DNA from: a virus
Length of the DNA: 54,638 nt
IMG/VR virus record: IMGVR_UViG_3300035670_000268
Coordinates: 1 to 54,638 of that record
Reading direction: 5' to 3' (one strand)
Positions 1-54,638 of the stretch are shown piece after piece; positions within the stretch are counted from its first letter, which is position 1; every line of letters begins with the position of its first letter. The position numbers and the translations under genes are program-made. Below the pieces are notes generated by a model that saw only the letters and a program-made list of their open reading frames with translations, was not told the DNA's origin and made no database searches.

Positions 1-338
1 CTGGAGGTATGGTTAAGAATCTCTTGGATCAATGCATCTCTTTCGAGGTGCTGGATGTCCAATGCCCCACGCGGCCATAAACGGTCCGTGAAAGCTAGGG
101 CCGGGAAGACTAAAGCTGTAGTACGATCAGCGAGTCCAAAAGTCCGGTTTAGCTGCTCAAGCTCCTCGTTGTCTACTCCGATTCGCTTGGTTAACTCGTC
201 AGTGGTGGGTGCCCCGTAGTCCTTCAGGTATCGGTAGAGCGTTACGACAAATAACAGACGTTTACTAGCCGTGCTTGCAATTAACTCCCACAGGAAGCCG
301 ATCACGGCTCGTACACATTTCCGAATTGCTGTAAACAT
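1..338 (-). CDS. Hypothetical protein, C-terminus beyond window
   Basis: An open frame begins with ATG at 336-338 and runs without a stop off the left edge, giving 112 codons. It starts MFTAIRKCVRAVIGFLWELI, then a second hydrophobic patch (RLLFVVTLYRYL), then a charged, soluble-looking stretch. The basic, hydrophobic N-terminus could be membrane-associated. The start lies 2 bases beyond the stop of the RNase H gene, so the two are in one leftward operon. Family not recognised. Confidence 0.7.
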   Translation of the reverse strand, partial: MFTAIRKCVRAVIGFLWELIASTASKRLLFVVTLYRYLKDYGAPTTDELTKRIGVDNEELEQLNRTFGLADRTTALVFPALAFTDRLWPRGALDIQHLERDALIQEILNHTS

Positions 339-340
339 AA

Positions 341-1876
341 CTAAGACCTTTCAACATAGAGGTTACTGACCATCGAGGCGTAGATACCTACATCCTCTCC
401 CGCACTCAGTACAAGGTAATACCTGAACCCCACGCTAGACTCACGACGGGTGACTAACGTCAGCGTAGGAGACTCTGCAGTTAAAGCAGACAGTGCGTTA
501 CGAGACGGGGTGTCTAACCCAAGGGTGAGGATCACGTTGGCTTCTTTCTTACCTGCACCTAAGTCATACCCTACAGGTAGGGTAAGTGACTTCAGAGTTT
601 GAGCAATCGTCTTGCGTAAAACGCAGACTGACTTGCCTTTTTTCTCTTCGTGCTCATAGAAATAACTCGTTACATCGGTATACACCGTGTACGGGTCTTG
701 GATGGACTCCTTAGACAAAAACGTATCTAAGACGCCCTGTAGGTGCGCTAGATTAGAGATCGCGTCAAATACCTTTCTAGGCGGTCTAGCGTGCCACGTC
801 AGTTGTTTCTGATCGATGGTGTACAGGTCATTAAAGTGATCTGCTTTGACCACGTAATCCATCTGGTGGTCTTTTAAGTCTTGGTAGACTGAAGCGGTGA
901 ACACATTCGCTAAGTAGACTTTCACTACGTCAAGTTGTGTGGTACGGGAGATTTTCGTTTGGTATTCCCGCAGTTGTTCTAAGACAGGTTCTGGTTCTTT
1001 TAAGTACACCACAGCGTATGCTTGGTCTGACATCCGTTTGCCGTCGTACTCGTTGTCTGCAGTAGACTGTCCTAAGTGATACACGTGACGGCCGTCGGTG
1101 CTTTTCGCCACGTCGGTGTTCATCACAAAGTACCAACGGTTTAACGAGAATAAACGATTGTACTCTGCTTTAGGAGCCCAGTAGCCAGCAGGAGGAGAGA
1201 CTTCTTCATGTACCTCACCCGCTCTGTCTTTTTGACTGAGGATCACCGCGCGGGTCGCGTTACGGTCAGCGAGTTTATTCCCTACAGACGTTGCGTGTCC
1301 TTTCACCCAGTTCCACGTGACTTTCGTACCACTACTTTCTAACGTCGACGTAGAGGCTAAAAGCTGACGCCACGCATCGGCATTTGGCATCGGCTCGCCG
1401 TCTCGTTTAAAGTCGGCAGCAATCCATTTCTTTGACCACTCCCGCATCCCTTCTACGACGTACTTGGAATCGGTGTACACCGTTAAGCTTTCTACGTGGT
1501 CGACTTTACAGGTGTAGTTGATCGCATTTAAAGCAGCGTGGACTTCTGCTGCGTTGTTGGAAGCCACACCTAGTGCCCCCCATGAATCGACGTACGTCGT
1601 AGCGAGGACTTGAGTACCCCGTCCTCCTTCTTGTTTAGAGAGCGTAGAGTACCCTTTGTCGGTCACGACACCTTCTCGTTCTGGAGCGAGTTCTTTGTTC
1701 GCTAAACGCGTGGTGTACTGAGTGTTGTTTAAGTCAAAGTGGTAGCCATGAAACCCCCAGCCACACGGACCAGGGTTTGGACGCGCACCACCATCGGTGT
1801 ATAACACCACACCACACCGAGGGGTGGTTTCTACTACTGCTGCAGCTGCGTCTGGAGTCTTTTTCTTTTTAGCCAT
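341..1876 (-). CDS. Ribonuclease HI domain protein with long C-terminal extension
   Basis: RNase H cleaves RNA in RNA:DNA hybrids, and in phages it removes replication primers. Residues 20-220 carry the RNase HI signature: YTDGG with catalytic D28, NNAAEVHAAL with the catalytic Glu, YTDSKYVVEG with the second Asp, and VKGHATSVGNKLADRNA with the late His and Asp. RNase HI is normally about 150-160 aa, and here an insertion (about residues 45-100) lies between the first two motifs. The remaining 290 residues match nothing I recognise. They are rich in Tyr and charged residues and could be a second domain for nucleic-acid or partner binding. The N-terminus is Lys-rich (MAKKKKTP). The SD is AAGG, 11 bases upstream. 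A strong hairpin at 1901-1940 separates it from the upstream spanin-like genes. Confidence 0.88.
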   Translation of the reverse strand: MAKKKKTPDAAAAVVETTPRCGVVLYTDGGARPNPGPCGWGFHGYHFDLNNTQYTTRLANKELAPEREGVVTDKGYSTLSKQEGGRGTQVLATTYVDSWGALGVASNNAAEVHAALNAINYTCKVDHVESLTVYTDSKYVVEGMREWSKKWIAADFKRDGEPMPNADAWRQLLASTSTLESSGTKVTWNWVKGHATSVGNKLADRNATRAVILSQKDRAGEVHEEVSPPAGYWAPKAEYNRLFSLNRWYFVMNTDVAKSTDGRHVYHLGQSTADNEYDGKRMSDQAYAVVYLKEPEPVLEQLREYQTKISRTTQLDVVKVYLANVFTASVYQDLKDHQMDYVVKADHFNDLYTIDQKQLTWHARPPRKVFDAISNLAHLQGVLDTFLSKESIQDPYTVYTDVTSYFYEHEEKKGKSVCVLRKTIAQTLKSLTLPVGYDLGAGKKEANVILTLGLDTPSRNALSALTAESPTLTLVTRRESSVGFRYYLVLSAGEDVGIYASMVSNLYVERS

Positions 1877-1900
1877 TTTAGGGAAACCTTAGTTACGTGC

Positions 1901-1940
1901 AAAAGTACGACTACACCATTACGCGTAGTCGTACTTTTTT
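1901..1940 (-). terminator. Intrinsic terminator after the first spanin-like pair
   Basis: A perfect 14-bp stem (AAAAGTACGACTAC with GTAGTCGTACTTTT) and a 10-base loop. It ends in a T run when read leftward and in a T run when read rightward too, so it could work both ways. It sits just after the lipoprotein stop codon and before the RNase H gene. Confidence 0.85.
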
Positions 1941-2394
1941 AGGGGGTGCAATCCACAGGGTCTTGTTGTAACGCAGTGACCATTCGGTTGTAAGAGTCTA
2001 CTTGCGTTTGAATCGATTCGATGTGTTTAAACAACACGTCTTGGATTTCAGTCTCAGTCATGTCGTCAGTGATCTCATCGTCAGGTAACACCAGTGTAAG
2101 TTCTGGGACTTTAGGACGAGGAGGACACTTAGGGAGTTCGTTTGACTCTAGCTTGAAGGTCACGTTTAAGTAGTTGATATACCCAGTTAAGTACTGCTGG
2201 TAACCCACAAGGTCGTCTCTCCAGTGAGTGACGTTCGTAAGAAACGCAGCTGGGTCTTTGGACCGGTATTGATTGTAGTCGTGAGGGATCGAAAACGGAA
2301 TCAACGACGTGTTGAGTTCAGGAGATGAAACGCCGGGTGACACACACCCAGCGAGCAGTAGTAAAACGATAGCGAGGTTAGATCGCTTTTTCAT
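1939..2394 (-). CDS. Lipoprotein, candidate outer-membrane spanin (Rz1-like)
   Basis: 151 aa with a textbook lipoprotein signal: MKKRSN, a hydrophobic run, then the lipobox LLAGC with Cys at about residue 17. Processing by signal peptidase II would leave a lipid-anchored periplasmic protein. The mature part has a Pro-rich stretch (CPPRPKVPEL) and two more Cys residues. Its ATG overlaps the stop of the preceding membrane-anchored coiled-coil gene (ATGA at 2391-2394), the arrangement of separated Rz/Rz1 pairs. It is longer than usual for Rz1, so the spanin call is inference. SD AAAGGAG. Confidence 0.6.
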   Translation of the reverse strand: MKKRSNLAIVLLLLAGCVSPGVSSPELNTSLIPFSIPHDYNQYRSKDPAAFLTNVTHWRDDLVGYQQYLTGYINYLNVTFKLESNELPKCPPRPKVPELTLVLPDDEITDDMTETEIQDVLFKHIESIQTQVDSYNRMVTALQQDPVDCTP

Positions 2395-2879
2395 TCTGTG
2401 TCTCCTTTATCACGGATCGTTTCTAACCGATCTTTCACACGTTCGTTGGTGGGTTTCTTGGCTGGAGGATCAGACTTAGGTGTGGGAGCACGGCACGTCT
2501 GTGTTAATGTATCGAGTTGTTTTTTGGTTTCAGCGTGACGTTCTTTTTCGTTAAAGTAATTCAGCTGGGAGATCTCATAGTCTTTGCGCAGCGCCTGCAG
2601 TTGGGACTCAACCAGCAAGCGTTGTAAGTAGTCTTCAGAGTGGTACCGTCCTACAGGCTGCCCTTTGTCTTTTTCTTCAGGCTTAGTCAGCTGGGACTGA
2701 TCGTAGAAATACGTAGCTGCATAGGACGAGACGACGATTAAAAGAATCAACACCCACGACAGAAAAGAAGGACGTCGTCCTTCGGGGTGTTGGATGATCT
2801 CTTCGATCTTTTTCTTGAGTATATCAAGTGTATAAGGACCGAGAGACTTCAGTAGAGCGATAAGCATTTGTCCAAACAC
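2391..2879 (-). CDS. Membrane-anchored coiled-coil protein, candidate inner-membrane spanin (Rz-like)
   Basis: 162 aa. A 38-residue N-terminal segment precedes one transmembrane helix (about residues 39-58, SFLSWVLILLIVVSSYAATYF). A charged, helix-forming stretch (about 75-125) follows, then a Lys/Pro-rich tail with one Cys. A single TM plus periplasmic coiled coil followed by a lipoprotein gene matches inner-membrane spanins, though the N-terminal leader is longer than in lambda Rz. The start is GTG at 2879 with SD GGAGG 8 bases upstream; the ATG four codons in is an alternative. A second, clearer Rz/Rz1 set lies at 41743-42333. Confidence 0.55.
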   Translation of the reverse strand: MFGQMLIALLKSLGPYTLDILKKKIEEIIQHPEGRRPSFLSWVLILLIVVSSYAATYFYDQSQLTKPEEKDKGQPVGRYHSEDYLQRLLVESQLQALRKDYEISQLNYFNEKERHAETKKQLDTLTQTCRAPTPKSDPPAKKPTNERVKDRLETIRDKGDTE

Positions 2880-2895
2880 AGGAATGACCTCCGTA

Positions 2896-2936
2896 ACATA
2901 TGAACGAAACTAAAGCATGCTATACCTAAGAAGGAG
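2896..2936. promoter_or_regulatory. Divergent promoter region and strong SD for the 2944 gene
   Basis: The only space between the leftward spanin-like pair and the rightward structural pair. It contains GCTATACCTA (leftward TAGGTATAGC), which shares TATA/GGTAT words with the promoter element seen elsewhere, and an AAGGAG SD at 2931-2936. Promoter assignment is inference from position and base composition. Confidence 0.4.
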
Positions 2937-2943
2937 AGCAGTC

Positions 2944-4245
2944 ATGTACATTTTAAGAGGTTTTGTAACAATGCCGGCGTTGATGAACAACGCGGTAGGA
3001 CAGAACTCCCCGATTGGTGAACTCGAACCCCAGCAAGAAACCTACTCCAGAGAGCGTGGGGTTTATGCGAATAACACCTACCCAGACGTCCGTTTAGTGT
3101 CGTTTCGTTCTGAGGATACCACAGGGTTGATCCCCGTGAACACACTCCACCAGAACAAAGCGTTGATGATGTCGCAGTGGCTGTACGCGAGATCGCTTGC
3201 GGGGCAGATCTCAGAGGATAAAACGGATACGCTTTTAGCAATGCGTAGTTACTTCGTTTTAGAAGCAGAAGAGATCGACCTAGGAGACACCGTCACCAAT
3301 GGTCAGTACTGGTTTCCTTCATGGGTATCGTACAAAGCGTTAGGGGCTCCTGACAACGAAGTGCGGTTGTGGTACCACAACGCAAGCTTCGCTGCGCAAT
3401 ATGACTACTACGACATTATCGTGGTTCCACCGATTGTAGACCCAGAAGCATTCCACACTGGAGTAGCGGCTGTAGATCAGTTACTGGACGAGTACTTACA
3501 GTCTGAACACATGGCGCGTGCACAATTAGCGCGTGCGGGTACGCCACCAACGTACCAACCGTCGTATGAATTCGATTGGGTGAATCCAAACGACGCTACG
3601 TACCGTCGTCGTACAAACTGGGTGGTGTTGGTGTACGGAATTCGTGGGAATAACGATGACCTGATCAAAGAGAAGATTGCTGATCACCTGCTAGACGCTT
3701 CAGCGTACGACCGCGATGCATGGGAGACTATTTTCCCTGAGATCTTTATCCCTACGGAATACTACATCGTTCCTGCATGGAACCGCTACGCGTTACCAGA
3801 GCTTACACTGACGGCTGGGATTTACTCTCCAAGTATTCCACAAGCGGAATTACCACAGTACCAAGCGTTGTTTGTGGACTACGCAACACCACACATTCTA
3901 GCACAGAACGAGATCATCGGCTCAAGCTGGAAAGGGTTGTCGTTTGTGTCCGTAGGACATCACCGTAACCGAAATGGGCTGTATCGTTTAACGGATCAAT
4001 GGCCTGATTACGTCAACATCCCGGTGAATTCTTTGGATTACAACCGAATCTCTCCTGCTACACGCAGCTGGATTAACCAACTCTTTACTGCGTTTATCTA
4101 CGCAGAACAAAACGCAGGGACTCTGCAACTCCCAGAAGGGTATACGTTGATTGACCGAAACGGAGTGTTCTACGTGAGTTTCAACCGCGATCAGATCAAG
4201 TACCTGATTGCACGCAAAGATAGCTTACCAGACCCAGTGGTGTAA
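2944..4245 (+). CDS. Probable virion structural protein
   Basis: 433 aa. The open frame begins earlier at 2917, but ATG 2944 has AAGGAG 7 bases upstream and is the better start. The protein is rich in Tyr, Trp and Pro with no signal peptide, TM helix or enzyme motif, which suits a phage tail or baseplate component. It is followed 3 bases later by another structural-looking gene, and both end at a shared bidirectional terminator. Its fold and place in the virion cannot be told from sequence alone. Confidence 0.6.
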   Translation: MYILRGFVTMPALMNNAVGQNSPIGELEPQQETYSRERGVYANNTYPDVRLVSFRSEDTTGLIPVNTLHQNKALMMSQWLYARSLAGQISEDKTDTLLAMRSYFVLEAEEIDLGDTVTNGQYWFPSWVSYKALGAPDNEVRLWYHNASFAAQYDYYDIIVVPPIVDPEAFHTGVAAVDQLLDEYLQSEHMARAQLARAGTPPTYQPSYEFDWVNPNDATYRRRTNWVVLVYGIRGNNDDLIKEKIADHLLDASAYDRDAWETIFPEIFIPTEYYIVPAWNRYALPELTLTAGIYSPSIPQAELPQYQALFVDYATPHILAQNEIIGSSWKGLSFVSVGHHRNRNGLYRLTDQWPDYVNIPVNSLDYNRISPATRSWINQLFTAFIYAEQNAGTLQLPEGYTLIDRNGVFYVSFNRDQIKYLIARKDSLPDPVV

Positions 4246-4248
4246 AGA

Positions 4249-4878
4249 ATGGCGTTAACTCCCACCATAGGACTTAAGGGGCGGTACACACTCGCCGCCC
4301 CTTACGACACGTTAGTGTTACCTACCGGACTGTATGAGTGTATAGCAGTACGGAAGTTTGAAGACTTACTGGTACTGACCGTAGACGTCTTCGCGGACTA
4401 CTACGAACCGTATGGGTTACTCCAAAGTGACTACCAAGCCGATAATCGAAACGGTGCAAGTATCGTCACTTTTGTGGATGTGAATGACAACTACGTGTAT
4501 GTACCGGATACGTATATCCTCTCGATTCCGTCGATGGATAACGTCGCGTATCAACACGTGGTGATCTCTTTAAGTTTAGGTCCTTTCCCTGAATACGTAG
4601 GGCTTACAGACTTAAGTACAAAACTTAAAGAACTCACAGAAACGACCATCGGTGTAGACACCACGCCTTTAGTGCACGTCGCTCCTACCCGAAACGTGAT
4701 GCCTAGTGCACTCCACGAAGGGATGGAAGTCGCTCGTACTAACCGAATCGTCGGGAGCCAAACTGAACGTGCCAAACGGATTGCGTTAGAAGCACAGTTG
4801 GTGGCAGCACGCGCAGAGATCGCGGCACTACAGCAGATCTTAGTCGATAATGGCTTAGTGGTAGACGTTCCGGATTAA
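4249..4878 (+). CDS. Probable virion structural protein with C-terminal coiled coil
   Basis: 209 aa. Residues 1-130 are beta-rich (alternating hydrophobics, many Val/Tyr). Residues about 170-200 form an Ala/Leu/Glu helix (ERAKRIALEAQLVAARAEIA) likely to be a coiled coil for oligomerisation. It lies 3 bases after the 433-aa gene with only a weak SD of its own, so translation is probably coupled. No specific family recognised. Confidence 0.6.
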   Translation: MALTPTIGLKGRYTLAAPYDTLVLPTGLYECIAVRKFEDLLVLTVDVFADYYEPYGLLQSDYQADNRNGASIVTFVDVNDNYVYVPDTYILSIPSMDNVAYQHVVISLSLGPFPEYVGLTDLSTKLKELTETTIGVDTTPLVHVAPTRNVMPSALHEGMEVARTNRIVGSQTERAKRIALEAQLVAARAEIAALQQILVDNGLVVDVPD

Positions 4879-4884
4879 CCACCG

Positions 4885-4914
4885 CATAAAGGGAGCTTCG
4901 CGCTCCCTTTTATG
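4885..4914 (+). terminator. Terminator hairpin between convergent genes (rightward arm)
   Basis: CATAAAGGGAGC pairs with GCTCCCTTTTATG around the loop TTCGC with one bulged base. It lies just after the stop of the rightward gene. The GCATA...TATG flank recurs at several other terminators in this window. Confidence 0.8.
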
Positions 4915-4922
4915 TCGTCTTA

Positions 4923-4952
4923 GAAAAAAAGGTGGGAGGGATAACTCCCACC
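4923..4952 (-). terminator. Intrinsic terminator for the SbcC-like gene
   Basis: Stem GGTGGGAG (4931-4938) with CTCCCACC (4945-4952), loop GGATAA. An 8-base A run at 4923-4930 becomes the U run of a leftward transcript. This is the canonical form of an intrinsic terminator and lies downstream of the leftward ATPase gene. Confidence 0.85.
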
Positions 4953-4993
4953 AAGGCTAACACTCTAAGGAAGATGACGTGTTGCTCATTACG

Positions 4994-7447
4994 TCATACT
5001 ATTTTAAAGTTGAGGTTCTCACCGGGCTTCACTAACGCACCACTCGTGTCCAGTACGTTGACTTCCGCATTCGTAAGCGCTCCATGACTAGAGGCGAAGT
5101 GAGACACTAAAAACACCTGAGGGATTCGTTTGAGTTCTAAAAGCGTACGGATGTACGCAAACAAACGATCTCGGTGTGTTTGGTGGAAACTGTGTCCTAC
5201 CTCGTCTAAGAACCACGGGACGTTTTTCCCTCCTAACGCAATCGACATAAACGCAAAGTTAATGACTTCCCGTTGGCCTCGTGAGCCATACGCGATGTCC
5301 GGTACGATGTGATCAAGTTGAGAACTCACCATAGGGAACAAATAGTCAAGCTCCGTGTCGTTCACAGAAGGTAAGGAGAGTTTCAGCGGTACCGTCCAGA
5401 TCTGGTGGATGATCTGGTTGAGTGAATTCACGAATACCCCTAAGTACCCTAAAAGCTGCTCAGCAATAATCCCTTCGGTAGGAGAGAGTTGTTTGAGTAA
5501 ACACTGTCCTGCTTCTAGGTCGGACTGGTACTGCGCAATAGACGCTTCTAGGTGATGCACGACACTGTCTTTGGCATCACTGCGTGCAAGTTCTTGACGA
5601 ATCTCTGTCACCAAACTCTGTAAGCGATCTACGTCATGCGACAATGCTTCGTTGTACGCCGCATCACTTAAGTGTGACATACACTGCTTCAGTTCGGTCA
5701 GTGTGCCCTGTAACTCTTTCTGTAAACGTAACGCATGACTGTACACCCGGTACTCGTCTTCCGCAGCACGGAGTTCCTGCGTTAAACGCTCTAGGAGCAC
5801 TTTAGAGCTCGTGTGCTCGTGTTCCAGCTCTACCATACGCCGTTTGAGCGTTTCTAAGCCTCCTTGGCCCACAGAGCGTTTAGCGTGGATCGTCTCTGTA
5901 AGGATTGCGTGATTCTGACTGGTACGAAACACGTACTCGTCTTGGTCTAACGTCCTTAGGTACAATGAGAGTTTCCCTACTAAAGACTTAGGCGATTCCG
6001 CCAGCTGGATATCGTCTGGGTCAATGTCGTGAAACACACGAGCAAGCTTTGGGTGTTGACGTCGTGTAGAGAGAACTTCCACGTAGAGGTCTCGGTAGGT
6101 GGCGTACTCGGTTAAGTACGTGGTTACGCGTTCGTGTTGAAGTTGTAACCGTTCGAGTTCTGTCAACGTAGTGGTGAGTTGTTGTTCCAGTACGGCTTGT
6201 TCTGTAGGGGCTACACCGGGAATAAACACGTGCTTACACTCAGGGCACTCTACAGTAGAATGATTCTGAATGTGCCGTAGTTGTAGCCTAAGCTGTTGCT
6301 CCAACGCCGTAAGGCGGTTGATCTCACTTTGCAAAGCCTGTGCGGTTTCTCTGGCTTGCTGTACACGCGCATTGTTGTACGTGGTCTTGTTTGGGTTTTG
6401 TGGGAGTCGTAGGTATAACTCATCCAAACTTTGCTGAGCTTTGAAAAGCTCCGCTTTCACTAACGCGTACTCTTGCAGCGACGTAAGGTCTGCAAAAAAC
6501 CCAGACGGACTGAATGTTTCTAGTTCCACTTCAAGTTGTTTGAGTTCTTTTTCCAGTAGCTCCAGGGGTCGCTCATCCGCGTGACTAAACGGAGTCAGTA
6601 AAGAGTCCAGTCGTTCGAATTCTCGTCGTTGTTCTCCTAGAACGTACTCACAATGCCGGAGTTGACTTTTCAGCTCAGCAATCACGGTGTCGTGGTGTCG
6701 CCCTTCGGTGTAAAGACGAGGGACGGATTGCAGCTCACGGTTTAACCGTTGGATCGTTTCGTTGTGGCGTTTAACGTCACGCACTAAAAGACTGTACTCT
6801 GGTGTAGTAGGATTCTTCGCAGAGAGTAACTCATGAATCTTTTTGGTCAAGGTACTCAGTTCCAGTTTACGTTCTTCTACTACAGCTGCAGAGAGTCGCG
6901 TAGAGAGTTCTTCTGTGAGTTTGACTTCAGCGAGCTTTAATGCTCCTTGTAAATTCCTGACCCGTGTAGCGAGTTCTTTATGGATGCGTAACCCATAGGT
7001 GACGTCAACGTCAGAAAGTTTAGTGAGCCACTCTCGACGCTTCTGAGCAGGGAGGTCAGTAAAAAGGATTAACCCCATGGCGATGTTGTGGGTTTCTGGG
7101 GTGTAATCTAAAAGCTCTATCAACCGCGTACGGATCACGGTTGCGTTTCCTATAATCGGTTCGTCGTCGTTGATCTGTAGAGAGTGGGTCTGCCCTTTTC
7201 GAAAGTCACTTCGAATGGTGTAAAACGTCCCTTCTTTCTCATAGACTTTTTCTTCAAATCCTTTACCTTTGACGTAGTCTCCAGGAGAAGCAGGGAACGG
7301 AGCTAATGCATACAACAACGTGGTTTTCCCAGAACCGTTATTTCCTAACAGTAACTGTAAAGGAGACTCTGGCGTATAGTGGACTTCTGTCGTCCCACCG
7401 CCTAATAAACGTGCATTGTGCACAAACGTAGCTTTGACTAAACGCAT
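4994..7447 (-). CDS. SbcC/Rad50/T4 gp46-like recombination ATPase
   Basis: 817 aa SMC-type ATPase, expected to work with an SbcD/Mre11-type nuclease in DNA-end processing and recombination-dependent replication. Seen: Walker A GNNGSGKT at residues 35-42; long coiled coils (about 160-680) interrupted near residue 400 by the zinc hook CPEC; an ABC-type signature GSRGQRE; Walker B WFLDEVG near residue 746. Length and domain order are those of the family. The open frame extends to 7489, but ATG 7447 begins the conserved N-terminal strand (MRLVKATF) and the longer start has no SD. The nuclease partner is not in this window. Confidence 0.92.
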   Translation of the reverse strand: MRLVKATFVHNARLLGGGTTEVHYTPESPLQLLLGNNGSGKTTLLYALAPFPASPGDYVKGKGFEEKVYEKEGTFYTIRSDFRKGQTHSLQINDDEPIIGNATVIRTRLIELLDYTPETHNIAMGLILFTDLPAQKRREWLTKLSDVDVTYGLRIHKELATRVRNLQGALKLAEVKLTEELSTRLSAAVVEERKLELSTLTKKIHELLSAKNPTTPEYSLLVRDVKRHNETIQRLNRELQSVPRLYTEGRHHDTVIAELKSQLRHCEYVLGEQRREFERLDSLLTPFSHADERPLELLEKELKQLEVELETFSPSGFFADLTSLQEYALVKAELFKAQQSLDELYLRLPQNPNKTTYNNARVQQARETAQALQSEINRLTALEQQLRLQLRHIQNHSTVECPECKHVFIPGVAPTEQAVLEQQLTTTLTELERLQLQHERVTTYLTEYATYRDLYVEVLSTRRQHPKLARVFHDIDPDDIQLAESPKSLVGKLSLYLRTLDQDEYVFRTSQNHAILTETIHAKRSVGQGGLETLKRRMVELEHEHTSSKVLLERLTQELRAAEDEYRVYSHALRLQKELQGTLTELKQCMSHLSDAAYNEALSHDVDRLQSLVTEIRQELARSDAKDSVVHHLEASIAQYQSDLEAGQCLLKQLSPTEGIIAEQLLGYLGVFVNSLNQIIHQIWTVPLKLSLPSVNDTELDYLFPMVSSQLDHIVPDIAYGSRGQREVINFAFMSIALGGKNVPWFLDEVGHSFHQTHRDRLFAYIRTLLELKRIPQVFLVSHFASSHGALTNAEVNVLDTSGALVKPGENLNFKIV

Positions 7448-7483
7448 GAAAACAGTGTCCCTGTGTGGTTGACGTTTTATGGG

Positions 7484-7526
7484 TACCATTGTATAGGTAG
7501 GTATTGTATTTTAAAACCCAAGGTGG
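7484..7526. promoter_or_regulatory. Divergent promoter region between SbcC-like and spike genes
   Basis: The rightward strand reads TATAGGTAGGTATTGTATTTT, close to the leftward promoter element found five times elsewhere (core TATAGGTATTTAATATC), followed by an SD-like AAGGTGGG ahead of ATG 7533. The opposite strand reads CAATACCTACCTATACAAT just upstream of the ATPase gene. Both genes probably start here; the exact start sites are inference. Confidence 0.5.
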
Positions 7527-7532
7527 GACGGT

Positions 7533-8600
7533 ATGTCTGAAAAAGACTTTAGTAAATACGACTTTGACTCCTTTGCGTTCTTTGACGTTGGGATAGTCCA
7601 CGACAACAAACCTCGAAGCACAAACAACATTTTTGCAACACCGATCTCGGTGTTTCCATTTGCGTCGAGTAAACTGACACGTGAGTCTGCGAAGGTAGAA
7701 GCTAAAGGGGTGGATGCGTTAGGAACCGCGTACAGCACGAGTGCAGAAACCGTGAACGCCCAAGAGTACAGATGGCTCCCTACGGGATTCCAAACCACAG
7801 CGCCTGACGTACGTAAAGGGGAGCGGGTGTTTCTGTATCGGTACGCCGACACCGATGAATACTTTTGGGTGTCCAGTCAGTTAGACCGCAGCTACCGTCG
7901 TTTAGAAACGGGTGCGTTTATGTTCCAAGCCGATCCCAACGCGGATGACAAAGACGAGTGGAGTGAGGAGAACTGTTACACCTTTACCGTCTCTACGCAC
8001 GATGGACACATTACGCTTACCACCAGTCAGAAGAACAAAGAACCGTTTGGGTACGTGATGCAACTGAACACCAAAGACGGGATCTTTACACTGACGGATA
8101 ACGAGCAGAATCTCATCCAGTTAGTCAGCGCAGAACAGTTGATTGTGTTGAAGAACAAAAACGGAACGTACTTCGCAGTCGATAAAGACGACTTAAAAGG
8201 GTATGCTCCGCAGAATATCTACTTTAAAGCAGAAACCCTCGTGGAGTTTCTGTGTAAGAACTTCGTGCTTAAAGCGTCTGAGGACATCACCTTTGAAACG
8301 AAAGTATGGACGGTGAACGCCAGTGAGAGTATCTCGTTTGATACACAGACGTTTAACTGGAAAGCACAGACGACGAATATTGACTCCCCAACGATTAATA
8401 TCAAAGGGAATATCTTCCACGAAGGGAATCAAACCACAAGTGGCACCATGGGAGTCGGTGGGGCTACTACGTTGGGCGGTGGGGTCTCCGTCTCTGGCAG
8501 CATGACCAATAACGGAAAAGACGTGGGGTCCGGACACAAACACACAGGGTCCGCTACCGCACCGAGTGGTCCGGTTTCACCGACAGGTACACCGGTTTAA
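7533..8600 (+). CDS. Baseplate central spike / assembly protein V-like
   Basis: 355 aa. Residues 30-140 look like a small beta-barrel (OB-like) domain. Residues 150-310 are repeated short beta strands (FTLTDNEQNLIQLVSAEQL, ITFETKVWTVNASESISF) like the beta-prism or beta-helix of gpV/gp5-type spikes. The C-terminus is Gly/Ser-rich and ends GKDVGSGHKHTGS then a Pro-rich tail, the usual ending of phage baseplate assembly protein V, where a His-x-His can bind metal. This is the membrane-piercing tip of a contractile tail. It is transcribed alone, rightward, and ends at a shared terminator. Confidence 0.8.
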   Translation: MSEKDFSKYDFDSFAFFDVGIVHDNKPRSTNNIFATPISVFPFASSKLTRESAKVEAKGVDALGTAYSTSAETVNAQEYRWLPTGFQTTAPDVRKGERVFLYRYADTDEYFWVSSQLDRSYRRLETGAFMFQADPNADDKDEWSEENCYTFTVSTHDGHITLTTSQKNKEPFGYVMQLNTKDGIFTLTDNEQNLIQLVSAEQLIVLKNKNGTYFAVDKDDLKGYAPQNIYFKAETLVEFLCKNFVLKASEDITFETKVWTVNASESISFDTQTFNWKAQTTNIDSPTINIKGNIFHEGNQTTSGTMGVGGATTLGGGVSVSGSMTNNGKDVGSGHKHTGSATAPSGPVSPTGTPV

Positions 8601-8602
8601 CC

Positions 8603-8652
8603 AAAAAAAAAGAGAGGGCATACAGAGGAGAGAGCGTTTGCTCTCTCCTCTG
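8603..8652. terminator. Bidirectional terminator between convergent genes
   Basis: A 13-bp perfect stem CAGAGGAGAGAGC (8623-8635) / GCTCTCTCCTCTG (8640-8652) with a GTTT loop, flanked by GCATA and TATGC. A 9-base A run at 8603-8611 provides the U run for leftward transcription. Confidence 0.85.
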
Positions 8653-8656
8653 TGCT

Positions 8657-9115
8657 TTATGCCTTTCCTACTTGCTCACGCAAACGCTTTTCGATTTCTT
8701 CCAGCGTATGGGGGAGTTTGTAGTGGTCTTTTAGAATCCTCGCCCAGGTGGGTAGGTGTTCAATTTCGGGGGTGGCTTTGAACTGTTCTCCGTAGCAGTC
8801 GCATTCAATCCAAAGCGCTAACTTTTTGTTCTGTAGCGCTAAAGAGTAAACGATAAAGCTTAGGAAGATCCCTACCCACATCAACTCAGTAGGGAAGTCA
8901 ACAACCACCTGTAAACCCACAGACCACAGACAGCCTAAGAGTACAGTTAAGTACCAATGCAAGACGTGTCTGTACTCGTGTGCGTGGACTCCAGGATCGT
9001 TTTGATACTTGGGGTCTATACGCACGACGAAGCCGTTGGCTTTACCACCCGCGTTTTCTAACTCAGTGTATCGGAGCACCGTCGGGAACGGTGTCCACTT
9101 CAGTTGTAGGCTCAT
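8657..9115 (-). CDS. Membrane protein with HExxH metallopeptidase motif
   Basis: 152 aa. HEYRH at residues 46-50 fits the HExxH zinc signature of gluzincin metallopeptidases and stands at the start of a helix, as expected. Two hydrophobic segments follow (about 52-72 and 76-98). After them ECDCYGE (residues 104-110) offers a Glu as possible third zinc ligand. The layout resembles minimal M48/M56-type membrane peptidases, though it is very short. It overlaps the upstream gene by 53 bases in another frame; SD GAGG lies inside that gene. Activity is inferred; the motif alone can occur by chance. Confidence 0.55.
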   Translation of the reverse strand: MSLQLKWTPFPTVLRYTELENAGGKANGFVVRIDPKYQNDPGVHAHEYRHVLHWYLTVLLGCLWSVGLQVVVDFPTELMWVGIFLSFIVYSLALQNKKLALWIECDCYGEQFKATPEIEHLPTWARILKDHYKLPHTLEEIEKRLREQVGKA

Positions 9116-10172
9116 CAGCAGTAACCTCTTCGGTAGGGGCGGTAGCAGCAGCTAAACGCGTTTTGTAGTCATGGAGTAAACCAGAGACGTCAAAACGTCC
9201 TAAGTGCTGGTTTAACACCGCGGTTAACCAGAATTGCAATTGTGCATACGATTCGTTTGGCGTACCGTCTACCGTGGAGACTTTGAGTTGTGGTGACTCT
9301 TCGTCAGAGATAAACACGTTCAGCAACGCAAGTACCGTCGCGCCTGTGTCGTTGCGTTGTAAGCTCACTTGCATACCGATGTGGACTAAACCAGAGTCAT
9401 CCGCACTGCAGGCAGGACGGCTGATCTGTACGCGATCGCCTACGAACAGTACTTTGGTTTTTTCGATACCACAGCACCACAAACCTAAGTTCACCAACGC
9501 TTCGATGTTCGTGGCTTGTGAGTGGTACGCAGACACACTGATAAAGTAGCGTTGCTCGCCGGCTTGGACTAACACAAAACGGTTGGCTTCTGGATTGTAC
9601 ACACCAAGCTCCGCTGTTAAGATCTCTTCTGCAACGTCCAGTGTTGGGTAGTCACGTGCGAAGATCTTAAACCCCGCTACACCTTTTTTGGTGTTGCCTT
9701 GCTCGTCTGCGGTTTCACCAGGTAAGTCCACCAAAGTTGGTTGAGCCTTCACGGTGTCTGGTAGTAACAGAGGGGTACCCCCATACAGACCTGTGAAGTT
9801 TACGTCGTTATGGACGTAACCTAACACTTTACGTGCGACGTACACCGCGTAATGTGGTAAGTAACCCAACGCGTGACCGTTGACGTCTACGTCTTGGTTT
9901 AGATACGTTGCGTAGCAAGGTTCCTGACCGAATTCGAAGAAAGCCCCGACCGTGACCTTACAACCGAAACGGGGTTCTAGTTCTTTTTCTAAGTCGGCCG
10001 ATACAACCGTACCCACTTCGGTTTCGTCGTTGAAGTTAAAGGCGGCTGGGATGCTACGTTCGTCGATTACGGTCTCACCGTCTTTTTCTGTCTGCACAGA
10101 GGTGGTTAGATGTACAACCACAAATGGTTTAGCAGGTTCAAACGTAGTGTAGTTTAAAAATAAAGATTCCAT
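9063..10172 (-). CDS. Hypothetical protein, 369 aa
   Basis: Acidic, mixed alpha/beta protein without TM or signal peptide. It begins MESLFLNYTTFEPAKPF and ends with a disordered Thr/Glu-rich tail (about residues 340-369), the part that overlaps the next gene. Six scattered Cys residues (including WCCGIE) form no metal motif I know. SD GGAG is 8 bases before ATG. It begins the leftward run after the 10219-12448 genes. No family recognised. Confidence 0.65.
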   Translation of the reverse strand: MESLFLNYTTFEPAKPFVVVHLTTSVQTEKDGETVIDERSIPAAFNFNDETEVGTVVSADLEKELEPRFGCKVTVGAFFEFGQEPCYATYLNQDVDVNGHALGYLPHYAVYVARKVLGYVHNDVNFTGLYGGTPLLLPDTVKAQPTLVDLPGETADEQGNTKKGVAGFKIFARDYPTLDVAEEILTAELGVYNPEANRFVLVQAGEQRYFISVSAYHSQATNIEALVNLGLWCCGIEKTKVLFVGDRVQISRPACSADDSGLVHIGMQVSLQRNDTGATVLALLNVFISDEESPQLKVSTVDGTPNESYAQLQFWLTAVLNQHLGRFDVSGLLHDYKTRLAAATAPTEEVTADEPTTEVDTVPDGAPIH

Positions 10173-10218
10173 TAAAAAAGCTCCAATGCCTGGGGTTAGT
10201 TGAACAAAGTATTACGCT

Positions 10219-10908
10219 TTATTTGTTTTTTCTTACTCGGGTCATGTACGTGCTCACGCCTTCGTTAGCCGCGTGTAGAAAAAGTTCCCTGTTGGTGCGG
10301 TGAGTAAAGTGTCGGTAGTGGATCACTAATTCACCGATCCCAGAAATCGCCCTTAAACGATTAATCAACATTTCGGATGGTTTATAACCCACGGCTCTCA
10401 ACCTACGCTCTATTCGTTTTTTACACGACTGAGCATCCACCAGACACAATTCGACCGGTTCGTGTTGCGTCACGTCGCCGTCCAGAGTCTGTGTTTTTAC
10501 CCCCAGATGCAGGCGCTGCATCGCCACCCATGGAACCAGAGAAACGATGAGTTCCTCGTTCGGTTTCAACTGAGCAATCAATAGGTTGATTTTTGCCACA
10601 AAATCACCATACGCTTTGGTCGGTTTGTTTTCCGGGAGACCTTTAAACACGGCGGTTAGATACGTGGCTAGTCGTTTTGTGTTAGCGAGCGCTTTCTCTG
10701 TAGGTTGAGTTTCTTCCACCGATAAAATACATACGAGGGTGGCAGGATGGTAGTGTTTAAGGTTTCCTCCCACACGCAACCACACGTGGTGTGTCCAATC
10801 GGTTAACTCGGGTGTATTCACTCGAACCCCTACGTCACCAGAACGTAAAATTTGTACTCTGGAACCTCTAGGGACGAGTGCTAGGGTGGTCTGTTCTACA
10901 GTAGTCAT
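10219..10908 (-). CDS. Hypothetical protein, 229 aa
   Basis: The frame is open from 10941, but ATG 10906-10908 has a strong AGGAGGAG SD lying inside the end of the upstream gene and sits one base beyond that gene's stop, so this start is chosen. The protein is basic at the C-terminus (KKRIERRLRAVGYKPSEM, and a final Arg/Lys-rich helix), which might bind nucleic acid; that is inference. Family not recognised. Confidence 0.65.
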   Translation of the reverse strand: MTTVEQTTLALVPRGSRVQILRSGDVGVRVNTPELTDWTHHVWLRVGGNLKHYHPATLVCILSVEETQPTEKALANTKRLATYLTAVFKGLPENKPTKAYGDFVAKINLLIAQLKPNEELIVSLVPWVAMQRLHLGVKTQTLDGDVTQHEPVELCLVDAQSCKKRIERRLRAVGYKPSEMLINRLRAISGIGELVIHYRHFTHRTNRELFLHAANEGVSTYMTRVRKNK

Positions 10909-10909
10909 C

Positions 10910-11401
10910 TCAAACTCCTCCTTTGGTTTTAGGACGAGCAACCTCTAACAAAAAGCGAAGGTACGACTCGTACTTAAACTTAACGCCTGCGAACTCTTTG
11001 GACCAGAACTGCGTGGGGCCTTCGAAATTCGCTGGGGTTTTCTCCCAGTGTAATAATTCCACATCGGAGTACGAACGTTCGTTTTTCACACGACACATTA
11101 AAGAGAGGAGTTTTGTGGTATTACCGGGACGGTTACGTCGATAGTACACACGTGGCGTTAAAGCGCCTCCAATAACGTAGGAGCACGTATCTGCAGCTAA
11201 CCAATACTTAGGTAGCTCTTTTTTAAAGAACGACTCTAATTGCGTTACAGAGCTTTCTACGTCAAGTTTAGGACTGTACAGAAAGAGCAGTGCTCCATCT
11301 GCGTCTGTGAACAGGATGGCTCCGTGCGGACAATCCCATAGGACGTGGTCAGAAACCACTGTACCGTCTGGGTAGTCGGTACGATTTGGATTTAAAGGCA
11401 T
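10910..11401 (-). CDS. Hypothetical protein, 163 aa
   Basis: Soluble, mixed composition, starts MPLNPNRTDYPDGTVVSDHV. SD AAAGGA precedes ATG. Translation of the next gene (ATG 10908) is probably coupled to this one. Aromatic-rich C-terminal half (FKYESYLRFLLEVARPK). Family not recognised. Confidence 0.65.
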   Translation of the reverse strand: MPLNPNRTDYPDGTVVSDHVLWDCPHGAILFTDADGALLFLYSPKLDVESSVTQLESFFKKELPKYWLAADTCSYVIGGALTPRVYYRRNRPGNTTKLLSLMCRVKNERSYSDVELLHWEKTPANFEGPTQFWSKEFAGVKFKYESYLRFLLEVARPKTKGGV

Positions 11402-11423
11402 GATTAGTAGTTCCTTTTGTTAG

Positions 11424-11448
11424 CCTAGGGAGGGGAAACCTCCCTAGG
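11424..11448 (-). terminator. Hairpin between leftward genes, possible attenuator
   Basis: CCTAGGGAGG pairs with CCTCCCTAGG around GGAAA. It follows the stop of the 327-aa gene but has no clear U run, so partial termination or 3'-end protection is likelier than full termination. The next gene's SD is 10-15 bases further on. Confidence 0.5.
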
Positions 11449-11464
11449 GAACTGGAGTAATGGG

Positions 11465-12448
11465 TTAAGCGATCAGTTGTTGGATGATCGAGTCTAACAA
11501 TTCATCTGGGAAGCGCTGTTCTGGAGCGGTAGCTTGGTAATACAGCGTCTCGTAATTAGCTCGAACAACCTCCGGAACGACACCCAAAGGCAGTAACCGT
11601 AAATAAACATAACCGCAGTCATCAGCGGTCCCACCACCAACTATTAGAGTGACATTTACTTTATCGGCCTGGAGCTGGTAAATCACCTTACCTTCTTGCT
11701 GACGGAGGGTCTCGTTAAACAGACTAAGACGTCTGTTTAAACCTTCTACGAGTTTGGCAACTACTTCGAACTCACTGGAACTAGGGACAGAAATCCACAA
11801 CGGTCTGATCCCTAGTAAGACCACGCGGTTTTTTACTTCAGTCTCGGGTTTTGAATTTGAGGGTGTAGGACCGACATAGCAGTAATGTGGAGTGGGGTCG
11901 CGTACTACCCAATACCGACTACCCGCAACGTCTACGTATTTCGTTCCAGTACCACACAGAAATTCCTGAGTCGGAGCTACGTCAAACAACCTCCAATGTA
12001 CCAAGCTAGACCTTGTATCAAAGACGTTGGATGTTGCAGTGTTTTGTATTACGGTGTCTAACGTTGGACGTAGATCTCGCTGCTCACCGAAAATACTCTC
12101 ACTGATCGGAGTATACACTAAGTGCACACCTTTCTCTAAAAGTTCTTGGTCTCCTTCGTACATACGGTCTGGAGTATGTAGAAAGTGATGTTCCACCGTC
12201 CAATCGAACTGAATTACCGCAATGTAGTTTAACGGCGCATCAGCTTTGTTGATGTACTGGACTTTGAAGTGTTGTAAGTCCTTTGAGAGCAGATCTTCCC
12301 GTAGTTCGGGGGGTGTGTTACGTAACAGATCCATGAACGTCGTAAACATTCCGTTGTCAGTTTTCTTCTCGATTCGTTCGAAGAACTCTAATGCCGTTGG
12401 GTAGCCGACGTTGTTTACAAATTGACTTAGTTGGATGTCTTGGCGCAT
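11465..12448 (-). CDS. Hypothetical protein, 327 aa
   Basis: Soluble protein, starts MRQDIQLSQFVNNVGYPTAL. A helical N-terminal 60 residues is followed by a beta-rich body. The start overlaps the upstream membrane-protein gene by 22 bases, with GGGGG as SD. The hairpin at 11424-11448 follows its stop. No motif I can name. Confidence 0.65.
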   Translation of the reverse strand: MRQDIQLSQFVNNVGYPTALEFFERIEKKTDNGMFTTFMDLLRNTPPELREDLLSKDLQHFKVQYINKADAPLNYIAVIQFDWTVEHHFLHTPDRMYEGDQELLEKGVHLVYTPISESIFGEQRDLRPTLDTVIQNTATSNVFDTRSSLVHWRLFDVAPTQEFLCGTGTKYVDVAGSRYWVVRDPTPHYCYVGPTPSNSKPETEVKNRVVLLGIRPLWISVPSSSEFEVVAKLVEGLNRRLSLFNETLRQQEGKVIYQLQADKVNVTLIVGGGTADDCGYVYLRLLPLGVVPEVVRANYETLYYQATAPEQRFPDELLDSIIQQLIA

Positions 12449-13074
12449 AAAGCCCCCATTTGTTCGGTGCTTAAAAAGATGGTCGACTTACCTCTAGTTA
12501 ATTGCCGGATTCTTTCGTTGTTGAGAATCACACCTGGCCACTCCGTCGTGTGCAGATCGTGATAAAAGTTACCTGCGTTAATCGCGCTTTGGTAATCAAA
12601 CAACAACAAAGACAACCTAGCGTGATCTAGAGTAGTCCACGTCTTCTCGAATTCCTGGATGTCTTTGATCAGTATTGACATACGGTACTGGTATTGACTG
12701 ACCGCGGATAACGTAGCCTGCTGGTCTAACAAAACCGTCAGTACCGTTTTTAAGTACTTCTGTGGGTTGGTTTCGTTTGACAACAACACATTAAGGAGTG
12801 AAGTCGCGTAAGGATCACGCATCAACCGACCGGTGTATGCGTTGTAATAGTACTCTAACGGGACTGGGTGTTTAGCTGGCTCCTGAACCACCTCGCTTTC
12901 GCAAACCTCTGAAGTAGGTGGTGTTCCTGCTAAGGTCTTGTAATCGTCAAACGAGAGACTCCCGGATTCTTTCTTCGCGTCCTCTAAACTCTTACGAGCG
13001 CGGATGGCCATGAACAGACATACGAGTAGGAAGACCGTTCCTGCAATAAAACCCAACCAATCTAAGTAACGCAT
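12427..13074 (-). CDS. Single-pass membrane protein, unknown
   Basis: 215 aa with an N-terminal TM helix (residues 6-25, WLGFIAGTVFLLVCLFMAIR) followed by Arg/Lys, so the bulk is probably cytoplasmic. The rest is helical with many Leu/Gln. SD GGAGG. It overlaps the 327-aa gene downstream by 22 bases and follows the 149-aa gene by one base, so these form one coupled unit. Confidence 0.65.
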   Translation of the reverse strand: MRYLDWLGFIAGTVFLLVCLFMAIRARKSLEDAKKESGSLSFDDYKTLAGTPPTSEVCESEVVQEPAKHPVPLEYYYNAYTGRLMRDPYATSLLNVLLSNETNPQKYLKTVLTVLLDQQATLSAVSQYQYRMSILIKDIQEFEKTWTTLDHARLSLLLFDYQSAINAGNFYHDLHTTEWPGVILNNERIRQLTRGKSTIFLSTEQMGALCAKTSN

Positions 13075-13075
13075 C

Positions 13076-13525
13076 TTACACCTCCAAAAAGTCTGTACTC
13101 TGTGGAGTGAACCGTTCTGGCTCGTCGCTAAACACCACTTGGTACAACCAGGTGTTCATCCACTGTTGTGTGTTTAAGTGCGGTAATACACTCACGCACT
13201 CTGGATCTAAAGGAACCAACGACACCGTGGTGTCAAAGTCCCCTTCACTCCAGAACTCGTGTAACGACGCTGGGATCTCTAACACACCCCCTTTATCCAG
13301 GATTAAGTGTTGATCTCTCAGTAACTCTACAATCCGTTCTAACACCAACCCAGGGTGGTTAAATTCACCGTCTTCATTACGGGGGGTAAGGATCACTAAG
13401 TCAGGTAGCTCGTAGTCTTTCAGTCCTACGGTATAACCGCCAATCGCTTCATACACGGCTACAGCGTAGCCGTTCTCCTGCACACAGCGTTCTAACTCTA
13501 ACGCTTCTTTTTCACTGACAGTCAT
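13076..13525 (-). CDS. Hypothetical acidic protein, 149 aa
   Basis: ATG 13525 is chosen over the longer frame (13558) because AAGGAG is well placed upstream and the ATG overlaps the preceding stop as ATGA (13522-13525). Strongly acidic with short beta segments (YAVAVYEAIGGYTVGLKDYE). The low pI would suit a protein-binding or DNA-mimic role, but nothing proves it. Family not recognised. Confidence 0.6.
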   Translation of the reverse strand: MTVSEKEALELERCVQENGYAVAVYEAIGGYTVGLKDYELPDLVILTPRNEDGEFNHPGLVLERIVELLRDQHLILDKGGVLEIPASLHEFWSEGDFDTTVSLVPLDPECVSVLPHLNTQQWMNTWLYQVVFSDEPERFTPQSTDFLEV

Positions 13526-13731
13526 TTTACCACTCCTTTTTGTTCGGTACACGACCACACGACTTTTTTATCTCTCAGCCCGTACAACGGCGTGGCATCT
13601 ACTGCATGTCGGTGTTCTTTAGCAATCGCGTTGCACTCAGTAAGCGAGCTGGTGTGAATTACTACAGTGCTACTGGAATTGCCATCTGTGTTGACTAGGA
13701 AAATAGTTAATATTAAAATCCACGTACTCAT
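13522..13731 (-). CDS. Small exported or membrane-anchored protein
   Basis: 69 aa beginning MSTWILILTIFLVNTDGNSS: a short hydrophobic N-terminus that could be a signal peptide or anchor. The remainder has two Cys residues (ECNAIAKE, WSCTE), which could form a disulphide in the periplasm. SD AAAGGAGAG is ideal. The stop overlaps the next ATG. Confidence 0.6.
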   Translation of the reverse strand: MSTWILILTIFLVNTDGNSSSTVVIHTSSLTECNAIAKEHRHAVDATPLYGLRDKKVVWSCTEQKGVVK

Positions 13732-13762
13732 GGGTACTCTCCTTTTTTTTGTTTAGTTGTTA

Positions 13763-14149
13763 CTAACGAGGTACGAACACGTCGTCTAATGACAATCCTG
13801 TTTCCGCTAGTATGCCTGCTTTGGTTTTCACTTCGAAAATCCATTCATCGGGAATGGGTAGTGTTAGGGGGTGGACAAACCGACGACCGAACGTCATCAA
13901 ACAGTACGTATCGAATTGAAACTCAGCGGAGTTCCAGACCCCCTCGCGTTCTAAGGTTTTCTCCCCTTCAAGGATCTTCTTCACGATCCCTTTTGCAAAA
14001 GGCGTGCAGCGAGGAAGCATTTTCTTTAAATACCGACACAACCACGTAGGACGGTCAAACGAAAGCTTAGCTTGCTTGGTGTTTTCATACGCGATGTGTT
14101 GTGCTAACAGAGTCGTGGTTAACAACTCTTTGGTGTTCAGTTTGCTCAC
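13763..14149 (-). CDS. Hypothetical protein, 128 aa
   Basis: GTG start at 14149 overlapping the upstream TGA (GTGA at 14146-14149), with AAAGGA 9 bases before it. Basic, helical first half (KQAKLSFDRPTWLCRYLKKM), more acidic C-terminus. No domain recognised. Confidence 0.6.
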   Translation of the reverse strand: MSKLNTKELLTTTLLAQHIAYENTKQAKLSFDRPTWLCRYLKKMLPRCTPFAKGIVKKILEGEKTLEREGVWNSAEFQFDTYCLMTFGRRFVHPLTLPIPDEWIFEVKTKAGILAETGLSLDDVFVPR

Positions 14150-14547
14150 GTCGTAAAGTCCTTTAAAGGTAAACGTGTTCCGGTGTGGGACAAGTTATCA
14201 CGAAACACCAACACCTCCACACTCCACTCCAACTGAATCAGTGAGTGTTTGGTGATTGTCGGTACGTAATACGCCACACCGTAACGTTTTGCTAAAAATG
14301 CTGCGGAGTCTGGTAATGGGTAGTTAGGGTCTTCCATCAACACAAACCCATTTGGGAGGGGTCCTAAAAGCACACCTCCTAATTCAAGGTTGATTTTGGA
14401 ATAGAGGACTTCAGAAGAAACCACTGGCAATTCCGTTTGTTTTCGTAGGTTCTCCGAGCTCACGTTTGGGTTGTGTGCCAGTAAATAGACCGGCACTTTC
14501 AACTGGCGTAGGAAGTTGTCTACTATAGCTAATTCACGTACTGTCAT
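14146..14547 (-). CDS. Hypothetical protein, 133 aa
   Basis: The frame is open from 14610, but ATG 14547 has AAGGAT correctly spaced and lies 4 bases after the upstream stop, so it is preferred. Mixed alpha/beta with hydrophobic strands (VPVYLLAHNP, GFVLMEDPNYPLP). No family recognised. Confidence 0.6.
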   Translation of the reverse strand: MTVRELAIVDNFLRQLKVPVYLLAHNPNVSSENLRKQTELPVVSSEVLYSKINLELGGVLLGPLPNGFVLMEDPNYPLPDSAAFLAKRYGVAYYVPTITKHSLIQLEWSVEVLVFRDNLSHTGTRLPLKDFTT

Positions 14548-14551
14548 TCGG

Positions 14552-15019
14552 TTATCCTTTTTGTGGGGAATCGTCAAACAACTCAGCGATCCACTTGGGT
14601 TGGTTTTCAAGTGGTGGGGTTACAAATTCTACCGGTAGGTTTAAGAACGCAGCAAACTGTTCGGAGTCCGACTTCACGATCCCTAAAGCCACTAACGTCT
14701 CACCTAACATTACACGCACCTCTTGTGGGTCGGTGGTATATAAAACCTTAGCGATGTGGTATTGTTCTTCGGTGGCGTCGTTCGTACGTACGTCAGATGC
14801 GAGGTCGTACGCAAACTCGAAGTAACGGTCAGCGACAGTCTGTTCGAGCGTCTTCAATGCCGACAGGATGTAACGCCTCATTCTGAACAGATATTGGCTC
14901 TGCAATTCTTTTAGTCGAGCTTCTTCACGAGACTTCTTTGTGAACAACCCACTGCCGAATAACCCTAAGGTACGGGTCGCTGTATTGTTTACTCTTTGGT
15001 GGTTAGGTTTGCGTTTCAT
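14552..15019 (-). CDS. Hypothetical protein, 155 aa
   Basis: Basic N-terminal 50 residues (MKRKPNHQRVNNTATRTLG, then KKSREEARLKELQ), followed by an acidic helical C-terminal region. ATGA overlap (15016-15019) with the Cys-motif gene upstream. A nucleic-acid-binding N-terminus is possible. Family not recognised. Confidence 0.6.
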   Translation of the reverse strand: MKRKPNHQRVNNTATRTLGLFGSGLFTKKSREEARLKELQSQYLFRMRRYILSALKTLEQTVADRYFEFAYDLASDVRTNDATEEQYHIAKVLYTTDPQEVRVMLGETLVALGIVKSDSEQFAAFLNLPVEFVTPPLENQPKWIAELFDDSPQKG

Positions 15020-15747
15020 TCGAACAATTTCCTTATTGGTAGTTTGTGGAAGTGTAAGAGGTGTTTCATTTCCTCTTCGGTGTATTCTTTCTCACACAAC
15101 ACGACTAAACTGAGGTTCTGTGTGTTGATGCGGTACAGACGGGACTTATCCACGCGTTCACTTACTCGCGTTTGGTACACGTGGTCAGGTGTGTTTAATA
15201 CTCCAACTTCAATAATTTGGAATTCCAAACTACGTATCGCTCGTCTGAGGTACGCGTGATCTTCTTCTGCAATCACGTAAGGTACTAGATCTTCTTCTAC
15301 TGTTATGTAGGGAAAAGCGTTCCGCGATACTTGTTCGTACAACTCGTTCTCTAACTCTTTGAGAGGACGATACATTTCACAAAGGTTCTCTCCGTATTCA
15401 AATTCATACCAACGGTGTGCGGTTCTGTAATGGCTACCGTCGTCCTTCTCGACAGGTTTGGTTGCTGAGAAAATAGACAGCGCCATACGACGACTATTCA
15501 CACCAGAGACGTACTCGGCGGTAGAGAGTTTCTGACACTCAGGACAAAGCATACAACCGATGTCCTCTCCTAATGACTTCAGTTGTCTTTGCTCGGACTG
15601 TCGTTCTTGATGGCTTTCTAAAATGAATGCTTTAATGCAGCATGAAGGGTAACCGTAATAGATACCACGGTAGACCCAATTTATCAAACGCCAAGCGCCT
15701 AATTGTGAAGCATTTACTTTTAATTGGTTTAATTCGATTTCATTCAT
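15016..15747 (-). CDS. Cysteine-motif protein of unknown function (GYPxCC...CxxCPxC)
   Basis: 243 aa. The N-terminal third holds GYPSCCIKAF (Cys36, Cys37) and GCMLCPEC (Cys65, Cys68, Cys71). The pattern GYPxCC-hydrophobic-xxF with a later CP-type Cys cluster occurs in uncharacterised phage proteins as I recall them, and it suggests a bound zinc or iron-sulphur centre. The C-terminal part is Glu-rich and helical. It is the first gene of its leftward operon: the promoter element at 15787-15809 lies about 40 bases upstream, and SD GAGG is 6 bases before ATG. Confidence 0.65.
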   Translation of the reverse strand: MNEIELNQLKVNASQLGAWRLINWVYRGIYYGYPSCCIKAFILESHQERQSEQRQLKSLGEDIGCMLCPECQKLSTAEYVSGVNSRRMALSIFSATKPVEKDDGSHYRTAHRWYEFEYGENLCEMYRPLKELENELYEQVSRNAFPYITVEEDLVPYVIAEEDHAYLRRAIRSLEFQIIEVGVLNTPDHVYQTRVSERVDKSRLYRINTQNLSLVVLCEKEYTEEEMKHLLHFHKLPIRKLFE

Positions 15748-15786
15748 GGGAACCTCGATGTCTTAGAGTTGACTTGTCCCAACGAT

Positions 15787-15809
15787 GATATATACCTGTA
15801 TTTAATTCC
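15787..15809 (-). promoter_or_regulatory. Leftward promoter element, copy 1
   Basis: Leftward strand GGAATTAAATACAGGTATATATC, matching the element at 24132, 47030 and 51465 (core TATAGGTATTTAATATC) with T-to-C at one position and two fewer bases. It lies after the terminator of the 15857 gene and ahead of the 243-aa gene. Confidence 0.6.
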
Positions 15810-15817
15810 ATAGGGAC

Positions 15818-15846
15818 AAAAAAAAGAGGAGACCGAAGTCTCCTCT
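15818..15846 (-). terminator. Intrinsic terminator with CGAA loop
   Basis: AGAGGAGAC pairs with GTCTCCTCT around a CGAA tetraloop, with an 8-base A run (15818-15825) giving the U run of the leftward transcript. It ends the long leftward unit whose last gene is 15857-16201. Confidence 0.9.
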
Positions 15847-15856
15847 ACGCACATCA

Positions 15857-16201
15857 CTAAAAGAACACATCCGTCGTGTAGTCAATACGAATCGATAAAC
15901 GTACCGGAGACACTCCCTCGGCTGTCTGCGCGTACATCACTGGCTCTCCTTCTAACGTGAGGGAGATTGTGTTGTGTTCTCTTTTCAACTTCACCCAAAC
16001 AACCAGAGTATGTACGCCATCGCCACTCTTTGCCACGATTTTCAAACCGATCGGTTTATACCCTACGACCAACCCGTTGTACGTATCGCATTGAACGACG
16101 TTGGGTTGGCCTAACGGAGTATTTATTAGTTCGGTCGATACAACCGTCAGTAGGTTAACGTCTTCTGCCAAAGCAGAGACTGAATTGAAAGTGATGTTCA
16201 T
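15857..16201 (-). CDS. Small beta-rich protein, paralogue group A
   Basis: 114 aa, predicted almost all beta strand. The C-terminal part (SLTLEGEPVMYAQTAEG... then PVRLSIRIDYT) aligns by eye with the end of the 18758-19111 product (SLFLEWVGDPLGFTIATPDG... then PVEVKFKLAVEYT), indicating paralogy. Last gene of its operon; its start lies 47 bases inside the preceding gene. SD AGGAGACC. Function unknown. Confidence 0.6.
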   Translation of the reverse strand: MNITFNSVSALAEDVNLLTVVSTELINTPLGQPNVVQCDTYNGLVVGYKPIGLKIVAKSGDGVHTLVVWVKLKREHNTISLTLEGEPVMYAQTAEGVSPVRLSIRIDYTTDVFF

Positions 16202-16532
16202 TCTGGTCTCCTAGTTTTGTGGTACGAACACCCAATCCGTCGTTAGTCGTAAAAAACATCTCTGGGACCGGCGTGCCAACAACAGGACGACAAAGTATTT
16301 GTACTCTGCTCACTTCCTGTCGCTTGCTATTCACAGTGAGTTCAAAGTCGGCTGTGTGAGTTTCACCGCGATAGTCCACCATAGCACGAATCTGCAACAC
16401 GTCACCATCGTTAGCAACCAAAGGAAGCGGCGTTTGGATTCTGAGCACAGGTATGTTCGATACTTCTGTGCTAGGATTTCTGGGAGTCAGTAACTCCATA
16501 GAAAAACGTTTTAAATCTACTTTTACATTCAT
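16155..16532 (-). CDS. Small beta-rich protein, possible paralogue group A
   Basis: 125 aa, begins MNVKVDLKRFSMELL and ends in a beta strand (HHFQFSLCF) plus GRRR. The opening and overall strand pattern resemble the products of 17074 and 18758, though identity is low. Overlaps the next gene by 47 bases. SD AAGGG. Function unknown. Confidence 0.55.
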   Translation of the reverse strand: MNVKVDLKRFSMELLTPRNPSTEVSNIPVLRIQTPLPLVANDGDVLQIRAMVDYRGETHTADFELTVNSKRQEVSRVQILCRPVVGTPVPEMFFTTNDGLGVRTTKLGDQNEHHFQFSLCFGRRR

Positions 16533-16535
16533 AGT

Positions 16536-17069
16536 TTAGTTACCCTTCTGCTGTGCTAGAATCTCGGATTCCTTGGTAAACCAATTTAGGGTGTTTGTTT
16601 TCTCTATGACTTCAGAGATCGGGCGTGACGGTAGGTCATTAAACATCTCTTTGCATAACAACACAGTACCGCGAAAGACACGATCCACACTGACAAACAC
16701 CAACGGCCCTTCTCGGTGATGGAACCGGATCTCTTTCTGCTCCCACCCGTGTAGGTGAAATAAACCGACTGGACTTAACTGGAAAAGTTCCACGTCTGTC
16801 AGTAAGGCTCTCGGTAGAGGGAGATATGCCGGGTATTGCAAGATCGGACGCATTGTCTGTTTGTGTTTACGGTCCTTCGCTCTGTCTTTTACCAGCTGAG
16901 CGTAACGTTCTTTGCGAAGGTTTGTGTTAAACTTACGAGCGTGCCGTTTCACACGTCTGAGGAGTAACTCCCTTTGACTTTCGTGGTAGTTCTCCTCTAC
17001 TAAAGAGAGTAGTTCTTTATACCGTTCTATAGATAGGACTACTAGCTGAGGATTTGGATTTACGTTCAT
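16536..17069 (-). CDS. Hypothetical basic protein, 177 aa
   Basis: The first half is strongly basic and helical (RRVKRHARKFNTNLRKERYA, then KDRAKDRKHKQ), likely to bind nucleic acid or a polyanion. The second half is compact and beta/alpha with His-rich HLHGWEQKEIRFHHREG. SD AAGGAG. No family recognised. Confidence 0.6.
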   Translation of the reverse strand: MNVNPNPQLVVLSIERYKELLSLVEENYHESQRELLLRRVKRHARKFNTNLRKERYAQLVKDRAKDRKHKQTMRPILQYPAYLPLPRALLTDVELFQLSPVGLFHLHGWEQKEIRFHHREGPLVFVSVDRVFRGTVLLCKEMFNDLPSRPISEVIEKTNTLNWFTKESEILAQQKGN

Positions 17070-17073
17070 TCGT

Positions 17074-17427
17074 TTATTGCTCCTTAATTACAGCAGCTTT
17101 GAGTACCGGTTCAACTGTTAGCTTCACATCGGCCTGCGAGGCATTCTGGCCAGCCGATAGAAAAGAAGCAGCACCGCCAGCGACAATGAAGTTAGTTACG
17201 TCACTGGGTACTGGAATCACGCTAAATGTGTACACGAAAGGAGTTTTCTTTCCTTGGTGCTCTAATTCACCGTGAAGATAGCCTAACTCAAAAACTGGTA
17301 TTACCAGCGGGAGTTGAGTTTGATAGTGCACCACTAATGATTCTTCGGGAATCCTGCGGGCGCCTATCTTTTCGTCAACCATTACGACCGCAAAACTATC
17401 AACGGTTATTTCTACCTTCTGGTTCAT
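17074..17427 (-). CDS. Small beta-rich protein, possible paralogue group A
   Basis: 117 aa, begins MNQKVEITVDSFAVVMVDEK and has the same length and start pattern as the 18758 product (MNIKITDLKVT). A Gly/Ala-rich segment (VAGGAASFLSAGQNAS) near the end is its own. ATG overlaps the upstream gene's stop (17424-17427) with SD GGGA. Function unknown. Confidence 0.55.
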   Translation of the reverse strand: MNQKVEITVDSFAVVMVDEKIGARRIPEESLVVHYQTQLPLVIPVFELGYLHGELEHQGKKTPFVYTFSVIPVPSDVTNFIVAGGAASFLSAGQNASQADVKLTVEPVLKAAVIKEQ

Positions 17428-18284
17428 TCTGGATTCCCATTAGGACGCAACGCCCTTGCAAAGCCGTACACGTATGGGTTTAAGTCTTCCTGTCCGTCGG
17501 GTTGAGGTTTTAACTTAAAGCCATTGCGGAGTGCTAACTCGCGGATTTGGTCATTCGTCCACTGGAACGCCACACCAGCCGCTTTGAGTTGTCTCAAGAT
17601 AAAACTCACGTACTTGATCTGGTGGAAACAATCGTGCAGGGAGTCGTGAGGCTCTCCTTCGAAAGTTAAAGTTTTCTTCGGGTTGATTCCAAAGAGATAC
17701 CCTACTTCTACGACAGTACGGACGTCGAGTTCTTTAAAGAACTTCCATGGCAGTGGTACACCAGAGACTTCAAACGCATTCGCGAGTATCCCTAAATCAA
17801 ACCGAGCGCCGTTCCCCCAGAGGACGGCGTCTTTGCCGATTTCATTCAGGAACACCGCAACGAGGTGAAGCGCATCTTCTAACTCTAACCCGTTCTCTAA
17901 CGTACGAGATAACGGAAGACGTGTAGTATCGGGTTGTCTTAACCACCACGCTACAGTACCACCGTTTATTTTTAAACCCGCTTTGAGTAAGCTGTCTAAA
18001 CGAATCGGCACTTTTAAGAACAGACCAGACTCTCCTGTAAAGCGATTAAACTGCACTAAGGAGATCTCTACAAACGCAGCTTGTGAGCTCAGTCCTAACG
18101 TCTCGATGTCCACCATGACGTCTTTCCAGTCGAACTGTGCGACTTCTCCTTTAAGGAGCATGTGTAGCCCTTCAAAGAAGTTTTCGTGGTACCACTTGTC
18201 TGTCTTGAGTTGGATACAGACTTCGTCCTTTTGGAAGTTCCGTGTCTGTAGGTTCAAACGGGGGTGTTGGGTTGCTTCACTCAC
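17424..18284 (-). CDS. DEDDh 3'-5' exonuclease (DexA / Rv2179c-like)
   Basis: 286 aa. ExoI motif DIETLG (D59, E61), ExoII WGNGARFDLGIL with the second Asp, and ExoIII HDSLHDCFHQIKYV with His then Asp place it in the RNase T/DnaQ superfamily, DEDDh branch. The spacing and the 'WGNG..FD' block resemble T4 DexA and related phage exonucleases that degrade DNA or RNA 3' ends. About 50 extra residues precede the domain. GTG start with AGGAG 8 bases upstream; it overlaps the preceding gene by 8 bases. Likely role: nucleotide recycling or replication; the substrate is not evident. Confidence 0.85.
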   Translation of the reverse strand: MSEATQHPRLNLQTRNFQKDEVCIQLKTDKWYHENFFEGLHMLLKGEVAQFDWKDVMVDIETLGLSSQAAFVEISLVQFNRFTGESGLFLKVPIRLDSLLKAGLKINGGTVAWWLRQPDTTRLPLSRTLENGLELEDALHLVAVFLNEIGKDAVLWGNGARFDLGILANAFEVSGVPLPWKFFKELDVRTVVEVGYLFGINPKKTLTFEGEPHDSLHDCFHQIKYVSFILRQLKAAGVAFQWTNDQIRELALRNGFKLKPQPDGQEDLNPYVYGFARALRPNGNPE

Positions 18285-18756
18285 GGGTGGTCTCCTGTAT
18301 AGGTTTTAACACTACTGGGCTGAATTTAATCAGTCGAGTAGCTTTATTTTCATAGAGCTCCGTGTCAAGTAACAACACGAACGAACCATCGGTTTGTTTT
18401 GCAAGTACCGCCTGAAAAGGAGAGAAGGACTCCCCTTTCAAGATCTTACTTTTCGAATAACCGATAAGTGCTCCCATGGCGGTAGCGGACAAAGTGAAAC
18501 ACGTGTGGTTGAATGGAGTGAGGCCAAACCGAGGAATAGCAGCTTGAACAAACTCTTTGACTAAACCATCGGCTGTGTCGGTCTCTTCGTACTCTAAAGC
18601 AACGGTTTCTTTCAGCTGAATATCGTGGTCTCCTACTAAAGGGGTAACGAACACCCCTTGATACACGAAGGGTTGGTCTTCTTCAAGTAACCGACGACGA
18701 AGCATATCCGCTTCGCTAAAGTCTTTGTTCTTAGTGATGGATACGACGTTGTCCAT
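18277..18756 (-). CDS. Hypothetical protein, 159 aa
   Basis: ATG 18756 is chosen because GGAGG precedes it and it lies one base after the upstream stop; the frame is open to 18792. N-terminal Lys/Arg/Glu-rich helix, then beta-rich body with TELYENKATRLIKFSPVVL near the C-terminus. No family recognised. Confidence 0.6.
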   Translation of the reverse strand: MDNVVSITKNKDFSEADMLRRRLLEEDQPFVYQGVFVTPLVGDHDIQLKETVALEYEETDTADGLVKEFVQAAIPRFGLTPFNHTCFTLSATAMGALIGYSKSKILKGESFSPFQAVLAKQTDGSFVLLLDTELYENKATRLIKFSPVVLKPIQETTRE

Positions 18757-18757
18757 T

Positions 18758-19111
18758 CTACTCGCCTCCGCGATAAGTGTACTCAACAGCAAGTTTGAAC
18801 TTGACCTCTACGGGCACAAATTCCAACCCATCGGGCGTAGCGATTGTAAATCCAAGTGGGTCGCCTACCCATTCTAAAAATAAACTACCTGTCCATTTAT
18901 TGGCTTTGATCATCAACGTGGGATCACAAAAACACAACTGGACGTTGTAAAGTCCAGTGACTCGTAAACTTACGGCTTGGTGATCCGACCACCCTTGAGT
19001 GAATAACTCTAGAGAAAGATCTAGAGGAGTCCCATCGAGCATACAGACAGCGAGGTCAGTGATTTGTGCATGTGCTGCGGTTACTTTCAGATCGGTAATT
19101 TTGATGTTCAT
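18758..19111 (-). CDS. Small beta-rich protein, paralogue group A
   Basis: 117 aa, beta-rich; its C-terminal third resembles the 15857-16201 product (see that entry). Its SD is unusual: nine consecutive G residues (C run at 19117-19125) five bases before ATG, a homopolymer prone to slippage, so expression could vary between clones. Function unknown. Confidence 0.6.
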   Translation of the reverse strand: MNIKITDLKVTAAHAQITDLAVCMLDGTPLDLSLELFTQGWSDHQAVSLRVTGLYNVQLCFCDPTLMIKANKWTGSLFLEWVGDPLGFTIATPDGLEFVPVEVKFKLAVEYTYRGGE

Positions 19112-19131
19112 TTAAACCCCCCCCCTTTGGA

Positions 19132-19659
19132 TCACCAACGATCGGCTATGCTTTTGACCATGACTAACCACTGTTTACGGTACGTTTGTGAAACGATTTG
19201 ATACGCCAAACGTTCATAATACTTCGGTTTATCTGTAGAAAGAAACACGGTATCAAAGTGGTGTCTACAGTGGTCTTCTAAAGTCCTCACTAGCAATTTC
19301 CCTACTCCAGAACGCTGCCACTGCCACGCTACGCAAAGTTGGTTCAACGAAACGCACTCTGCATCAAACGCACAAGGACTGGCGTTAAGAAAGCCGATCA
19401 ATACCCCATTGTCAACGTACACCCCAAGCGTTACACTTTTAGGACGAGTTAGGTCTTCTAGAAAGCGATCAAAGTACTCATTAGCTACAGCACGATTAGT
19501 GAGTGTCGTTTGGTGTGCGCCTAGAAAGATTTCTACAACGCGTTGATGGTCTGTTCCTTCTATGACAGCCACGTAACAGGACGTTGTGTCCGTATCCCGT
19601 AAGACGTGCTGAGTTTGGTGCGCGTCGCTCATTAGGTCCTTCAGTTCAGGTGTGCTCAT
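19132..19659 (-). CDS. GNAT-family N-acetyltransferase
   Basis: 175 aa. The acetyl-CoA-binding motif A is visible: a beta strand (LNQLCVAWQWQ) then QRSGVGKLLVRTLEDHC, matching Q/R-x-x-G-x-G/A. A later strand and helix (TVFLSTDKPKYYERLAYQIV) fit motif B, where the Tyr commonly acts in catalysis. The substrate is unknown; phage GNATs can modify host proteins, small molecules or DNA bases. SD AAAGGAA. Its stop falls 20 bases before the next gene's ATG. Confidence 0.8.
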   Translation of the reverse strand: MSTPELKDLMSDAHQTQHVLRDTDTTSCYVAVIEGTDHQRVVEIFLGAHQTTLTNRAVANEYFDRFLEDLTRPKSVTLGVYVDNGVLIGFLNASPCAFDAECVSLNQLCVAWQWQRSGVGKLLVRTLEDHCRHHFDTVFLSTDKPKYYERLAYQIVSQTYRKQWLVMVKSIADRW

Positions 19660-19928
19660 GTTGGTTCCTTTTCTGGTTCAGAAAGTGACTTTAGCCAGTT
19701 GATGAATTTCTCACGCTCCCATCTCGGACTTCCTCCCAATTTAAAATCTGGGAGAGGCACTGCCGTAATATTCCCGCGAGAGTCCCTAAGTGGCACGTAG
19801 TCAGGGTGTTCCGGAGAGTACCGCATCCTCTCCAGAGTACGACGACTAACGCTTAGAAGACGGTATATGTCAGACAGTGTTAAGTACCTCGGTATTTCCC
19901 AAGATACACCACCGGAAATAATCATCAT
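19656..19928 (-). CDS. AlpA/excisionase-like DNA-binding protein
   Basis: 90 aa. LTLSDIYRLLSVSRRTLERM is a winged-helix/MerR-type helix-turn-helix opening as in AlpA and excisionases. It is followed by a wing region (PDFKLGGSPRW) and the closing helix EREKFINWL, the usual 'W-x-x-x-x-I/L-x-x-W-L' ending of this family. Such proteins regulate transcription or direct recombination. No integrase is nearby, so a transcriptional role is likelier. ATGA overlaps link it to both neighbours. Confidence 0.7.
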   Translation of the reverse strand: MMIISGGVSWEIPRYLTLSDIYRLLSVSRRTLERMRYSPEHPDYVPLRDSRGNITAVPLPDFKLGGSPRWEREKFINWLKSLSEPEKEPT

Positions 19929-20230
19929 TCTACCACCGCCTCGTATAGGTTAAAGGTAATGACCGGCTCTACGCTCCGGTCGGTTAAACGCTCGCTGATG
20001 TAACAGAACGGTCCGTTGTCTGGGTGGTCTAACCACACCACGAGGTTGTTGTTCTCAAAGAAACTCAGCGCTTCGTAATAGTTTCCACGGCTAGGCCAGA
20101 CGTGGGAGATGGGTAGTTGTGTGGACAACTGCTTCACTAACGGGTTCAGCGTTTTAAAGTGCGCTCGAAGTACCGCGTCTGTCGTAGGAGAGACGGTGGT
20201 ACCGATTTTGATGTCGACGTATTCGTACAT
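19925..20230 (-). CDS. Small hypothetical protein, paralogue group B
   Basis: 101 aa. The segment VVWLDHPDNGPFCYISERL resembles VVWVSTPNKPGHFCKYLERD at the end of the 20667-20900 product (VVW-x6-10-G-x-FC-x-Y-x-ER), so the two are probably paralogues. It overlaps the AlpA-like gene by ATGA. SD GAGG. Function unknown. Confidence 0.6.
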   Translation of the reverse strand: MYEYVDIKIGTTVSPTTDAVLRAHFKTLNPLVKQLSTQLPISHVWPSRGNYYEALSFFENNNLVVWLDHPDNGPFCYISERLTDRSVEPVITFNLYEAVVE

Positions 20231-20233
20231 GGT

Positions 20234-20656
20234 TCAATCCTCTTCTTCCCAATCGATGCAAGCGGTCGCTACACGAACCGATTCATCGCCACTGTATGGG
20301 GTGACCAATGAACACTGCAACCACACCCGGTCTTTAGGGGCGCAATAAGGACTATCAAAACAGACGTACGTTTGTCTCCAGGTCAACAAAGGAGCATGGC
20401 AGTTGTTCTTCACATCCATTGCTTGGGTTATTTTCCACTCAACGCGATGCTGGTGTTTGTGTTGTGGGTTGCGTGTTTCCCAAACGTTACAGACCGCAAA
20501 GAAAGTTTCTGTACCGGAATTCATTCCAATTTCAGACAATTCAACTGAGATGTGTGACGGTACCAAATACACCAGGTTCTGCGCAGCACAGGTGACTCCA
20601 CAAACGGTAGTGTGCATGAGTTCCGATGGCGGTAAATCAATTTCGATTCGTTTCAT
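20234..20656 (-). CDS. Small Cys-rich beta protein
   Basis: 140 aa with eight or so Cys residues (TTVCGVTCAAQ, SPYCAPKD, LQCSL, TACIDW) and a His-rich patch (HKHQHR). Begins MKRIEIDLPPSEL, similar in style to the MELKEYDVRLPKN start of the 20906 gene. Could bind metal; nothing confirms it. SD GAGGAG. Function unknown. Confidence 0.55.
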   Translation of the reverse strand: MKRIEIDLPPSELMHTTVCGVTCAAQNLVYLVPSHISVELSEIGMNSGTETFFAVCNVWETRNPQHKHQHRVEWKITQAMDVKNNCHAPLLTWRQTYVCFDSPYCAPKDRVWLQCSLVTPYSGDESVRVATACIDWEEED

Positions 20657-20666
20657 AGTCTACTCC

Positions 20667-20900
20667 TCAGTCCCGTTCCAGGTACTTACAGAAATGTCCC
20701 GGTTTGTTCGGCGTGGATACCCATACGACCACACATTCCTCTTTAGGTTGTACGACGATGGGATTGTTTTTAGCGTACTCAGAATCACTCAGATCGACGT
20801 GAATACAAGCAGGTTGATCGAGCATGCTCTTTTCACCAAAAGCGCTTAGAATCAATTCTACGGCTCTTTGTGGGCAATCTTGATTTAGTACTTGGTACAT
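20667..20900 (-). CDS. Small hypothetical protein, paralogue group B
   Basis: 77 aa. ATG 20900 is used because AGAAGGAA precedes it and it lies 5 bases after the upstream stop; the frame opens earlier at 20978. Its C-terminal VVWVSTPNKPGHFCKYLERD matches the 19925-20230 product. Function unknown. Confidence 0.6.
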   Translation of the reverse strand: MYQVLNQDCPQRAVELILSAFGEKSMLDQPACIHVDLSDSEYAKNNPIVVQPKEECVVVWVSTPNKPGHFCKYLERD

Positions 20901-20905
20901 ACCGT

Positions 20906-21934
20906 TTATTCCTTCTCTTTTAATCCGAATGAGTTTATAACAGGAGTGGTTTTTAACAGCTCTTGTAAACGTTCCCACTCGCCCTCTACTGTCAACGCGA
21001 TGAAGTCTATCCCACCAACAGTTCTTGGTGGGGTACCCAGGAACCCAAGGAAGACAGGTTCTCTTTTAACTGGTGGTTCATCAGGAACTTTAACCTCACA
21101 CGCCAATCCACCGCGATACACATAAGCGTACGTTAAGCGATCGTCAAAGTCGTCGTCTTCGTGCGCCCATACCGCTAACAGTTGTCCTTCTTCAGCTACA
21201 AGAAACGGAGAGACTAATGTAAAGAACGCTTGTAAGCAATCCGGATACACCTTCCCTTCTCTGTGTAACTCCAGTTTCTTCCGATCGACTTCCGTGGTCA
21301 GTAACTCGTAGAACCATTCTTCGTCCTTAAAGTCTTCTGAGAAAAAGAAATGTGGACGTTGGATTTGTTCTAAGTGAGTATAAGGCCAACCTAGAGACAA
21401 ATCAAAAGGAACGTCCTTCTCGTAGTGGTGTTCGATTGCTTCCAGGAACTCAGGTATCCGAGGGAAGAATTTTCCCTCAGGGTCTTTGAGTTTTATCTGA
21501 ACGTGTACTTTATGGCGATCGCTCATGCTGTTATTCTCTTCGTCCTCAGACCACTCGACCTCGGCTATAATCACACGTCCCATACCCCTTGGGTAATCGA
21601 CGGTAAAGTCCGATACCTGCGCGTGCACTCTATCGCTAGGTGGCGTGTATTTATCCGACATATTCGCGTACGTCTGTTTGGACTCCACGGTCACCTCTTC
21701 CAGATTGGAAGAACGTTCACACGTAAAACGAACCCAAAACTCATGAGGCTCGTTTACGCGGTAGGTGTTAAAGGCACCTTCGAGACAATACGTGCATGAG
21801 TCCACAGCGGTAAGTTTTGTGGGGGTGTACGTACCTCCTTCTGGCAATAACACCGACAGTGTGCTTATGGAGAATTCTCCATGCTGTATAGTGAAATTCT
21901 TAGGTAAACGTACGTCGTATTCTTTTAGTTCCAT
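20906..21934 (-). CDS. Hypothetical protein, 342 aa
   Basis: N-terminal about 120 residues beta-rich with a Cys pair (SCTYCLEG); central part charged and helical with LEAIEHHYEKDVPFDLSLGW; C-terminus acidic then Pro-rich (PDEPPVKREPVFLGFLG). First gene of its operon: SD GGAGAG, and promoter element copy 5 (21971-21996) lies about 37 bases upstream. Family not recognised. Confidence 0.65.
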   Translation of the reverse strand: MELKEYDVRLPKNFTIQHGEFSISTLSVLLPEGGTYTPTKLTAVDSCTYCLEGAFNTYRVNEPHEFWVRFTCERSSNLEEVTVESKQTYANMSDKYTPPSDRVHAQVSDFTVDYPRGMGRVIIAEVEWSEDEENNSMSDRHKVHVQIKLKDPEGKFFPRIPEFLEAIEHHYEKDVPFDLSLGWPYTHLEQIQRPHFFFSEDFKDEEWFYELLTTEVDRKKLELHREGKVYPDCLQAFFTLVSPFLVAEEGQLLAVWAHEDDDFDDRLTYAYVYRGGLACEVKVPDEPPVKREPVFLGFLGTPPRTVGGIDFIALTVEGEWERLQELLKTTPVINSFGLKEKE

Positions 21935-21970
21935 GGTACTCTCCGATGGTTCTTTAGTTTAGTTCCTAAA

Positions 21971-21996
21971 GATAATGTAGGTCTATAAACACTTCG
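21971..21996 (-). promoter_or_regulatory. Leftward promoter element, divergent copy 5
   Basis: Leftward strand CGAAGTGTTTATAG then seven bases then ATTATC, the same 26-base length and end words as copies at 47030 and 51465 (CGAA..TTTATAGG....ATATC). It lies between the terminator at 22024-22066 and the 342-aa gene. Confidence 0.5.
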
Positions 21997-22023
21997 ATTA
22001 GTCTATGCTGTGAATTATGACAC

Positions 22024-22066
22024 AAAAAAAGAAACGGCATACGGGGAGGGTGTGAAACCCTCCCCG
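22024..22066 (-). terminator. Intrinsic terminator
   Basis: CGGGGAGGGT pairs with ACCCTCCCCG around GTGAA; the A run at 22024-22030 gives a leftward U run after GCCGTTTC. Ends the unit 22074-24097. Confidence 0.85.
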
Positions 22067-22073
22067 CTTTGCG

Positions 22074-22532
22074 TTAATGGAGCACTCTGACTTTTACTTT
22101 TTCTATCTTAAACAGAATACACGCAGTTTCGGTATCTTCGTCCACGGTTTCGATCGCCATGTAGAGTACGTCGTCTGTAGGCACGAATAACGTACAACGG
22201 ACTGCTATATCTGCTTTGGCTTCACTGCAAATATAAAACAACGTCAGGACGCACTCTAGAACTCGATCAGGAAACGCGTTCAGCTCAAGCTCGACAAGCG
22301 CTGAGTCAATAAACTCACTTGCGATGTCTCCAAACGCATCTCCTGCGCCTCTCACGCACTCTAGACACAGCACTTCTTCCAGTGACCCTTCTGCTTCTTC
22401 TGGTGTTGTGAACACATACCCTTCTACGATGTACTGTGTAAGCTCCCCGTTAATTAACCGCACTAAGTGTTCTTGCGTATCCCGTTGCTGTTGTGTGAGG
22501 TGTTCGGTCTCTACAGTCTCTACTATCGGCAT
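22074..22532 (-). CDS. Hypothetical acidic protein, 152 aa
   Basis: Strongly acidic (many Glu/Asp), with LCLECVRGAGDAFGDIASEF in the middle and a basic KIEKVKVRVLH end. SD AAGGAG. Overall charge would permit a DNA-mimic or inhibitor role but no family is recognised. Confidence 0.6.
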   Translation of the reverse strand: MPIVETVETEHLTQQQRDTQEHLVRLINGELTQYIVEGYVFTTPEEAEGSLEEVLCLECVRGAGDAFGDIASEFIDSALVELELNAFPDRVLECVLTLFYICSEAKADIAVRCTLFVPTDDVLYMAIETVDEDTETACILFKIEKVKVRVLH

Positions 22533-22556
22533 AGCGTACTCCTTTTTTCTTCAGAT

Positions 22557-22970
22557 TCACTGGATTACTTTGAATCCACGATCGAATATTGCTAATCTCA
22601 CTAACTCTTCAATGAGCTCTGGGTCTTTCGCACACGTGTATTTAACGACTTCTCCATCCTTTACCATGATACTTAATACCTCACGGTCTCCCATTAAGAC
22701 CCTCGCGTAATGCGGAAACATCACGACTTCTAGATCCTCACGCGTACGTACACACATGGTGGATTTCCCCATACCAGGAACATCGACGATTTCATCGGAG
22801 ACTTCCTTAAAACCCGCCAAATGGTTTTGTAAGTCATAGAAAAGCGGGAGCAAACGCTGTCGTTGCTCCCGCTTCATCGCTTTGTGTTTTAACCACAGAT
22901 ACCTTACCAAGTGTAACAGTAACACCGAACACGCCCCTACGACAATTCCTAACAGCAAAGTTTCTGACAT
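22557..22970 (-). CDS. Single-pass membrane protein, unknown
   Basis: 137 aa. TM helix at residues 5-27 (LLLGIVVGACSVLLLHLVRYLWL) followed by a basic stretch KHKAMKREQRQR, so N-out/C-in. The cytoplasmic part is mixed alpha/beta with VKYTCAKDPELIEELVRLAI. Its neighbour 22981-23382 has the same plan, and the pair may act together at the inner membrane. Confidence 0.6.
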   Translation of the reverse strand: MSETLLLGIVVGACSVLLLHLVRYLWLKHKAMKREQRQRLLPLFYDLQNHLAGFKEVSDEIVDVPGMGKSTMCVRTREDLEVVMFPHYARVLMGDREVLSIMVKDGEVVKYTCAKDPELIEELVRLAIFDRGFKVIQ

Positions 22971-22980
22971 GTCTCACTCC

Positions 22981-23382
22981 TTACGCAAATGCTTTGTTGA
23001 TTAATTGTTTTGCTTCTTCTACGTCACCAGTAAACACAAAGTGTGTTACTTCCGTGGTTCCGTCCTTTCCCGTGTGGTGATGGATTCTTACTAACTGTCC
23101 TCCCTGGTACGACAGTTGCACGTAGTTCTCACACACGTACACGGTGTAGCTTCCTTTCCCGTAGCTTGAGACTTCAAACGTACGTCCTGTCTCTCCACTG
23201 GTGACGTCTCGGGCGTACTCGTAATGAAACCCCCAATCCGCTGGAGTGCTCAATTTGTATAAAACCTCTTCTACGTAAGGCTTGTGGCGATTTTGTTCTC
23301 TTTGTTCTAGATCTGCCAACCAGCCTATTAACAGCAGGCCAGCGAACACCGTCAACACAACGTAGATCGTATTCTCATTCAT
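22981..23382 (-). CDS. Single-pass membrane protein, unknown
   Basis: 133 aa. TM helix at residues 5-24 (TIYVVLTVFAGLLLIGWLAD), then a charged linker and a beta-rich domain that ends VFTGDVEEAKQLINKAFA. Same architecture as the downstream 137-aa protein (TM, basic or charged linker, about 100-residue domain ending in a helix). SD GAGGAGAG. Confidence 0.6.
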   Translation of the reverse strand: MNENTIYVVLTVFAGLLLIGWLADLEQREQNRHKPYVEEVLYKLSTPADWGFHYEYARDVTSGETGRTFEVSSYGKGSYTVYVCENYVQLSYQGGQLVRIHHHTGKDGTTEVTHFVFTGDVEEAKQLINKAFA

Positions 23383-23392
23383 TTCTCTCTCC

Positions 23393-24097
23393 TCAGTTTT
23401 TTGTTTGTACGTAACGGTCTAACAGTTCCCAATTCAATGGCGTATACAAAGGTTCTATTTGTAACCCTTCTTTACTGAACGTGAGTACCTGCCCTTTGTG
23501 TTTCTCTATCAGCCCTAATTCGGCTTTCCCTAGTATCCGGTGTTCCTTTTTATACACCGAGTATTTCTTCCATCGAGCTTGCATTTTCTTTTTATCTCTG
23601 GTGTCCTTAAAGTCTCCAGCAAAGAAGCTCTGGAATAAACCCAACTTTGCTGTAGGTAAACCACACACCCGCACCACGGCTTCTGACTGTTGGACAAAGA
23701 CTTGATCTACAGCCTGTTCTTTTAACGCCTCGAGGTGTTCTACTAATTGTCCTTCTGCGTCTTTAAAAACCTTCAGTACTTTCCCTACCGTAACACGCTC
23801 CCCTACGGTTTCTGTTAAACGTTTCGCTAGACTCCCCATGCGTTTATACAACAATGAAACGTCCTCCACCAACAAGTGTTCAAAGAACGCAACCTGCGAG
23901 CAGCTAGACGTATTCCCAAACGACTGCGTGTACGTAAGGTCTGGGTGATACAACACTTGTAGACAGGCAGATATTTCTTTTGGGGAGATTCCTAATTCTA
24001 CTTTCATGTATTTACGGATCTGTTTGTTCAGTAACTTATCGAATACCACGACTGGTTCTTTATGACTGTAGTCTCCGTATTTCATCACTCTACGCAT
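23393..24097 (-). CDS. Hypothetical basic protein, 234 aa
   Basis: Helical and basic (RWKKYSVYKKEHRILGKAELGLIEKHKG), with a cluster HPDLTYTQSFGNTSSCSQVAF. Could bind nucleic acid. First gene of its operon; the promoter element copy 2 is about 35 bases upstream. The SD (AAAGG) is weak; ATG 24085 is an alternative start. Confidence 0.6.
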   Translation of the reverse strand: MRRVMKYGDYSHKEPVVVFDKLLNKQIRKYMKVELGISPKEISACLQVLYHPDLTYTQSFGNTSSCSQVAFFEHLLVEDVSLLYKRMGSLAKRLTETVGERVTVGKVLKVFKDAEGQLVEHLEALKEQAVDQVFVQQSEAVVRVCGLPTAKLGLFQSFFAGDFKDTRDKKKMQARWKKYSVYKKEHRILGKAELGLIEKHKGQVLTFSKEGLQIEPLYTPLNWELLDRYVQTKN

Positions 24098-24616
24098 GGT
24101 ACGTATACCTTTGATTGATTGTCTCTACCTGTATATTAAATACCTGTAATTCTTTCCAGACCGCATAGACGGGAGGGGTGTGTCCCCTCCCTCTTAGCTA
24201 CTGGACTCTCGTCTTAGGAGAAGGGTAGTGGGTGTAAGCACCCACGCTACTCCTGTCTGTCTAGAGAGAGTACTACCTCTCTCTAGGGATAGGGATGGTG
24301 AGTGTCTGGACACTCACACTACTGAAGGATACTGTCTGTATTATGACAGACAGTTCTCTCTCCTGTATCTGTAGATACAGGGAATAAGGATATCGTTCAT
24401 AGAGAGGATAAGGAAGTCATTCACTACGTTCATTCCTCTATACCTTATCTCTCTATTCTCTCTACTATATTAACTAATAGTTACACACACAAAAAGCCCC
24501 ACCCCAACCCCTCCCATTGCTGGAAAGAGGCAGTAGTCAGTGACTACATAGTATACGTAGACTCAGTGTAAAAAATAACTATTCTTTGATACAAAGAGTA
24601 GTGAGCGAGGTGTGTG
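24098..24616. other. 519-base non-coding interval with a tandem array of hairpins
   Basis: The longest gene-free stretch in the window, between divergent units. I count nine hairpins: 24171-24191 (8 bp, loop TGTGT); 24225-24250 (7+3 bp, loop TAAG); 24261-24286 (10 bp, loop TACTAC); 24298-24317 (8 bp, loop CTGG); 24331-24354 (9 bp, loop ATTATG); 24362-24381 (8 bp, loop TGTA); 24399-24456 (14 bp with one bulge, 29-base loop); 24533-24547 (6 bp, loop AGT); 24579-24601 (10 bp with one G-U, loop ATA). The stems differ in sequence, so this is not a simple repeat. A C-rich tract lies at 24497-24525. The last hairpin ends just before the SD of the 24617 gene. No open frame here looks real. Confidence 0.75.
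24132..24157 (-). promoter_or_regulatory. Leftward promoter element, copy 2
   Basis: Leftward strand GAATTACAGGTATTTAATATA, sharing the exact word AGGTATTTAATAT with copies 3 and 4. It lies between the hairpin array and the 234-aa gene. Confidence 0.65.
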
Positions 24617-24877
24617 ATGCAACAATCTGTAACCATTCCTGCGAATGGGTATATAAAGGTTTTAGTGAACGTACGTCCTGGTGCTGTGTTCTCTGTAGTG
24701 CCTGGTGTAGGAGGACACATGCACGTCGAGTTCACGGTAGTCGACGGAGGACATCGATATCTGTGGGATAAAGCGAGTGTAAACAGTCCTACGTGGCATG
24801 TGGTAGACTGTCCTATGGCTGAAGTGTATGTAAAGGCAGACGTAGCTGCTGGTGTATTTGAATGGAGAAACCCATGA
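24617..24877 (+). CDS. Small beta-rich protein upstream of endolysin
   Basis: 86 aa. ATG 24617 (an in-frame GTG sits one codon earlier) has GCGAGG 6 bases upstream. Composition is Val/Gly-rich with no TM or signal, resembling small virion decoration or fibre domains (IPANGYIKVLVNVRPGAVFS). Its TGA overlaps the endolysin ATG (ATGA, 24874-24877), so the two are co-translated. Not a holin, since it lacks a membrane helix. Function unknown. Confidence 0.65.
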   Translation: MQQSVTIPANGYIKVLVNVRPGAVFSVVPGVGGHMHVEFTVVDGGHRYLWDKASVNSPTWHVVDCPMAEVYVKADVAAGVFEWRNP

Positions 24878-25485
24878 AACAACCGTTAACGAAGAATGAA
24901 TGTATCCACGAAGTCGTGGTGGTAGAAGGTGGGTACGTGGATGACCCGAATGACTTAGGGGGAGAGACCAACTATGGGATCACCAAAGAGACAGCAATGA
25001 AGTACAAACACTGGTGGGCTCACTACAAGTGGGACGGAAACATGCGGACAATGCCAGTGGATTTTGTGTATGCGGTGTATGACGTGGAGTATTGGCAACG
25101 TTTGAACTTAGACACCATCGCAAAACGCTCTGTAACGCTCGCTAGTCGATTATTTGACTTTGGTGTGAATGCTGGTATAGCTAACGCAGCACAAGCGCTA
25201 CAACGCAGTTTAAACGTGTTAAATAAGCAGGGTACTTTGTATCCTGATATTGAGTTAGGGACGATCATTGGTCCTGTGACTCTAAAAGCGTTTGAAGGGT
25301 ATGCGAATACCGTGACGAAAGACTCAGCTGGGTTTGAGAAACTGACGTTGATGATCTACGGTTTACAGATCGCACACTACGTGAAGATCTCGGAAGAGCG
25401 TCAGAAGAACGAAGACTTTACACGGGGGTGGGTGAACCGTGTATGGAAAGCATTCTGGAATTACGCGGAGTGGTTGACACCTTAG
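24874..25485 (+). CDS. Endolysin, glycoside hydrolase family 108 with peptidoglycan-binding domain
   Basis: 203 aa. Residues 9-40 show VVEGGYVDDPNDLGGETNYG, the GH108 (DUF847) signature, with E18 as predicted catalytic acid in EGGY. These enzymes act as N-acetylmuramidases on peptidoglycan. Residues about 90-200 (RLFDFGVNAGIANAAQALQR, then IGPVTLKAF) match the peptidoglycan-binding domain that follows GH108. There is no signal peptide or SAR helix, so release needs a holin. The start is ATG 24874 (GGAG 6 bases upstream, ATGA overlap) rather than the in-frame ATG at 24862. Confidence 0.92.
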   Translation: MKQPLTKNECIHEVVVVEGGYVDDPNDLGGETNYGITKETAMKYKHWWAHYKWDGNMRTMPVDFVYAVYDVEYWQRLNLDTIAKRSVTLASRLFDFGVNAGIANAAQALQRSLNVLNKQGTLYPDIELGTIIGPVTLKAFEGYANTVTKDSAGFEKLTLMIYGLQIAHYVKISEERQKNEDFTRGWVNRVWKAFWNYAEWLTP

Positions 25486-25490
25486 GTGTA

Positions 25491-25523
25491 GCATAGAGGG
25501 AGGCGTAAAGCCTCCCTCTATGC
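25491..25523. terminator. Bidirectional terminator between endolysin and tail-fibre cluster
   Basis: A perfect 14-bp stem GCATAGAGGGAGGC / GCCTCCCTCTATGC with a GTAAA loop between converging units. One of the GCATA-flanked terminators of this genome. Confidence 0.9.
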
Positions 25524-25550
25524 TGGGTTTGTAACCAAGATACGAACTCG

Positions 25551-26768
25551 TTATTTTGCTCTTACGTAATCAACGAAGCTACCGGAAGATGTCGCGCTTG
25601 GTGTTCCCGCCAGAAAACCTCCAATTGTATTTCCCACAAACACTCTCTGTGACGTCAATACCGTCGGCATCGAATGATCGACTTCCACGTAGTTCACAAA
25701 ATCCGTTGTCGTGTAAAAACGCCCCTCCTCGCCGTTGGTCCAGTGTTTGTTGTCGAAGAAACCTGCGTAAGACAAGAAATACGTTTTGTTGGCCCCGAGC
25801 GGAAAATCGGTCATAGTAGCACCAGAGTTATTACTATAATAAAATCCTCTATTGCCAGCCGCATCGGAGTAAGGCACTATATTTCTAAAAGACCCACCAC
25901 CAGGAAGTAGATGAAACGAGAAAGTCCTAGGTAAACTCAACCCACTCGTGTCCACAACCGCACCTAACGTAAAACTAAACGTAGAGTCGTTGGCATAAAG
26001 CAAACGGAACGCGGTACCTCCACTAAAACGCGCCATAACGACGTAGTTGGTACCGTCCCAAACAATTCCGTAGGGCCACCAGTTAGACGAGGTGTTCACG
26101 TCTACGGTGACTCTAGTCGGACTTGTGTTGGTCAGGTTGTTGGCTTTCTCGATGGCGAATCTGGAATGTGTGCCCGTGTCCGATCTACTTTTGCGGAGCA
26201 CCGCAAAGTTATTAGGGCTGGCAGCATACCAATCAGGCCAACCGTGCGTCCCATCCGCCACAGACGACGACGCGATGGTCCACGCGACACCGTCCGTGCT
26301 ATGCCCAAAAATCCAGGTATGGTCGTTTTGGGAAGCTAAATAAATCACTCTGTTGAATCCGGGATGCCAAAACCCTACGTTTAAAGAGCCGTTGGTGATT
26401 ATAGTTCCAATGTTATTCAAAAAGAAAGACCACCCCACCCCACCATCGTCACTGACCACGGTACCTTTAGGACCACCACTCGCGCTCTGAACTGGAATTA
26501 CAATCCTGCCAGTGGATGGTATCTGACACGGAGTTGCGATTCCCAAAACGTTACCATAAAGAGTAGGTAATACAGAACTCGTACTTAAGTTTAGTCTTCC
26601 AAAACGCCAGAACGTCGTATCGATCAGATTTTGGTCCGATAGTACAGTACCCGTACGCACATACACTTTTGTACCGTCGATGTGCACGTGAGGCGTTCGT
26701 TCATAGAAGGTCGTCTTGGCCCCAACAGCTACATCACCACCACCGAAAAATCTCGCTAAATTACCCAT
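25551..26768 (-). CDS. Asp-box (BNR) beta-propeller tail protein, paralogue 1
   Basis: 405 aa. Asp-box-like motifs recur (SDDGGVGW, STDGVAWT, SNNSGATMT, TTDFVNY), the hallmark of sialidase-type beta-propellers. No sialidase active-site Arg set is evident, so binding rather than cleavage of a glycan receptor is likelier. The N-terminal 65 residues (VYVRTGTVLSDQNLIDTTFW) match the 37719-38993 protein (VYLQVGFLERDQNYYDTTYW) and are a probable virion-attachment segment. Last gene of the fibre cluster. SD AAAGGAGAC. Confidence 0.75.
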   Translation of the reverse strand: MGNLARFFGGGDVAVGAKTTFYERTPHVHIDGTKVYVRTGTVLSDQNLIDTTFWRFGRLNLSTSSVLPTLYGNVLGIATPCQIPSTGRIVIPVQSASGGPKGTVVSDDGGVGWSFFLNNIGTIITNGSLNVGFWHPGFNRVIYLASQNDHTWIFGHSTDGVAWTIASSSVADGTHGWPDWYAASPNNFAVLRKSRSDTGTHSRFAIEKANNLTNTSPTRVTVDVNTSSNWWPYGIVWDGTNYVVMARFSGGTAFRLLYANDSTFSFTLGAVVDTSGLSLPRTFSFHLLPGGGSFRNIVPYSDAAGNRGFYYSNNSGATMTDFPLGANKTYFLSYAGFFDNKHWTNGEEGRFYTTTDFVNYVEVDHSMPTVLTSQRVFVGNTIGGFLAGTPSATSSGSFVDYVRAK

Positions 26769-26783
26769 TGGGGTAGTCTCCTT

Positions 26784-27119
26784 TTATTTACGGAATGTAA
26801 AGGTTGTGGTATCGAGCGAGTATTTACTCAACTCTACTTTTAATGCGTCTTCCCAGCCAGTCCCTGGCGTAGGCTCTTTGACCCCAAAATACGCCTGAAG
26901 AAACTCCGTAGCTTCTGGAATAACCTTTTCAGCCACATACCTTGCTGCACTCCCACCGTAGTTATTCGTAATGGCAGCTTGCGCGTCGTTACTAACCGCG
27001 ATTGCTTCCTCGTTCTGTCCCGACTGCGGGTTGTATAACGCGACCCAAAAGTCATTATCCATTCCTAATTGAAACTGGATAATGAAGCGATCATACGTCG
27101 CTACGTCTATTTTAAACAT
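26784..27119 (-). CDS. Small helical protein, candidate fibre chaperone 1
   Basis: 111 aa. The middle (AAITNNYGGSAARYVAEKVIPEA then PTPGTGWEDAL) resembles the 27130-27516 product (AEITQRYDGNTKAFLDDFI then PEYPTGVLEQL), so the two are paralogues. Small soluble proteins straight after a giant fibre gene are often fibre-assembly chaperones or tip proteins, which is the inferred role. SD AAGGGG. Confidence 0.55.
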   Translation of the reverse strand: MFKIDVATYDRFIIQFQLGMDNDFWVALYNPQSGQNEEAIAVSNDAQAAITNNYGGSAARYVAEKVIPEATEFLQAYFGVKEPTPGTGWEDALKVELSKYSLDTTTFTFRK

Positions 27120-27129
27120 ACCCTACCCC

Positions 27130-27516
27130 TTACGGAAGTAATTTAAAACCTTGTGCAGCATCGTCTGAAAAGCCGTAACGAAAAAGCCACAGTAACTGTT
27201 CCAATACCCCCGTTGGGTACTCTGGAAGCGTTCCACCTGTTGCTTTTAAAAGCTTCTCATTCCCTACACGGATGAAGTCGTCTAAGAACGCTTTGGTATT
27301 CCCGTCATAACGCTGAGTGATTTCAGCTTCCACGTAGTCTATCGCGTGTACTAGCTCAAAGTCACTTGACGCACTGCTAGGACCACCAGCAGTGATTTGT
27401 TTTACCATCACCACCCCCGCAGGGATGTCAGGCGAGCCTGCATTCACACCCACAGCACACACGTACCCATTGACGACACGTATCGTGTCTTCTGGGGTAG
27501 GTAAATACCCTTTCAT
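27130..27516 (-). CDS. Small helical protein, candidate fibre chaperone 2
   Basis: 128 aa from ATG 27516 (AAGGAG 6 bases upstream; a GTG two codons earlier is less likely). Resembles its neighbour 26784-27119 over about 60 residues. N-terminal beta part (IRVVNGYVCAVGVNAGSPDIPAG) and helical C-terminus. It directly follows the giant fibre gene. Chaperone role is inference from position. Confidence 0.55.
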   Translation of the reverse strand: MKGYLPTPEDTIRVVNGYVCAVGVNAGSPDIPAGVVMVKQITAGGPSSASSDFELVHAIDYVEAEITQRYDGNTKAFLDDFIRVGNEKLLKATGGTLPEYPTGVLEQLLWLFRYGFSDDAAQGFKLLP

Positions 27517-27542
27517 ACACACTCCTTAAGAATCAGTAAGTC

Positions 27543-27564
27543 GAGTGGGAGTCTCCCCCCACTC
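27543..27564 (-). terminator. Weak hairpin after the giant fibre gene
   Basis: GAGTGGG pairs with CCCACTC (7 bp). No U run follows, so this may only attenuate transcription into the two small genes. Confidence 0.4.
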
Positions 27565-27568
27565 TAGG

Positions 27569-30500
27569 TTATAACTGCACCACCCAATCCGTACCATCAC
27601 GAATCACACGCAGCTCCCCGTTCACACTTTCGAACCATGGGTTGCTATCGGTGGTTCCATCTGGTAAGTAGAAGGTTCCACTGGTGGTTGTAAAAGTCAC
27701 ACGATTGGCGGTAAACGGTTTATACACCACGACATGGTCTTGGTCGATGAACGTGTTGTCCAACACGATCGACACGTTCCCTAACCGCGTATCTGCGTAG
27801 AGTTTTCCTTCTCCAGCGACCCGAGTGAGGTTGCGTGTACCGGCTGTTGCTTTCGTGTACGTAGCGACTGTCGGCGTAGACGCTTCTGACGGTTGTAATA
27901 CCCCGCCTACAAACATCCATCCCGTGGTCCCTCCCACAAACACCAACCGACTGGTAGTCCCACTTTGGTTGACGTCGACGTCTTCCACTAACCCCATGAT
28001 CGACTGTCCGTTTCTCTTCAGTACGAGTTTGTTTAAACCAAACTTACTCGCAGCGTCGTAGAAACTGACGGTGTCATTTACAGCTGGTGTGGCGGGTAAC
28101 GTTAACTCCACGATGCCCGCAGTGGTGTCTACGCCGTACACCGTCTTACTGACAGCTGTCGTATTCGCAGAGATCAACTGGAACGTTTCCCCCCCAGCGG
28201 CGTCTCCTCCCAACGCAGCAAGAGAAATCTCTTGTTCTACGGTGAGATACCCGGAGCCCAAGGCAGCGGCAGTTGCGATACCTACCGACGCTACGTTGTT
28301 GTAATCGACAATCTCAACAAAAAGCGACATGTTTGTCATCGCTTCGGTGGCGTGTACGTCGATGTACGCGAAGTTACCTGTGTAGCTTGGATGGTAGACG
28401 ATTCGGATTTTATCAAACACAGCCCCGGAATAGTTACCGTAGTCCAACAACTTCACTTGTGGGTTTTGTCCGAAATAACACGAGTATTGTACACGTACAA
28501 CGCCATGATCTCCCGATACACTCCAACGTAAGTTTAGTATGCCGTCAAATCGGTTAATCCCAGAACTGGAAGAAACAAGCCGGTACCACCCATTGACTAC
28601 CGTATTAACCGTAGCGCTGCTGGTTCTAAGTGCCCTTGAACTTAAGTCATACGCTTGTTTGACGGCTGTAGCAGATGCCGACAACGTAGAGCTGGTTGTA
28701 GAAACACTGTCCGATAACTGGGAGATACCCGCGACACTGGTGGTGGCGACGGGTAGTCTCGCTACCGGTACCGTACCAGTATTTAAGTTACTGGCGTTGG
28801 TGTAATACGAGCCTTCTTGGTCGTCCAGTAGGTCGACGTTTAAGTTGGCTACTTTGGTCGTAGACGCAACGATCAACGGCGCGGTGCCTGTAGCGATTTC
28901 GGAGATCAACACATTCGCACTGATACGCTCAAAGAACTCACGTGCAGACCCACGCACTGCAGTGTAGATCGTGCCTGTAGACGTGCCTACAGCAAGCCCC
29001 GTCCCGTAGGTGATGGTGTGACTTCCATTAGAAGCAATCATCTCCGATTCAACATGGTAAACACGATGCCAAGCGTCATTCCAGACCTGGATTTCGTGTT
29101 GACCTTGTCCGGTTTGTACTACTCGTATTTGACTTCCGGGACCAAACACATTTGCGTTGTCTGGTACGTTCAGCGTTGTTCCGCTCGCGCGTACTAAACT
29201 TACAGTGTAATAGCTGGTCTTCAGAAATTCCGATGCTGTCTGTGAACCAAAATTGTTTTGCGGGTCGACTAACTTAAATCGCCACGCGACAGCACTATAA
29301 GCACTATTGGCTAGAGTAACTGTAACCAGAGTTCTCCATGTTTGTTCCGCACCCCACGCTGGCGACCATGCATATTTGGCAAAAGATAAATTCCCGTAAC
29401 GCAACCCAGCCGCCAGCACTTTCATCCCAGTTAAGGTTTGAGTACTAGTGATGTCTACCGCATCCGTCAGTCCGTAGCCCACCACCGTAGTGGGATTCGT
29501 ACCTGCTGTAACCCGCCCTTTCGCGTCCACTGTGACACTGCGATACGTACCCGCAGTCACTCCACTGTTTGCAAGCGTAAGCGCACCTGTGGCGTTCGCA
29601 GACCCGTTAAACGACGCCGACCACGTACCATCTCCTGTAATAGCGATGGTTCGTGTGTTTGTCAACGTTAACGCACTGTTTACATTCAAAGCGATGGCGT
29701 CATTGTCTAATAACCGAACTCGTTTATCAACAATAACCAGTCCGGTTAAATCACCGGCGGCGAAGTTAGGTTGGTCGCTGTATAACGTGTAACTAGCAAC
29801 GCCTGCAGAGTCGGTGTGTATGACAACAGCAGTCAGTTGGGCGTACGTGGTATCCCAACGCATGTAGAAATCCACAACAGTAGGGCCTGCATTAGAAACA
29901 ACCACATACCCTAACGTAAAGTGAGGGCTTTCATCCCCCACGATTTGTGCGGTAACAAATGGGTTAGAACCAAAAGCGGCCTGTTGTTTCACCCGTAACG
30001 TAATTTCACACGCCCGTAAAATACCATCCCCAGATCCGACAGAGGTCCCTTCCAACAAAACAATCATTTCGCTGTATAGGTTCGTTATCGTCATCGTGGA
30101 GATTTTCGTCCAACGTCCGCTGAGCGTACCACCGGAATTCGTTGTACTGATACGGCGTTGTAACTGACTCGCTGTGGCTGCGTTCCCTGTGGTATTTTGG
30201 TTGAGTGTAGGAATGTCTGCCGCTACTAACGTCGTACCACCTGTCACACGTCCTTTCGCGTCTACAGTCACTTTCGTGTACGTACCCGCGGTGACTCCTG
30301 AGTTCGCCAAGGTTGCAGTGCCAGACACGTTTGCAGAACCATCGAAGTTCACCGTCCAGCTGACGTCACCCGTGGAGGTGATGCTTCTGACGGTTTGTAG
30401 CTTCACTGCAGTATCTGCGGTACCCGCTGCGGGGTTGACCCACACGTACGCACTACCCGACCATCTGTACAGCCGGCCTGTGTCTATCGCGAGATACAGT

Positions 30501-33500
30501 TTACTGGTTTCTCCAGTGACTGGGAAGGACGCGAGTGTAGCGTACTCCAACACGTCGTCCACGTAACTCGGTAATTGCGCTGCAGGTACTTTACCATCCG
30601 CACCTAACGTCGCTACGCCGTTCACGGCTCCTTTTTCACTCAATGGTATTTTTGTCAGTGAGGAATCGTAGGCCGCTTTGACAGCCGAAGCTGTTGCAGC
30701 CTCAGTGGTACTGGTGGAGGTCACGGTGTTGTTTAATTGCACCACACCCGTCTGTGCTGTCGACGCGCTACGAATGGTTTGGGTGCTTGCTGAGGTAATC
30801 CGACCTTTTGCGTCTACTACAATGACCGGTACGCCAATCGTACTACCATACGTCGCTGCTGTTACACCGGAGTTACTGAGCGTAAGTGCGCTAGTCACGT
30901 TACCGCTACCATCAAACAACACACTCCACGTACCGTCACCAGTAATAGAGATCGTCCGTGCTGTGGCCAGTTTAGTCGCTGTGCCGGTATTGATGGAGTC
31001 GAGCGTGGTATTCACCCAGCCGGTTCCGCTGCGTGTCAGCACTTGCCCGTCTATCGGAGACGTCACCGTCACGTTCGACAGTGAGTCCAACGTGTGGTTG
31101 TGCGTAGACGACGCAGCATCGGTAATCCCGTATCCCGCTAAGGTGGTGGGCTTGCCTGTGGTGATCTTCGACCAGTCTAATGCAGGAATGTCTGCCGCTA
31201 CTAACGTCGTACCACCTGTCACACGACCGTAGTTATCTACAGTGACTTTCGGGTACGTACCGGAGGTTATCTTTAAGTAGAAGTTGGCTTGGTAGGTGCT
31301 GTAACCAGCTGGGATAGACCCTAACGTTCCGACTGGAGTCAACGACCATCCTAACATACTACTGGACTGGACGTCCATTTGAATTGCAGTATGCGTACCC
31401 GACGCTCGTAGTTCTACAAACGCATAGTTTCCAGCATAGGTCGTGTGGTACACAACACGTACTGCATCAAATCCACCTGAACCAAAACGACTGAAATCCT
31501 TCTGGATCGCTGTGGGTTCTAGCCCATAGTAGATCGATGAGTCAAAACGCACAGAACCGTGATGGGAACTGATAGACCACCGCACCCAGAACTCTCCCGT
31601 GCAGCGATCCACACCCACCGGCGATGAAGCGACACGATACCACGTACCCGACGTTGTGTTTAACGTCCCACTAGTTCTTGCTGCGTGAGGAGTGGTGTCA
31701 CGCAACACTTTCCCTTGGTTTGCAGTTAATGCTAAGGTGGTGCTGGTGCTGGTTAAGTTGTCATTGAGTTGTACTAAACCCGTTTGCGATGTAGTTCCAA
31801 GACGGACTGAGTTGTGAGCGATGGATGTCACCCGCCCTTTGGCATCTACGGTGACAGTAGGTATAGTTACGTTGTTACCAAACGTACCCGCCGTCACGCC
31901 ACTGTTCGCTAACGTAAACGCCGCACTGACGTTTGCAGAGCCGTTAAAGTCCACAGTCCACGTACCGTCACCGGTCGTGGAGATCGTTCTTGAAGTCTGT
32001 AACGTCGTTGCAGTCCCAGCATTCCCTGTAACAGAGATACCCCAGGTTCCTACAGCGTTGCTCCCATCCAGTAACGCACCATCAGAAATTCCGTATCCAG
32101 CAAGTGTCGATGGTTTACCTGTGGTAATCTTCGACCAATCTAAACTAGGAATATCCGCTGCTACTAAAGACGACCCGTTGGTGACTCGTCCTTTCGCATC
32201 TACGGTGACCTTCGGATAGGTGCCTGCAACCACACCAGAGTTACTGAGTGTAAGTGCTCCTGTGGAGTTCGCAGAACCGTCGTACGTCGTGGACCACGTC
32301 GCATCGCCTGTAATACTCAACGTACGCGCAGTCGCGAGTTTAGTCGCTGTGGATGCATTACCAGTCAGCGCACCTATAAAGGTAGGTGCTGTAATATTCC
32401 CCACAAACAGCACATCTGGTCCAGTAACGAAGTACGAAAACACAACGTGTGCGACTCCATCGGCTCTACGGAAGAAACTCACCCGATCGGCAGCTTCCCC
32501 CGTCGCGAACGCTGGAGAAGCGTCACCGTTGTAGAACATACCACCACCGAACGTGGTCGATTGCCCGACGTAGACATATCCAGTTCCCTGGACGTCCCCG
32601 TGGGCCTCAAAGCCAGCTCGATGTGCATCGCCCGCTAAAGCGCGTACGACCGTATTTGCTGCACGGTTCGTTGCACCCACGTCGACATTTCCGTCGATTG
32701 TCCCGCCGGCTTTAGGAAAAGCTCCGATATCTGCTAAAGTAAACTCCACATCCGCAGAACCGTTGACTGATCTGGTTAGTAAACCAATGGTGATGTTTCT
32801 TGCGGTACCCCACGTCAGTGTGGTGATATTCGCTGTACCATCAAACGACGTCCCGTTGATCGTCCGTGCGGTTTGTAACTTGACAGCGGCATCGGCTGTA
32901 CCTGAGTTTTCATTGATCCAGATATACACACTACCTGACCAACGATACTGCCGGTTGTCATCCAAAGCGACGTAGATCTTTCCAGTCTCACCTGTAGCTG
33001 GAAATGCGGCTAAGTTCGGATACTCAAGAATGTCATCCACGTAACTCGGCAATTGAGACGACGGCACCAACCCCTGGGCATCCAACGTGGCTACGCCGTT
33101 TGCTACCCCACGTTGTGCGAGAGGAATCATCGTCGCAGCGTAGTCGTAAGTCACTTTCACTGCGTTGGTAGTTGCTGCCTCAGTGGTACTGGTAGAGGTC
33201 ACGGTGTTGTTTAATTGCACCACACCCGTTTGACTCGTCGTCGCGCTACGGATTGTCGTGTTAGAAACAGCGGTGATTCTACCTTTCGCATCAACAGTCA
33301 CTGTAGGAACAGCAATGCTGGTGCCGTAACTCCCTGCGGTAGCGCCAGAATTAGCCAAAGTGAACGCTAACCCTAAGTTGGCAGAACCGTTGAAACTTCC
33401 AGAGGCTGTGCCATCACCAGTAATAGAGATGGTCCGGGCTGTAGTCAGTGTTGCTGCACTACCAGAGATACTAATCGCCCACGTACCGGTAGCACTCGTA

Positions 33501-34504
33501 CCGTCGTTCTTAGGCACGTCGGTAATTCCGTACCCGTCACGCGTCGTAGGTTTACCTGTAGTAATTTTACTCCAGTCTAGGTTAGGGATGTCCGTCGCAC
33601 TTAACGTCGTGGCAGTAGTCACACGACCTTTCGCGTCTACTGTGACTTTCGTGTACGTCCCAGTGACTACGCCAGTGTTCACTAACGTGACAGGAATCGT
33701 GACGTTTGTCGTACCATTGAAAGAGATTCCACCGGTGGCGTCACCACCCACGGATAACGTCCGTGCGGTTTCTAAGCGGGTGGCTGTAAGTGCGTTACCC
33801 GACACAGACATAGGCCATACGGAACCGTACTCTGTAGAGTTGGTTGCAAGTTCTAAACGCGCACTGGTCGGATTCCACCCAATCTTCACTGCAATCGCCG
33901 GACTCTGTCCTGCACCAGTACCTTGCTGTACTGGAATGAACCCTAAATTAGGTTCTTTAGAATCCAGAGCTGCTTGCAAACCCGTCACTGTAGAGATAGG
34001 TTGTTCACCGGTGTGGTTGGTACGGGACAATAAAAACGCATCCGTTTGGTTTTTCGTCGCTTCGGCGGCTATGCCGTCTAATTTCACGTAGTGTGACGTC
34101 GACATAAAACCCGCTTGAGCACCGGAAGCTAACGCGTGGGCGCTACCTCCTGCACCAAAGTGGCTATTCAGCTGAGCTTGTAGTTTACGAAACGCCTCAA
34201 AAACACTATCGGTGGCTGCAATAGCGGCTACGGTACCTGGGGTAAAACCAACCAGTACCGTGTCACGCACTCTCGCTTGCGTGAAGTAGAGGTTAGTCGC
34301 CCCTTCTGGTACAGCGTCACTACTGACGACATCCGCAGAGTCTTCATACCCTACTCCTGGGACGTAGTTATACAACCGTCCGGTATCTATGGTTTTGTAG
34401 GTGTATTGCGTACTGCCCGTGACGGGTAAGTCGGCAAACGTAGCGACCTCGACGATGTCGTTTAAGTACCCTGGTAAATTCGCGGTTATATTAATCGACG
34501 TCAT
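27569..34504 (-). CDS. Giant repetitive tail fibre protein
   Basis: 2,311 aa from ATG 34504 (GGAG nine bases upstream, ATGA overlap with the previous stop; the frame opens at 34519). The N-terminal 65 residues (LNDIVEVATFADLPVTGSTQ) form an attachment-type domain that recurs twice inside (about residues 480 and 1310 as YVDDxLEYxxLAxFPxTGET). The shaft is built of many copies of a unit with TARTISITGDGTW, ALTLANSGVTAGTY, VTVDAKGRVT and LDWSKITTGKPTT. Compact non-repeat domains are inserted, two of them alike (HHGSVRFDSSIYYG and DHGVVRVQYSCYFG). The last 90 residues match the 35455-35808 protein and end TDWVVQL. It should trimerise and bind the host surface. Confidence 0.92.
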   Translation of the reverse strand: MTSINITANLPGYLNDIVEVATFADLPVTGSTQYTYKTIDTGRLYNYVPGVGYEDSADVVSSDAVPEGATNLYFTQARVRDTVLVGFTPGTVAAIAATDSVFEAFRKLQAQLNSHFGAGGSAHALASGAQAGFMSTSHYVKLDGIAAEATKNQTDAFLLSRTNHTGEQPISTVTGLQAALDSKEPNLGFIPVQQGTGAGQSPAIAVKIGWNPTSARLELATNSTEYGSVWPMSVSGNALTATRLETARTLSVGGDATGGISFNGTTNVTIPVTLVNTGVVTGTYTKVTVDAKGRVTTATTLSATDIPNLDWSKITTGKPTTRDGYGITDVPKNDGTSATGTWAISISGSAATLTTARTISITGDGTASGSFNGSANLGLAFTLANSGATAGSYGTSIAVPTVTVDAKGRITAVSNTTIRSATTSQTGVVQLNNTVTSTSTTEAATTNAVKVTYDYAATMIPLAQRGVANGVATLDAQGLVPSSQLPSYVDDILEYPNLAAFPATGETGKIYVALDDNRQYRWSGSVYIWINENSGTADAAVKLQTARTINGTSFDGTANITTLTWGTARNITIGLLTRSVNGSADVEFTLADIGAFPKAGGTIDGNVDVGATNRAANTVVRALAGDAHRAGFEAHGDVQGTGYVYVGQSTTFGGGMFYNGDASPAFATGEAADRVSFFRRADGVAHVVFSYFVTGPDVLFVGNITAPTFIGALTGNASTATKLATARTLSITGDATWSTTYDGSANSTGALTLSNSGVVAGTYPKVTVDAKGRVTNGSSLVAADIPSLDWSKITTGKPSTLAGYGISDGALLDGSNAVGTWGISVTGNAGTATTLQTSRTISTTGDGTWTVDFNGSANVSAAFTLANSGVTAGTFGNNVTIPTVTVDAKGRVTSIAHNSVRLGTTSQTGLVQLNDNLTSTSTTLALTANQGKVLRDTTPHAARTSGTLNTTSGTWYRVASSPVGVDRCTGEFWVRWSISSHHGSVRFDSSIYYGLEPTAIQKDFSRFGSGGFDAVRVVYHTTYAGNYAFVELRASGTHTAIQMDVQSSSMLGWSLTPVGTLGSIPAGYSTYQANFYLKITSGTYPKVTVDNYGRVTGGTTLVAADIPALDWSKITTGKPTTLAGYGITDAASSTHNHTLDSLSNVTVTSPIDGQVLTRSGTGWVNTTLDSINTGTATKLATARTISITGDGTWSVLFDGSGNVTSALTLSNSGVTAATYGSTIGVPVIVVDAKGRITSASTQTIRSASTAQTGVVQLNNTVTSTSTTEAATASAVKAAYDSSLTKIPLSEKGAVNGVATLGADGKVPAAQLPSYVDDVLEYATLASFPVTGETSKLYLAIDTGRLYRWSGSAYVWVNPAAGTADTAVKLQTVRSITSTGDVSWTVNFDGSANVSGTATLANSGVTAGTYTKVTVDAKGRVTGGTTLVAADIPTLNQNTTGNAATASQLQRRISTTNSGGTLSGRWTKISTMTITNLYSEMIVLLEGTSVGSGDGILRACEITLRVKQQAAFGSNPFVTAQIVGDESPHFTLGYVVVSNAGPTVVDFYMRWDTTYAQLTAVVIHTDSAGVASYTLYSDQPNFAAGDLTGLVIVDKRVRLLDNDAIALNVNSALTLTNTRTIAITGDGTWSASFNGSANATGALTLANSGVTAGTYRSVTVDAKGRVTAGTNPTTVVGYGLTDAVDITSTQTLTGMKVLAAGLRYGNLSFAKYAWSPAWGAEQTWRTLVTVTLANSAYSAVAWRFKLVDPQNNFGSQTASEFLKTSYYTVSLVRASGTTLNVPDNANVFGPGSQIRVVQTGQGQHEIQVWNDAWHRVYHVESEMIASNGSHTITYGTGLAVGTSTGTIYTAVRGSAREFFERISANVLISEIATGTAPLIVASTTKVANLNVDLLDDQEGSYYTNASNLNTGTVPVARLPVATTSVAGISQLSDSVSTTSSTLSASATAVKQAYDLSSRALRTSSATVNTVVNGWYRLVSSSSGINRFDGILNLRWSVSGDHGVVRVQYSCYFGQNPQVKLLDYGNYSGAVFDKIRIVYHPSYTGNFAYIDVHATEAMTNMSLFVEIVDYNNVASVGIATAAALGSGYLTVEQEISLAALGGDAAGGETFQLISANTTAVSKTVYGVDTTAGIVELTLPATPAVNDTVSFYDAASKFGLNKLVLKRNGQSIMGLVEDVDVNQSGTTSRLVFVGGTTGWMFVGGVLQPSEASTPTVATYTKATAGTRNLTRVAGEGKLYADTRLGNVSIVLDNTFIDQDHVVVYKPFTANRVTFTTTSGTFYLPDGTTDSNPWFESVNGELRVIRDGTDWVVQL
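30209..30250. repeat. 42-base exact direct repeat, copy 1, in fibre gene
   Basis: Identical to 31184-31225 over 42 bases, encoding part of the VTGGTTLVAADIP shaft unit. DNA identity beyond what the protein needs suggests recent duplication or gene conversion. Confidence 0.85.
30699..30751. repeat. 53-base direct repeat, copy 1, in fibre gene
   Basis: Matches 33177-33229 with one mismatch; encodes the TGVVQLNNTVTSTSTTEAA segment found at both places. Exchange would be in frame. Confidence 0.8.
31184..31225. repeat. 42-base exact direct repeat, copy 2, in fibre gene
   Basis: Second copy, 975 bases from the first. Recombination between copies would remove 325 codons in frame. Confidence 0.85.
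33177..33229. repeat. 53-base direct repeat, copy 2, in fibre gene
   Basis: Second copy of the 53-base repeat, 2,478 bases from the first (a multiple of three). Confidence 0.8.
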
Positions 34505-35376
34505 AACCGAGCTCTCCATGTAGTGTCATTTATTTTTATAAACCGAATGGTCATTACGTTGCTGTAGTTGACAGACGGTGCAGTTTGGTTGTTAAACAAG
34601 ATCAGTTCGTTCGCTACGTCGTTTACTGTGATCACCGCAGTAAAGGTATCATCCGCTGTGTCTACTGTAACGATACTGCCGATAGGGACGGTATTTAGCA
34701 AAGGCAAGAACACGTTGACGTTGTTTGCTGTCACCATGTAGTTCCGTCCAGGGAGTGCAGAAAACACATCGGTGGAGACGAGAACCACTTTTGCGTTCTC
34801 AGTGAGTCGATTGACTTCTTCTGTCAGGTACGCCACTTGCGCTTGCAATGCAGCAGAGATCTCTATTTTCTCTGCGATATCCAGTAGTGCGTCTCTGACG
34901 TCTTCCATGCCATACAGCTCACTCGCGTGGTGTAGGTGTGGTGCTGGAGGAAACTGCACTGGCGCACCGACTAAGTCCACCCACGCCACAGGACGGTCGT
35001 CTAAGTTTAATAACTGTAGGTACGCTGCAACGGTGTCGGGGTAGGTGACATACGACCCACCAGGCACTTGGTAGTCAAGTTCAACGTCGCCGTAGACGTC
35101 AGGATTTAAAAGCTGGATGATAAAGAAAGCAGCATGCCCTGAGCGTACTGTGATCTCAGAGTTCAGCTCCAAGAATCGATAGTCTTTGTTTCTTTCTAAA
35201 GGAGTGGGGTTTCCCACTTGCCGTAATTCAAAACCGTGTCCGTAGAACACGCCTTCACGTGGGACGATCGTCCTTTGCACGTACTGGGGGATGGTCCATT
35301 GTTCACCTGTAATGCGATTGCTTAACGCCTCAGCAGTCAGGTCTAATGGGTACTTGTTTAACGCCGGTGTACTCAT
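34501..35376 (-). CDS. Tail-fibre/adaptor protein, 'YPLDLT' paralogue 1
   Basis: 291 aa. The N-terminal 170 residues share KYPLDLTxxALxNRITGE, LNLDDRPVxW and PVQFPPxPHLHHASELYGME with the 35805-36704 protein, and more distantly with 39006-40430. A short coiled coil (about 165-195) leads to a beta C-terminal domain ending TTWRARL, the Trp-containing end shared across this cluster. The shared N-domain probably docks on the baseplate. Overlaps the giant fibre start by ATGA, suggesting a fibre-attachment role. Confidence 0.7.
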   Translation of the reverse strand: MSTPALNKYPLDLTAEALSNRITGEQWTIPQYVQRTIVPREGVFYGHGFELRQVGNPTPLERNKDYRFLELNSEITVRSGHAAFFIIQLLNPDVYGDVELDYQVPGGSYVTYPDTVAAYLQLLNLDDRPVAWVDLVGAPVQFPPAPHLHHASELYGMEDVRDALLDIAEKIEISAALQAQVAYLTEEVNRLTENAKVVLVSTDVFSALPGRNYMVTANNVNVFLPLLNTVPIGSIVTVDTADDTFTAVITVNDVANELILFNNQTAPSVNYSNVMTIRFIKINDTTWRARL

Positions 35377-35406
35377 TGCTCACTCCGGTCCTCAAAAAAA
35401 GACGTG

Positions 35407-35439
35407 AATAAAAGGCGGAGTGGTATGACCCACTCCGCC
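35407..35439 (-). terminator. Intrinsic terminator within the fibre cluster
   Basis: GGCGGAGTGG pairs with CCACTCCGCC (10 bp), with AATAAAA on the leftward exit side giving a U-rich tail and a further 7-A run nearby. It lies between the 117-aa gene and the 291-aa gene, so the giant fibre and its adaptor may have their own promoter or depend on readthrough. Confidence 0.8.
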
Positions 35440-35454
35440 CACTGCTTTGGTGTT

Positions 35455-35808
35455 TTACAGTTGAATCACCCACTGTGTGGCACTCAACTTAACCAGTGTG
35501 ATTTCAGCCGGCGTGTTTTCTACGTAAGGGGCGTTGTCTACGGTTCCATCAGGCATCAGCAGGTCTGCTCCTGGAATACGGTAGTCGACTCGTCCTACGG
35601 AGAATGCTTTTTGTAAAGTGACTTGATCTTTGATTGCATACGTTGCGTGATCTAACGTCACGGTGACCGAGGTGTCTCTGGTATCCACCACGTACCGTGC
35701 CACTCCTGACACACGAGAGAGCGTCAGTGTAGGAACGTCAATGGTATCGCCTAACAAGATCGTGTTCGTTCCGGAGACCGATGCTTTTCGTTGAGCTAGA
35801 TTAATCAT
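35455..35808 (-). CDS. Stand-alone fibre C-terminal module
   Basis: 117 aa from ATG 35808 (ATGA overlap, GGAG upstream). LMPDGTVDNAPYVEN and ATQWVIQL match FYLPDGTTDSNPWFES and TDWVVQL at the end of the 2,311-aa fibre, so this is the same domain encoded alone. It could cap a fibre made by the preceding 35805-36704 protein. Strand-rich, no enzyme motif. Confidence 0.65.
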   Translation of the reverse strand: MINLAQRKASVSGTNTILLGDTIDVPTLTLSRVSGVARYVVDTRDTSVTVTLDHATYAIKDQVTLQKAFSVGRVDYRIPGADLLMPDGTVDNAPYVENTPAEITLVKLSATQWVIQL

Positions 35809-36704
35809 TCTAAAATACTCCATCGATCTGCAGCAGTTTTCATCACAAAGAACGAGCGATCTAGGTTACAAAGGGCAGAGGTATCGGTTACACCCCACCA
35901 TTCGAGCAGCTCTGCTCCTCCTGGGGTTTGTAACGTCCACGTGTGTCCTGGGGTTTGACTGAAAACGATTTTGTCTCCAAGCGCTACTGAGCCAATCGCT
36001 GGAAGTGTTGCAACCAGACCATCTCCGACGTGGTAGTGCTTTGAGACTTGTACCGTAGAGTCTACAGAGAGAAACGTACCAAAAGCAAACCCTACACTTT
36101 TATTGACGTTAGGAAGAATACTGTTGTACGCATTCTCTACGTTACCTAGCCGTGTGAGGATTTCTGTGATCTGAGCTTCGTTTCCTTGCCCCATAGCGTT
36201 GAGGATTTCTGTCAGCGCATTAACAACGTGCTCCATTCCGTAGAGTTCACTCGCGTGGTGTAGGTGAGGAGACGGTGGAAACTGGACAGGTAAACCGACG
36301 ATGTTCTGCCACTGGACAGGACGGTCGTCTAAGTTCAGCGCATCAAGGATCAACTGGATTGCTGCAAAGTTACTGGAGTACGTCCCACCGATGACTTGGT
36401 AGTCACAGGAGAGTGCTCCTTCAATCGCTGGGTTGATAATGTTCACGATCGCGTACACAGGTTTACTGGAACGGATCGTTGCATCGGAGTACAGATACAG
36501 TAACTGGTAGTCGGTGCCTTGAGTCAGTGTTTCTCCGCCAGGCAAACGAGTGAGGACTAAACTCTCTCCGTAAAACGGTCCTTCGTATAACGCAAACGCA
36601 CGATTCCGGTTGAGTGGAATCGTTTTCAGCTCCCCTGTAATACGGTTAGTAAGTGCAGTACCCGTCAAATCCAACGGGTACTTAGCAATTGACGGATATG
36701 ACAT
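35805..36704 (-). CDS. Tail-fibre/adaptor protein, 'YPLDLT' paralogue 2
   Basis: 299 aa. Shares the N-domain (KYPLDLTGTALTNRITGE, GPFYGESL, LHHASELYGME) with 34501-35376. A helix (about 160-195) is followed by a different beta C-domain ending ADRWSILE. SD GGAG. Its downstream partner 35455-35808 carries the fibre-tip module. Confidence 0.7.
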   Translation of the reverse strand: MSYPSIAKYPLDLTGTALTNRITGELKTIPLNRNRAFALYEGPFYGESLVLTRLPGGETLTQGTDYQLLYLYSDATIRSSKPVYAIVNIINPAIEGALSCDYQVIGGTYSSNFAAIQLILDALNLDDRPVQWQNIVGLPVQFPPSPHLHHASELYGMEHVVNALTEILNAMGQGNEAQITEILTRLGNVENAYNSILPNVNKSVGFAFGTFLSVDSTVQVSKHYHVGDGLVATLPAIGSVALGDKIVFSQTPGHTWTLQTPGGAELLEWWGVTDTSALCNLDRSFFVMKTAADRWSILE

Positions 36705-36719
36705 CTCTGACTCCAGGGT

Positions 36720-37202
36720 TTACTTAAGATGGACGGTCGGTAAGTTTAACAACCATAAGTCCTGTGGAACGATTCGGTTTAAGGACTCATCGGTACGGAT
36801 CAGTGGGATACCTGCTTCCTCGAATACAAAAGGTACGTACTCACTACAGATCCACCGATTGGGGTTATGCCAATCCCGTTGGAAGACGATCCCAAAGATG
36901 GCTAAGTAGTCGTAGTGTTTTCCAAGCTCTGCCTCGGCGATTGCTTTGGCGTTGAGGTAAGTGGCAGCATCTACAGTAACCGATACCACAGCAACAGATT
37001 TGTAACGGTCTATAAAGTCGTTTAAAGAAGTCGTGATCACTCCTTTAAACGCAACAGCTTCATAGACTTTCGGTTGACTGAGGTAATGCGGGTGGTCAAA
37101 CAACAACCCGCAGTGACTCCACTTTGACCACGTCCATCCACGAATGGCTTTACCGCCTATCTTTGTACTTGAACCAAAAATGATCTTCAGTTCACATTCC
37201 AT
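36720..37202 (-). CDS. Permuted NlpC/P60 (YiiX-like) papain-fold protein
   Basis: 160 aa. WSHCGLLF (His30) comes first and RWICSEYV (Cys near 117) last, the circularly permuted His-then-Cys order of YiiX/LRAT-type NlpC/P60 proteins. GKHYDYLAIFG lies between, as in that family. Members cleave peptidoglycan peptides or acyl/amide bonds. Its place in the tail cluster suggests a virion or cell-wall role. ATG 37202 is chosen for AAAGGAG; the longer frame (37241) would add a basic leader. The substrate is unknown. Confidence 0.7.
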   Translation of the reverse strand: MECELKIIFGSSTKIGGKAIRGWTWSKWSHCGLLFDHPHYLSQPKVYEAVAFKGVITTSLNDFIDRYKSVAVVSVTVDAATYLNAKAIAEAELGKHYDYLAIFGIVFQRDWHNPNRWICSEYVPFVFEEAGIPLIRTDESLNRIVPQDLWLLNLPTVHLK

Positions 37203-37237
37203 GACTTTTCTCCTTTTACGGGGTGGACGTAGCGTAC

Positions 37238-37708
37238 TCATGCTAAAAACGTGATGTCGGCAGACACTACTTTAAACGGAGCTCCGATGGCCTTCAACGC
37301 CACGTTACAACGGTCAATCAGAATTTTCCAGTCTCCGCCAACGTCAGGTATTTTACCCCAAATAGTTAACTCGCCGTCTACAATAGTGGCGTTGAGGTAT
37401 ACTTCGTCTGTCGTCGCACGGCCAGCAGCGTGTCTCACGAACGGTAATTTTAAAACCATGGGTTGTCCTTCCAACGGATGTCCTTCCGGCCACACGTAGC
37501 TGATCTCCAGTAACGGCGTGCCGTCTTGAGCTTTTAAGCCGGCAGATACAGATAACGTATCTGCCGGAGAGCAGTAGTAAAAGCCGTTGGGATACGGCAG
37601 TGCCTCAACTCCCGCCACAGTTACGTTTTTATTGGGTAAGATCACGTCGAGTCTGAGATCGACCGCGATTGTAGGTTGTTCGCGCGCGTCTATGATGCTA
37701 TTCGTCAT
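37238..37708 (-). CDS. Probable tail-associated beta protein, 156 aa
   Basis: Beta-rich, Pro/Gly-rich (VILPNKNVTVAGVEALPYPN), with an aromatic pair FYYCSPADTL. No TM. Lies between the papain-fold gene and the second propeller, with SD TGAGGAA. Structural role inferred from position. Confidence 0.55.
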   Translation of the reverse strand: MTNSIIDAREQPTIAVDLRLDVILPNKNVTVAGVEALPYPNGFYYCSPADTLSVSAGLKAQDGTPLLEISYVWPEGHPLEGQPMVLKLPFVRHAAGRATTDEVYLNATIVDGELTIWGKIPDVGGDWKILIDRCNVALKAIGAPFKVVSADITFLA

Positions 37709-37718
37709 CGATCGTTCC

Positions 37719-38993
37719 TCATTTTATTCTAACGTAATCGTACTGACCCGATACACTATCGTACACTGAACCAGCAGCCGGAATACTTATCACACCACCC
37801 CCGCTAGTCACGGATGTGAGTGTTTGATTGGGTAGCGACATGGCTCCTCTCTTTCCCTGTATGAAAACATTGGCAGCACTTTTCACTCCGTACGGACGAA
37901 TGGTTGTCATCTCCCACGTAATCAGATCCGCTGTTCTCCACACCTGAGCGAGTGGGTTAGTACTCGGATGCTCGTAAGCGTACCAGTACCCGTCCGCATA
38001 AAAGGAGGTATACAACGCAAAACCATTGGGTGATACCACATCAACACGCGACCAAGAAACACCGCTGTCGTTGCTGTAATAAAAACCAGAACGTAAACGT
38101 ACTGGGTCGTAAAAAGGAACACAGAGTTTATGAGATGCTGGGCCCAAGAAAAAGAACCCGATGGTCGCGTTAGTTCCAAAAACAGCTGGAGCCGGACCAT
38201 CCGTCGACACGTCCATCGATATCCCAGCAGACCAAGTCCCAGTCGCGCCGGTAGCGGAGCGATAGGCTCGAAAAATATAAGAGCCGTTCGACCACAACGC
38301 AACTACGTTTGTGCCGTCGTGTATCAAATCGATTAAATTTGGTTCTGTGGCTGTGTAGCTCGCGATTGTTGGGGCTCCGGTGGTTGAAATCAGTGCGATG
38401 TAAGCTGTGTCGCTAGATTTTGTGTTCGAGTGAGCGTACATTCGGGAAGAATCGCTCGTCGTGCGCACTGCCGTGCCGGCGGCAAAAGCGATCGCCGATC
38501 CTCCATTAGCGGTACTCCACGTTATCGCGTCGGTCGACGTGTGTATTCTCGACTCAGAATCAACAGCGAAATACCGAGAAATTCCTGGGACGTACGCATT
38601 CCCGATCACTCTCTGGTTTTGGGTGATCGTAGGACTAACAGTACAACGCACCCACGTCAACCCTCCGTCATCGGAATACCATGCCGCACAATCCGCGGCA
38701 TTACTGCCGGTGTGGATTAAACTCAACCTGTTAGAAGGCCCCAGAGCATGAAATGCCGCAACGGTGTTCTTGGCGTCGCGTAATAAAACATTGAGTGGTA
38801 TCCAAAGTTTACCGGGCGTCCAGTAAGTTGTATCGTAGTAGTTCTGGTCTCTCTCGAGGAACCCTACTTGTAGGTAGACTCTACCACCAGTTTCGTAACG
38901 CACATCGGTGGTACCTCGATACATCCTTATCAACTCACCGACTTCAGCGCCAGCGGCGCTGCTGTTGGGAAAAAATTGACTAAAATCAGCCAT
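37719..38993 (-). CDS. Asp-box (BNR) beta-propeller tail protein, paralogue 2
   Basis: 424 aa. Motifs SDDGGLTW, STDAITW, SNDSGVSW and TADLITW are clear Asp-boxes at roughly regular spacing, predicting a beta-propeller. The N-terminal 65 residues and the C-terminal GxxxDYVRxK match the 25551-26768 protein. Probably a receptor-binding protein of the same attachment class with a different specificity. SD GAGGAG. Confidence 0.75.
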   Translation of the reverse strand: MADFSQFFPNSSAAGAEVGELIRMYRGTTDVRYETGGRVYLQVGFLERDQNYYDTTYWTPGKLWIPLNVLLRDAKNTVAAFHALGPSNRLSLIHTGSNAADCAAWYSDDGGLTWVRCTVSPTITQNQRVIGNAYVPGISRYFAVDSESRIHTSTDAITWSTANGGSAIAFAAGTAVRTTSDSSRMYAHSNTKSSDTAYIALISTTGAPTIASYTATEPNLIDLIHDGTNVVALWSNGSYIFRAYRSATGATGTWSAGISMDVSTDGPAPAVFGTNATIGFFFLGPASHKLCVPFYDPVRLRSGFYYSNDSGVSWSRVDVVSPNGFALYTSFYADGYWYAYEHPSTNPLAQVWRTADLITWEMTTIRPYGVKSAANVFIQGKRGAMSLPNQTLTSVTSGGGVISIPAAGSVYDSVSGQYDYVRIK

Positions 38994-39005
38994 TTATAAA
39001 ACTCC

Positions 39006-40430
39006 TCACACACCAGCTGTGGTGGTTGCAAACAGACGCCATTTATTCAGAGCCGTAGAGTAGATCAACCGACCCCCCACACGAGACTCATTCACGACTA
39101 ACGTGCCATCTGTCATTATGTTTTTACCATTCCCATTGAACGTCATTGGGTTTGTTTCGAAATCAGTGTCGCTCGCGACCCATTCCACCGCTTCACCATC
39201 ACTTGGATTAAACGGCAAAAAGTAGGTACACGGACCTAACGCGTTGTCTGGATACAATTGAATTCCACTGGCAAGGTAAGAGTTATTCAGCGGCATGACC
39301 CATTTCCCACTCTCCTGCTCGAACGTGAATTCCATCAACGTGTTCACTACTACCCCAGCGTTTAATACCACCACGTTTCCGCTGGTTTGCGTGTAGTTAG
39401 CGACATTGACAGCTAAGCCGTCTTTCTTCACCGTCACAGTACCCGGTACGTACTTAAACCGATACTCTGTTTGACCAGCGGTAGCGACGATCCTCACGTA
39501 CCGACTTTGATGCCGTGTACTTGGGTTTAACAAGAACCACTGAGCACTACGATGTACCAACTGGTAACTACAACCCGCTTTGATATCACCTGGCGCTAAA
39601 GGACGTGTGTTGTCTTTATACACCGTCAGTGCAGATAACGCACCAATCTTTGCAGTGACTGGACCTGTGTTGGTGTATGTCGCTACGAAACTGATCAACA
39701 ACCCTTCTGCGTAGTTAGTAAGGGTGTACGTCCCCGGTTGGTTGAGTTCCAACACGTTATCCGTCCCACCTGCAAACCCAGTACTCGCACCAGAGAGCTG
39801 GGCTTGGAACTGTCCTGTGAGCTCCGATTGTTTCACGTACTGTGCGTGGGCATCTGGGTCATTTCTGTGCACCAGTATAGCCTGCGTAATCGCTGCGCTG
39901 TTGCTCGTGATGTTCTGCGCGATCTCACGTATCGCGTCTACGACTTCATTCATCCCCACTAAGTCACTGGAGTGGTGAGTGTGGAGCAATGGGTCATACA
40001 CGTACGGTTTGGCCGCTACGCTTTCCCACGTGGTGGTACGGGGGTCTACTAACACATTCGCTAACGTGTTGAGTAACTCGATTTCGTTTAAGGTGTAAGG
40101 ACCACCTAGCGTTTGGTACGTGAGTTCTAATCGACCTGTGAACGCCGTGTTCGTTAACAGTAAACTACCATACACCGGCTTAAACGGTTCGGTGTTACTC
40201 TGTGCTTCGAACGCATGTGTGAGCACAAAGTCGATATTCTTCGTTAAGTACAGTCCGCTTGTGACGTCTTTGACTAAAACGCTCTCTCCAAAGTAAGGAG
40301 CGCAGCGTGGGATAATAAAATTGTACACACGGCCAGGATCGGCAGTGATCTCATGCACTTCCCTCTCGATTTTATTCGAGACGGCCTCTCCTCCCGGATC
40401 AAGGGGAAAGGTATAGCTCAGTTGTAACAT
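39006..40430 (-). CDS. Tail-fibre/adaptor protein, distant 'YPLDLT' paralogue 3
   Basis: 474 aa. The N-domain (FPLDPGGEAVSNKIEREVHEI, YQTLGGPYTLN, then LLHTHHSSDLVGMNEVVDAI) aligns with the 34501 and 35805 proteins, with THHSSDLVGM for LHHASELYGM. A helix (about 165-200) precedes a beta region rich in Thr/Asn and the C-terminal GGRLIYSTALNKWRLFA. First gene of the leftward fibre cluster; promoter inferred in 40431-40500. Confidence 0.68.
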   Translation of the reverse strand: MLQLSYTFPLDPGGEAVSNKIEREVHEITADPGRVYNFIIPRCAPYFGESVLVKDVTSGLYLTKNIDFVLTHAFEAQSNTEPFKPVYGSLLLTNTAFTGRLELTYQTLGGPYTLNEIELLNTLANVLVDPRTTTWESVAAKPYVYDPLLHTHHSSDLVGMNEVVDAIREIAQNITSNSAAITQAILVHRNDPDAHAQYVKQSELTGQFQAQLSGASTGFAGGTDNVLELNQPGTYTLTNYAEGLLISFVATYTNTGPVTAKIGALSALTVYKDNTRPLAPGDIKAGCSYQLVHRSAQWFLLNPSTRHQSRYVRIVATAGQTEYRFKYVPGTVTVKKDGLAVNVANYTQTSGNVVVLNAGVVVNTLMEFTFEQESGKWVMPLNNSYLASGIQLYPDNALGPCTYFLPFNPSDGEAVEWVASDTDFETNPMTFNGNGKNIMTDGTLVVNESRVGGRLIYSTALNKWRLFATTTAGV

Positions 40431-40502
40431 ATGAATGATCTCTCTTCGATGTACCGTGGGTTAACATAGAATTACCTCGGTCTTTACCATGGAGTAGCCC
40501 CA
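40431..40502. promoter_or_regulatory. Divergent promoter region at the head of the fibre cluster
   Basis: 72 bases between oppositely transcribed genes. Leftward strand has GAGGTAATTCTATGTTAACC; rightward strand has GGTTAACATAGAATTACC. It lacks the full 26-base element. Promoters are inferred only from gene layout. Confidence 0.4.
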
Positions 40503-41738
40503 GTGTATAGCTATATTACCGCCTTTGTACAGACGTCCGTTTACGACGGACAGTACCGTCAGACCGACATCCAACACCTGCAATTGAACCAAATCTTTTT
40601 CAGGTATCCACGGGGGTACGTCCTCTTAAACAATGACGTCTTCAGTCGTGAGGAGACCTTAAACCTGTACGACTTACCAGAAATCTGGAGAACCTCAGAG
40701 TACACACTCAACCAGTTCTTAGTCCAGAATGGAAACTTGGTGTTACCGACCACCACCAACCCTTTGACGTTTACGTGGCATAGAGCGCAGTACTACAACG
40801 TCCACTACGCTACGTTTAAACAAACGCCAGTGAACCGAGCGTTTCATATCGACTACGAACTCTCGTATGACCAACAGATTGACGTGTTACTCACGAAACC
40901 TTCCGTGGATTACTTTGCTATCCAGCAAAACTGTTTATTCACCGCAGGAGGTTTACTGCACTTTACAGAAGGAGCAGTGCATGGTCTTACAGTCTACGAT
41001 GCAGCAAGAACCTTACGCAAGAAGAATGATAACCAAATGGGGATCATTGACTTCCAACGGGTGTCTACGCTCTCGTGTGTGAACCTGACTCGACACGACG
41101 TCTACAAACAAAAAGACACACAGCCTTTGTCTGACGTGCTGTACGTGAGTTTACCGGAACCGATCAACGGACGAAAAGTCCTCCTTTCTATAGGAGGGTT
41201 TTTAGTCGTACCCGATCAACACAACTTTCTGGTAGGGGACCAGACCTACAAGATTGACTTCAAACGGTTTAACTGGCTAGAGCGATTCTTTATCCTCCAA
41301 CGGTTAACGGACATGGACTGGGAAATAGAACACTTAGGGGAGTACGCATCGAAAGAGCAAGTCTTTGCCGATGAAACTATCCGTAAACTGTTTGACTTGT
41401 CTCAGACGTTTGTGATCTACTTAGACCTGGAAGAAGAACTCTTCATTACCAGACACCCCGTGGAGCAGTCGAAGTTACCTGGACTTTACTACAGCTACGA
41501 GAAAATCGGTTTACCATTACTTGGTAGTGAAGGCAGACTCATCGATTACAAACACAGTAAGTTCGCTGGCGTGTGGAGTTTGCAAACCAACGACTACATG
41601 GATCGTACCAACATTTTCCATTCTACGGATTGGGTAGAAACTCCAGAAGTCGTAGGAGAGTTTCCAGATCCAAACAAACCTGCGAAATACGCTGGTGCGC
41701 ATTTCTTGGTGTTCTCTAAGTCCTCAACGGAGACCTAA
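40503..41738 (+). CDS. Probable virion structural protein, 411 aa
   Basis: Starts at GTG 40503 with GGAG 8 bases upstream. Rich in Tyr, Phe and Asn, soluble, with no enzyme motif; the composition and length resemble the 2944-4245 protein. It precedes the Rz/Rz1 gene by 4 bases, so it shares its transcript. A tail or baseplate role is inferred. Confidence 0.6.
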   Translation: MYSYITAFVQTSVYDGQYRQTDIQHLQLNQIFFRYPRGYVLLNNDVFSREETLNLYDLPEIWRTSEYTLNQFLVQNGNLVLPTTTNPLTFTWHRAQYYNVHYATFKQTPVNRAFHIDYELSYDQQIDVLLTKPSVDYFAIQQNCLFTAGGLLHFTEGAVHGLTVYDAARTLRKKNDNQMGIIDFQRVSTLSCVNLTRHDVYKQKDTQPLSDVLYVSLPEPINGRKVLLSIGGFLVVPDQHNFLVGDQTYKIDFKRFNWLERFFILQRLTDMDWEIEHLGEYASKEQVFADETIRKLFDLSQTFVIYLDLEEELFITRHPVEQSKLPGLYYSYEKIGLPLLGSEGRLIDYKHSKFAGVWSLQTNDYMDRTNIFHSTDWVETPEVVGEFPDPNKPAKYAGAHFLVFSKSSTET

Positions 41739-41742
41739 CTCT

Positions 41743-42333
41743 ATGTTTAATTTATTTAGTATACCGATCTCACCCGAAGGATGGAAAACCATCCGACAGG
41801 TGGTGTTGTTTGTTCTGTGTGTGGTGTTCCTTGTAGGGGGTGGGTATTACCTCGGGAAGAAAGCAGAACAAACCGCACAGGCGGAACGTAAAGTCGTAGC
41901 TCTGGAAAAGTATCAAAAAGATACGGAAACCCTCCGTGAGCAGCGAGATGAGTTACAAAAAAAGTACGCGAACAAAACTGAAACCGTACGTATTGAATAC
42001 AGAGAGGTAATTAAGTATGTGGACAAAACTGAAACTGAGCTTGTGGATCAGCTTCGCAATGATAAACTTAGGTTGTCAGTCCGCCTCCGTGACGCAGAGG
42101 CCAGTGCCGCCACCGCTAATCTTGCAGCCTCCGCCATCGGAACTCATGCAGAACGTCGAGCCGAACTTCACGAAGAGACTGCTACAGCTCTTATCCGTCT
42201 CACCAGCGACGCTGATAGAACCGCAGTCACCCTTGGTTCCTGCCAACGATACATCCAACTCCAGTACGACCAAGTAAACGAGTATAACTCAAAGAACGCT
42301 GAGTTTTACAAAGAAAACGGGTATACCTTTTAA
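41743..42333 (+). CDS. Rz-like inner-membrane spanin
   Basis: 196 aa from ATG 41743 (the frame opens at 41695 but GGAG lies about 9 bases before 41743). One TM helix (about residues 18-37, QVVLFVLCVVFLVGGGYYLG) followed by a long periplasmic coiled coil (KKAEQTAQAERKVVALEKYQ onward) and a Cys near the end (LGSCQRYIQL). This is the classic i-spanin plan. With Rz1 it fuses inner and outer membranes as the last step of lysis. Rz1 is encoded wholly inside it in the +2 frame (42017-42277). Confidence 0.85.
   Translation: MFNLFSIPISPEGWKTIRQVVLFVLCVVFLVGGGYYLGKKAEQTAQAERKVVALEKYQKDTETLREQRDELQKKYANKTETVRIEYREVIKYVDKTETELVDQLRNDKLRLSVRLRDAEASAATANLAASAIGTHAERRAELHEETATALIRLTSDADRTAVTLGSCQRYIQLQYDQVNEYNSKNAEFYKENGYTF
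42017..42277 (+). CDS. Rz1-like outer-membrane spanin, embedded in Rz
   Basis: 86 aa lipoprotein in an alternative frame within the Rz-like gene. MWTKLKLSLWISFAMINLGC ends in the lipobox (I-N-L-G-C) and is followed by a Pro-rich segment (PVPPPLILQPPPSEL), the two defining traits of Rz1. It has its own SD (GAGAGG) 9 bases before ATG 42017. Fully embedded Rz1 genes are known from lambda and others. That the frame is open, starts with a good SD and encodes both traits makes chance unlikely. Confidence 0.85.
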   Translation: MWTKLKLSLWISFAMINLGCQSASVTQRPVPPPLILQPPPSELMQNVEPNFTKRLLQLLSVSPATLIEPQSPLVPANDTSNSSTTK

Positions 42334-42357
42334 AGCAAAAAAGAAATGAAGCAACAT

Positions 42358-42388
42358 ATAGAGGAGTCCCGTTGTGGGACTCCTCTAT
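42358..42388. terminator. Bidirectional terminator after Rz/Rz1
   Basis: ATAGAGGAGTCCC pairs with GGGACTCCTCTAT (13 bp) around GTTGT; an A-rich run (42337-42346) lies on the leftward exit side. Between converging genes. Confidence 0.85.
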
Positions 42389-42398
42389 GCGGGTTAGT

Positions 42399-43130
42399 TT
42401 ACGCGCCTACGCTTTGGTCTACCTTGGATAAGATAAAGTCAAATTCGTAGTCTGCTAACTTCAGGTTGATGCGGTTTCCTTCAGCGCCTAAAGTCGACAG
42501 GTCTGAGTTTTGTATCAGACTGACTAGACGGTACAACAACCAGAAACGTACAGCGCCAGTTTTTACGAAGTTTGGTACGTAGGTTAATACGTATTCAACG
42601 GCTGTCAGTAAATCGTCTGGGTCTAAGTTACTGTTCGGTAACACGGACACAGTACGCTTCCTGTTCACAACCATCGACAATTCAAATCTGTCGCTGTTGG
42701 TAGGTTTGTCGGTGTACTTCGTTTTACCATCGGGAGCCAAACCAATCTCAATGGTGAAACCAGGGGCGATTTCATTTAAGTTCAGTCGGTTCCACTCGCT
42801 GTGGGCGTAGAAGTAACCGATGTCACTGAAATCCACAGCATCGGTAGCTAACGCTTTTAAGATTTCAAAGTGTTCAGCTATCCGCGTTTTGTAGAAGTCC
42901 AGTTGTGGTTCGTACCCGCCGATGTTTTTATACGGCACCAGTGCGTCAAACGCTTTTGGTAAGTCACGCATCAGTAAACCAAAGTCCGGATACTCCGTCT
43001 GGAAACTCAGTTGATGTGCCCAACCCGCTGGAGTGTGAATACCGACATCGCCCGTGTCCACATTAACGCTGGCTTGCCAGATGTAGTGAAATGTTGGTAA
43101 AAGTGCTTGTGTGGTTGTTGGTGTAGACAT
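42399..43130 (-). CDS. Hypothetical protein, 243 aa
   Basis: Soluble, mixed alpha/beta, starts MSTPTTTQALLPTFHYIW. Balanced composition, a helical C-terminus (LLYRLVSLIQNSDLSTLG) and no motif I recognise. SD AAAAGGAG. Last gene of its unit. Confidence 0.65.
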   Translation of the reverse strand: MSTPTTTQALLPTFHYIWQASVNVDTGDVGIHTPAGWAHQLSFQTEYPDFGLLMRDLPKAFDALVPYKNIGGYEPQLDFYKTRIAEHFEILKALATDAVDFSDIGYFYAHSEWNRLNLNEIAPGFTIEIGLAPDGKTKYTDKPTNSDRFELSMVVNRKRTVSVLPNSNLDPDDLLTAVEYVLTYVPNFVKTGAVRFWLLYRLVSLIQNSDLSTLGAEGNRINLKLADYEFDFILSKVDQSVGA

Positions 43131-43163
43131 TAAAGTCTCCTTTTGGTTGATTGCGTTGTTGTT

Positions 43164-43646
43164 TTAAACAGAAAACCCAAAGACCATACGGATCTGTCCG
43201 TATTCTTCGGTGAGCCGTTTTACTTCATCGACCAATGATACAATCGGGGTTTTCAGAACCCCCAAGTTATTCAGAGCATCGATGTTCCGATGGTACCACT
43301 GAATCAGCAGTTCACCATAGAGCCAACTGTGGGTGTGGTCACCAATGAACAACAGACCACTTTGAGTTCTTGTCTTACCCATAAACACAGTTTCAATAGG
43401 GTTAGTTAACTGTATATGGTCGCCGTTTACAAGTTGTAGGTCGTCGGGTAGTCCATTTATCCTCACCACAGAAGTGTCCACGCCGTGACTTTGCAGATAG
43501 GTTAAGTGGACGGTTGGCGCGCCTACCAAGGCCGCAAACAAAACGTAGTTGCGGCCAAAGGTCCAGTTGTGTGATACATCCACCCACCGCGTTTGTTCGC
43601 CGACCTGTATTTTCTTCTGAAACGTACCGTGTATATCAGTACCCAT
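43164..43646 (-). CDS. MGTDIH-type hypothetical protein
   Basis: 160 aa beginning MGTDIHGTFQKKIQVGEQTRWV. An M-G-x-D-I-H opening followed by a strand is a recurring start of uncharacterised phage and bacterial proteins as I recall them; the Asp and His suggest a metal or active site right at the N-terminus. WFxxRNYVLFAALVG-like segment (NWTFGRNYVLFAALVG) follows. Function unknown. Confidence 0.6.
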   Translation of the reverse strand: MGTDIHGTFQKKIQVGEQTRWVDVSHNWTFGRNYVLFAALVGAPTVHLTYLQSHGVDTSVVRINGLPDDLQLVNGDHIQLTNPIETVFMGKTRTQSGLLFIGDHTHSWLYGELLIQWYHRNIDALNNLGVLKTPIVSLVDEVKRLTEEYGQIRMVFGFSV

Positions 43647-43654
43647 TTAAAACC

Positions 43655-44161
43655 TCACTTATGGACGTACACGTCGTAATAGTCAAACTGAATCGCTGCT
43701 CTGTGGTACGGGTAGTCCGTATCAAAGTCGCGGTTTGTCATCAACCCATAAAACACACGAATGTATTCCCATCCTAAACTATCTGAGGGCATGAAGGTTT
43801 CCTGCAACCATTTAAAGTCACCAGAAGTCACATTCGATAAATCGTTCGGGTTACACCCACGAATTTCTTCGATGCAGTCTGTACCTGCTGGGTTGTACGC
43901 ATCGAAGTACAAATACATACCAGAGACGTTCAGGAAGAAGTACGCATGCTCGCCGTTGTCGCAGAAAGTTGGAGTTAACCCGTGAAGTGTTTTCAACACC
44001 GCCCCGACAGCAAATGCGGTCACACCACAATCGCCAGAGTTCATCTTTTCTAACAACACCGCTTCGTGTGGGTGGTTAGAATTAAACGGAATGTTCTTCC
44101 GGTGGACTAACCCGTAATACTCACACCACCTTTCGAAAATGTGTGCGACTAAATGTCTCAT
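43655..44161 (-). CDS. Candidate papain/transglutaminase-like cysteine hydrolase
   Basis: 168 aa from ATG 44161, which overlaps the upstream stop (ATGA); the frame opens at 44176. GDCGVTAFAV (Cys45) begins a helix, EHAYFFL (His72) lies on a strand, and YLYFDAYNP (Asp87) follows on the next strand. This Cys-His-Asp order and spacing is that of papain-fold and transglutaminase-like enzymes. Substrate unknown. The call rests on motif pattern only. Confidence 0.5.
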   Translation of the reverse strand: MRHLVAHIFERWCEYYGLVHRKNIPFNSNHPHEAVLLEKMNSGDCGVTAFAVGAVLKTLHGLTPTFCDNGEHAYFFLNVSGMYLYFDAYNPAGTDCIEEIRGCNPNDLSNVTSGDFKWLQETFMPSDSLGWEYIRVFYGLMTNRDFDTDYPYHRAAIQFDYYDVYVHK

Positions 44162-44754
44162 TGTCCAGACTCCCATTTCACGGCTAATGAGTAATGTAAC
44201 TCATGTAGCCCTTGTTTTAATAACAGTTGGTCGACGATAGGTTCAGAACCTATTTCAATTCTCTCCAAACGACTGAGTAACGCTTCCCAAATCATCCACT
44301 CTGGAAACCAACCTAACACACCCGCGGTAATACTCTCATTCAGCGCACCTAAGTCTCGTGTGTAACGAACTTCAGACGTCGCTGACTTGAGTATCAACAC
44401 AACCTGTAACTCAGAATCCCAATAATAAGGCTTTAAGTTACTTAGCTTGGTGTAGTACTCTTCGTTATTCCAAATGAGGCGATGCCCAGTCCGCTCTGTT
44501 TTAATCGGCTGTACCGCGTAGTCGATATCATCCAGCAGATTCTCAATCGCTGTCAACGTCTCACCGTCACTGTGGGTGATATCTTTTACTACACTACGTA
44601 GTTTCAGTAACTCATTGCGACCAGCCACCGTTTTTGTGAACTGGAGCGAATCGAGTTCTTGACCAAAACCTACGTATGCTCGTACCGAATTGGGTATTTC
44701 CGGTAAACTGACGTCAACTTTCCAACGTCTGGTGATTAAAGTGTTTTGTGACAT
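44158..44754 (-). CDS. Hypothetical protein, 198 aa
   Basis: Soluble, mixed structure with a helical C-terminal half (LLSRLERIEIGSEPIVDQLL). Overlaps the next gene by ATGA. SD AAAGGAGGG is very strong. It comes after the terminator at 44772-44800. Family not recognised. Confidence 0.65.
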   Translation of the reverse strand: MSQNTLITRRWKVDVSLPEIPNSVRAYVGFGQELDSLQFTKTVAGRNELLKLRSVVKDITHSDGETLTAIENLLDDIDYAVQPIKTERTGHRLIWNNEEYYTKLSNLKPYYWDSELQVVLILKSATSEVRYTRDLGALNESITAGVLGWFPEWMIWEALLSRLERIEIGSEPIVDQLLLKQGLHELHYSLAVKWESGQ

Positions 44755-44771
44755 ACTCCCTCCTTTGGGGC

Positions 44772-44800
44772 AAAAAGAAAAGGGACCGAAGTCCCTTTTC
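44772..44800 (-). terminator. Intrinsic terminator with CGAA loop
   Basis: GAAAAGGGAC pairs with GTCCCTTTTC around CGAA; the A run 44772-44776 gives the leftward U run. Ends the 44805-46016 gene. Confidence 0.88.
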
Positions 44801-44804
44801 CGTA

Positions 44805-46016
44805 TTACGCTTCTAACGCGTAGGTTTCATCACCGGCGGACTCCATAGGTTCGGAAGTCTCCACTGGCTCTGCTGTACCGCACGCCACTTTCAGTGAGTC
44901 AACCAACGCCGCGTCTAAATCGGTAGGACCGGAGTCTGTACCCACTTCAGGTTCTGGTTGGGTTTCAACCTCAGGCTTACGGCGTTTCTCACGTTTAGGT
45001 TTGGCGATAGGCTCAGCGCTGACTGGAACTACAGTGGTTTCTGGTGCTGTACTCACTGGGTCTTTGTTAAGCTCCGGGATAGCTGCTTTTAATGCATCAG
45101 CCATCACAGAGTTCACTGGAGCTTTCGGTGGGGTAGGTTTACGCGCAGGTTTCAGTTCTTCCTGTTTTACTTCCACTGGAGCTTTCTGTTTCTGTTTAGG
45201 AGGACGAGGAGATTTTAGCCCGGCACGCGCACGTGCCCATGGGTCATTCGGGTCCAGAGTGACTTCCACCGGAGTCTCCTCTTTTACCGTAGAAGCGACG
45301 ACAGCTTCTTCTGACACACGACCAGCAAACCGCACCGGTTCAGCAAACTCCACGACGAACTCAATTTCTAACCCCAATACGTTAATGCGTCGGGTGTTTT
45401 TCATCCGACCGTCTTGCCAGTGACGGAAGACTTCTAACGCTTGGATGGTCAGATACACACACAGCAACTCTAAACCGTGCTCACCCAACTCACGCTCACC
45501 TGCAATGTAAATCGCTGCACTACGCACTAACGCATTACTGACCGCATCACCTGTACCGTGTAACACCACCGCACGCTTGTTACGCTGTCCTGAAAACACA
45601 CGCGTTGTAAACGTATACGGAATCGACGTTTCCGTGACTTCGACCCTCGCTTGTGCGTTGAAACTCACACCCCACACACCGCGGGTGTCTTCCCAACGTA
45701 GACCGAACTCTGTCGCTTTTAGTTTGTGTTCGGAGGCTAAGGCTTCCGTGGAAGTCATCAAAGACATCTGTCTGATCAAACGGTCGCATTCACTTTTAAC
45801 CTCAGGGTCTCCTTGGAACAACTCCATGAATGCTTTCAGGTTCATCACACCGTCCCACCACGTGATAGGGTAGTGCTCTTTCATCAATGTGGTAACGTTC
45901 CCTAACTGAGGAACTACACAATGACCAATCACACCACCGTTGAACGTGGTGTTGATTCTGAATCCGTCGAACTGTGCGATGTCTTTGGTGGCTTTCTTTG
46001 TATTGGTATTTTCCAT
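44805..46016 (-). CDS. Hypothetical protein with long disordered tail, 403 aa
   Basis: Residues 1-240 form a globular, mixed domain. Residues about 245-403 are Pro/Lys/Glu-rich and disordered (SPRPPKQKQKAPVEVKQEEL, later AKPKREKRRKPEVETQPEP) and end acidic. A folded domain plus charged tail suits a DNA-associated or partner-recruiting abundant phage protein. It has its own terminator, so it is a monocistronic unit and possibly highly expressed. Family not recognised. Confidence 0.65.
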   Translation of the reverse strand: MENTNTKKATKDIAQFDGFRINTTFNGGVIGHCVVPQLGNVTTLMKEHYPITWWDGVMNLKAFMELFQGDPEVKSECDRLIRQMSLMTSTEALASEHKLKATEFGLRWEDTRGVWGVSFNAQARVEVTETSIPYTFTTRVFSGQRNKRAVVLHGTGDAVSNALVRSAAIYIAGERELGEHGLELLCVYLTIQALEVFRHWQDGRMKNTRRINVLGLEIEFVVEFAEPVRFAGRVSEEAVVASTVKEETPVEVTLDPNDPWARARAGLKSPRPPKQKQKAPVEVKQEELKPARKPTPPKAPVNSVMADALKAAIPELNKDPVSTAPETTVVPVSAEPIAKPKREKRRKPEVETQPEPEVGTDSGPTDLDAALVDSLKVACGTAEPVETSEPMESAGDETYALEA

Positions 46017-46059
46017 GAGTGGGCTCTCTTTTGTTTAGAGTTTTTTAATAAACACCTTT

Positions 46060-46090
46060 AAGGGAGTGGGGTACCGAATCCTACTCCCTT
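46060..46090 (-). terminator. Hairpin upstream of the 403-aa gene
   Basis: AAGGGAGT pairs with ACTCCCTT, extended by GGG/CC with small mismatches; a T-rich stretch (TTTATT) follows leftward. It probably ends the 46130-47026 membrane-protein unit. Confidence 0.65.
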
Positions 46091-46116
46091 GTCGTCAGGT
46101 GCTGTCGTTGTGTGCA

Positions 46117-46134
46117 GGTAGGTGTACACCTACC
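46117..46134. other. 18-bp perfect palindrome
   Basis: GGTAGGTGTACACCTACC is self-complementary with no spacer, which suits a dimeric protein's operator better than a terminator loop. It overlaps the stop codon of the 116-aa membrane gene. Confidence 0.6.
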
Positions 46135-46480
46135 AGCGGATTTCTTGTTGCGCACGTCTGCGCTCACGAGCGTAAAACGTCACTCCACGTACCAACACGC
46201 AGAGTAATAAAACTAATGCTTGGAAACTCGAGTAAGGCAAAGCGACGATTACTGAAAATATCGCAACCCCTATCCCATTGGCTAACAAAGTTAAAATGAA
46301 CACCCTTGCAACCAAGTGGTTGGTTGCTCCCGGTTTATCAGGCAGTGCGATGTAGGCTATCCCTAAAACCACGAGTGGTGTTATCACACAAAACCACTCA
46401 ATGGGATTAAACCCTGAGTATTCGAGGTAGTACGACACCCACGCAGCAACCCACGTGAAGGCAGTTAGAAATAAACTCAT
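46130..46480 (-). CDS. Small polytopic membrane protein
   Basis: 116 aa with three or four hydrophobic segments (about 4-20, 27-46, 58-78 and 83-100) and a basic tail RERRRAQQEIRW. ATGA overlap with the upstream gene. The size and topology would fit a holin, and this phage has no other obvious holin in the window. Equally it could be an unrelated membrane protein. Confidence 0.6.
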   Translation of the reverse strand: MSLFLTAFTWVAAWVSYYLEYSGFNPIEWFCVITPLVVLGIAYIALPDKPGATNHLVARVFILTLLANGIGVAIFSVIVALPYSSFQALVLLLCVLVRGVTFYARERRRAQQEIRW

Positions 46481-46638
46481 TTGTGTTTCTCCCTGAGTTG
46501 TTTTAAGAGCGCTAAATCGCGTTGCAGCGCAGCTAACTCTTTCTTTTTGAGAGTGGAATCCATTTGACTGGACTCCACCACGAATTTTCGATACGCGAGG
46601 TCTTGGGAGATCCTCGCTGCTAAACTAGCGCTGTTCAT
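46477..46638 (-). CDS. Small coiled-coil protein, 53 aa
   Basis: ATG 46638 with AAAAGG upstream is used; the frame opens at 46749 but that part overlaps the neighbour. Composition is helical (SSQMDSTLKKKELAALQRDL), a probable coiled coil. It lies between two membrane-protein genes with short overlaps on both sides. Function unknown. Confidence 0.5.
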   Translation of the reverse strand: MNSASLAARISQDLAYRKFVVESSQMDSTLKKKELAALQRDLALLKQLREKHK

Positions 46639-46984
46639 TCTCAAACCTTTTGGGTATGAAACTAACCGCGTGAGTAACATAGGTAAGAACTTCTGACACA
46701 ACAATAAACCCCACGATGTTTGTGAACCACGCCCAGGGAGTTTCTGCATATAAGAGAAATACAGAAGCGCACACAGCCGTATGCGAGCACGCCAACATCA
46801 CCACCGTATCCTTCGACGTGATATAACGACCTAAACACCATCCTATCACCGTGTGGTGTCCTGCAAGCACCAATGCAACTAACGCCCAGCCTTGGAGTTC
46901 TGGGAACACCCATTGCGCCATAGCAAATATCGCACTAAATACCACCACCATCCTGACGTGATCAAAATTTTTGTAATTTAACAT
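46625..46984 (-). CDS. Small polytopic membrane protein
   Basis: 119 aa from ATG 46984 with a strong AGGAGGA SD (the frame opens at 47026). About four hydrophobic segments (11-29, 31-50, 57-76, 83-103) and a charged end RFENEQR. It is the first gene of a three-gene membrane unit and lies 50 bases downstream of promoter copy 3. Holin or membrane-modifying roles are possible. Confidence 0.6.
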   Translation of the reverse strand: MLNYKNFDHVRMVVVFSAIFAMAQWVFPELQGWALVALVLAGHHTVIGWCLGRYITSKDTVVMLACSHTAVCASVFLLYAETPWAWFTNIVGFIVVSEVLTYVTHAVSFIPKRFENEQR

Positions 46985-47029
46985 CTTTAAATCCTCCTGA
47001 TTGACGCGATGTCTATCGCGCTTCACCGT

Positions 47030-47055
47030 GATATTAAATACCTATAAAAAATTCG
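47030..47055 (-). promoter_or_regulatory. Leftward promoter element, copy 3
   Basis: Leftward strand CGAATTTTTTATAGG then TATTTAATATC, differing from copy 4 (51465-51490) at one base of 26. It directly follows the terminator at 47067-47086. Confidence 0.7.
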
Positions 47056-47066
47056 AAACGGCATAA

Positions 47067-47086
47067 AGGGAGCTACGTAGCTCCCT
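47067..47086 (-). terminator. Palindromic terminator hairpin
   Basis: AGGGAGCTACGTAGCTCCCT is a 20-base palindrome, forming a stem-loop flanked by GCATAA and followed leftward by TTTATGCCGTTT. Ends the 47099-47713 gene and adjoins promoter copy 3. Confidence 0.75.
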
Positions 47087-47098
47087 GTGCTATGTTTT

Positions 47099-47713
47099 CT
47101 AACCATCCGACGGAGGTGGAGGTGGGCGTAGATTGTACTCGTCGTCAGTGGTAGGTTTGGCTCTTCCTTTGGAGTGTCGTAAGTCGGCTAGTTTGCTCAC
47201 GAGTGAACCCGCAGGTGTGGACTCGACCACCGCTTGCATCAACGCTTTAGTTTCGTCGTTGATAATCCCAAAGTACTTCCACATCACAAACCCTGGAACG
47301 ATATACGGTAATACCATTTGTTCCCAATCCGGTAAGGTCTTTGTGTGATAACTCACCCAGAGAATCATCCCGGTGTACGCGAGTGTCAGCACGGTGACTA
47401 AGAAACACATCCCTATCGCGACTAACGGTTTTAAGATCTTTCCCGATCTAGACCGTTCGAGTTGTGTTCTTGCTTCTTTACGCTGACGTTCTGATTCCAA
47501 ACCGTCGTTAAGTTCCCACGCAAGTATCTTTTTCTGGTGGTAACTTTCGAGCGTTTCGATTAAGTCTCTGGCTTGGTTTCCAGTGAGCTCTTTATACGAA
47601 TGTTTGAGTGTGGTGTGTTTGTTAATCTCTTCGACTAACATCGCTCCTTCTGGGAGCGCGGAGCGAAGGTATTCGTCTCCCAACAGTGTTAAATAACGGT
47701 CTACCTTCATCAT
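47099..47713 (-). CDS. Membrane protein with two TM segments
   Basis: 204 aa from the ATG pair at 47708-47713 with AGGAG upstream; the longer frame starts with TTG. A soluble helical N-terminal 100 residues precedes TM1 (about 100-122, LVAIGMCFLVTVLTLAYTGM) and TM2 (about 135-152), then a Pro-rich tail ending RPPPPPSDG. Terminator at 47752-47771 precedes it, so it has its own transcript. Function unknown. Confidence 0.62.
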   Translation of the reverse strand: MMKVDRYLTLLGDEYLRSALPEGAMLVEEINKHTTLKHSYKELTGNQARDLIETLESYHQKKILAWELNDGLESERQRKEARTQLERSRSGKILKPLVAIGMCFLVTVLTLAYTGMILWVSYHTKTLPDWEQMVLPYIVPGFVMWKYFGIINDETKALMQAVVESTPAGSLVSKLADLRHSKGRAKPTTDDEYNLRPPPPPSDG

Positions 47714-47743
47714 AGCTCTCCTGATCCTAAACACAGGATTGGA

Positions 47744-47771
47744 CAAAAAAGAAAGGACCCGAAGGTCCTTT
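47744..47771 (-). terminator. Intrinsic terminator with CGAA loop
   Basis: AAAGGACC pairs with GGTCCTTT around CGAA, with a 6-7 A run at 47744-47750 giving the U run leftward. Ends the AAA+ ATPase unit. Confidence 0.88.
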
Positions 47772-47779
47772 GCTTTTGT

Positions 47780-48214
47780 TTACCGACCATTAACGCCACG
47801 CTGCGGCCACACAAGCGTTCCGAAAGAGACCGGATCGATGCTCTGTGGAGCCCTAAATTCTATCGGCGGTTTACCCTGAGCTGGAACTTTAATCCGAGCA
47901 GCGGTAGCTGACACATACACCGACGAGTGAGTGTCTGTAAAGTCATCCATGTCCAGAATATCCGCCGCGGTGGTACAACGAGTCGTGTCAAGTTTTGCAC
48001 TATTACCCATCAATACTTTTGCTGTGAGTGGGTGGTCCGTAGCGATTTGTAGTAGACCGCTTTTGGTAATACCTGACACCAGACGGTCACCTTTCTCGGT
48101 AGCGAATGACCCACCGCCGATATCACACTCCTTCACACCACTCTTGTCTTCCCGTGTTGAGCTGATTTGCACCGCCCAACGTTTGAGAAGCCGGTTGAAG
48201 TCCACTTCACTCAT
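47780..48214 (-). CDS. Hypothetical protein downstream of the AAA+ ATPase
   Basis: 144 aa from ATG 48214 (GGAG upstream, overlapping the ATPase stop by 8 bases); the frame opens at 48292. Basic start (DFNRLLKRWAVQISST), Gly/Ser-rich GGGSFATEKGD and beta-rich end. Tight coupling suggests it is a partner of the ATPase. Family not recognised. Confidence 0.6.
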   Translation of the reverse strand: MSEVDFNRLLKRWAVQISSTREDKSGVKECDIGGGSFATEKGDRLVSGITKSGLLQIATDHPLTAKVLMGNSAKLDTTRCTTAADILDMDDFTDTHSSVYVSATAARIKVPAQGKPPIEFRAPQSIDPVSFGTLVWPQRGVNGR

Positions 48215-49334
48215 CCGCCGACTCCGTTTCCTTCTCTGGGTAAAGTACCTGGACTTCAACCGGTGGTCTGTAGTCACTGAGCACACCCACACCTAACGTC
48301 TTGACGTGAATGTAGTACTTCACCTTCGACGGAAGATTCGCAGCGTTAGACGTACGGATCGTGCTGTACTCACCGCCACGCCCTACTTCAGGTAACCCGT
48401 ACTCAACGTCCAGCTCCCGAATGCGACTGCCTGTTTCCGTAACAAAGTACAGGATCGCATTTTTGGCGTCACGACGATCCATCGCATAACCCCAACCTTT
48501 CGGTAAAGGATTTTCTGGATCAAACGCAATGCCCCATTCTACGTTCACCCACACTGGACGAGGCACGTTCATGACGTTCAGCAGATAGCCTAAGTCATAA
48601 CGACCACCGAACGATTGAATCTGGCGAATAAGATCAATCAGCATATTCGGACTTAACGCCTGTTGGTCTACGTAATCCAGCAAGAACTCGCCAGTTTCAG
48701 GATCTACGATCAAGTCATCGATGATTTCTTTTGCTTCTGAGCGTTTAAGCACGCTGTACTCAAAGCGGAACAAGAAACGTCCTGTGCGATTTAAAAACGC
48801 ATCAGGAAGTTTATCCACCTCGTTCTGTGTGATCAAGAACAACGCTTTTTGGATCTTCGCGTCACTGAAGAACGTCAGCAAGTCGTCCTGCTCGGCTTTC
48901 TCCGCGTAGCGTTTGTTGAACTCATCAAACAGAAACACGCACTCGCCGTTGACCAACTCATACAGGAAGGTCAGCATAGACGCAGGTACGGTGTGGTCAA
49001 TCACAAACACAGGGTGTCCGTTCTTCACCGCTTCATTACACAAGTCATACGCTAATACGGATTTCCCCGTACCTTTCATCCCCAGTAACAACACACCCAC
49101 CGACTCCACACGACGACTGAGTGTGTCTAAGATCAGCTCTTTACGGCGGTGGTGATCGCCGTAGATCTTAGTGGGCATTGGGTAGGGGTCAACGTGAATC
49201 AACGCTACAGTTTTGTCGGTGGTTTGCAAACGATACATCGCGGCTGGTAAGCGCTCTGTGGTAGGAGCTGGGTGGAAGTGTTCGACTAACACACCGTTGT
49301 TCATCTGTACTAAACGAATATTTTTATTAGACAT
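48207..49334 (-). CDS. AAA+ ATPase
   Basis: 375 aa from ATG 49334 (AAAAGG upstream; a GTG three codons earlier opens the frame). Walker A GMKGTGKS at about residues 84-91, Walker B CVFLFDEF at about 131-138, sensor-1-like LITQNE, and NRTGRFLFRFEY as the Arg-containing sensor region. A single AAA+ module is followed by a C-terminal domain of about 190 residues. Possible roles are a MoxR-like chaperone or remodelling of a DNA-protein complex. The overlapping downstream gene is a likely partner. Confidence 0.8.
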   Translation of the reverse strand: MSNKNIRLVQMNNGVLVEHFHPAPTTERLPAAMYRLQTTDKTVALIHVDPYPMPTKIYGDHHRRKELILDTLSRRVESVGVLLLGMKGTGKSVLAYDLCNEAVKNGHPVFVIDHTVPASMLTFLYELVNGECVFLFDEFNKRYAEKAEQDDLLTFFSDAKIQKALFLITQNEVDKLPDAFLNRTGRFLFRFEYSVLKRSEAKEIIDDLIVDPETGEFLLDYVDQQALSPNMLIDLIRQIQSFGGRYDLGYLLNVMNVPRPVWVNVEWGIAFDPENPLPKGWGYAMDRRDAKNAILYFVTETGSRIRELDVEYGLPEVGRGGEYSTIRTSNAANLPSKVKYYIHVKTLGVGVLSDYRPPVEVQVLYPEKETESADE

Positions 49335-49368
49335 GACCTGCACCTTTTATTTGAGAATGGGAGCATAA

Positions 49369-49390
49369 AGGGAGAGTCTGTACTCTCCCT
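49369..49390 (-). terminator. Terminator before the ATPase gene
   Basis: AGGGAGAGT pairs with ACTCTCCCT around CTGT; leftward it is followed by TTTATGC. It ends the 49396-52550 unit or its last transcript. Confidence 0.75.
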
Positions 49391-49395
49391 CTGGA

Positions 49396-50307
49396 TTAAC
49401 GTGTTAACACGTCGATTAAGTTTTCGAATGTTTTATGTGGGACTTCAATCAAGCGATCCAGTAAAGGACCTCCGTTTTCCAACACTTCACGGTGGTTCTG
49501 ATCGGAGTACACCACTTTCGCAACCGCTAGGTCGATGAGACGTCTGGTGTCACGAGTACCCCAGTTGTCTGCGTGGTCGCTACTTTGGACTTCGGCATAC
49601 GGTCTGCAGGTTTCTGCAACCGTTTTATGTTGTCCTCTGATATCGTACCATGCGTCACCGATTTTAGAGTACACGTGACCTTCTACAGGGTCGTACCAAG
49701 CAGCGACCACGTCACCAAAGATCGACTTCAGGATTTTGTAGAAGTTCCAGCACTGCCCTTCTGTGTACAGTAACGTAAGATCTGGATGGGATTCGCGAAT
49801 AGACGTGATGATTCCCAGTATCCAACTTTCATTCGGTAGATACTGCTGGTTCTTACTGAAATCCACCGTAGTGACCATTGTCGCATAATTGGCCGATAAC
49901 GAAACCGCTTCTCCCAACACCCAATTCGTCGCTTCTTCCGTGGGTACTAAGGTGGTGGTTTCAGTATCGTAGTTCCAGACCGGTTCACTCGCCTGTTTTG
50001 TCGGCGTTACATTTTTCGCAGGAGACTTTAACAAGTCGTCAAGAGGGTGTTTGCCGTCGTAACAAAGCATGGCGAGAGTATCCAATTCATCGGTTAACGT
50101 CTTCCACGTTTGCTGTAACCAGAACCTCCCACCGACGTAGGTAGATACACGGTTGGGGACTAAACCCGACGTTAAGTACTCGTTGGCGCGAGCAACAACT
50201 TTCACCGACTCACAGTACTCCAAAGCTTGCTCCAGAAACCGTTTGAGTCTCGGATCTTCTACTGGTGTCACGGCCGACACTACGATGTATAAAGGTAATT
50301 TAGTCAT
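49396..50307 (-). CDS. Candidate papain-fold protein with C-H-D motif
   Basis: 303 aa. The last 120 residues read TEGQCWNFYKILKSIFGDVV (Cys186), then EGHVYSKIGDAWYDIRG (His211, Asp222). Cys at a helix start, then His and Asp on neighbouring strands, is the papain-fold arrangement, and a similar 'CWNFYKIL...YD...HV..I....YDI.G' block is familiar from uncharacterised bacterial and phage proteins. The N-terminal 180 residues are unassigned. Overlaps the upstream gene by 8 bases. Activity unproven. Confidence 0.55.
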   Translation of the reverse strand: MTKLPLYIVVSAVTPVEDPRLKRFLEQALEYCESVKVVARANEYLTSGLVPNRVSTYVGGRFWLQQTWKTLTDELDTLAMLCYDGKHPLDDLLKSPAKNVTPTKQASEPVWNYDTETTTLVPTEEATNWVLGEAVSLSANYATMVTTVDFSKNQQYLPNESWILGIITSIRESHPDLTLLYTEGQCWNFYKILKSIFGDVVAAWYDPVEGHVYSKIGDAWYDIRGQHKTVAETCRPYAEVQSSDHADNWGTRDTRRLIDLAVAKVVYSDQNHREVLENGGPLLDRLIEVPHKTFENLIDVLTR

Positions 50308-50755
50308 CGATTTCAGTTCCTGAGTTATTCGCTAAGTCATCCACCGTACCTACGTGACGTACGGTTTGATTCACCACCCCTTGCGTGGGCACTAAACCAA
50401 AGACGTGAGTGTAGAACACACCTTGCTCATCTGACATCTGCACCACACAGGACAGAAAGTCAGAACCCGCTACAGCGTGAGTAGATACGACGGTCCCCGT
50501 TTTGATGTGCTGTTTAGGCACGTCTAAAAACTTCTTCAACACTTCAGCTGCACGATCCGCCGAAACATCCGCACTTACAAAGAACACTTGCTCAGCAGCG
50601 CCTTGCGCAGAGTGCGCGATTAACGCTAACGCTCCTTGCTGTGCTTCTGAGTTAAACACCACAAACTTCCCACCGATTCGAAAGGTGGCAGCAATGGGTG
50701 TCGCTTCATCGATTTCACGACGTAACTGAGCGGTGTTGAATGATGTTGCTAACAT
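50300..50755 (-). CDS. Hypothetical protein, 151 aa
   Basis: Ala/Val-rich mixed alpha/beta with a hydrophobic core (VSADVSADRAAEVLKKFLDV) and an acidic end (NNSGTEIDD). SD AAAGGAG. Its last codons overlap the start of the C-H-D protein gene. Family not recognised. Confidence 0.62.
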   Translation of the reverse strand: MLATSFNTAQLRREIDEATPIAATFRIGGKFVVFNSEAQQGALALIAHSAQGAAEQVFFVSADVSADRAAEVLKKFLDVPKQHIKTGTVVSTHAVAGSDFLSCVVQMSDEQGVFYTHVFGLVPTQGVVNQTVRHVGTVDDLANNSGTEIDD

Positions 50756-50768
50756 AGGTCGAACTCCT

Positions 50769-51149
50769 TTAGCGCAAAGAAAGCAGAGCGCGAAGCTCTG
50801 CTATGTTTTTTAGTGTGTGTTTCAGATCAGCCATTTGTTGTTCGTACATCAGGCCAAGTTGGGTAGACGTGTAACGTCCGGTGGATACAAAGTGAAGCTG
50901 TGCGATTTGTTTCTCGATTTCCAGTAGTCGATCCAGTGCGGGAACCACACAAGGAAAATCGTCTTCACTCACCGCACAGAACAGACGCCAGTACATCACC
51001 GCCATCTGTAAGTAAATCCAGCTGTTAGGAAAGATCCATGGGAGGTCCGTTCCTACTTTCTGTGTATACTTTAGATTGTACCACATACTCTTGAAACTGA
51101 CTAGAAGGAACAATTTCACGAGGTGATACACAATCCCTAAACCGTACAT
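50769..51149 (-). CDS. Membrane-associated helical protein, 126 aa
   Basis: ATG 51149 with GGGAGG upstream (a GTG two codons earlier is an alternative). The N-terminal 25 residues are hydrophobic (YGLGIVYHLVKLFLLVSFKS), a probable TM helix. The rest is helical (LDRLLEIEKQIAQLHFVSTG). A hairpin (50782-50802, 8 bp, loop GCGAA) lies inside its last codons. Function unknown. Confidence 0.6.
   Translation of the reverse strand: MYGLGIVYHLVKLFLLVSFKSMWYNLKYTQKVGTDLPWIFPNSWIYLQMAVMYWRLFCAVSEDDFPCVVPALDRLLEIEKQIAQLHFVSTGRYTSTQLGLMYEQQMADLKHTLKNIAELRALLSLR
50782..50802 (-). terminator. Hairpin overlapping the 3' end of the 126-aa gene
   Basis: AGCAGAGC pairs with GCTCTGCT around GCGAA, with AAAGAAA following leftward (U-rich). 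It lies inside the coding end, so termination would happen just after the stop. Confidence 0.55.
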
Positions 51150-51160
51150 ACCCACCTCCC

Positions 51161-51403
51161 TTAATGCACACGTTGAGGTGTGTATTGTTTAATGTACGTC
51201 AACGCCATCTGGATAGTCGCGATCCAATCTTCGGAATCCGACAAGCCACGACGGTATGCATGAACGTGGTCAAATGCAAGAAGCGAGCAAAGCGTTGCTA
51301 CGTCGTCCAGCACACGTAAGAGTTCTGGGTGCTTGTGCACACCGACGATTAGACGCTGGTGCTCTGCGCTACACTGTAAAACTAAAGCGGTTGAATGTTT
51401 CAT
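51161..51403 (-). CDS. Small hypothetical protein, 80 aa
   Basis: Helical, His-rich (HKHPELLRVLDDVATL), no TM. First gene downstream of promoter copy 4; SD AAGGA. Function unknown. Confidence 0.6.
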   Translation of the reverse strand: MKHSTALVLQCSAEHQRLIVGVHKHPELLRVLDDVATLCSLLAFDHVHAYRRGLSDSEDWIATIQMALTYIKQYTPQRVH

Positions 51404-51464
51404 GGGTAAAATCCTTCAATAAAGAAAAGTCCTGTGAGCGGAGTTTACAACTCCTACTCACTGG

Positions 51465-51490
51465 GATATTAAATACCTATAAAACATTCG
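51465..51490 (-). promoter_or_regulatory. Leftward promoter element, copy 4
   Basis: Leftward strand CGAATGTTTTATAGG then TATTTAATATC, differing from copy 3 by one base in 26. No terminator hairpin precedes it; it sits directly after the stop of the 51497-51901 gene. Confidence 0.7.
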
Positions 51491-51496
51491 ATTCGG

Positions 51497-51901
51497 TTAC
51501 TTAGGTAGAGTCAGCCCACTTAAGACGTCGACTACGAACTTACGATCACTGGGGTCGATTTGCCGTACTAAGTCAATCGCTTTGAGTAACGTCAAGTCGT
51601 CTACTCCTACGAACTCTGCTTTGTGATCACGTAAGGTCTGTTTGAACGACTCTAAACTTTGGTACAGGTTTAAGAACTTCGGGAGTCCGTAGATTGCACA
51701 GAGTATCCCAGCCACGTAAGTAGGGTGGTAATGGCTAGGCACCACGTAACGTATCCCTAATACTCCGGTCTTTACTTTCTTTAAGGTAAAACGGAATCCA
51801 TTCCGAAGTCCAGCACTGTACTGTGGGTCTTTGGGCAAAACGATTTCATTGACCTTTTCAGTAGGGACTTCTAGACTACGATCTAGGTGTAATTCATCCA
51901 C
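51497..51901 (-). CDS. Hypothetical protein, 134 aa
   Basis: GTG 51901 with GGAGG six bases upstream, overlapping the thymidylate kinase stop by 8 bases; the frame opens upstream with TTG. Mixed alpha/beta with FRFTLKKVKTGVLGIRYV and a helical end. Family not recognised. Confidence 0.58.
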   Translation of the reverse strand: MDELHLDRSLEVPTEKVNEIVLPKDPQYSAGLRNGFRFTLKKVKTGVLGIRYVVPSHYHPTYVAGILCAIYGLPKFLNLYQSLESFKQTLRDHKAEFVGVDDLTLLKAIDLVRQIDPSDRKFVVDVLSGLTLPK

Positions 51902-52550
51902 AGCGCACCTCCAACTCAGCAAGCTTAGACAGTAGCTCTTTCTGTACGTCCTCTATAGGGGCCTCAGCGTTCACTACAACGCATGCAGCTGCAGTTTGAT
52001 CCAATCCCATAGCCTCACTGGTAAACATCGCTCTAAACTCGTTACAGACGCGTTTAAAGAACTCCGAACCCCTACGTTCGATCATGTCCATCCCTGTGGC
52101 GTTTCTACGTCGTTCTAAAGCCGTTTCTACCGAACAGTCTAAGTAGATCACCACGTCAGGTCGGTAGTCGTCCAAACCAGACCACACGAGTTCTTCCACT
52201 TGTGCTACTTCATCCGGAATGCCTAACCCAGCGCCTTGATACGCTCGTGTGCTCCAGACAAATCGATCGTAGATCACGTCCCACCCAGCGTCCAGTGCAG
52301 GAATCGCTACTTCAGTCAACGCTTCTCTACGAGAGGCTGCAAAGAGTAGTAGCTCAGTAATCGGTGTCCGTGGGTACTCCGTACTTTTCAAGATTCGACG
52401 AATCTCTGTACCGATGACGGTTTGACCGGGCTCTGCGACGACAAGCACCGCTCTGCCGTTTTGTTCTAAGTGCTGTTTGAGTAGCTCGATCTGTGTACCT
52501 TTCCCACAACCATCTAACCCTTCTACTACGTAAAACGTACCTTTCTCCAT
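51894..52550 (-). CDS. tmk: Thymidylate kinase
   Basis: 218 aa. Phosphorylates dTMP to dTDP for phage DNA synthesis. The P-loop EGLDGCGKGTQ at residues 10-20, the DR(F)xxS block YDRFVWSTRAYQGAGL near residue 95, and the LID RRNATGMDMIERR all match. The loop has Cys and GT where GxxGSGKST is usual. Length is that of the family. SD GAGG. It is the first gene of its unit, after the terminator at 52593-52630. Confidence 0.92.
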   Translation of the reverse strand: MEKGTFYVVEGLDGCGKGTQIELLKQHLEQNGRAVLVVAEPGQTVIGTEIRRILKSTEYPRTPITELLLFAASRREALTEVAIPALDAGWDVIYDRFVWSTRAYQGAGLGIPDEVAQVEELVWSGLDDYRPDVVIYLDCSVETALERRRNATGMDMIERRGSEFFKRVCNEFRAMFTSEAMGLDQTAAACVVVNAEAPIEDVQKELLSKLAELEVRCG

Positions 52551-52592
52551 TTTCTAAAACCTCTTGTGTCAGATTACAAGTTTACTCGCTGG

Positions 52593-52630
52593 GGTAAAAT
52601 AAAACGGCATAGAAGGAGGGTTTCCCCTCC
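52593..52630 (-). terminator. Terminator after the RuvC-like gene
   Basis: GGAGGG pairs with CCCTCC (6 bp plus flank), with GCATAG on the left and an A-rich AAAATAAAAC at 52594-52603 giving the leftward U run TTTTATTTT. Confidence 0.75.
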
Positions 52631-52633
52631 ACT

Positions 52634-53224
52634 CTAGCGACGTAACTGCAGAGCAAAGGTTGTGGCTGACCAGTACCCTACTGCAATGGCATCGTACGTG
52701 TGTTCATCTAACTCCAGAAAAGGAACTGAAGGATGGATAAACAACCGTCCTGCGTCTACCAACGCACGGATGGACTCTTGTACGTTTTCTTTCGACCCTT
52801 TACGCGTCAGTGCCCCTACGGACAGTTTCGCTGTAGGAGGATCTACAAACTGTACTTGGAGTGAAGGATCATACCCAAGCACAGTGTGGGTAATTACATT
52901 ACAGCATTCCACCAACGCAGCGTACGCTTGAGGGAAACGCCCCATAAAAGGGGCTTCACTCGCCACGACGTGTGGTTGGTATTGAAACAACAACTGTTGT
53001 AGGTTCTGTCGATGGTAGTCTAGTTTGATGGCACGTTGTCCTATACTCCACTGTAAGGAAGAGTCAAAGTCTGCGTACCGATCCGCGCTAAAGGTTCCAC
53101 CGTACACCAGGGTGATTCTCCCACTGACTAAACAGAGTTCTATCCACGCTACGCCCAGGGTGTTCGTCCCTGGGTCGAGGGCGAGGATACGTAACGGTTC
53201 TGTAGTAAAGTGTGCGTTCAACAT
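52634..53224 (-). CDS. RuvC-like Holliday-junction resolvase
   Basis: 196 aa, RNase H-fold nuclease that cuts four-way junctions during recombination and packaging. LALDPGTNTLGVAW carries D17; VVASEAPFMGR carries the Glu near residue 90; a PPTAKLSVGALTRKGSKENV block resembles the RuvC DNA-contact region; and DEHTYDAIAVGYW carries the late Asp residues near 175. All four acidic positions are present. Its ATG shares one base with the upstream stop (TAATG). Confidence 0.87.
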   Translation of the reverse strand: MLNAHFTTEPLRILALDPGTNTLGVAWIELCLVSGRITLVYGGTFSADRYADFDSSLQWSIGQRAIKLDYHRQNLQQLLFQYQPHVVASEAPFMGRFPQAYAALVECCNVITHTVLGYDPSLQVQFVDPPTAKLSVGALTRKGSKENVQESIRALVDAGRLFIHPSVPFLELDEHTYDAIAVGYWSATTFALQLRR

Positions 53225-54081
53225 TACTCTTCAATTAACATTGGTTCGGTAGCACCAATGTCAAACGTCATGTCAAAACCCGTACTTACAAACGCTAAAC
53301 TGTAGTACGTCGAGATAAAGTGAGTGATCTGCACACCGACTGCCTCGTTGAACGGAATGGTAGCACCCCCCGTGGTTTGTACGTTCACCACACGGTCTAA
53401 CCCACTACACACAGCAATCTCAGACACCACAGAGAACAGTGGATCTCCGTAGAGTACGCTACAGACGTTGTAGTACTCTTGAACGTCTTGTGCACTGAAC
53501 ACCACAGGCACTGGAGAGCTGACTTCTAGAAAGTCACCGTCTTCTAATGCTGGGGTAGACGTACTCGGTGGGAGCACTGGTTGTGTAGGAGACAGATCCC
53601 CACTGTTCGGCACAAACGGCACTGAGTTCTCCACACCCCCTACTACGGTCGTTAACGAGTAGTCAATCGTGGTGTTCGACAGATCCAACCGTTTTAAGTA
53701 GTACGCGTAGTACTGTAAACCACCGTGTTCTTCTTGACGACGTAACGCGTATTTGTTTCGCTCTACTTCCGGTAAGTCATCGGTGATTAACCGTAAAACA
53801 AAAGGCACGATTTCAAACGGTGCGGCATCACGTGGACGGTGTTTCACTGGTGCATCATATCCTACCCCACTTTCAGTGTGGTTTAAACGCCGTGTGCCTT
53901 TACGACCAATCGCGTAGTAGCCTACCTGTGGGTAGACGCCTGCTGCAATCGTAGAAGGGTGTTGGATGGCTAACGCTTGGTTTAATGTAGAGTTAGGCAG
54001 TATCGTGTACGGTCGACGTAACAACAAAGCATTCTGGAGTCCTGCCCCATAGACGGTCCGCGTAATAATTTCGCTGGCCAT
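53224..54081 (-). CDS. Probable virion structural protein, 285 aa
   Basis: Starts MASEIITRTVYGAGLQNALL. Soluble, beta-rich, with a Pro-rich low-complexity linker (PTQPVLPPSTSTPALEDGDF) in the middle. No enzyme motif. It directly precedes the RuvC-like gene (1-base overlap), linking structural and recombination genes in one transcript. SD GAGG. Confidence 0.6.
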   Translation of the reverse strand: MASEIITRTVYGAGLQNALLLRRPYTILPNSTLNQALAIQHPSTIAAGVYPQVGYYAIGRKGTRRLNHTESGVGYDAPVKHRPRDAAPFEIVPFVLRLITDDLPEVERNKYALRRQEEHGGLQYYAYYLKRLDLSNTTIDYSLTTVVGGVENSVPFVPNSGDLSPTQPVLPPSTSTPALEDGDFLEVSSPVPVVFSAQDVQEYYNVCSVLYGDPLFSVVSEIAVCSGLDRVVNVQTTGGATIPFNEAVGVQITHFISTYYSLAFVSTGFDMTFDIGATEPMLIEE

Positions 54082-54136
54082 TGATCACCTCAATTCTGTT
54101 TTATAAGTAAAAATGGACTAAATGACATACGATGGT

Positions 54137-54638
54137 TTAGGTGTTGTCTCGCACACGCAAGATGCGACTCTCAGAGAGTGCTAACCGATACCGTGTCCCG
54201 ACTCGTGTTTGGGGTTGGAGTTGCAGCTGAGTTTCTGCCCGTAGACGATGAGGCGTATACGTCATTCCTAACCGTAAGGTAGAGGCACGACCTACGTCTG
54301 TTTTCACAACACTGTACGTACGACACCGCACAGACAGTGGAGTGATGTCCGCTTGGTGGAGCATGCTCTCTCCAGACACTACACTCTGGATGTTGTCGAT
54401 CCGAGCACGTAATACTTCCAGTGCAATAGCTGAGCTGGAATTGATCGTGGGGATAAACTGATTTGAGTATGCGCTCAGTGCTGCTGTGACTGCCAGTAAC
54501 GACTTCTGCAATTCGGCTAGAGTCAGTTCAGAGTTGACGTCCGCTCCAGTAGCGAGACGAATGGTTTCCTCTAACGTCAGTTGGATGTCAGAGTCATTAA
54601 GTAAATGTAAGTTCCATCCACGGCTAGTGAAAAACTCT
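54137..54638 (-). CDS. Probable virion structural protein, N-terminus beyond window
   Basis: The frame remains open to the right edge, so the start is outside. 167 codons are visible: NLHLLNDSDIQLTLEETIRL near the edge, then a helical stretch (LQKSLLAVTAALSAYSNQF) and a beta, Arg-rich end (RYRLALSESRILRVRDNT). Structural role is inferred from the neighbour and composition. Confidence 0.6.
   Translation of the reverse strand, partial: EFFTSRGWNLHLLNDSDIQLTLEETIRLATGADVNSELTLAELQKSLLAVTAALSAYSNQFIPTINSSSAIALEVLRARIDNIQSVVSGESMLHQADITPLSVRCRTYSVVKTDVGRASTLRLGMTYTPHRLRAETQLQLQPQTRVGTRYRLALSESRILRVRDNT

Follow-up and report, generated by a model that had tools for sequence, protein, structure and literature searches.

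GOLLD and ROOL RNAs occur in phages. At origins that are primed by a transcript, such as oriF and oriG of T4 and the RNA II system of ColE1, a promoter, a structured transcript and a G-rich stretch are found together. For jumbo phages few noncoding RNAs are known, and the accessible text of recent reviews is nearly silent about them (nothing in one, a sentence in another). In phiKZ, according to the accessible part of the report, two noncoding RNAs were found by Grad-seq, one of about 100 nt between PHIKZ298 and PHIKZ297, and one of 180 nt from the 5' UTR of p40 (PMC8545117). GOLLD, ROOL and OLE are likewise described, in the part of the source at hand, as large structured RNAs of bacteria (PMC12286853). 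Here we describe a hairpin-rich locus of a virus related to Aeromonas jumbo phages, and compare it with these systems.

The locus lies in a stretch of 54,638 nucleotides (the window), which corresponds to positions 105490-160127 of a 233,377-base IMG/VR virus contig with one mismatch. Among the 256 predicted proteins of the contig, 54 match AhC3_1, 57 match ZPAH34 and 62 match PS2, with a mean identity of about 27%. AerS_266, which has its closest likeness to ZPAH34, is phiKZ-like and has chimallin and PhuZ, as stated in the accessible text (PMC10673249). By direct reading of the window, a non-coding interval of 519 bases extends from the start of a minus-strand gene at 24097 to the ATG of a plus-strand gene at 24617. 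The original prediction, made from the window alone, had placed nine stem-loops within 430 bases of this interval, and all of them were located (Table 1). Six, between 24171 and 24381, are perfect stems of at least 7 bp with loops of 3-8 bases; the other three are the long, bulged core hairpin, the first small hairpin and the hairpin beside the plus-strand gene. This number is far above chance: 1000 dinucleotide shuffles of the 516-base interval gave a mean of 0.303 perfect stems and a maximum of 3, and the array has 50 stem base pairs, where 500 shuffles averaged 2.4 and never exceeded 18. The array is also the densest 430-base stretch of the parent contig, with 6 stems against 4 in the non-overlapping runner-up. 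Because three IMG/VR contigs beyond the window's own record are 100% identical over 6.6 kb at this locus, an error of a single assembly is excluded. The words predicted to pair with each other are present as described, CTGTCTGT at 24253-24260 and 24332-24339 and ACAGACAG at 24346-24353, and the last hairpin was correctly seen to adjoin the Shine-Dalgarno-like sequence (GCGAGG, three bases on) of the gene before the endolysin. The array was also rightly distinguished from CRISPR and tRNA arrays, as the window has no tRNA genes and 24000-24800 no regular repeat family.

Table 1. Features of the hairpin locus, in positions of the window
Feature	Position	Strand	Evidence or remark
Proposed structured noncoding RNA	24165..24552 (approximate, inferred ends)	- (5' end right)	z -7.48 vs -3.73 on plus; homologous loci in nine named Aeromonas phage records
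AT-rich promoter-like box TATACTATGTA, at RNA 5' end	24542..24562	-	Conserved, relatives have TATATTATATGTAATTG or TATACTATGTAATTG; putative promoter
First small hairpin, GTAGTC-ACT-GACTAC	24533..24547	-	Where relatives have the long 5' rod; putative correspondence
G-rich tract GGGAGGGGTTGGGGTGGGG, G-quadruplex-type motif	24497..24515	-	Relatives have an aligned G-rich tract in the same place
Small hairpin between G tract and core hairpin, TAACT-ATT-AGTTA	24471..24483	-	Tentative positional counterpart of relatives' domain II
Core hairpin (domain III)	24399..24456	-	Conserved in homologous loci; covariation in hand alignment, RNAalifold of relatives, model R1 61.4 bits, same RNA fold
Tip GAATGAACGTAGTGAATGA	24417..24435	-	Tandem G.A pairs around two Watson-Crick pairs, closed by C-GTA-G
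Hairpin, stem 8 (9 with a 2-base loop)	24362..24381	.	No counterpart seen in relatives
Hairpin, stem 9	24331..24354	.	No counterpart seen in relatives
Hairpin, stem 8 (9 with a 2-base loop)	24298..24317	.	No counterpart seen in relatives
Hairpin, stem 10	24261..24286	-	Tentative counterpart of relatives' domain IV; resembles CF8 best
Hairpin, perfect 7-bp inner stem 24228-24245 with bulged extension	24223..24252	.	
Leftmost hairpin, stem 8	24171..24191	.	
Hairpin beside plus-strand gene	24578..24602	.	Outside the proposed RNA

Homologous loci were found in Aeromonas jumbo phages. By blastn, all or most of 24408-24442 was matched in Ferozepurvirus phages with 91-97% identity over 31-35 bases, and the match in AhC3_1 was 83% over 71 query bases. 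Five of the six match places inspected are annotated as intergenic, and that in ACP1 overlaps a small annotated gene. When the first matched regions were used for searching, full loci were reached in AhC3_1, ZPAH34, AerS_266, CF8, PS1, PS2, pAEv1810, AVP1 and ACP1; in the last five of these the full locus is located elsewhere in the genome than the first blastn match. Two candidates from SXP01 were discarded, an intergenic piece that aligns solely at a C-rich stretch, and a match of the core RNA model R1 (E 0.015) that lies inside coding sequence. The relatives share a common order, from right to left, of AT-rich box, minus-strand G-rich tract, small hairpin, core hairpin and, close to the left gene, a last hairpin. 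The window has the box, the tract, the small hairpin and the core in the same order, with a tentative match to the last hairpin. A long 5' rod closed by GTAATTGG/CCAATTAC is present in all seven aligned relatives (AhC3_1 minus one closing pair) and absent from the window, which is for this reason regarded as a divergent relative and not as a full member. The alignment that includes the window gives a weak consensus of -5.0 kcal/mol with an unfavourable covariation term, and the window has the core hairpin with the invariant ATGAACGNAGTGA tip and the covarying outer stem. The case for counting the window among these loci is made chiefly by the core hairpin, and beyond it by the box, the G tract and the order of elements.

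The 8-base arm of the outer stem of the core reads ATAGAGAG in the window, TGATTAGG in AhC3_1, GTATATGG in ZPAH34 and AerS_266, ATATATGG in CF8, and TATGATGG in PS2 and pAEv1810. In a hand alignment of seven rows including the window, 55 of the 56 cells of this stem are Watson-Crick pairs; the near copies PS1, AVP1 and ACP1 were left out, and one bulged base at a time was taken out manually, from the outer stem in AhC3_1, PS2 and pAEv1810, from the inner stem in ZPAH34, AerS_266 and CF8, and from between the stems in five rows. The outer stem is the clearest case of sequence changing under a kept structure, and the window is included in it. On the minus strand the tip reads GAATGAACGNAGTGAATGA, in which self-pairing can give G.A, A.G, A-T, T-A, G.A, A.G, A-T and C-G around a GNA loop, and in the RNA fold of the window piece 2x2 internal loops lie between the Watson-Crick pairs of the tip. 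Unusual stability is a property of C-GNA-G loops and of tandem G.A pairs in such a context. Two T-A pairs replace the outer two G.A pairs in ZPAH34, AerS_266 and CF8, with one more mismatch beside them in each of the latter two phages, and in PS2 and pAEv1810 the differences lie outside the inner tip. An invariant tip on changing arms might be a protein-binding site, although this is a guess.

The perfect hairpins of the window fold on both strands (whole-interval z -5.05 on plus and -7.24 on minus, 100 shuffles each), so the window alone cannot tell the strand. Trimmed loci of the window and six of the nine named relatives were compared, with 60 shuffles for each. The minus-strand z values were -4.66 for ZPAH34, -7.30 for AerS_266, -5.71 for CF8, -4.78 for AhC3_1, -5.70 for PS2 and -6.16 for pAEv1810, and the plus-strand values were -1.76, -2.30, -4.14, -2.48, -2.99 and -1.89, respectively (the window is given in Table 1). 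In 7/7 loci the minus strand thus outdoes both its shuffles and the plus strand in folding. As a control, six of the seven other predicted gaps longer than 300 bases in the contig gave z values from -3.24 to +0.70 in twelve tests. The non-homologous SXP01 piece also folds well (-6.09 and -8.73 for its two strands), and therefore z alone proves little about homology or function.

The RNAalifold consensus of seven relatives has -32.6 kcal/mol and 61 pairs on the minus strand, against -14.15 kcal/mol and 31 pairs on the plus strand. The minus-strand helices contain 92 G-T cells versus 7 A-C cells, an excess that is supporting and not independent evidence, because RNAalifold favours wobble pairs and so inflates the count. 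Over the 61 consensus pairs, 93.2% of 411 cells are paired, compared with 84.2% in shuffles. Changes on both sides were found in 19 of the 61 pairs (12.3 in shuffles) and in 40 cells (17.2 in shuffles), and the covariation is 0.328 versus 0.186. None of 500 shuffles reached any of these values; the number of further pair types is weaker, being reached by 22/500. When the partners were slid by 1-3 columns, 38-59% of cells were paired. This alignment consists of seven homologs without the window, from three lineages and with near copies included, so that its cells are not independent events. The compensating changes that the original prediction proposed to look for in related intergenic loci are thus present, both in the hand alignment and in the RNAalifold consensus. 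The comparison shows that the relatives' loci are homologous and minus-strand preferring, with covarying helices, and of the roles first suggested for the array, that of a structured RNA gains from both properties.

R1 was built on eight rows and searched against 15 records. One match of 61-77 bits was obtained in each of ten, namely the nine named Aeromonas phages and the window's contig, and the next best match had 33.1 bits. No match of at least 61 bits was present in LAh10, SXP01, phiR1-37, Huxley or the L005 contig. The eight rows came from eight of the ten positive records, and the new ones are PS1 and AVP1, both close kin. The LAh10 match (E 0.025) has the tip, as do the second copies in CF8, AhC3_1 and the PS2 group; all were treated as a shorter related module rather than as the RNA itself. 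In LAh10, CF8, AhC3_1 and PS2 this module lies between genes, and a G run such as GGAATGGGGTAGGGGGCTTTA accompanies it in LAh10 and AhC3_1.

The tip itself is spread more widely. The pattern ATAANGN{0,8}AYTCACTNCGTTCAT occurs in 31 viral-contig stretches, three of which are the window's virus, and in 40 bacterial-genome stretches. In its 44 distinct matches each outward position is Watson-Crick in just 8-21, and 68 other loci with the core string reach at most 25.5 bits with R1. Two exact-pattern scans of viral contigs matched the window's virus alone, and one scan of bacterial genome contigs with the strict pattern gave no match. The near-palindrome GANNGAACGNAGTGANNGA recurs across many unrelated viral contigs, at times as the loop of longer stems. 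Its NN positions are complementary in 49 of the 95 distinct matches listed (loci L112-L212, in other viral contigs, with kinship among contigs left in), compared with a mean of 12.4 and a maximum of 24 in 2000 shuffles, and a perfect outer stem of at least 4 pairs directly flanks 11 of the 95 matches listed. From its sequence, the tip motif seems to behave as a small, widely recurring hairpin, and it is insufficient alone to define the locus. A search of the open-licence literature with the motif string returned no related paper by title, and neither non-coding elements nor promoters are mentioned in the accessible open-licence text of the AhC3_1, AerS_266 and ZPAH34 papers.

The genes on both sides of the locus are annotated on the minus strand in 9/9 named relatives. 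Flanking genes were compared in seven of the ten phages (PS1, AVP1 and ACP1 were left out). The first left gene is related among AhC3_1, AerS_266 and ZPAH34 (22-59%), and not to that of CF8, PS2/pAEv1810 or the window; AerS_266, ZPAH34 and PS2 have related second left genes (23-67%). The right genes are related in AhC3_1 and ZPAH34 (66 aligned residues), in AerS_266 and CF8, and in PS2 and pAEv1810, and in no other pair. The neighbour genes of the window match those of no named phage compared. Among the named phages the neighbourhood is thus shared in part, and some linkage exists between the RNA and its flanking genes. The protein of the window's left gene had no match in phage records, and this gene and the small right gene had no relatives beyond the identical contigs. 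The endolysin has one relative, 42% identical, on the L005 contig, which is without an R1 match. PS1 has a hypothetical protein annotated on a minus-strand frame across the 5' domain. Frames related to it are open in PS2, ZPAH34 and AerS_266; pAEv1810, AVP1 and ACP1 have a different frame there, and no frame of the PS1 type with at least 35 codons is open in CF8, AhC3_1 or the window.

Since the flanking genes change more than the RNA, the RNA most likely acts in its own right instead of serving a single gene as leader. The AhC3_1 genome has a repeated promoter-like motif, TAGATATTATCT, in the space that separates the RNA from the left gene, and this motif and the pattern of neighbour genes together make us lean tentatively to an RNA of its own. 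Within 23950-24950 no intrinsic terminator was found left of the locus. The AT-rich box has one exact copy per genome in the four genomes scanned, and is therefore no general phage promoter. Apart from the locus, the repeated AhC3_1 motif (CCATAAATTTTCAGATAGATATTATCT type) was seen about 16-150 bases before genes, for example at 99828, 181488 and 220740, and similar promoter-like pieces occur in other jumbo phages; that of Huxley lies in the gap after the capsid gene, 34 bases ahead of the gene that comes next. A palindrome of about 35 bases at 25490-25525 of the window lies between the convergent endolysin and the next minus-strand gene, and has further copies in the parent contig, at 24.7 kb and 33.65 kb, each likewise between convergent predicted genes; it is probably a two-way terminator. 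The parent contig also encodes, at 13795-14934, an SbcD-like protein of a family annotated as palindrome-specific endonuclease, despite the palindrome-rich locus.

We estimate the probability at about 0.6 that the array represents, in a hairpin-rich form particular to this phage, a conserved structured noncoding RNA from the minus strand, which is an RNA of its own rather than one gene's leader. Transcription would start near 24545 and proceed leftward to about 24165, and the predicted minus-strand RNA, of about 330-450 nt, would begin near TATATTATATG. The conserved centre would be the bulged core hairpin with the tandem G.A tip and the GNA loop, surrounded by a 5' domain with the G-rich strand and by further hairpins. 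Such an RNA may function as a protein-binding or ribonucleoprotein RNA, either as its own transcript or, if it is released in this way, after being cut from a 5' leader.

The main rival of the structured-RNA reading is a replication origin, in which the minus-strand transcript with its G-rich stretch would form an R-loop that primes DNA synthesis, and the RNA structure would serve this priming. The occurrence of one full locus per genome in all ten records agrees with an origin, and so do the AT-rich right end and the G-rich strand downstream of the promoter-like box. On neither strand of the 233-kb contig is there, besides this tract, another motif of four G runs that are three or more bases long (gaps 1-7); ZPAH34 has two such motifs, one of them at the homologous place, and the AhC3_1 and PS2 loci have none. 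In the window's phage the locus sits elsewhere among the conserved gene clusters than it does in AhC3_1, ZPAH34 and PS2, with synteny broken there, which is also compatible with an origin. However, the cumulative GC skew is near-monotonic in four genomes and has no turn at the locus, though gene orientation could mask one, and no origin-type repeats were seen. A shorter second copy of the tip in seven of the nine named relatives also speaks against an origin, which we consider improbable.

The left hairpins could instead be neutral or selfish palindromes of one lineage, with function confined to the core and the right part. No perfect stem in 24171-24381 has a convincing counterpart in the relatives, with a single tentative one (Table 1), and at the position of the left stems the relatives have a pyrimidine-rich AT stretch on the plus strand. 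On the other hand, such a density of stems is found nowhere else in the 233-kb contig, and perfect stems would presumably be lost soon if they were neutral, and we hold it quite unlikely that the left hairpins are of this kind. The proposal that structure outlasts sequence is borne out for the core hairpin and the relatives' loci, in which compensating changes are found; the hairpins left of 24381, which have no clear counterpart in the collections searched, give no basis for judging it. Our preferred view is that this lineage rebuilt the RNA around its conserved core and so gave rise to the array, and this is the weakest part of our argument.

A structure at the DNA level was also considered, in which the hairpins are extruded from the duplex, for example as an N4-like hairpin promoter or as a packaging or resolution site. 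The promoters of the N4 virion RNA polymerase have, as the accessible text describes them, three-base loops with a sheared G.A pair (PMC4496689), and the complementary positions of the tip motif in unrelated viruses could fit a DNA structure. Against this, the relatives' helices are rich in G-T pairs, which serve one strand only, and the DNA fold of the core is without the tip, though the DNA energy model gives no credit to G.A pairs. Moreover, the phage encodes RNA polymerase subunits of the multisubunit type: several PHROGs families of 'RNA polymerase beta subunit' were found among ten contig proteins scanned, along with two DNA polymerase families and a helicase. Extruded DNA hairpins are, in our judgement, very unlikely. 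A plus-strand leader that controls the small right gene and the endolysin, as had been suggested from the window, has hardly any chance of being correct, because, although the last hairpin adjoins the Shine-Dalgarno sequence of the 24614/24617 gene and the plus strand of the window beats shuffles over the whole as well as the trimmed interval, the plus strand folds worse than the minus strand in every locus compared, the right genes of 9/9 relatives are minus-strand and annotated as hypothetical proteins, those compared being unrelated to the window's, no endolysin is annotated within 2-3 kb around the relatives' loci, and no sigma-70-type promoter was found on either strand of 23950-24950.

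Beyond the conserved structured RNA, a wider and rather doubtful reading may be offered. The loci may represent a class of trans-acting RNA of about 350-450 nt in phiKZ-like, probably nucleus-forming Aeromonas phages, used in or at the phage nucleus (for example as a scaffold, or in packaging or replication), and its protein-binding G.A/GNA tip may also have arisen in many unrelated viruses. If this trans-acting reading is true, the RNA was kept through deep protein divergence and genome rearrangement. An RNA that is supported by covariation and persists amid protein divergence is a concrete target in culturable Aeromonas phages such as PS2 and ZPAH34, and the tip lets a short near-palindrome, found repeatedly in unrelated viral contigs, be read as a structure.

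Compared with the known systems, the Aeromonas locus resembles transcript-primed origins in its promoter-like box, predicted structured transcript and G-rich stretch. Its RNA is presumably smaller than GOLLD, ROOL and OLE and of another architecture. It also differs from these in that neither the window nor the seven relatives' loci have a match in Rfam 15 at the gathering score; the window piece has four weak matches, up to E 5, all far under that score. The N4 promoter, in the accessible description, is a short DNA hairpin read by a T7-like polymerase (PMC4496689), and the Aeromonas tip shares with it a three-base loop able to form a sheared G.A pair; unlike it, the Aeromonas locus, of which each genome has one, contains a long hairpin with bulges and tandem G.A pairs, and its other helices include wobble pairs. 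As far as the phiKZ RNAs are described in the accessible text, they are alike in being structured and noncoding and in coming from a jumbo phage of the phiKZ type, in one case out of a 5' UTR (PMC8545117). Each of the phiKZ RNAs has two stem-loops in 100-180 nt, whereas the Aeromonas locus has several domains in about 330-440 nt.
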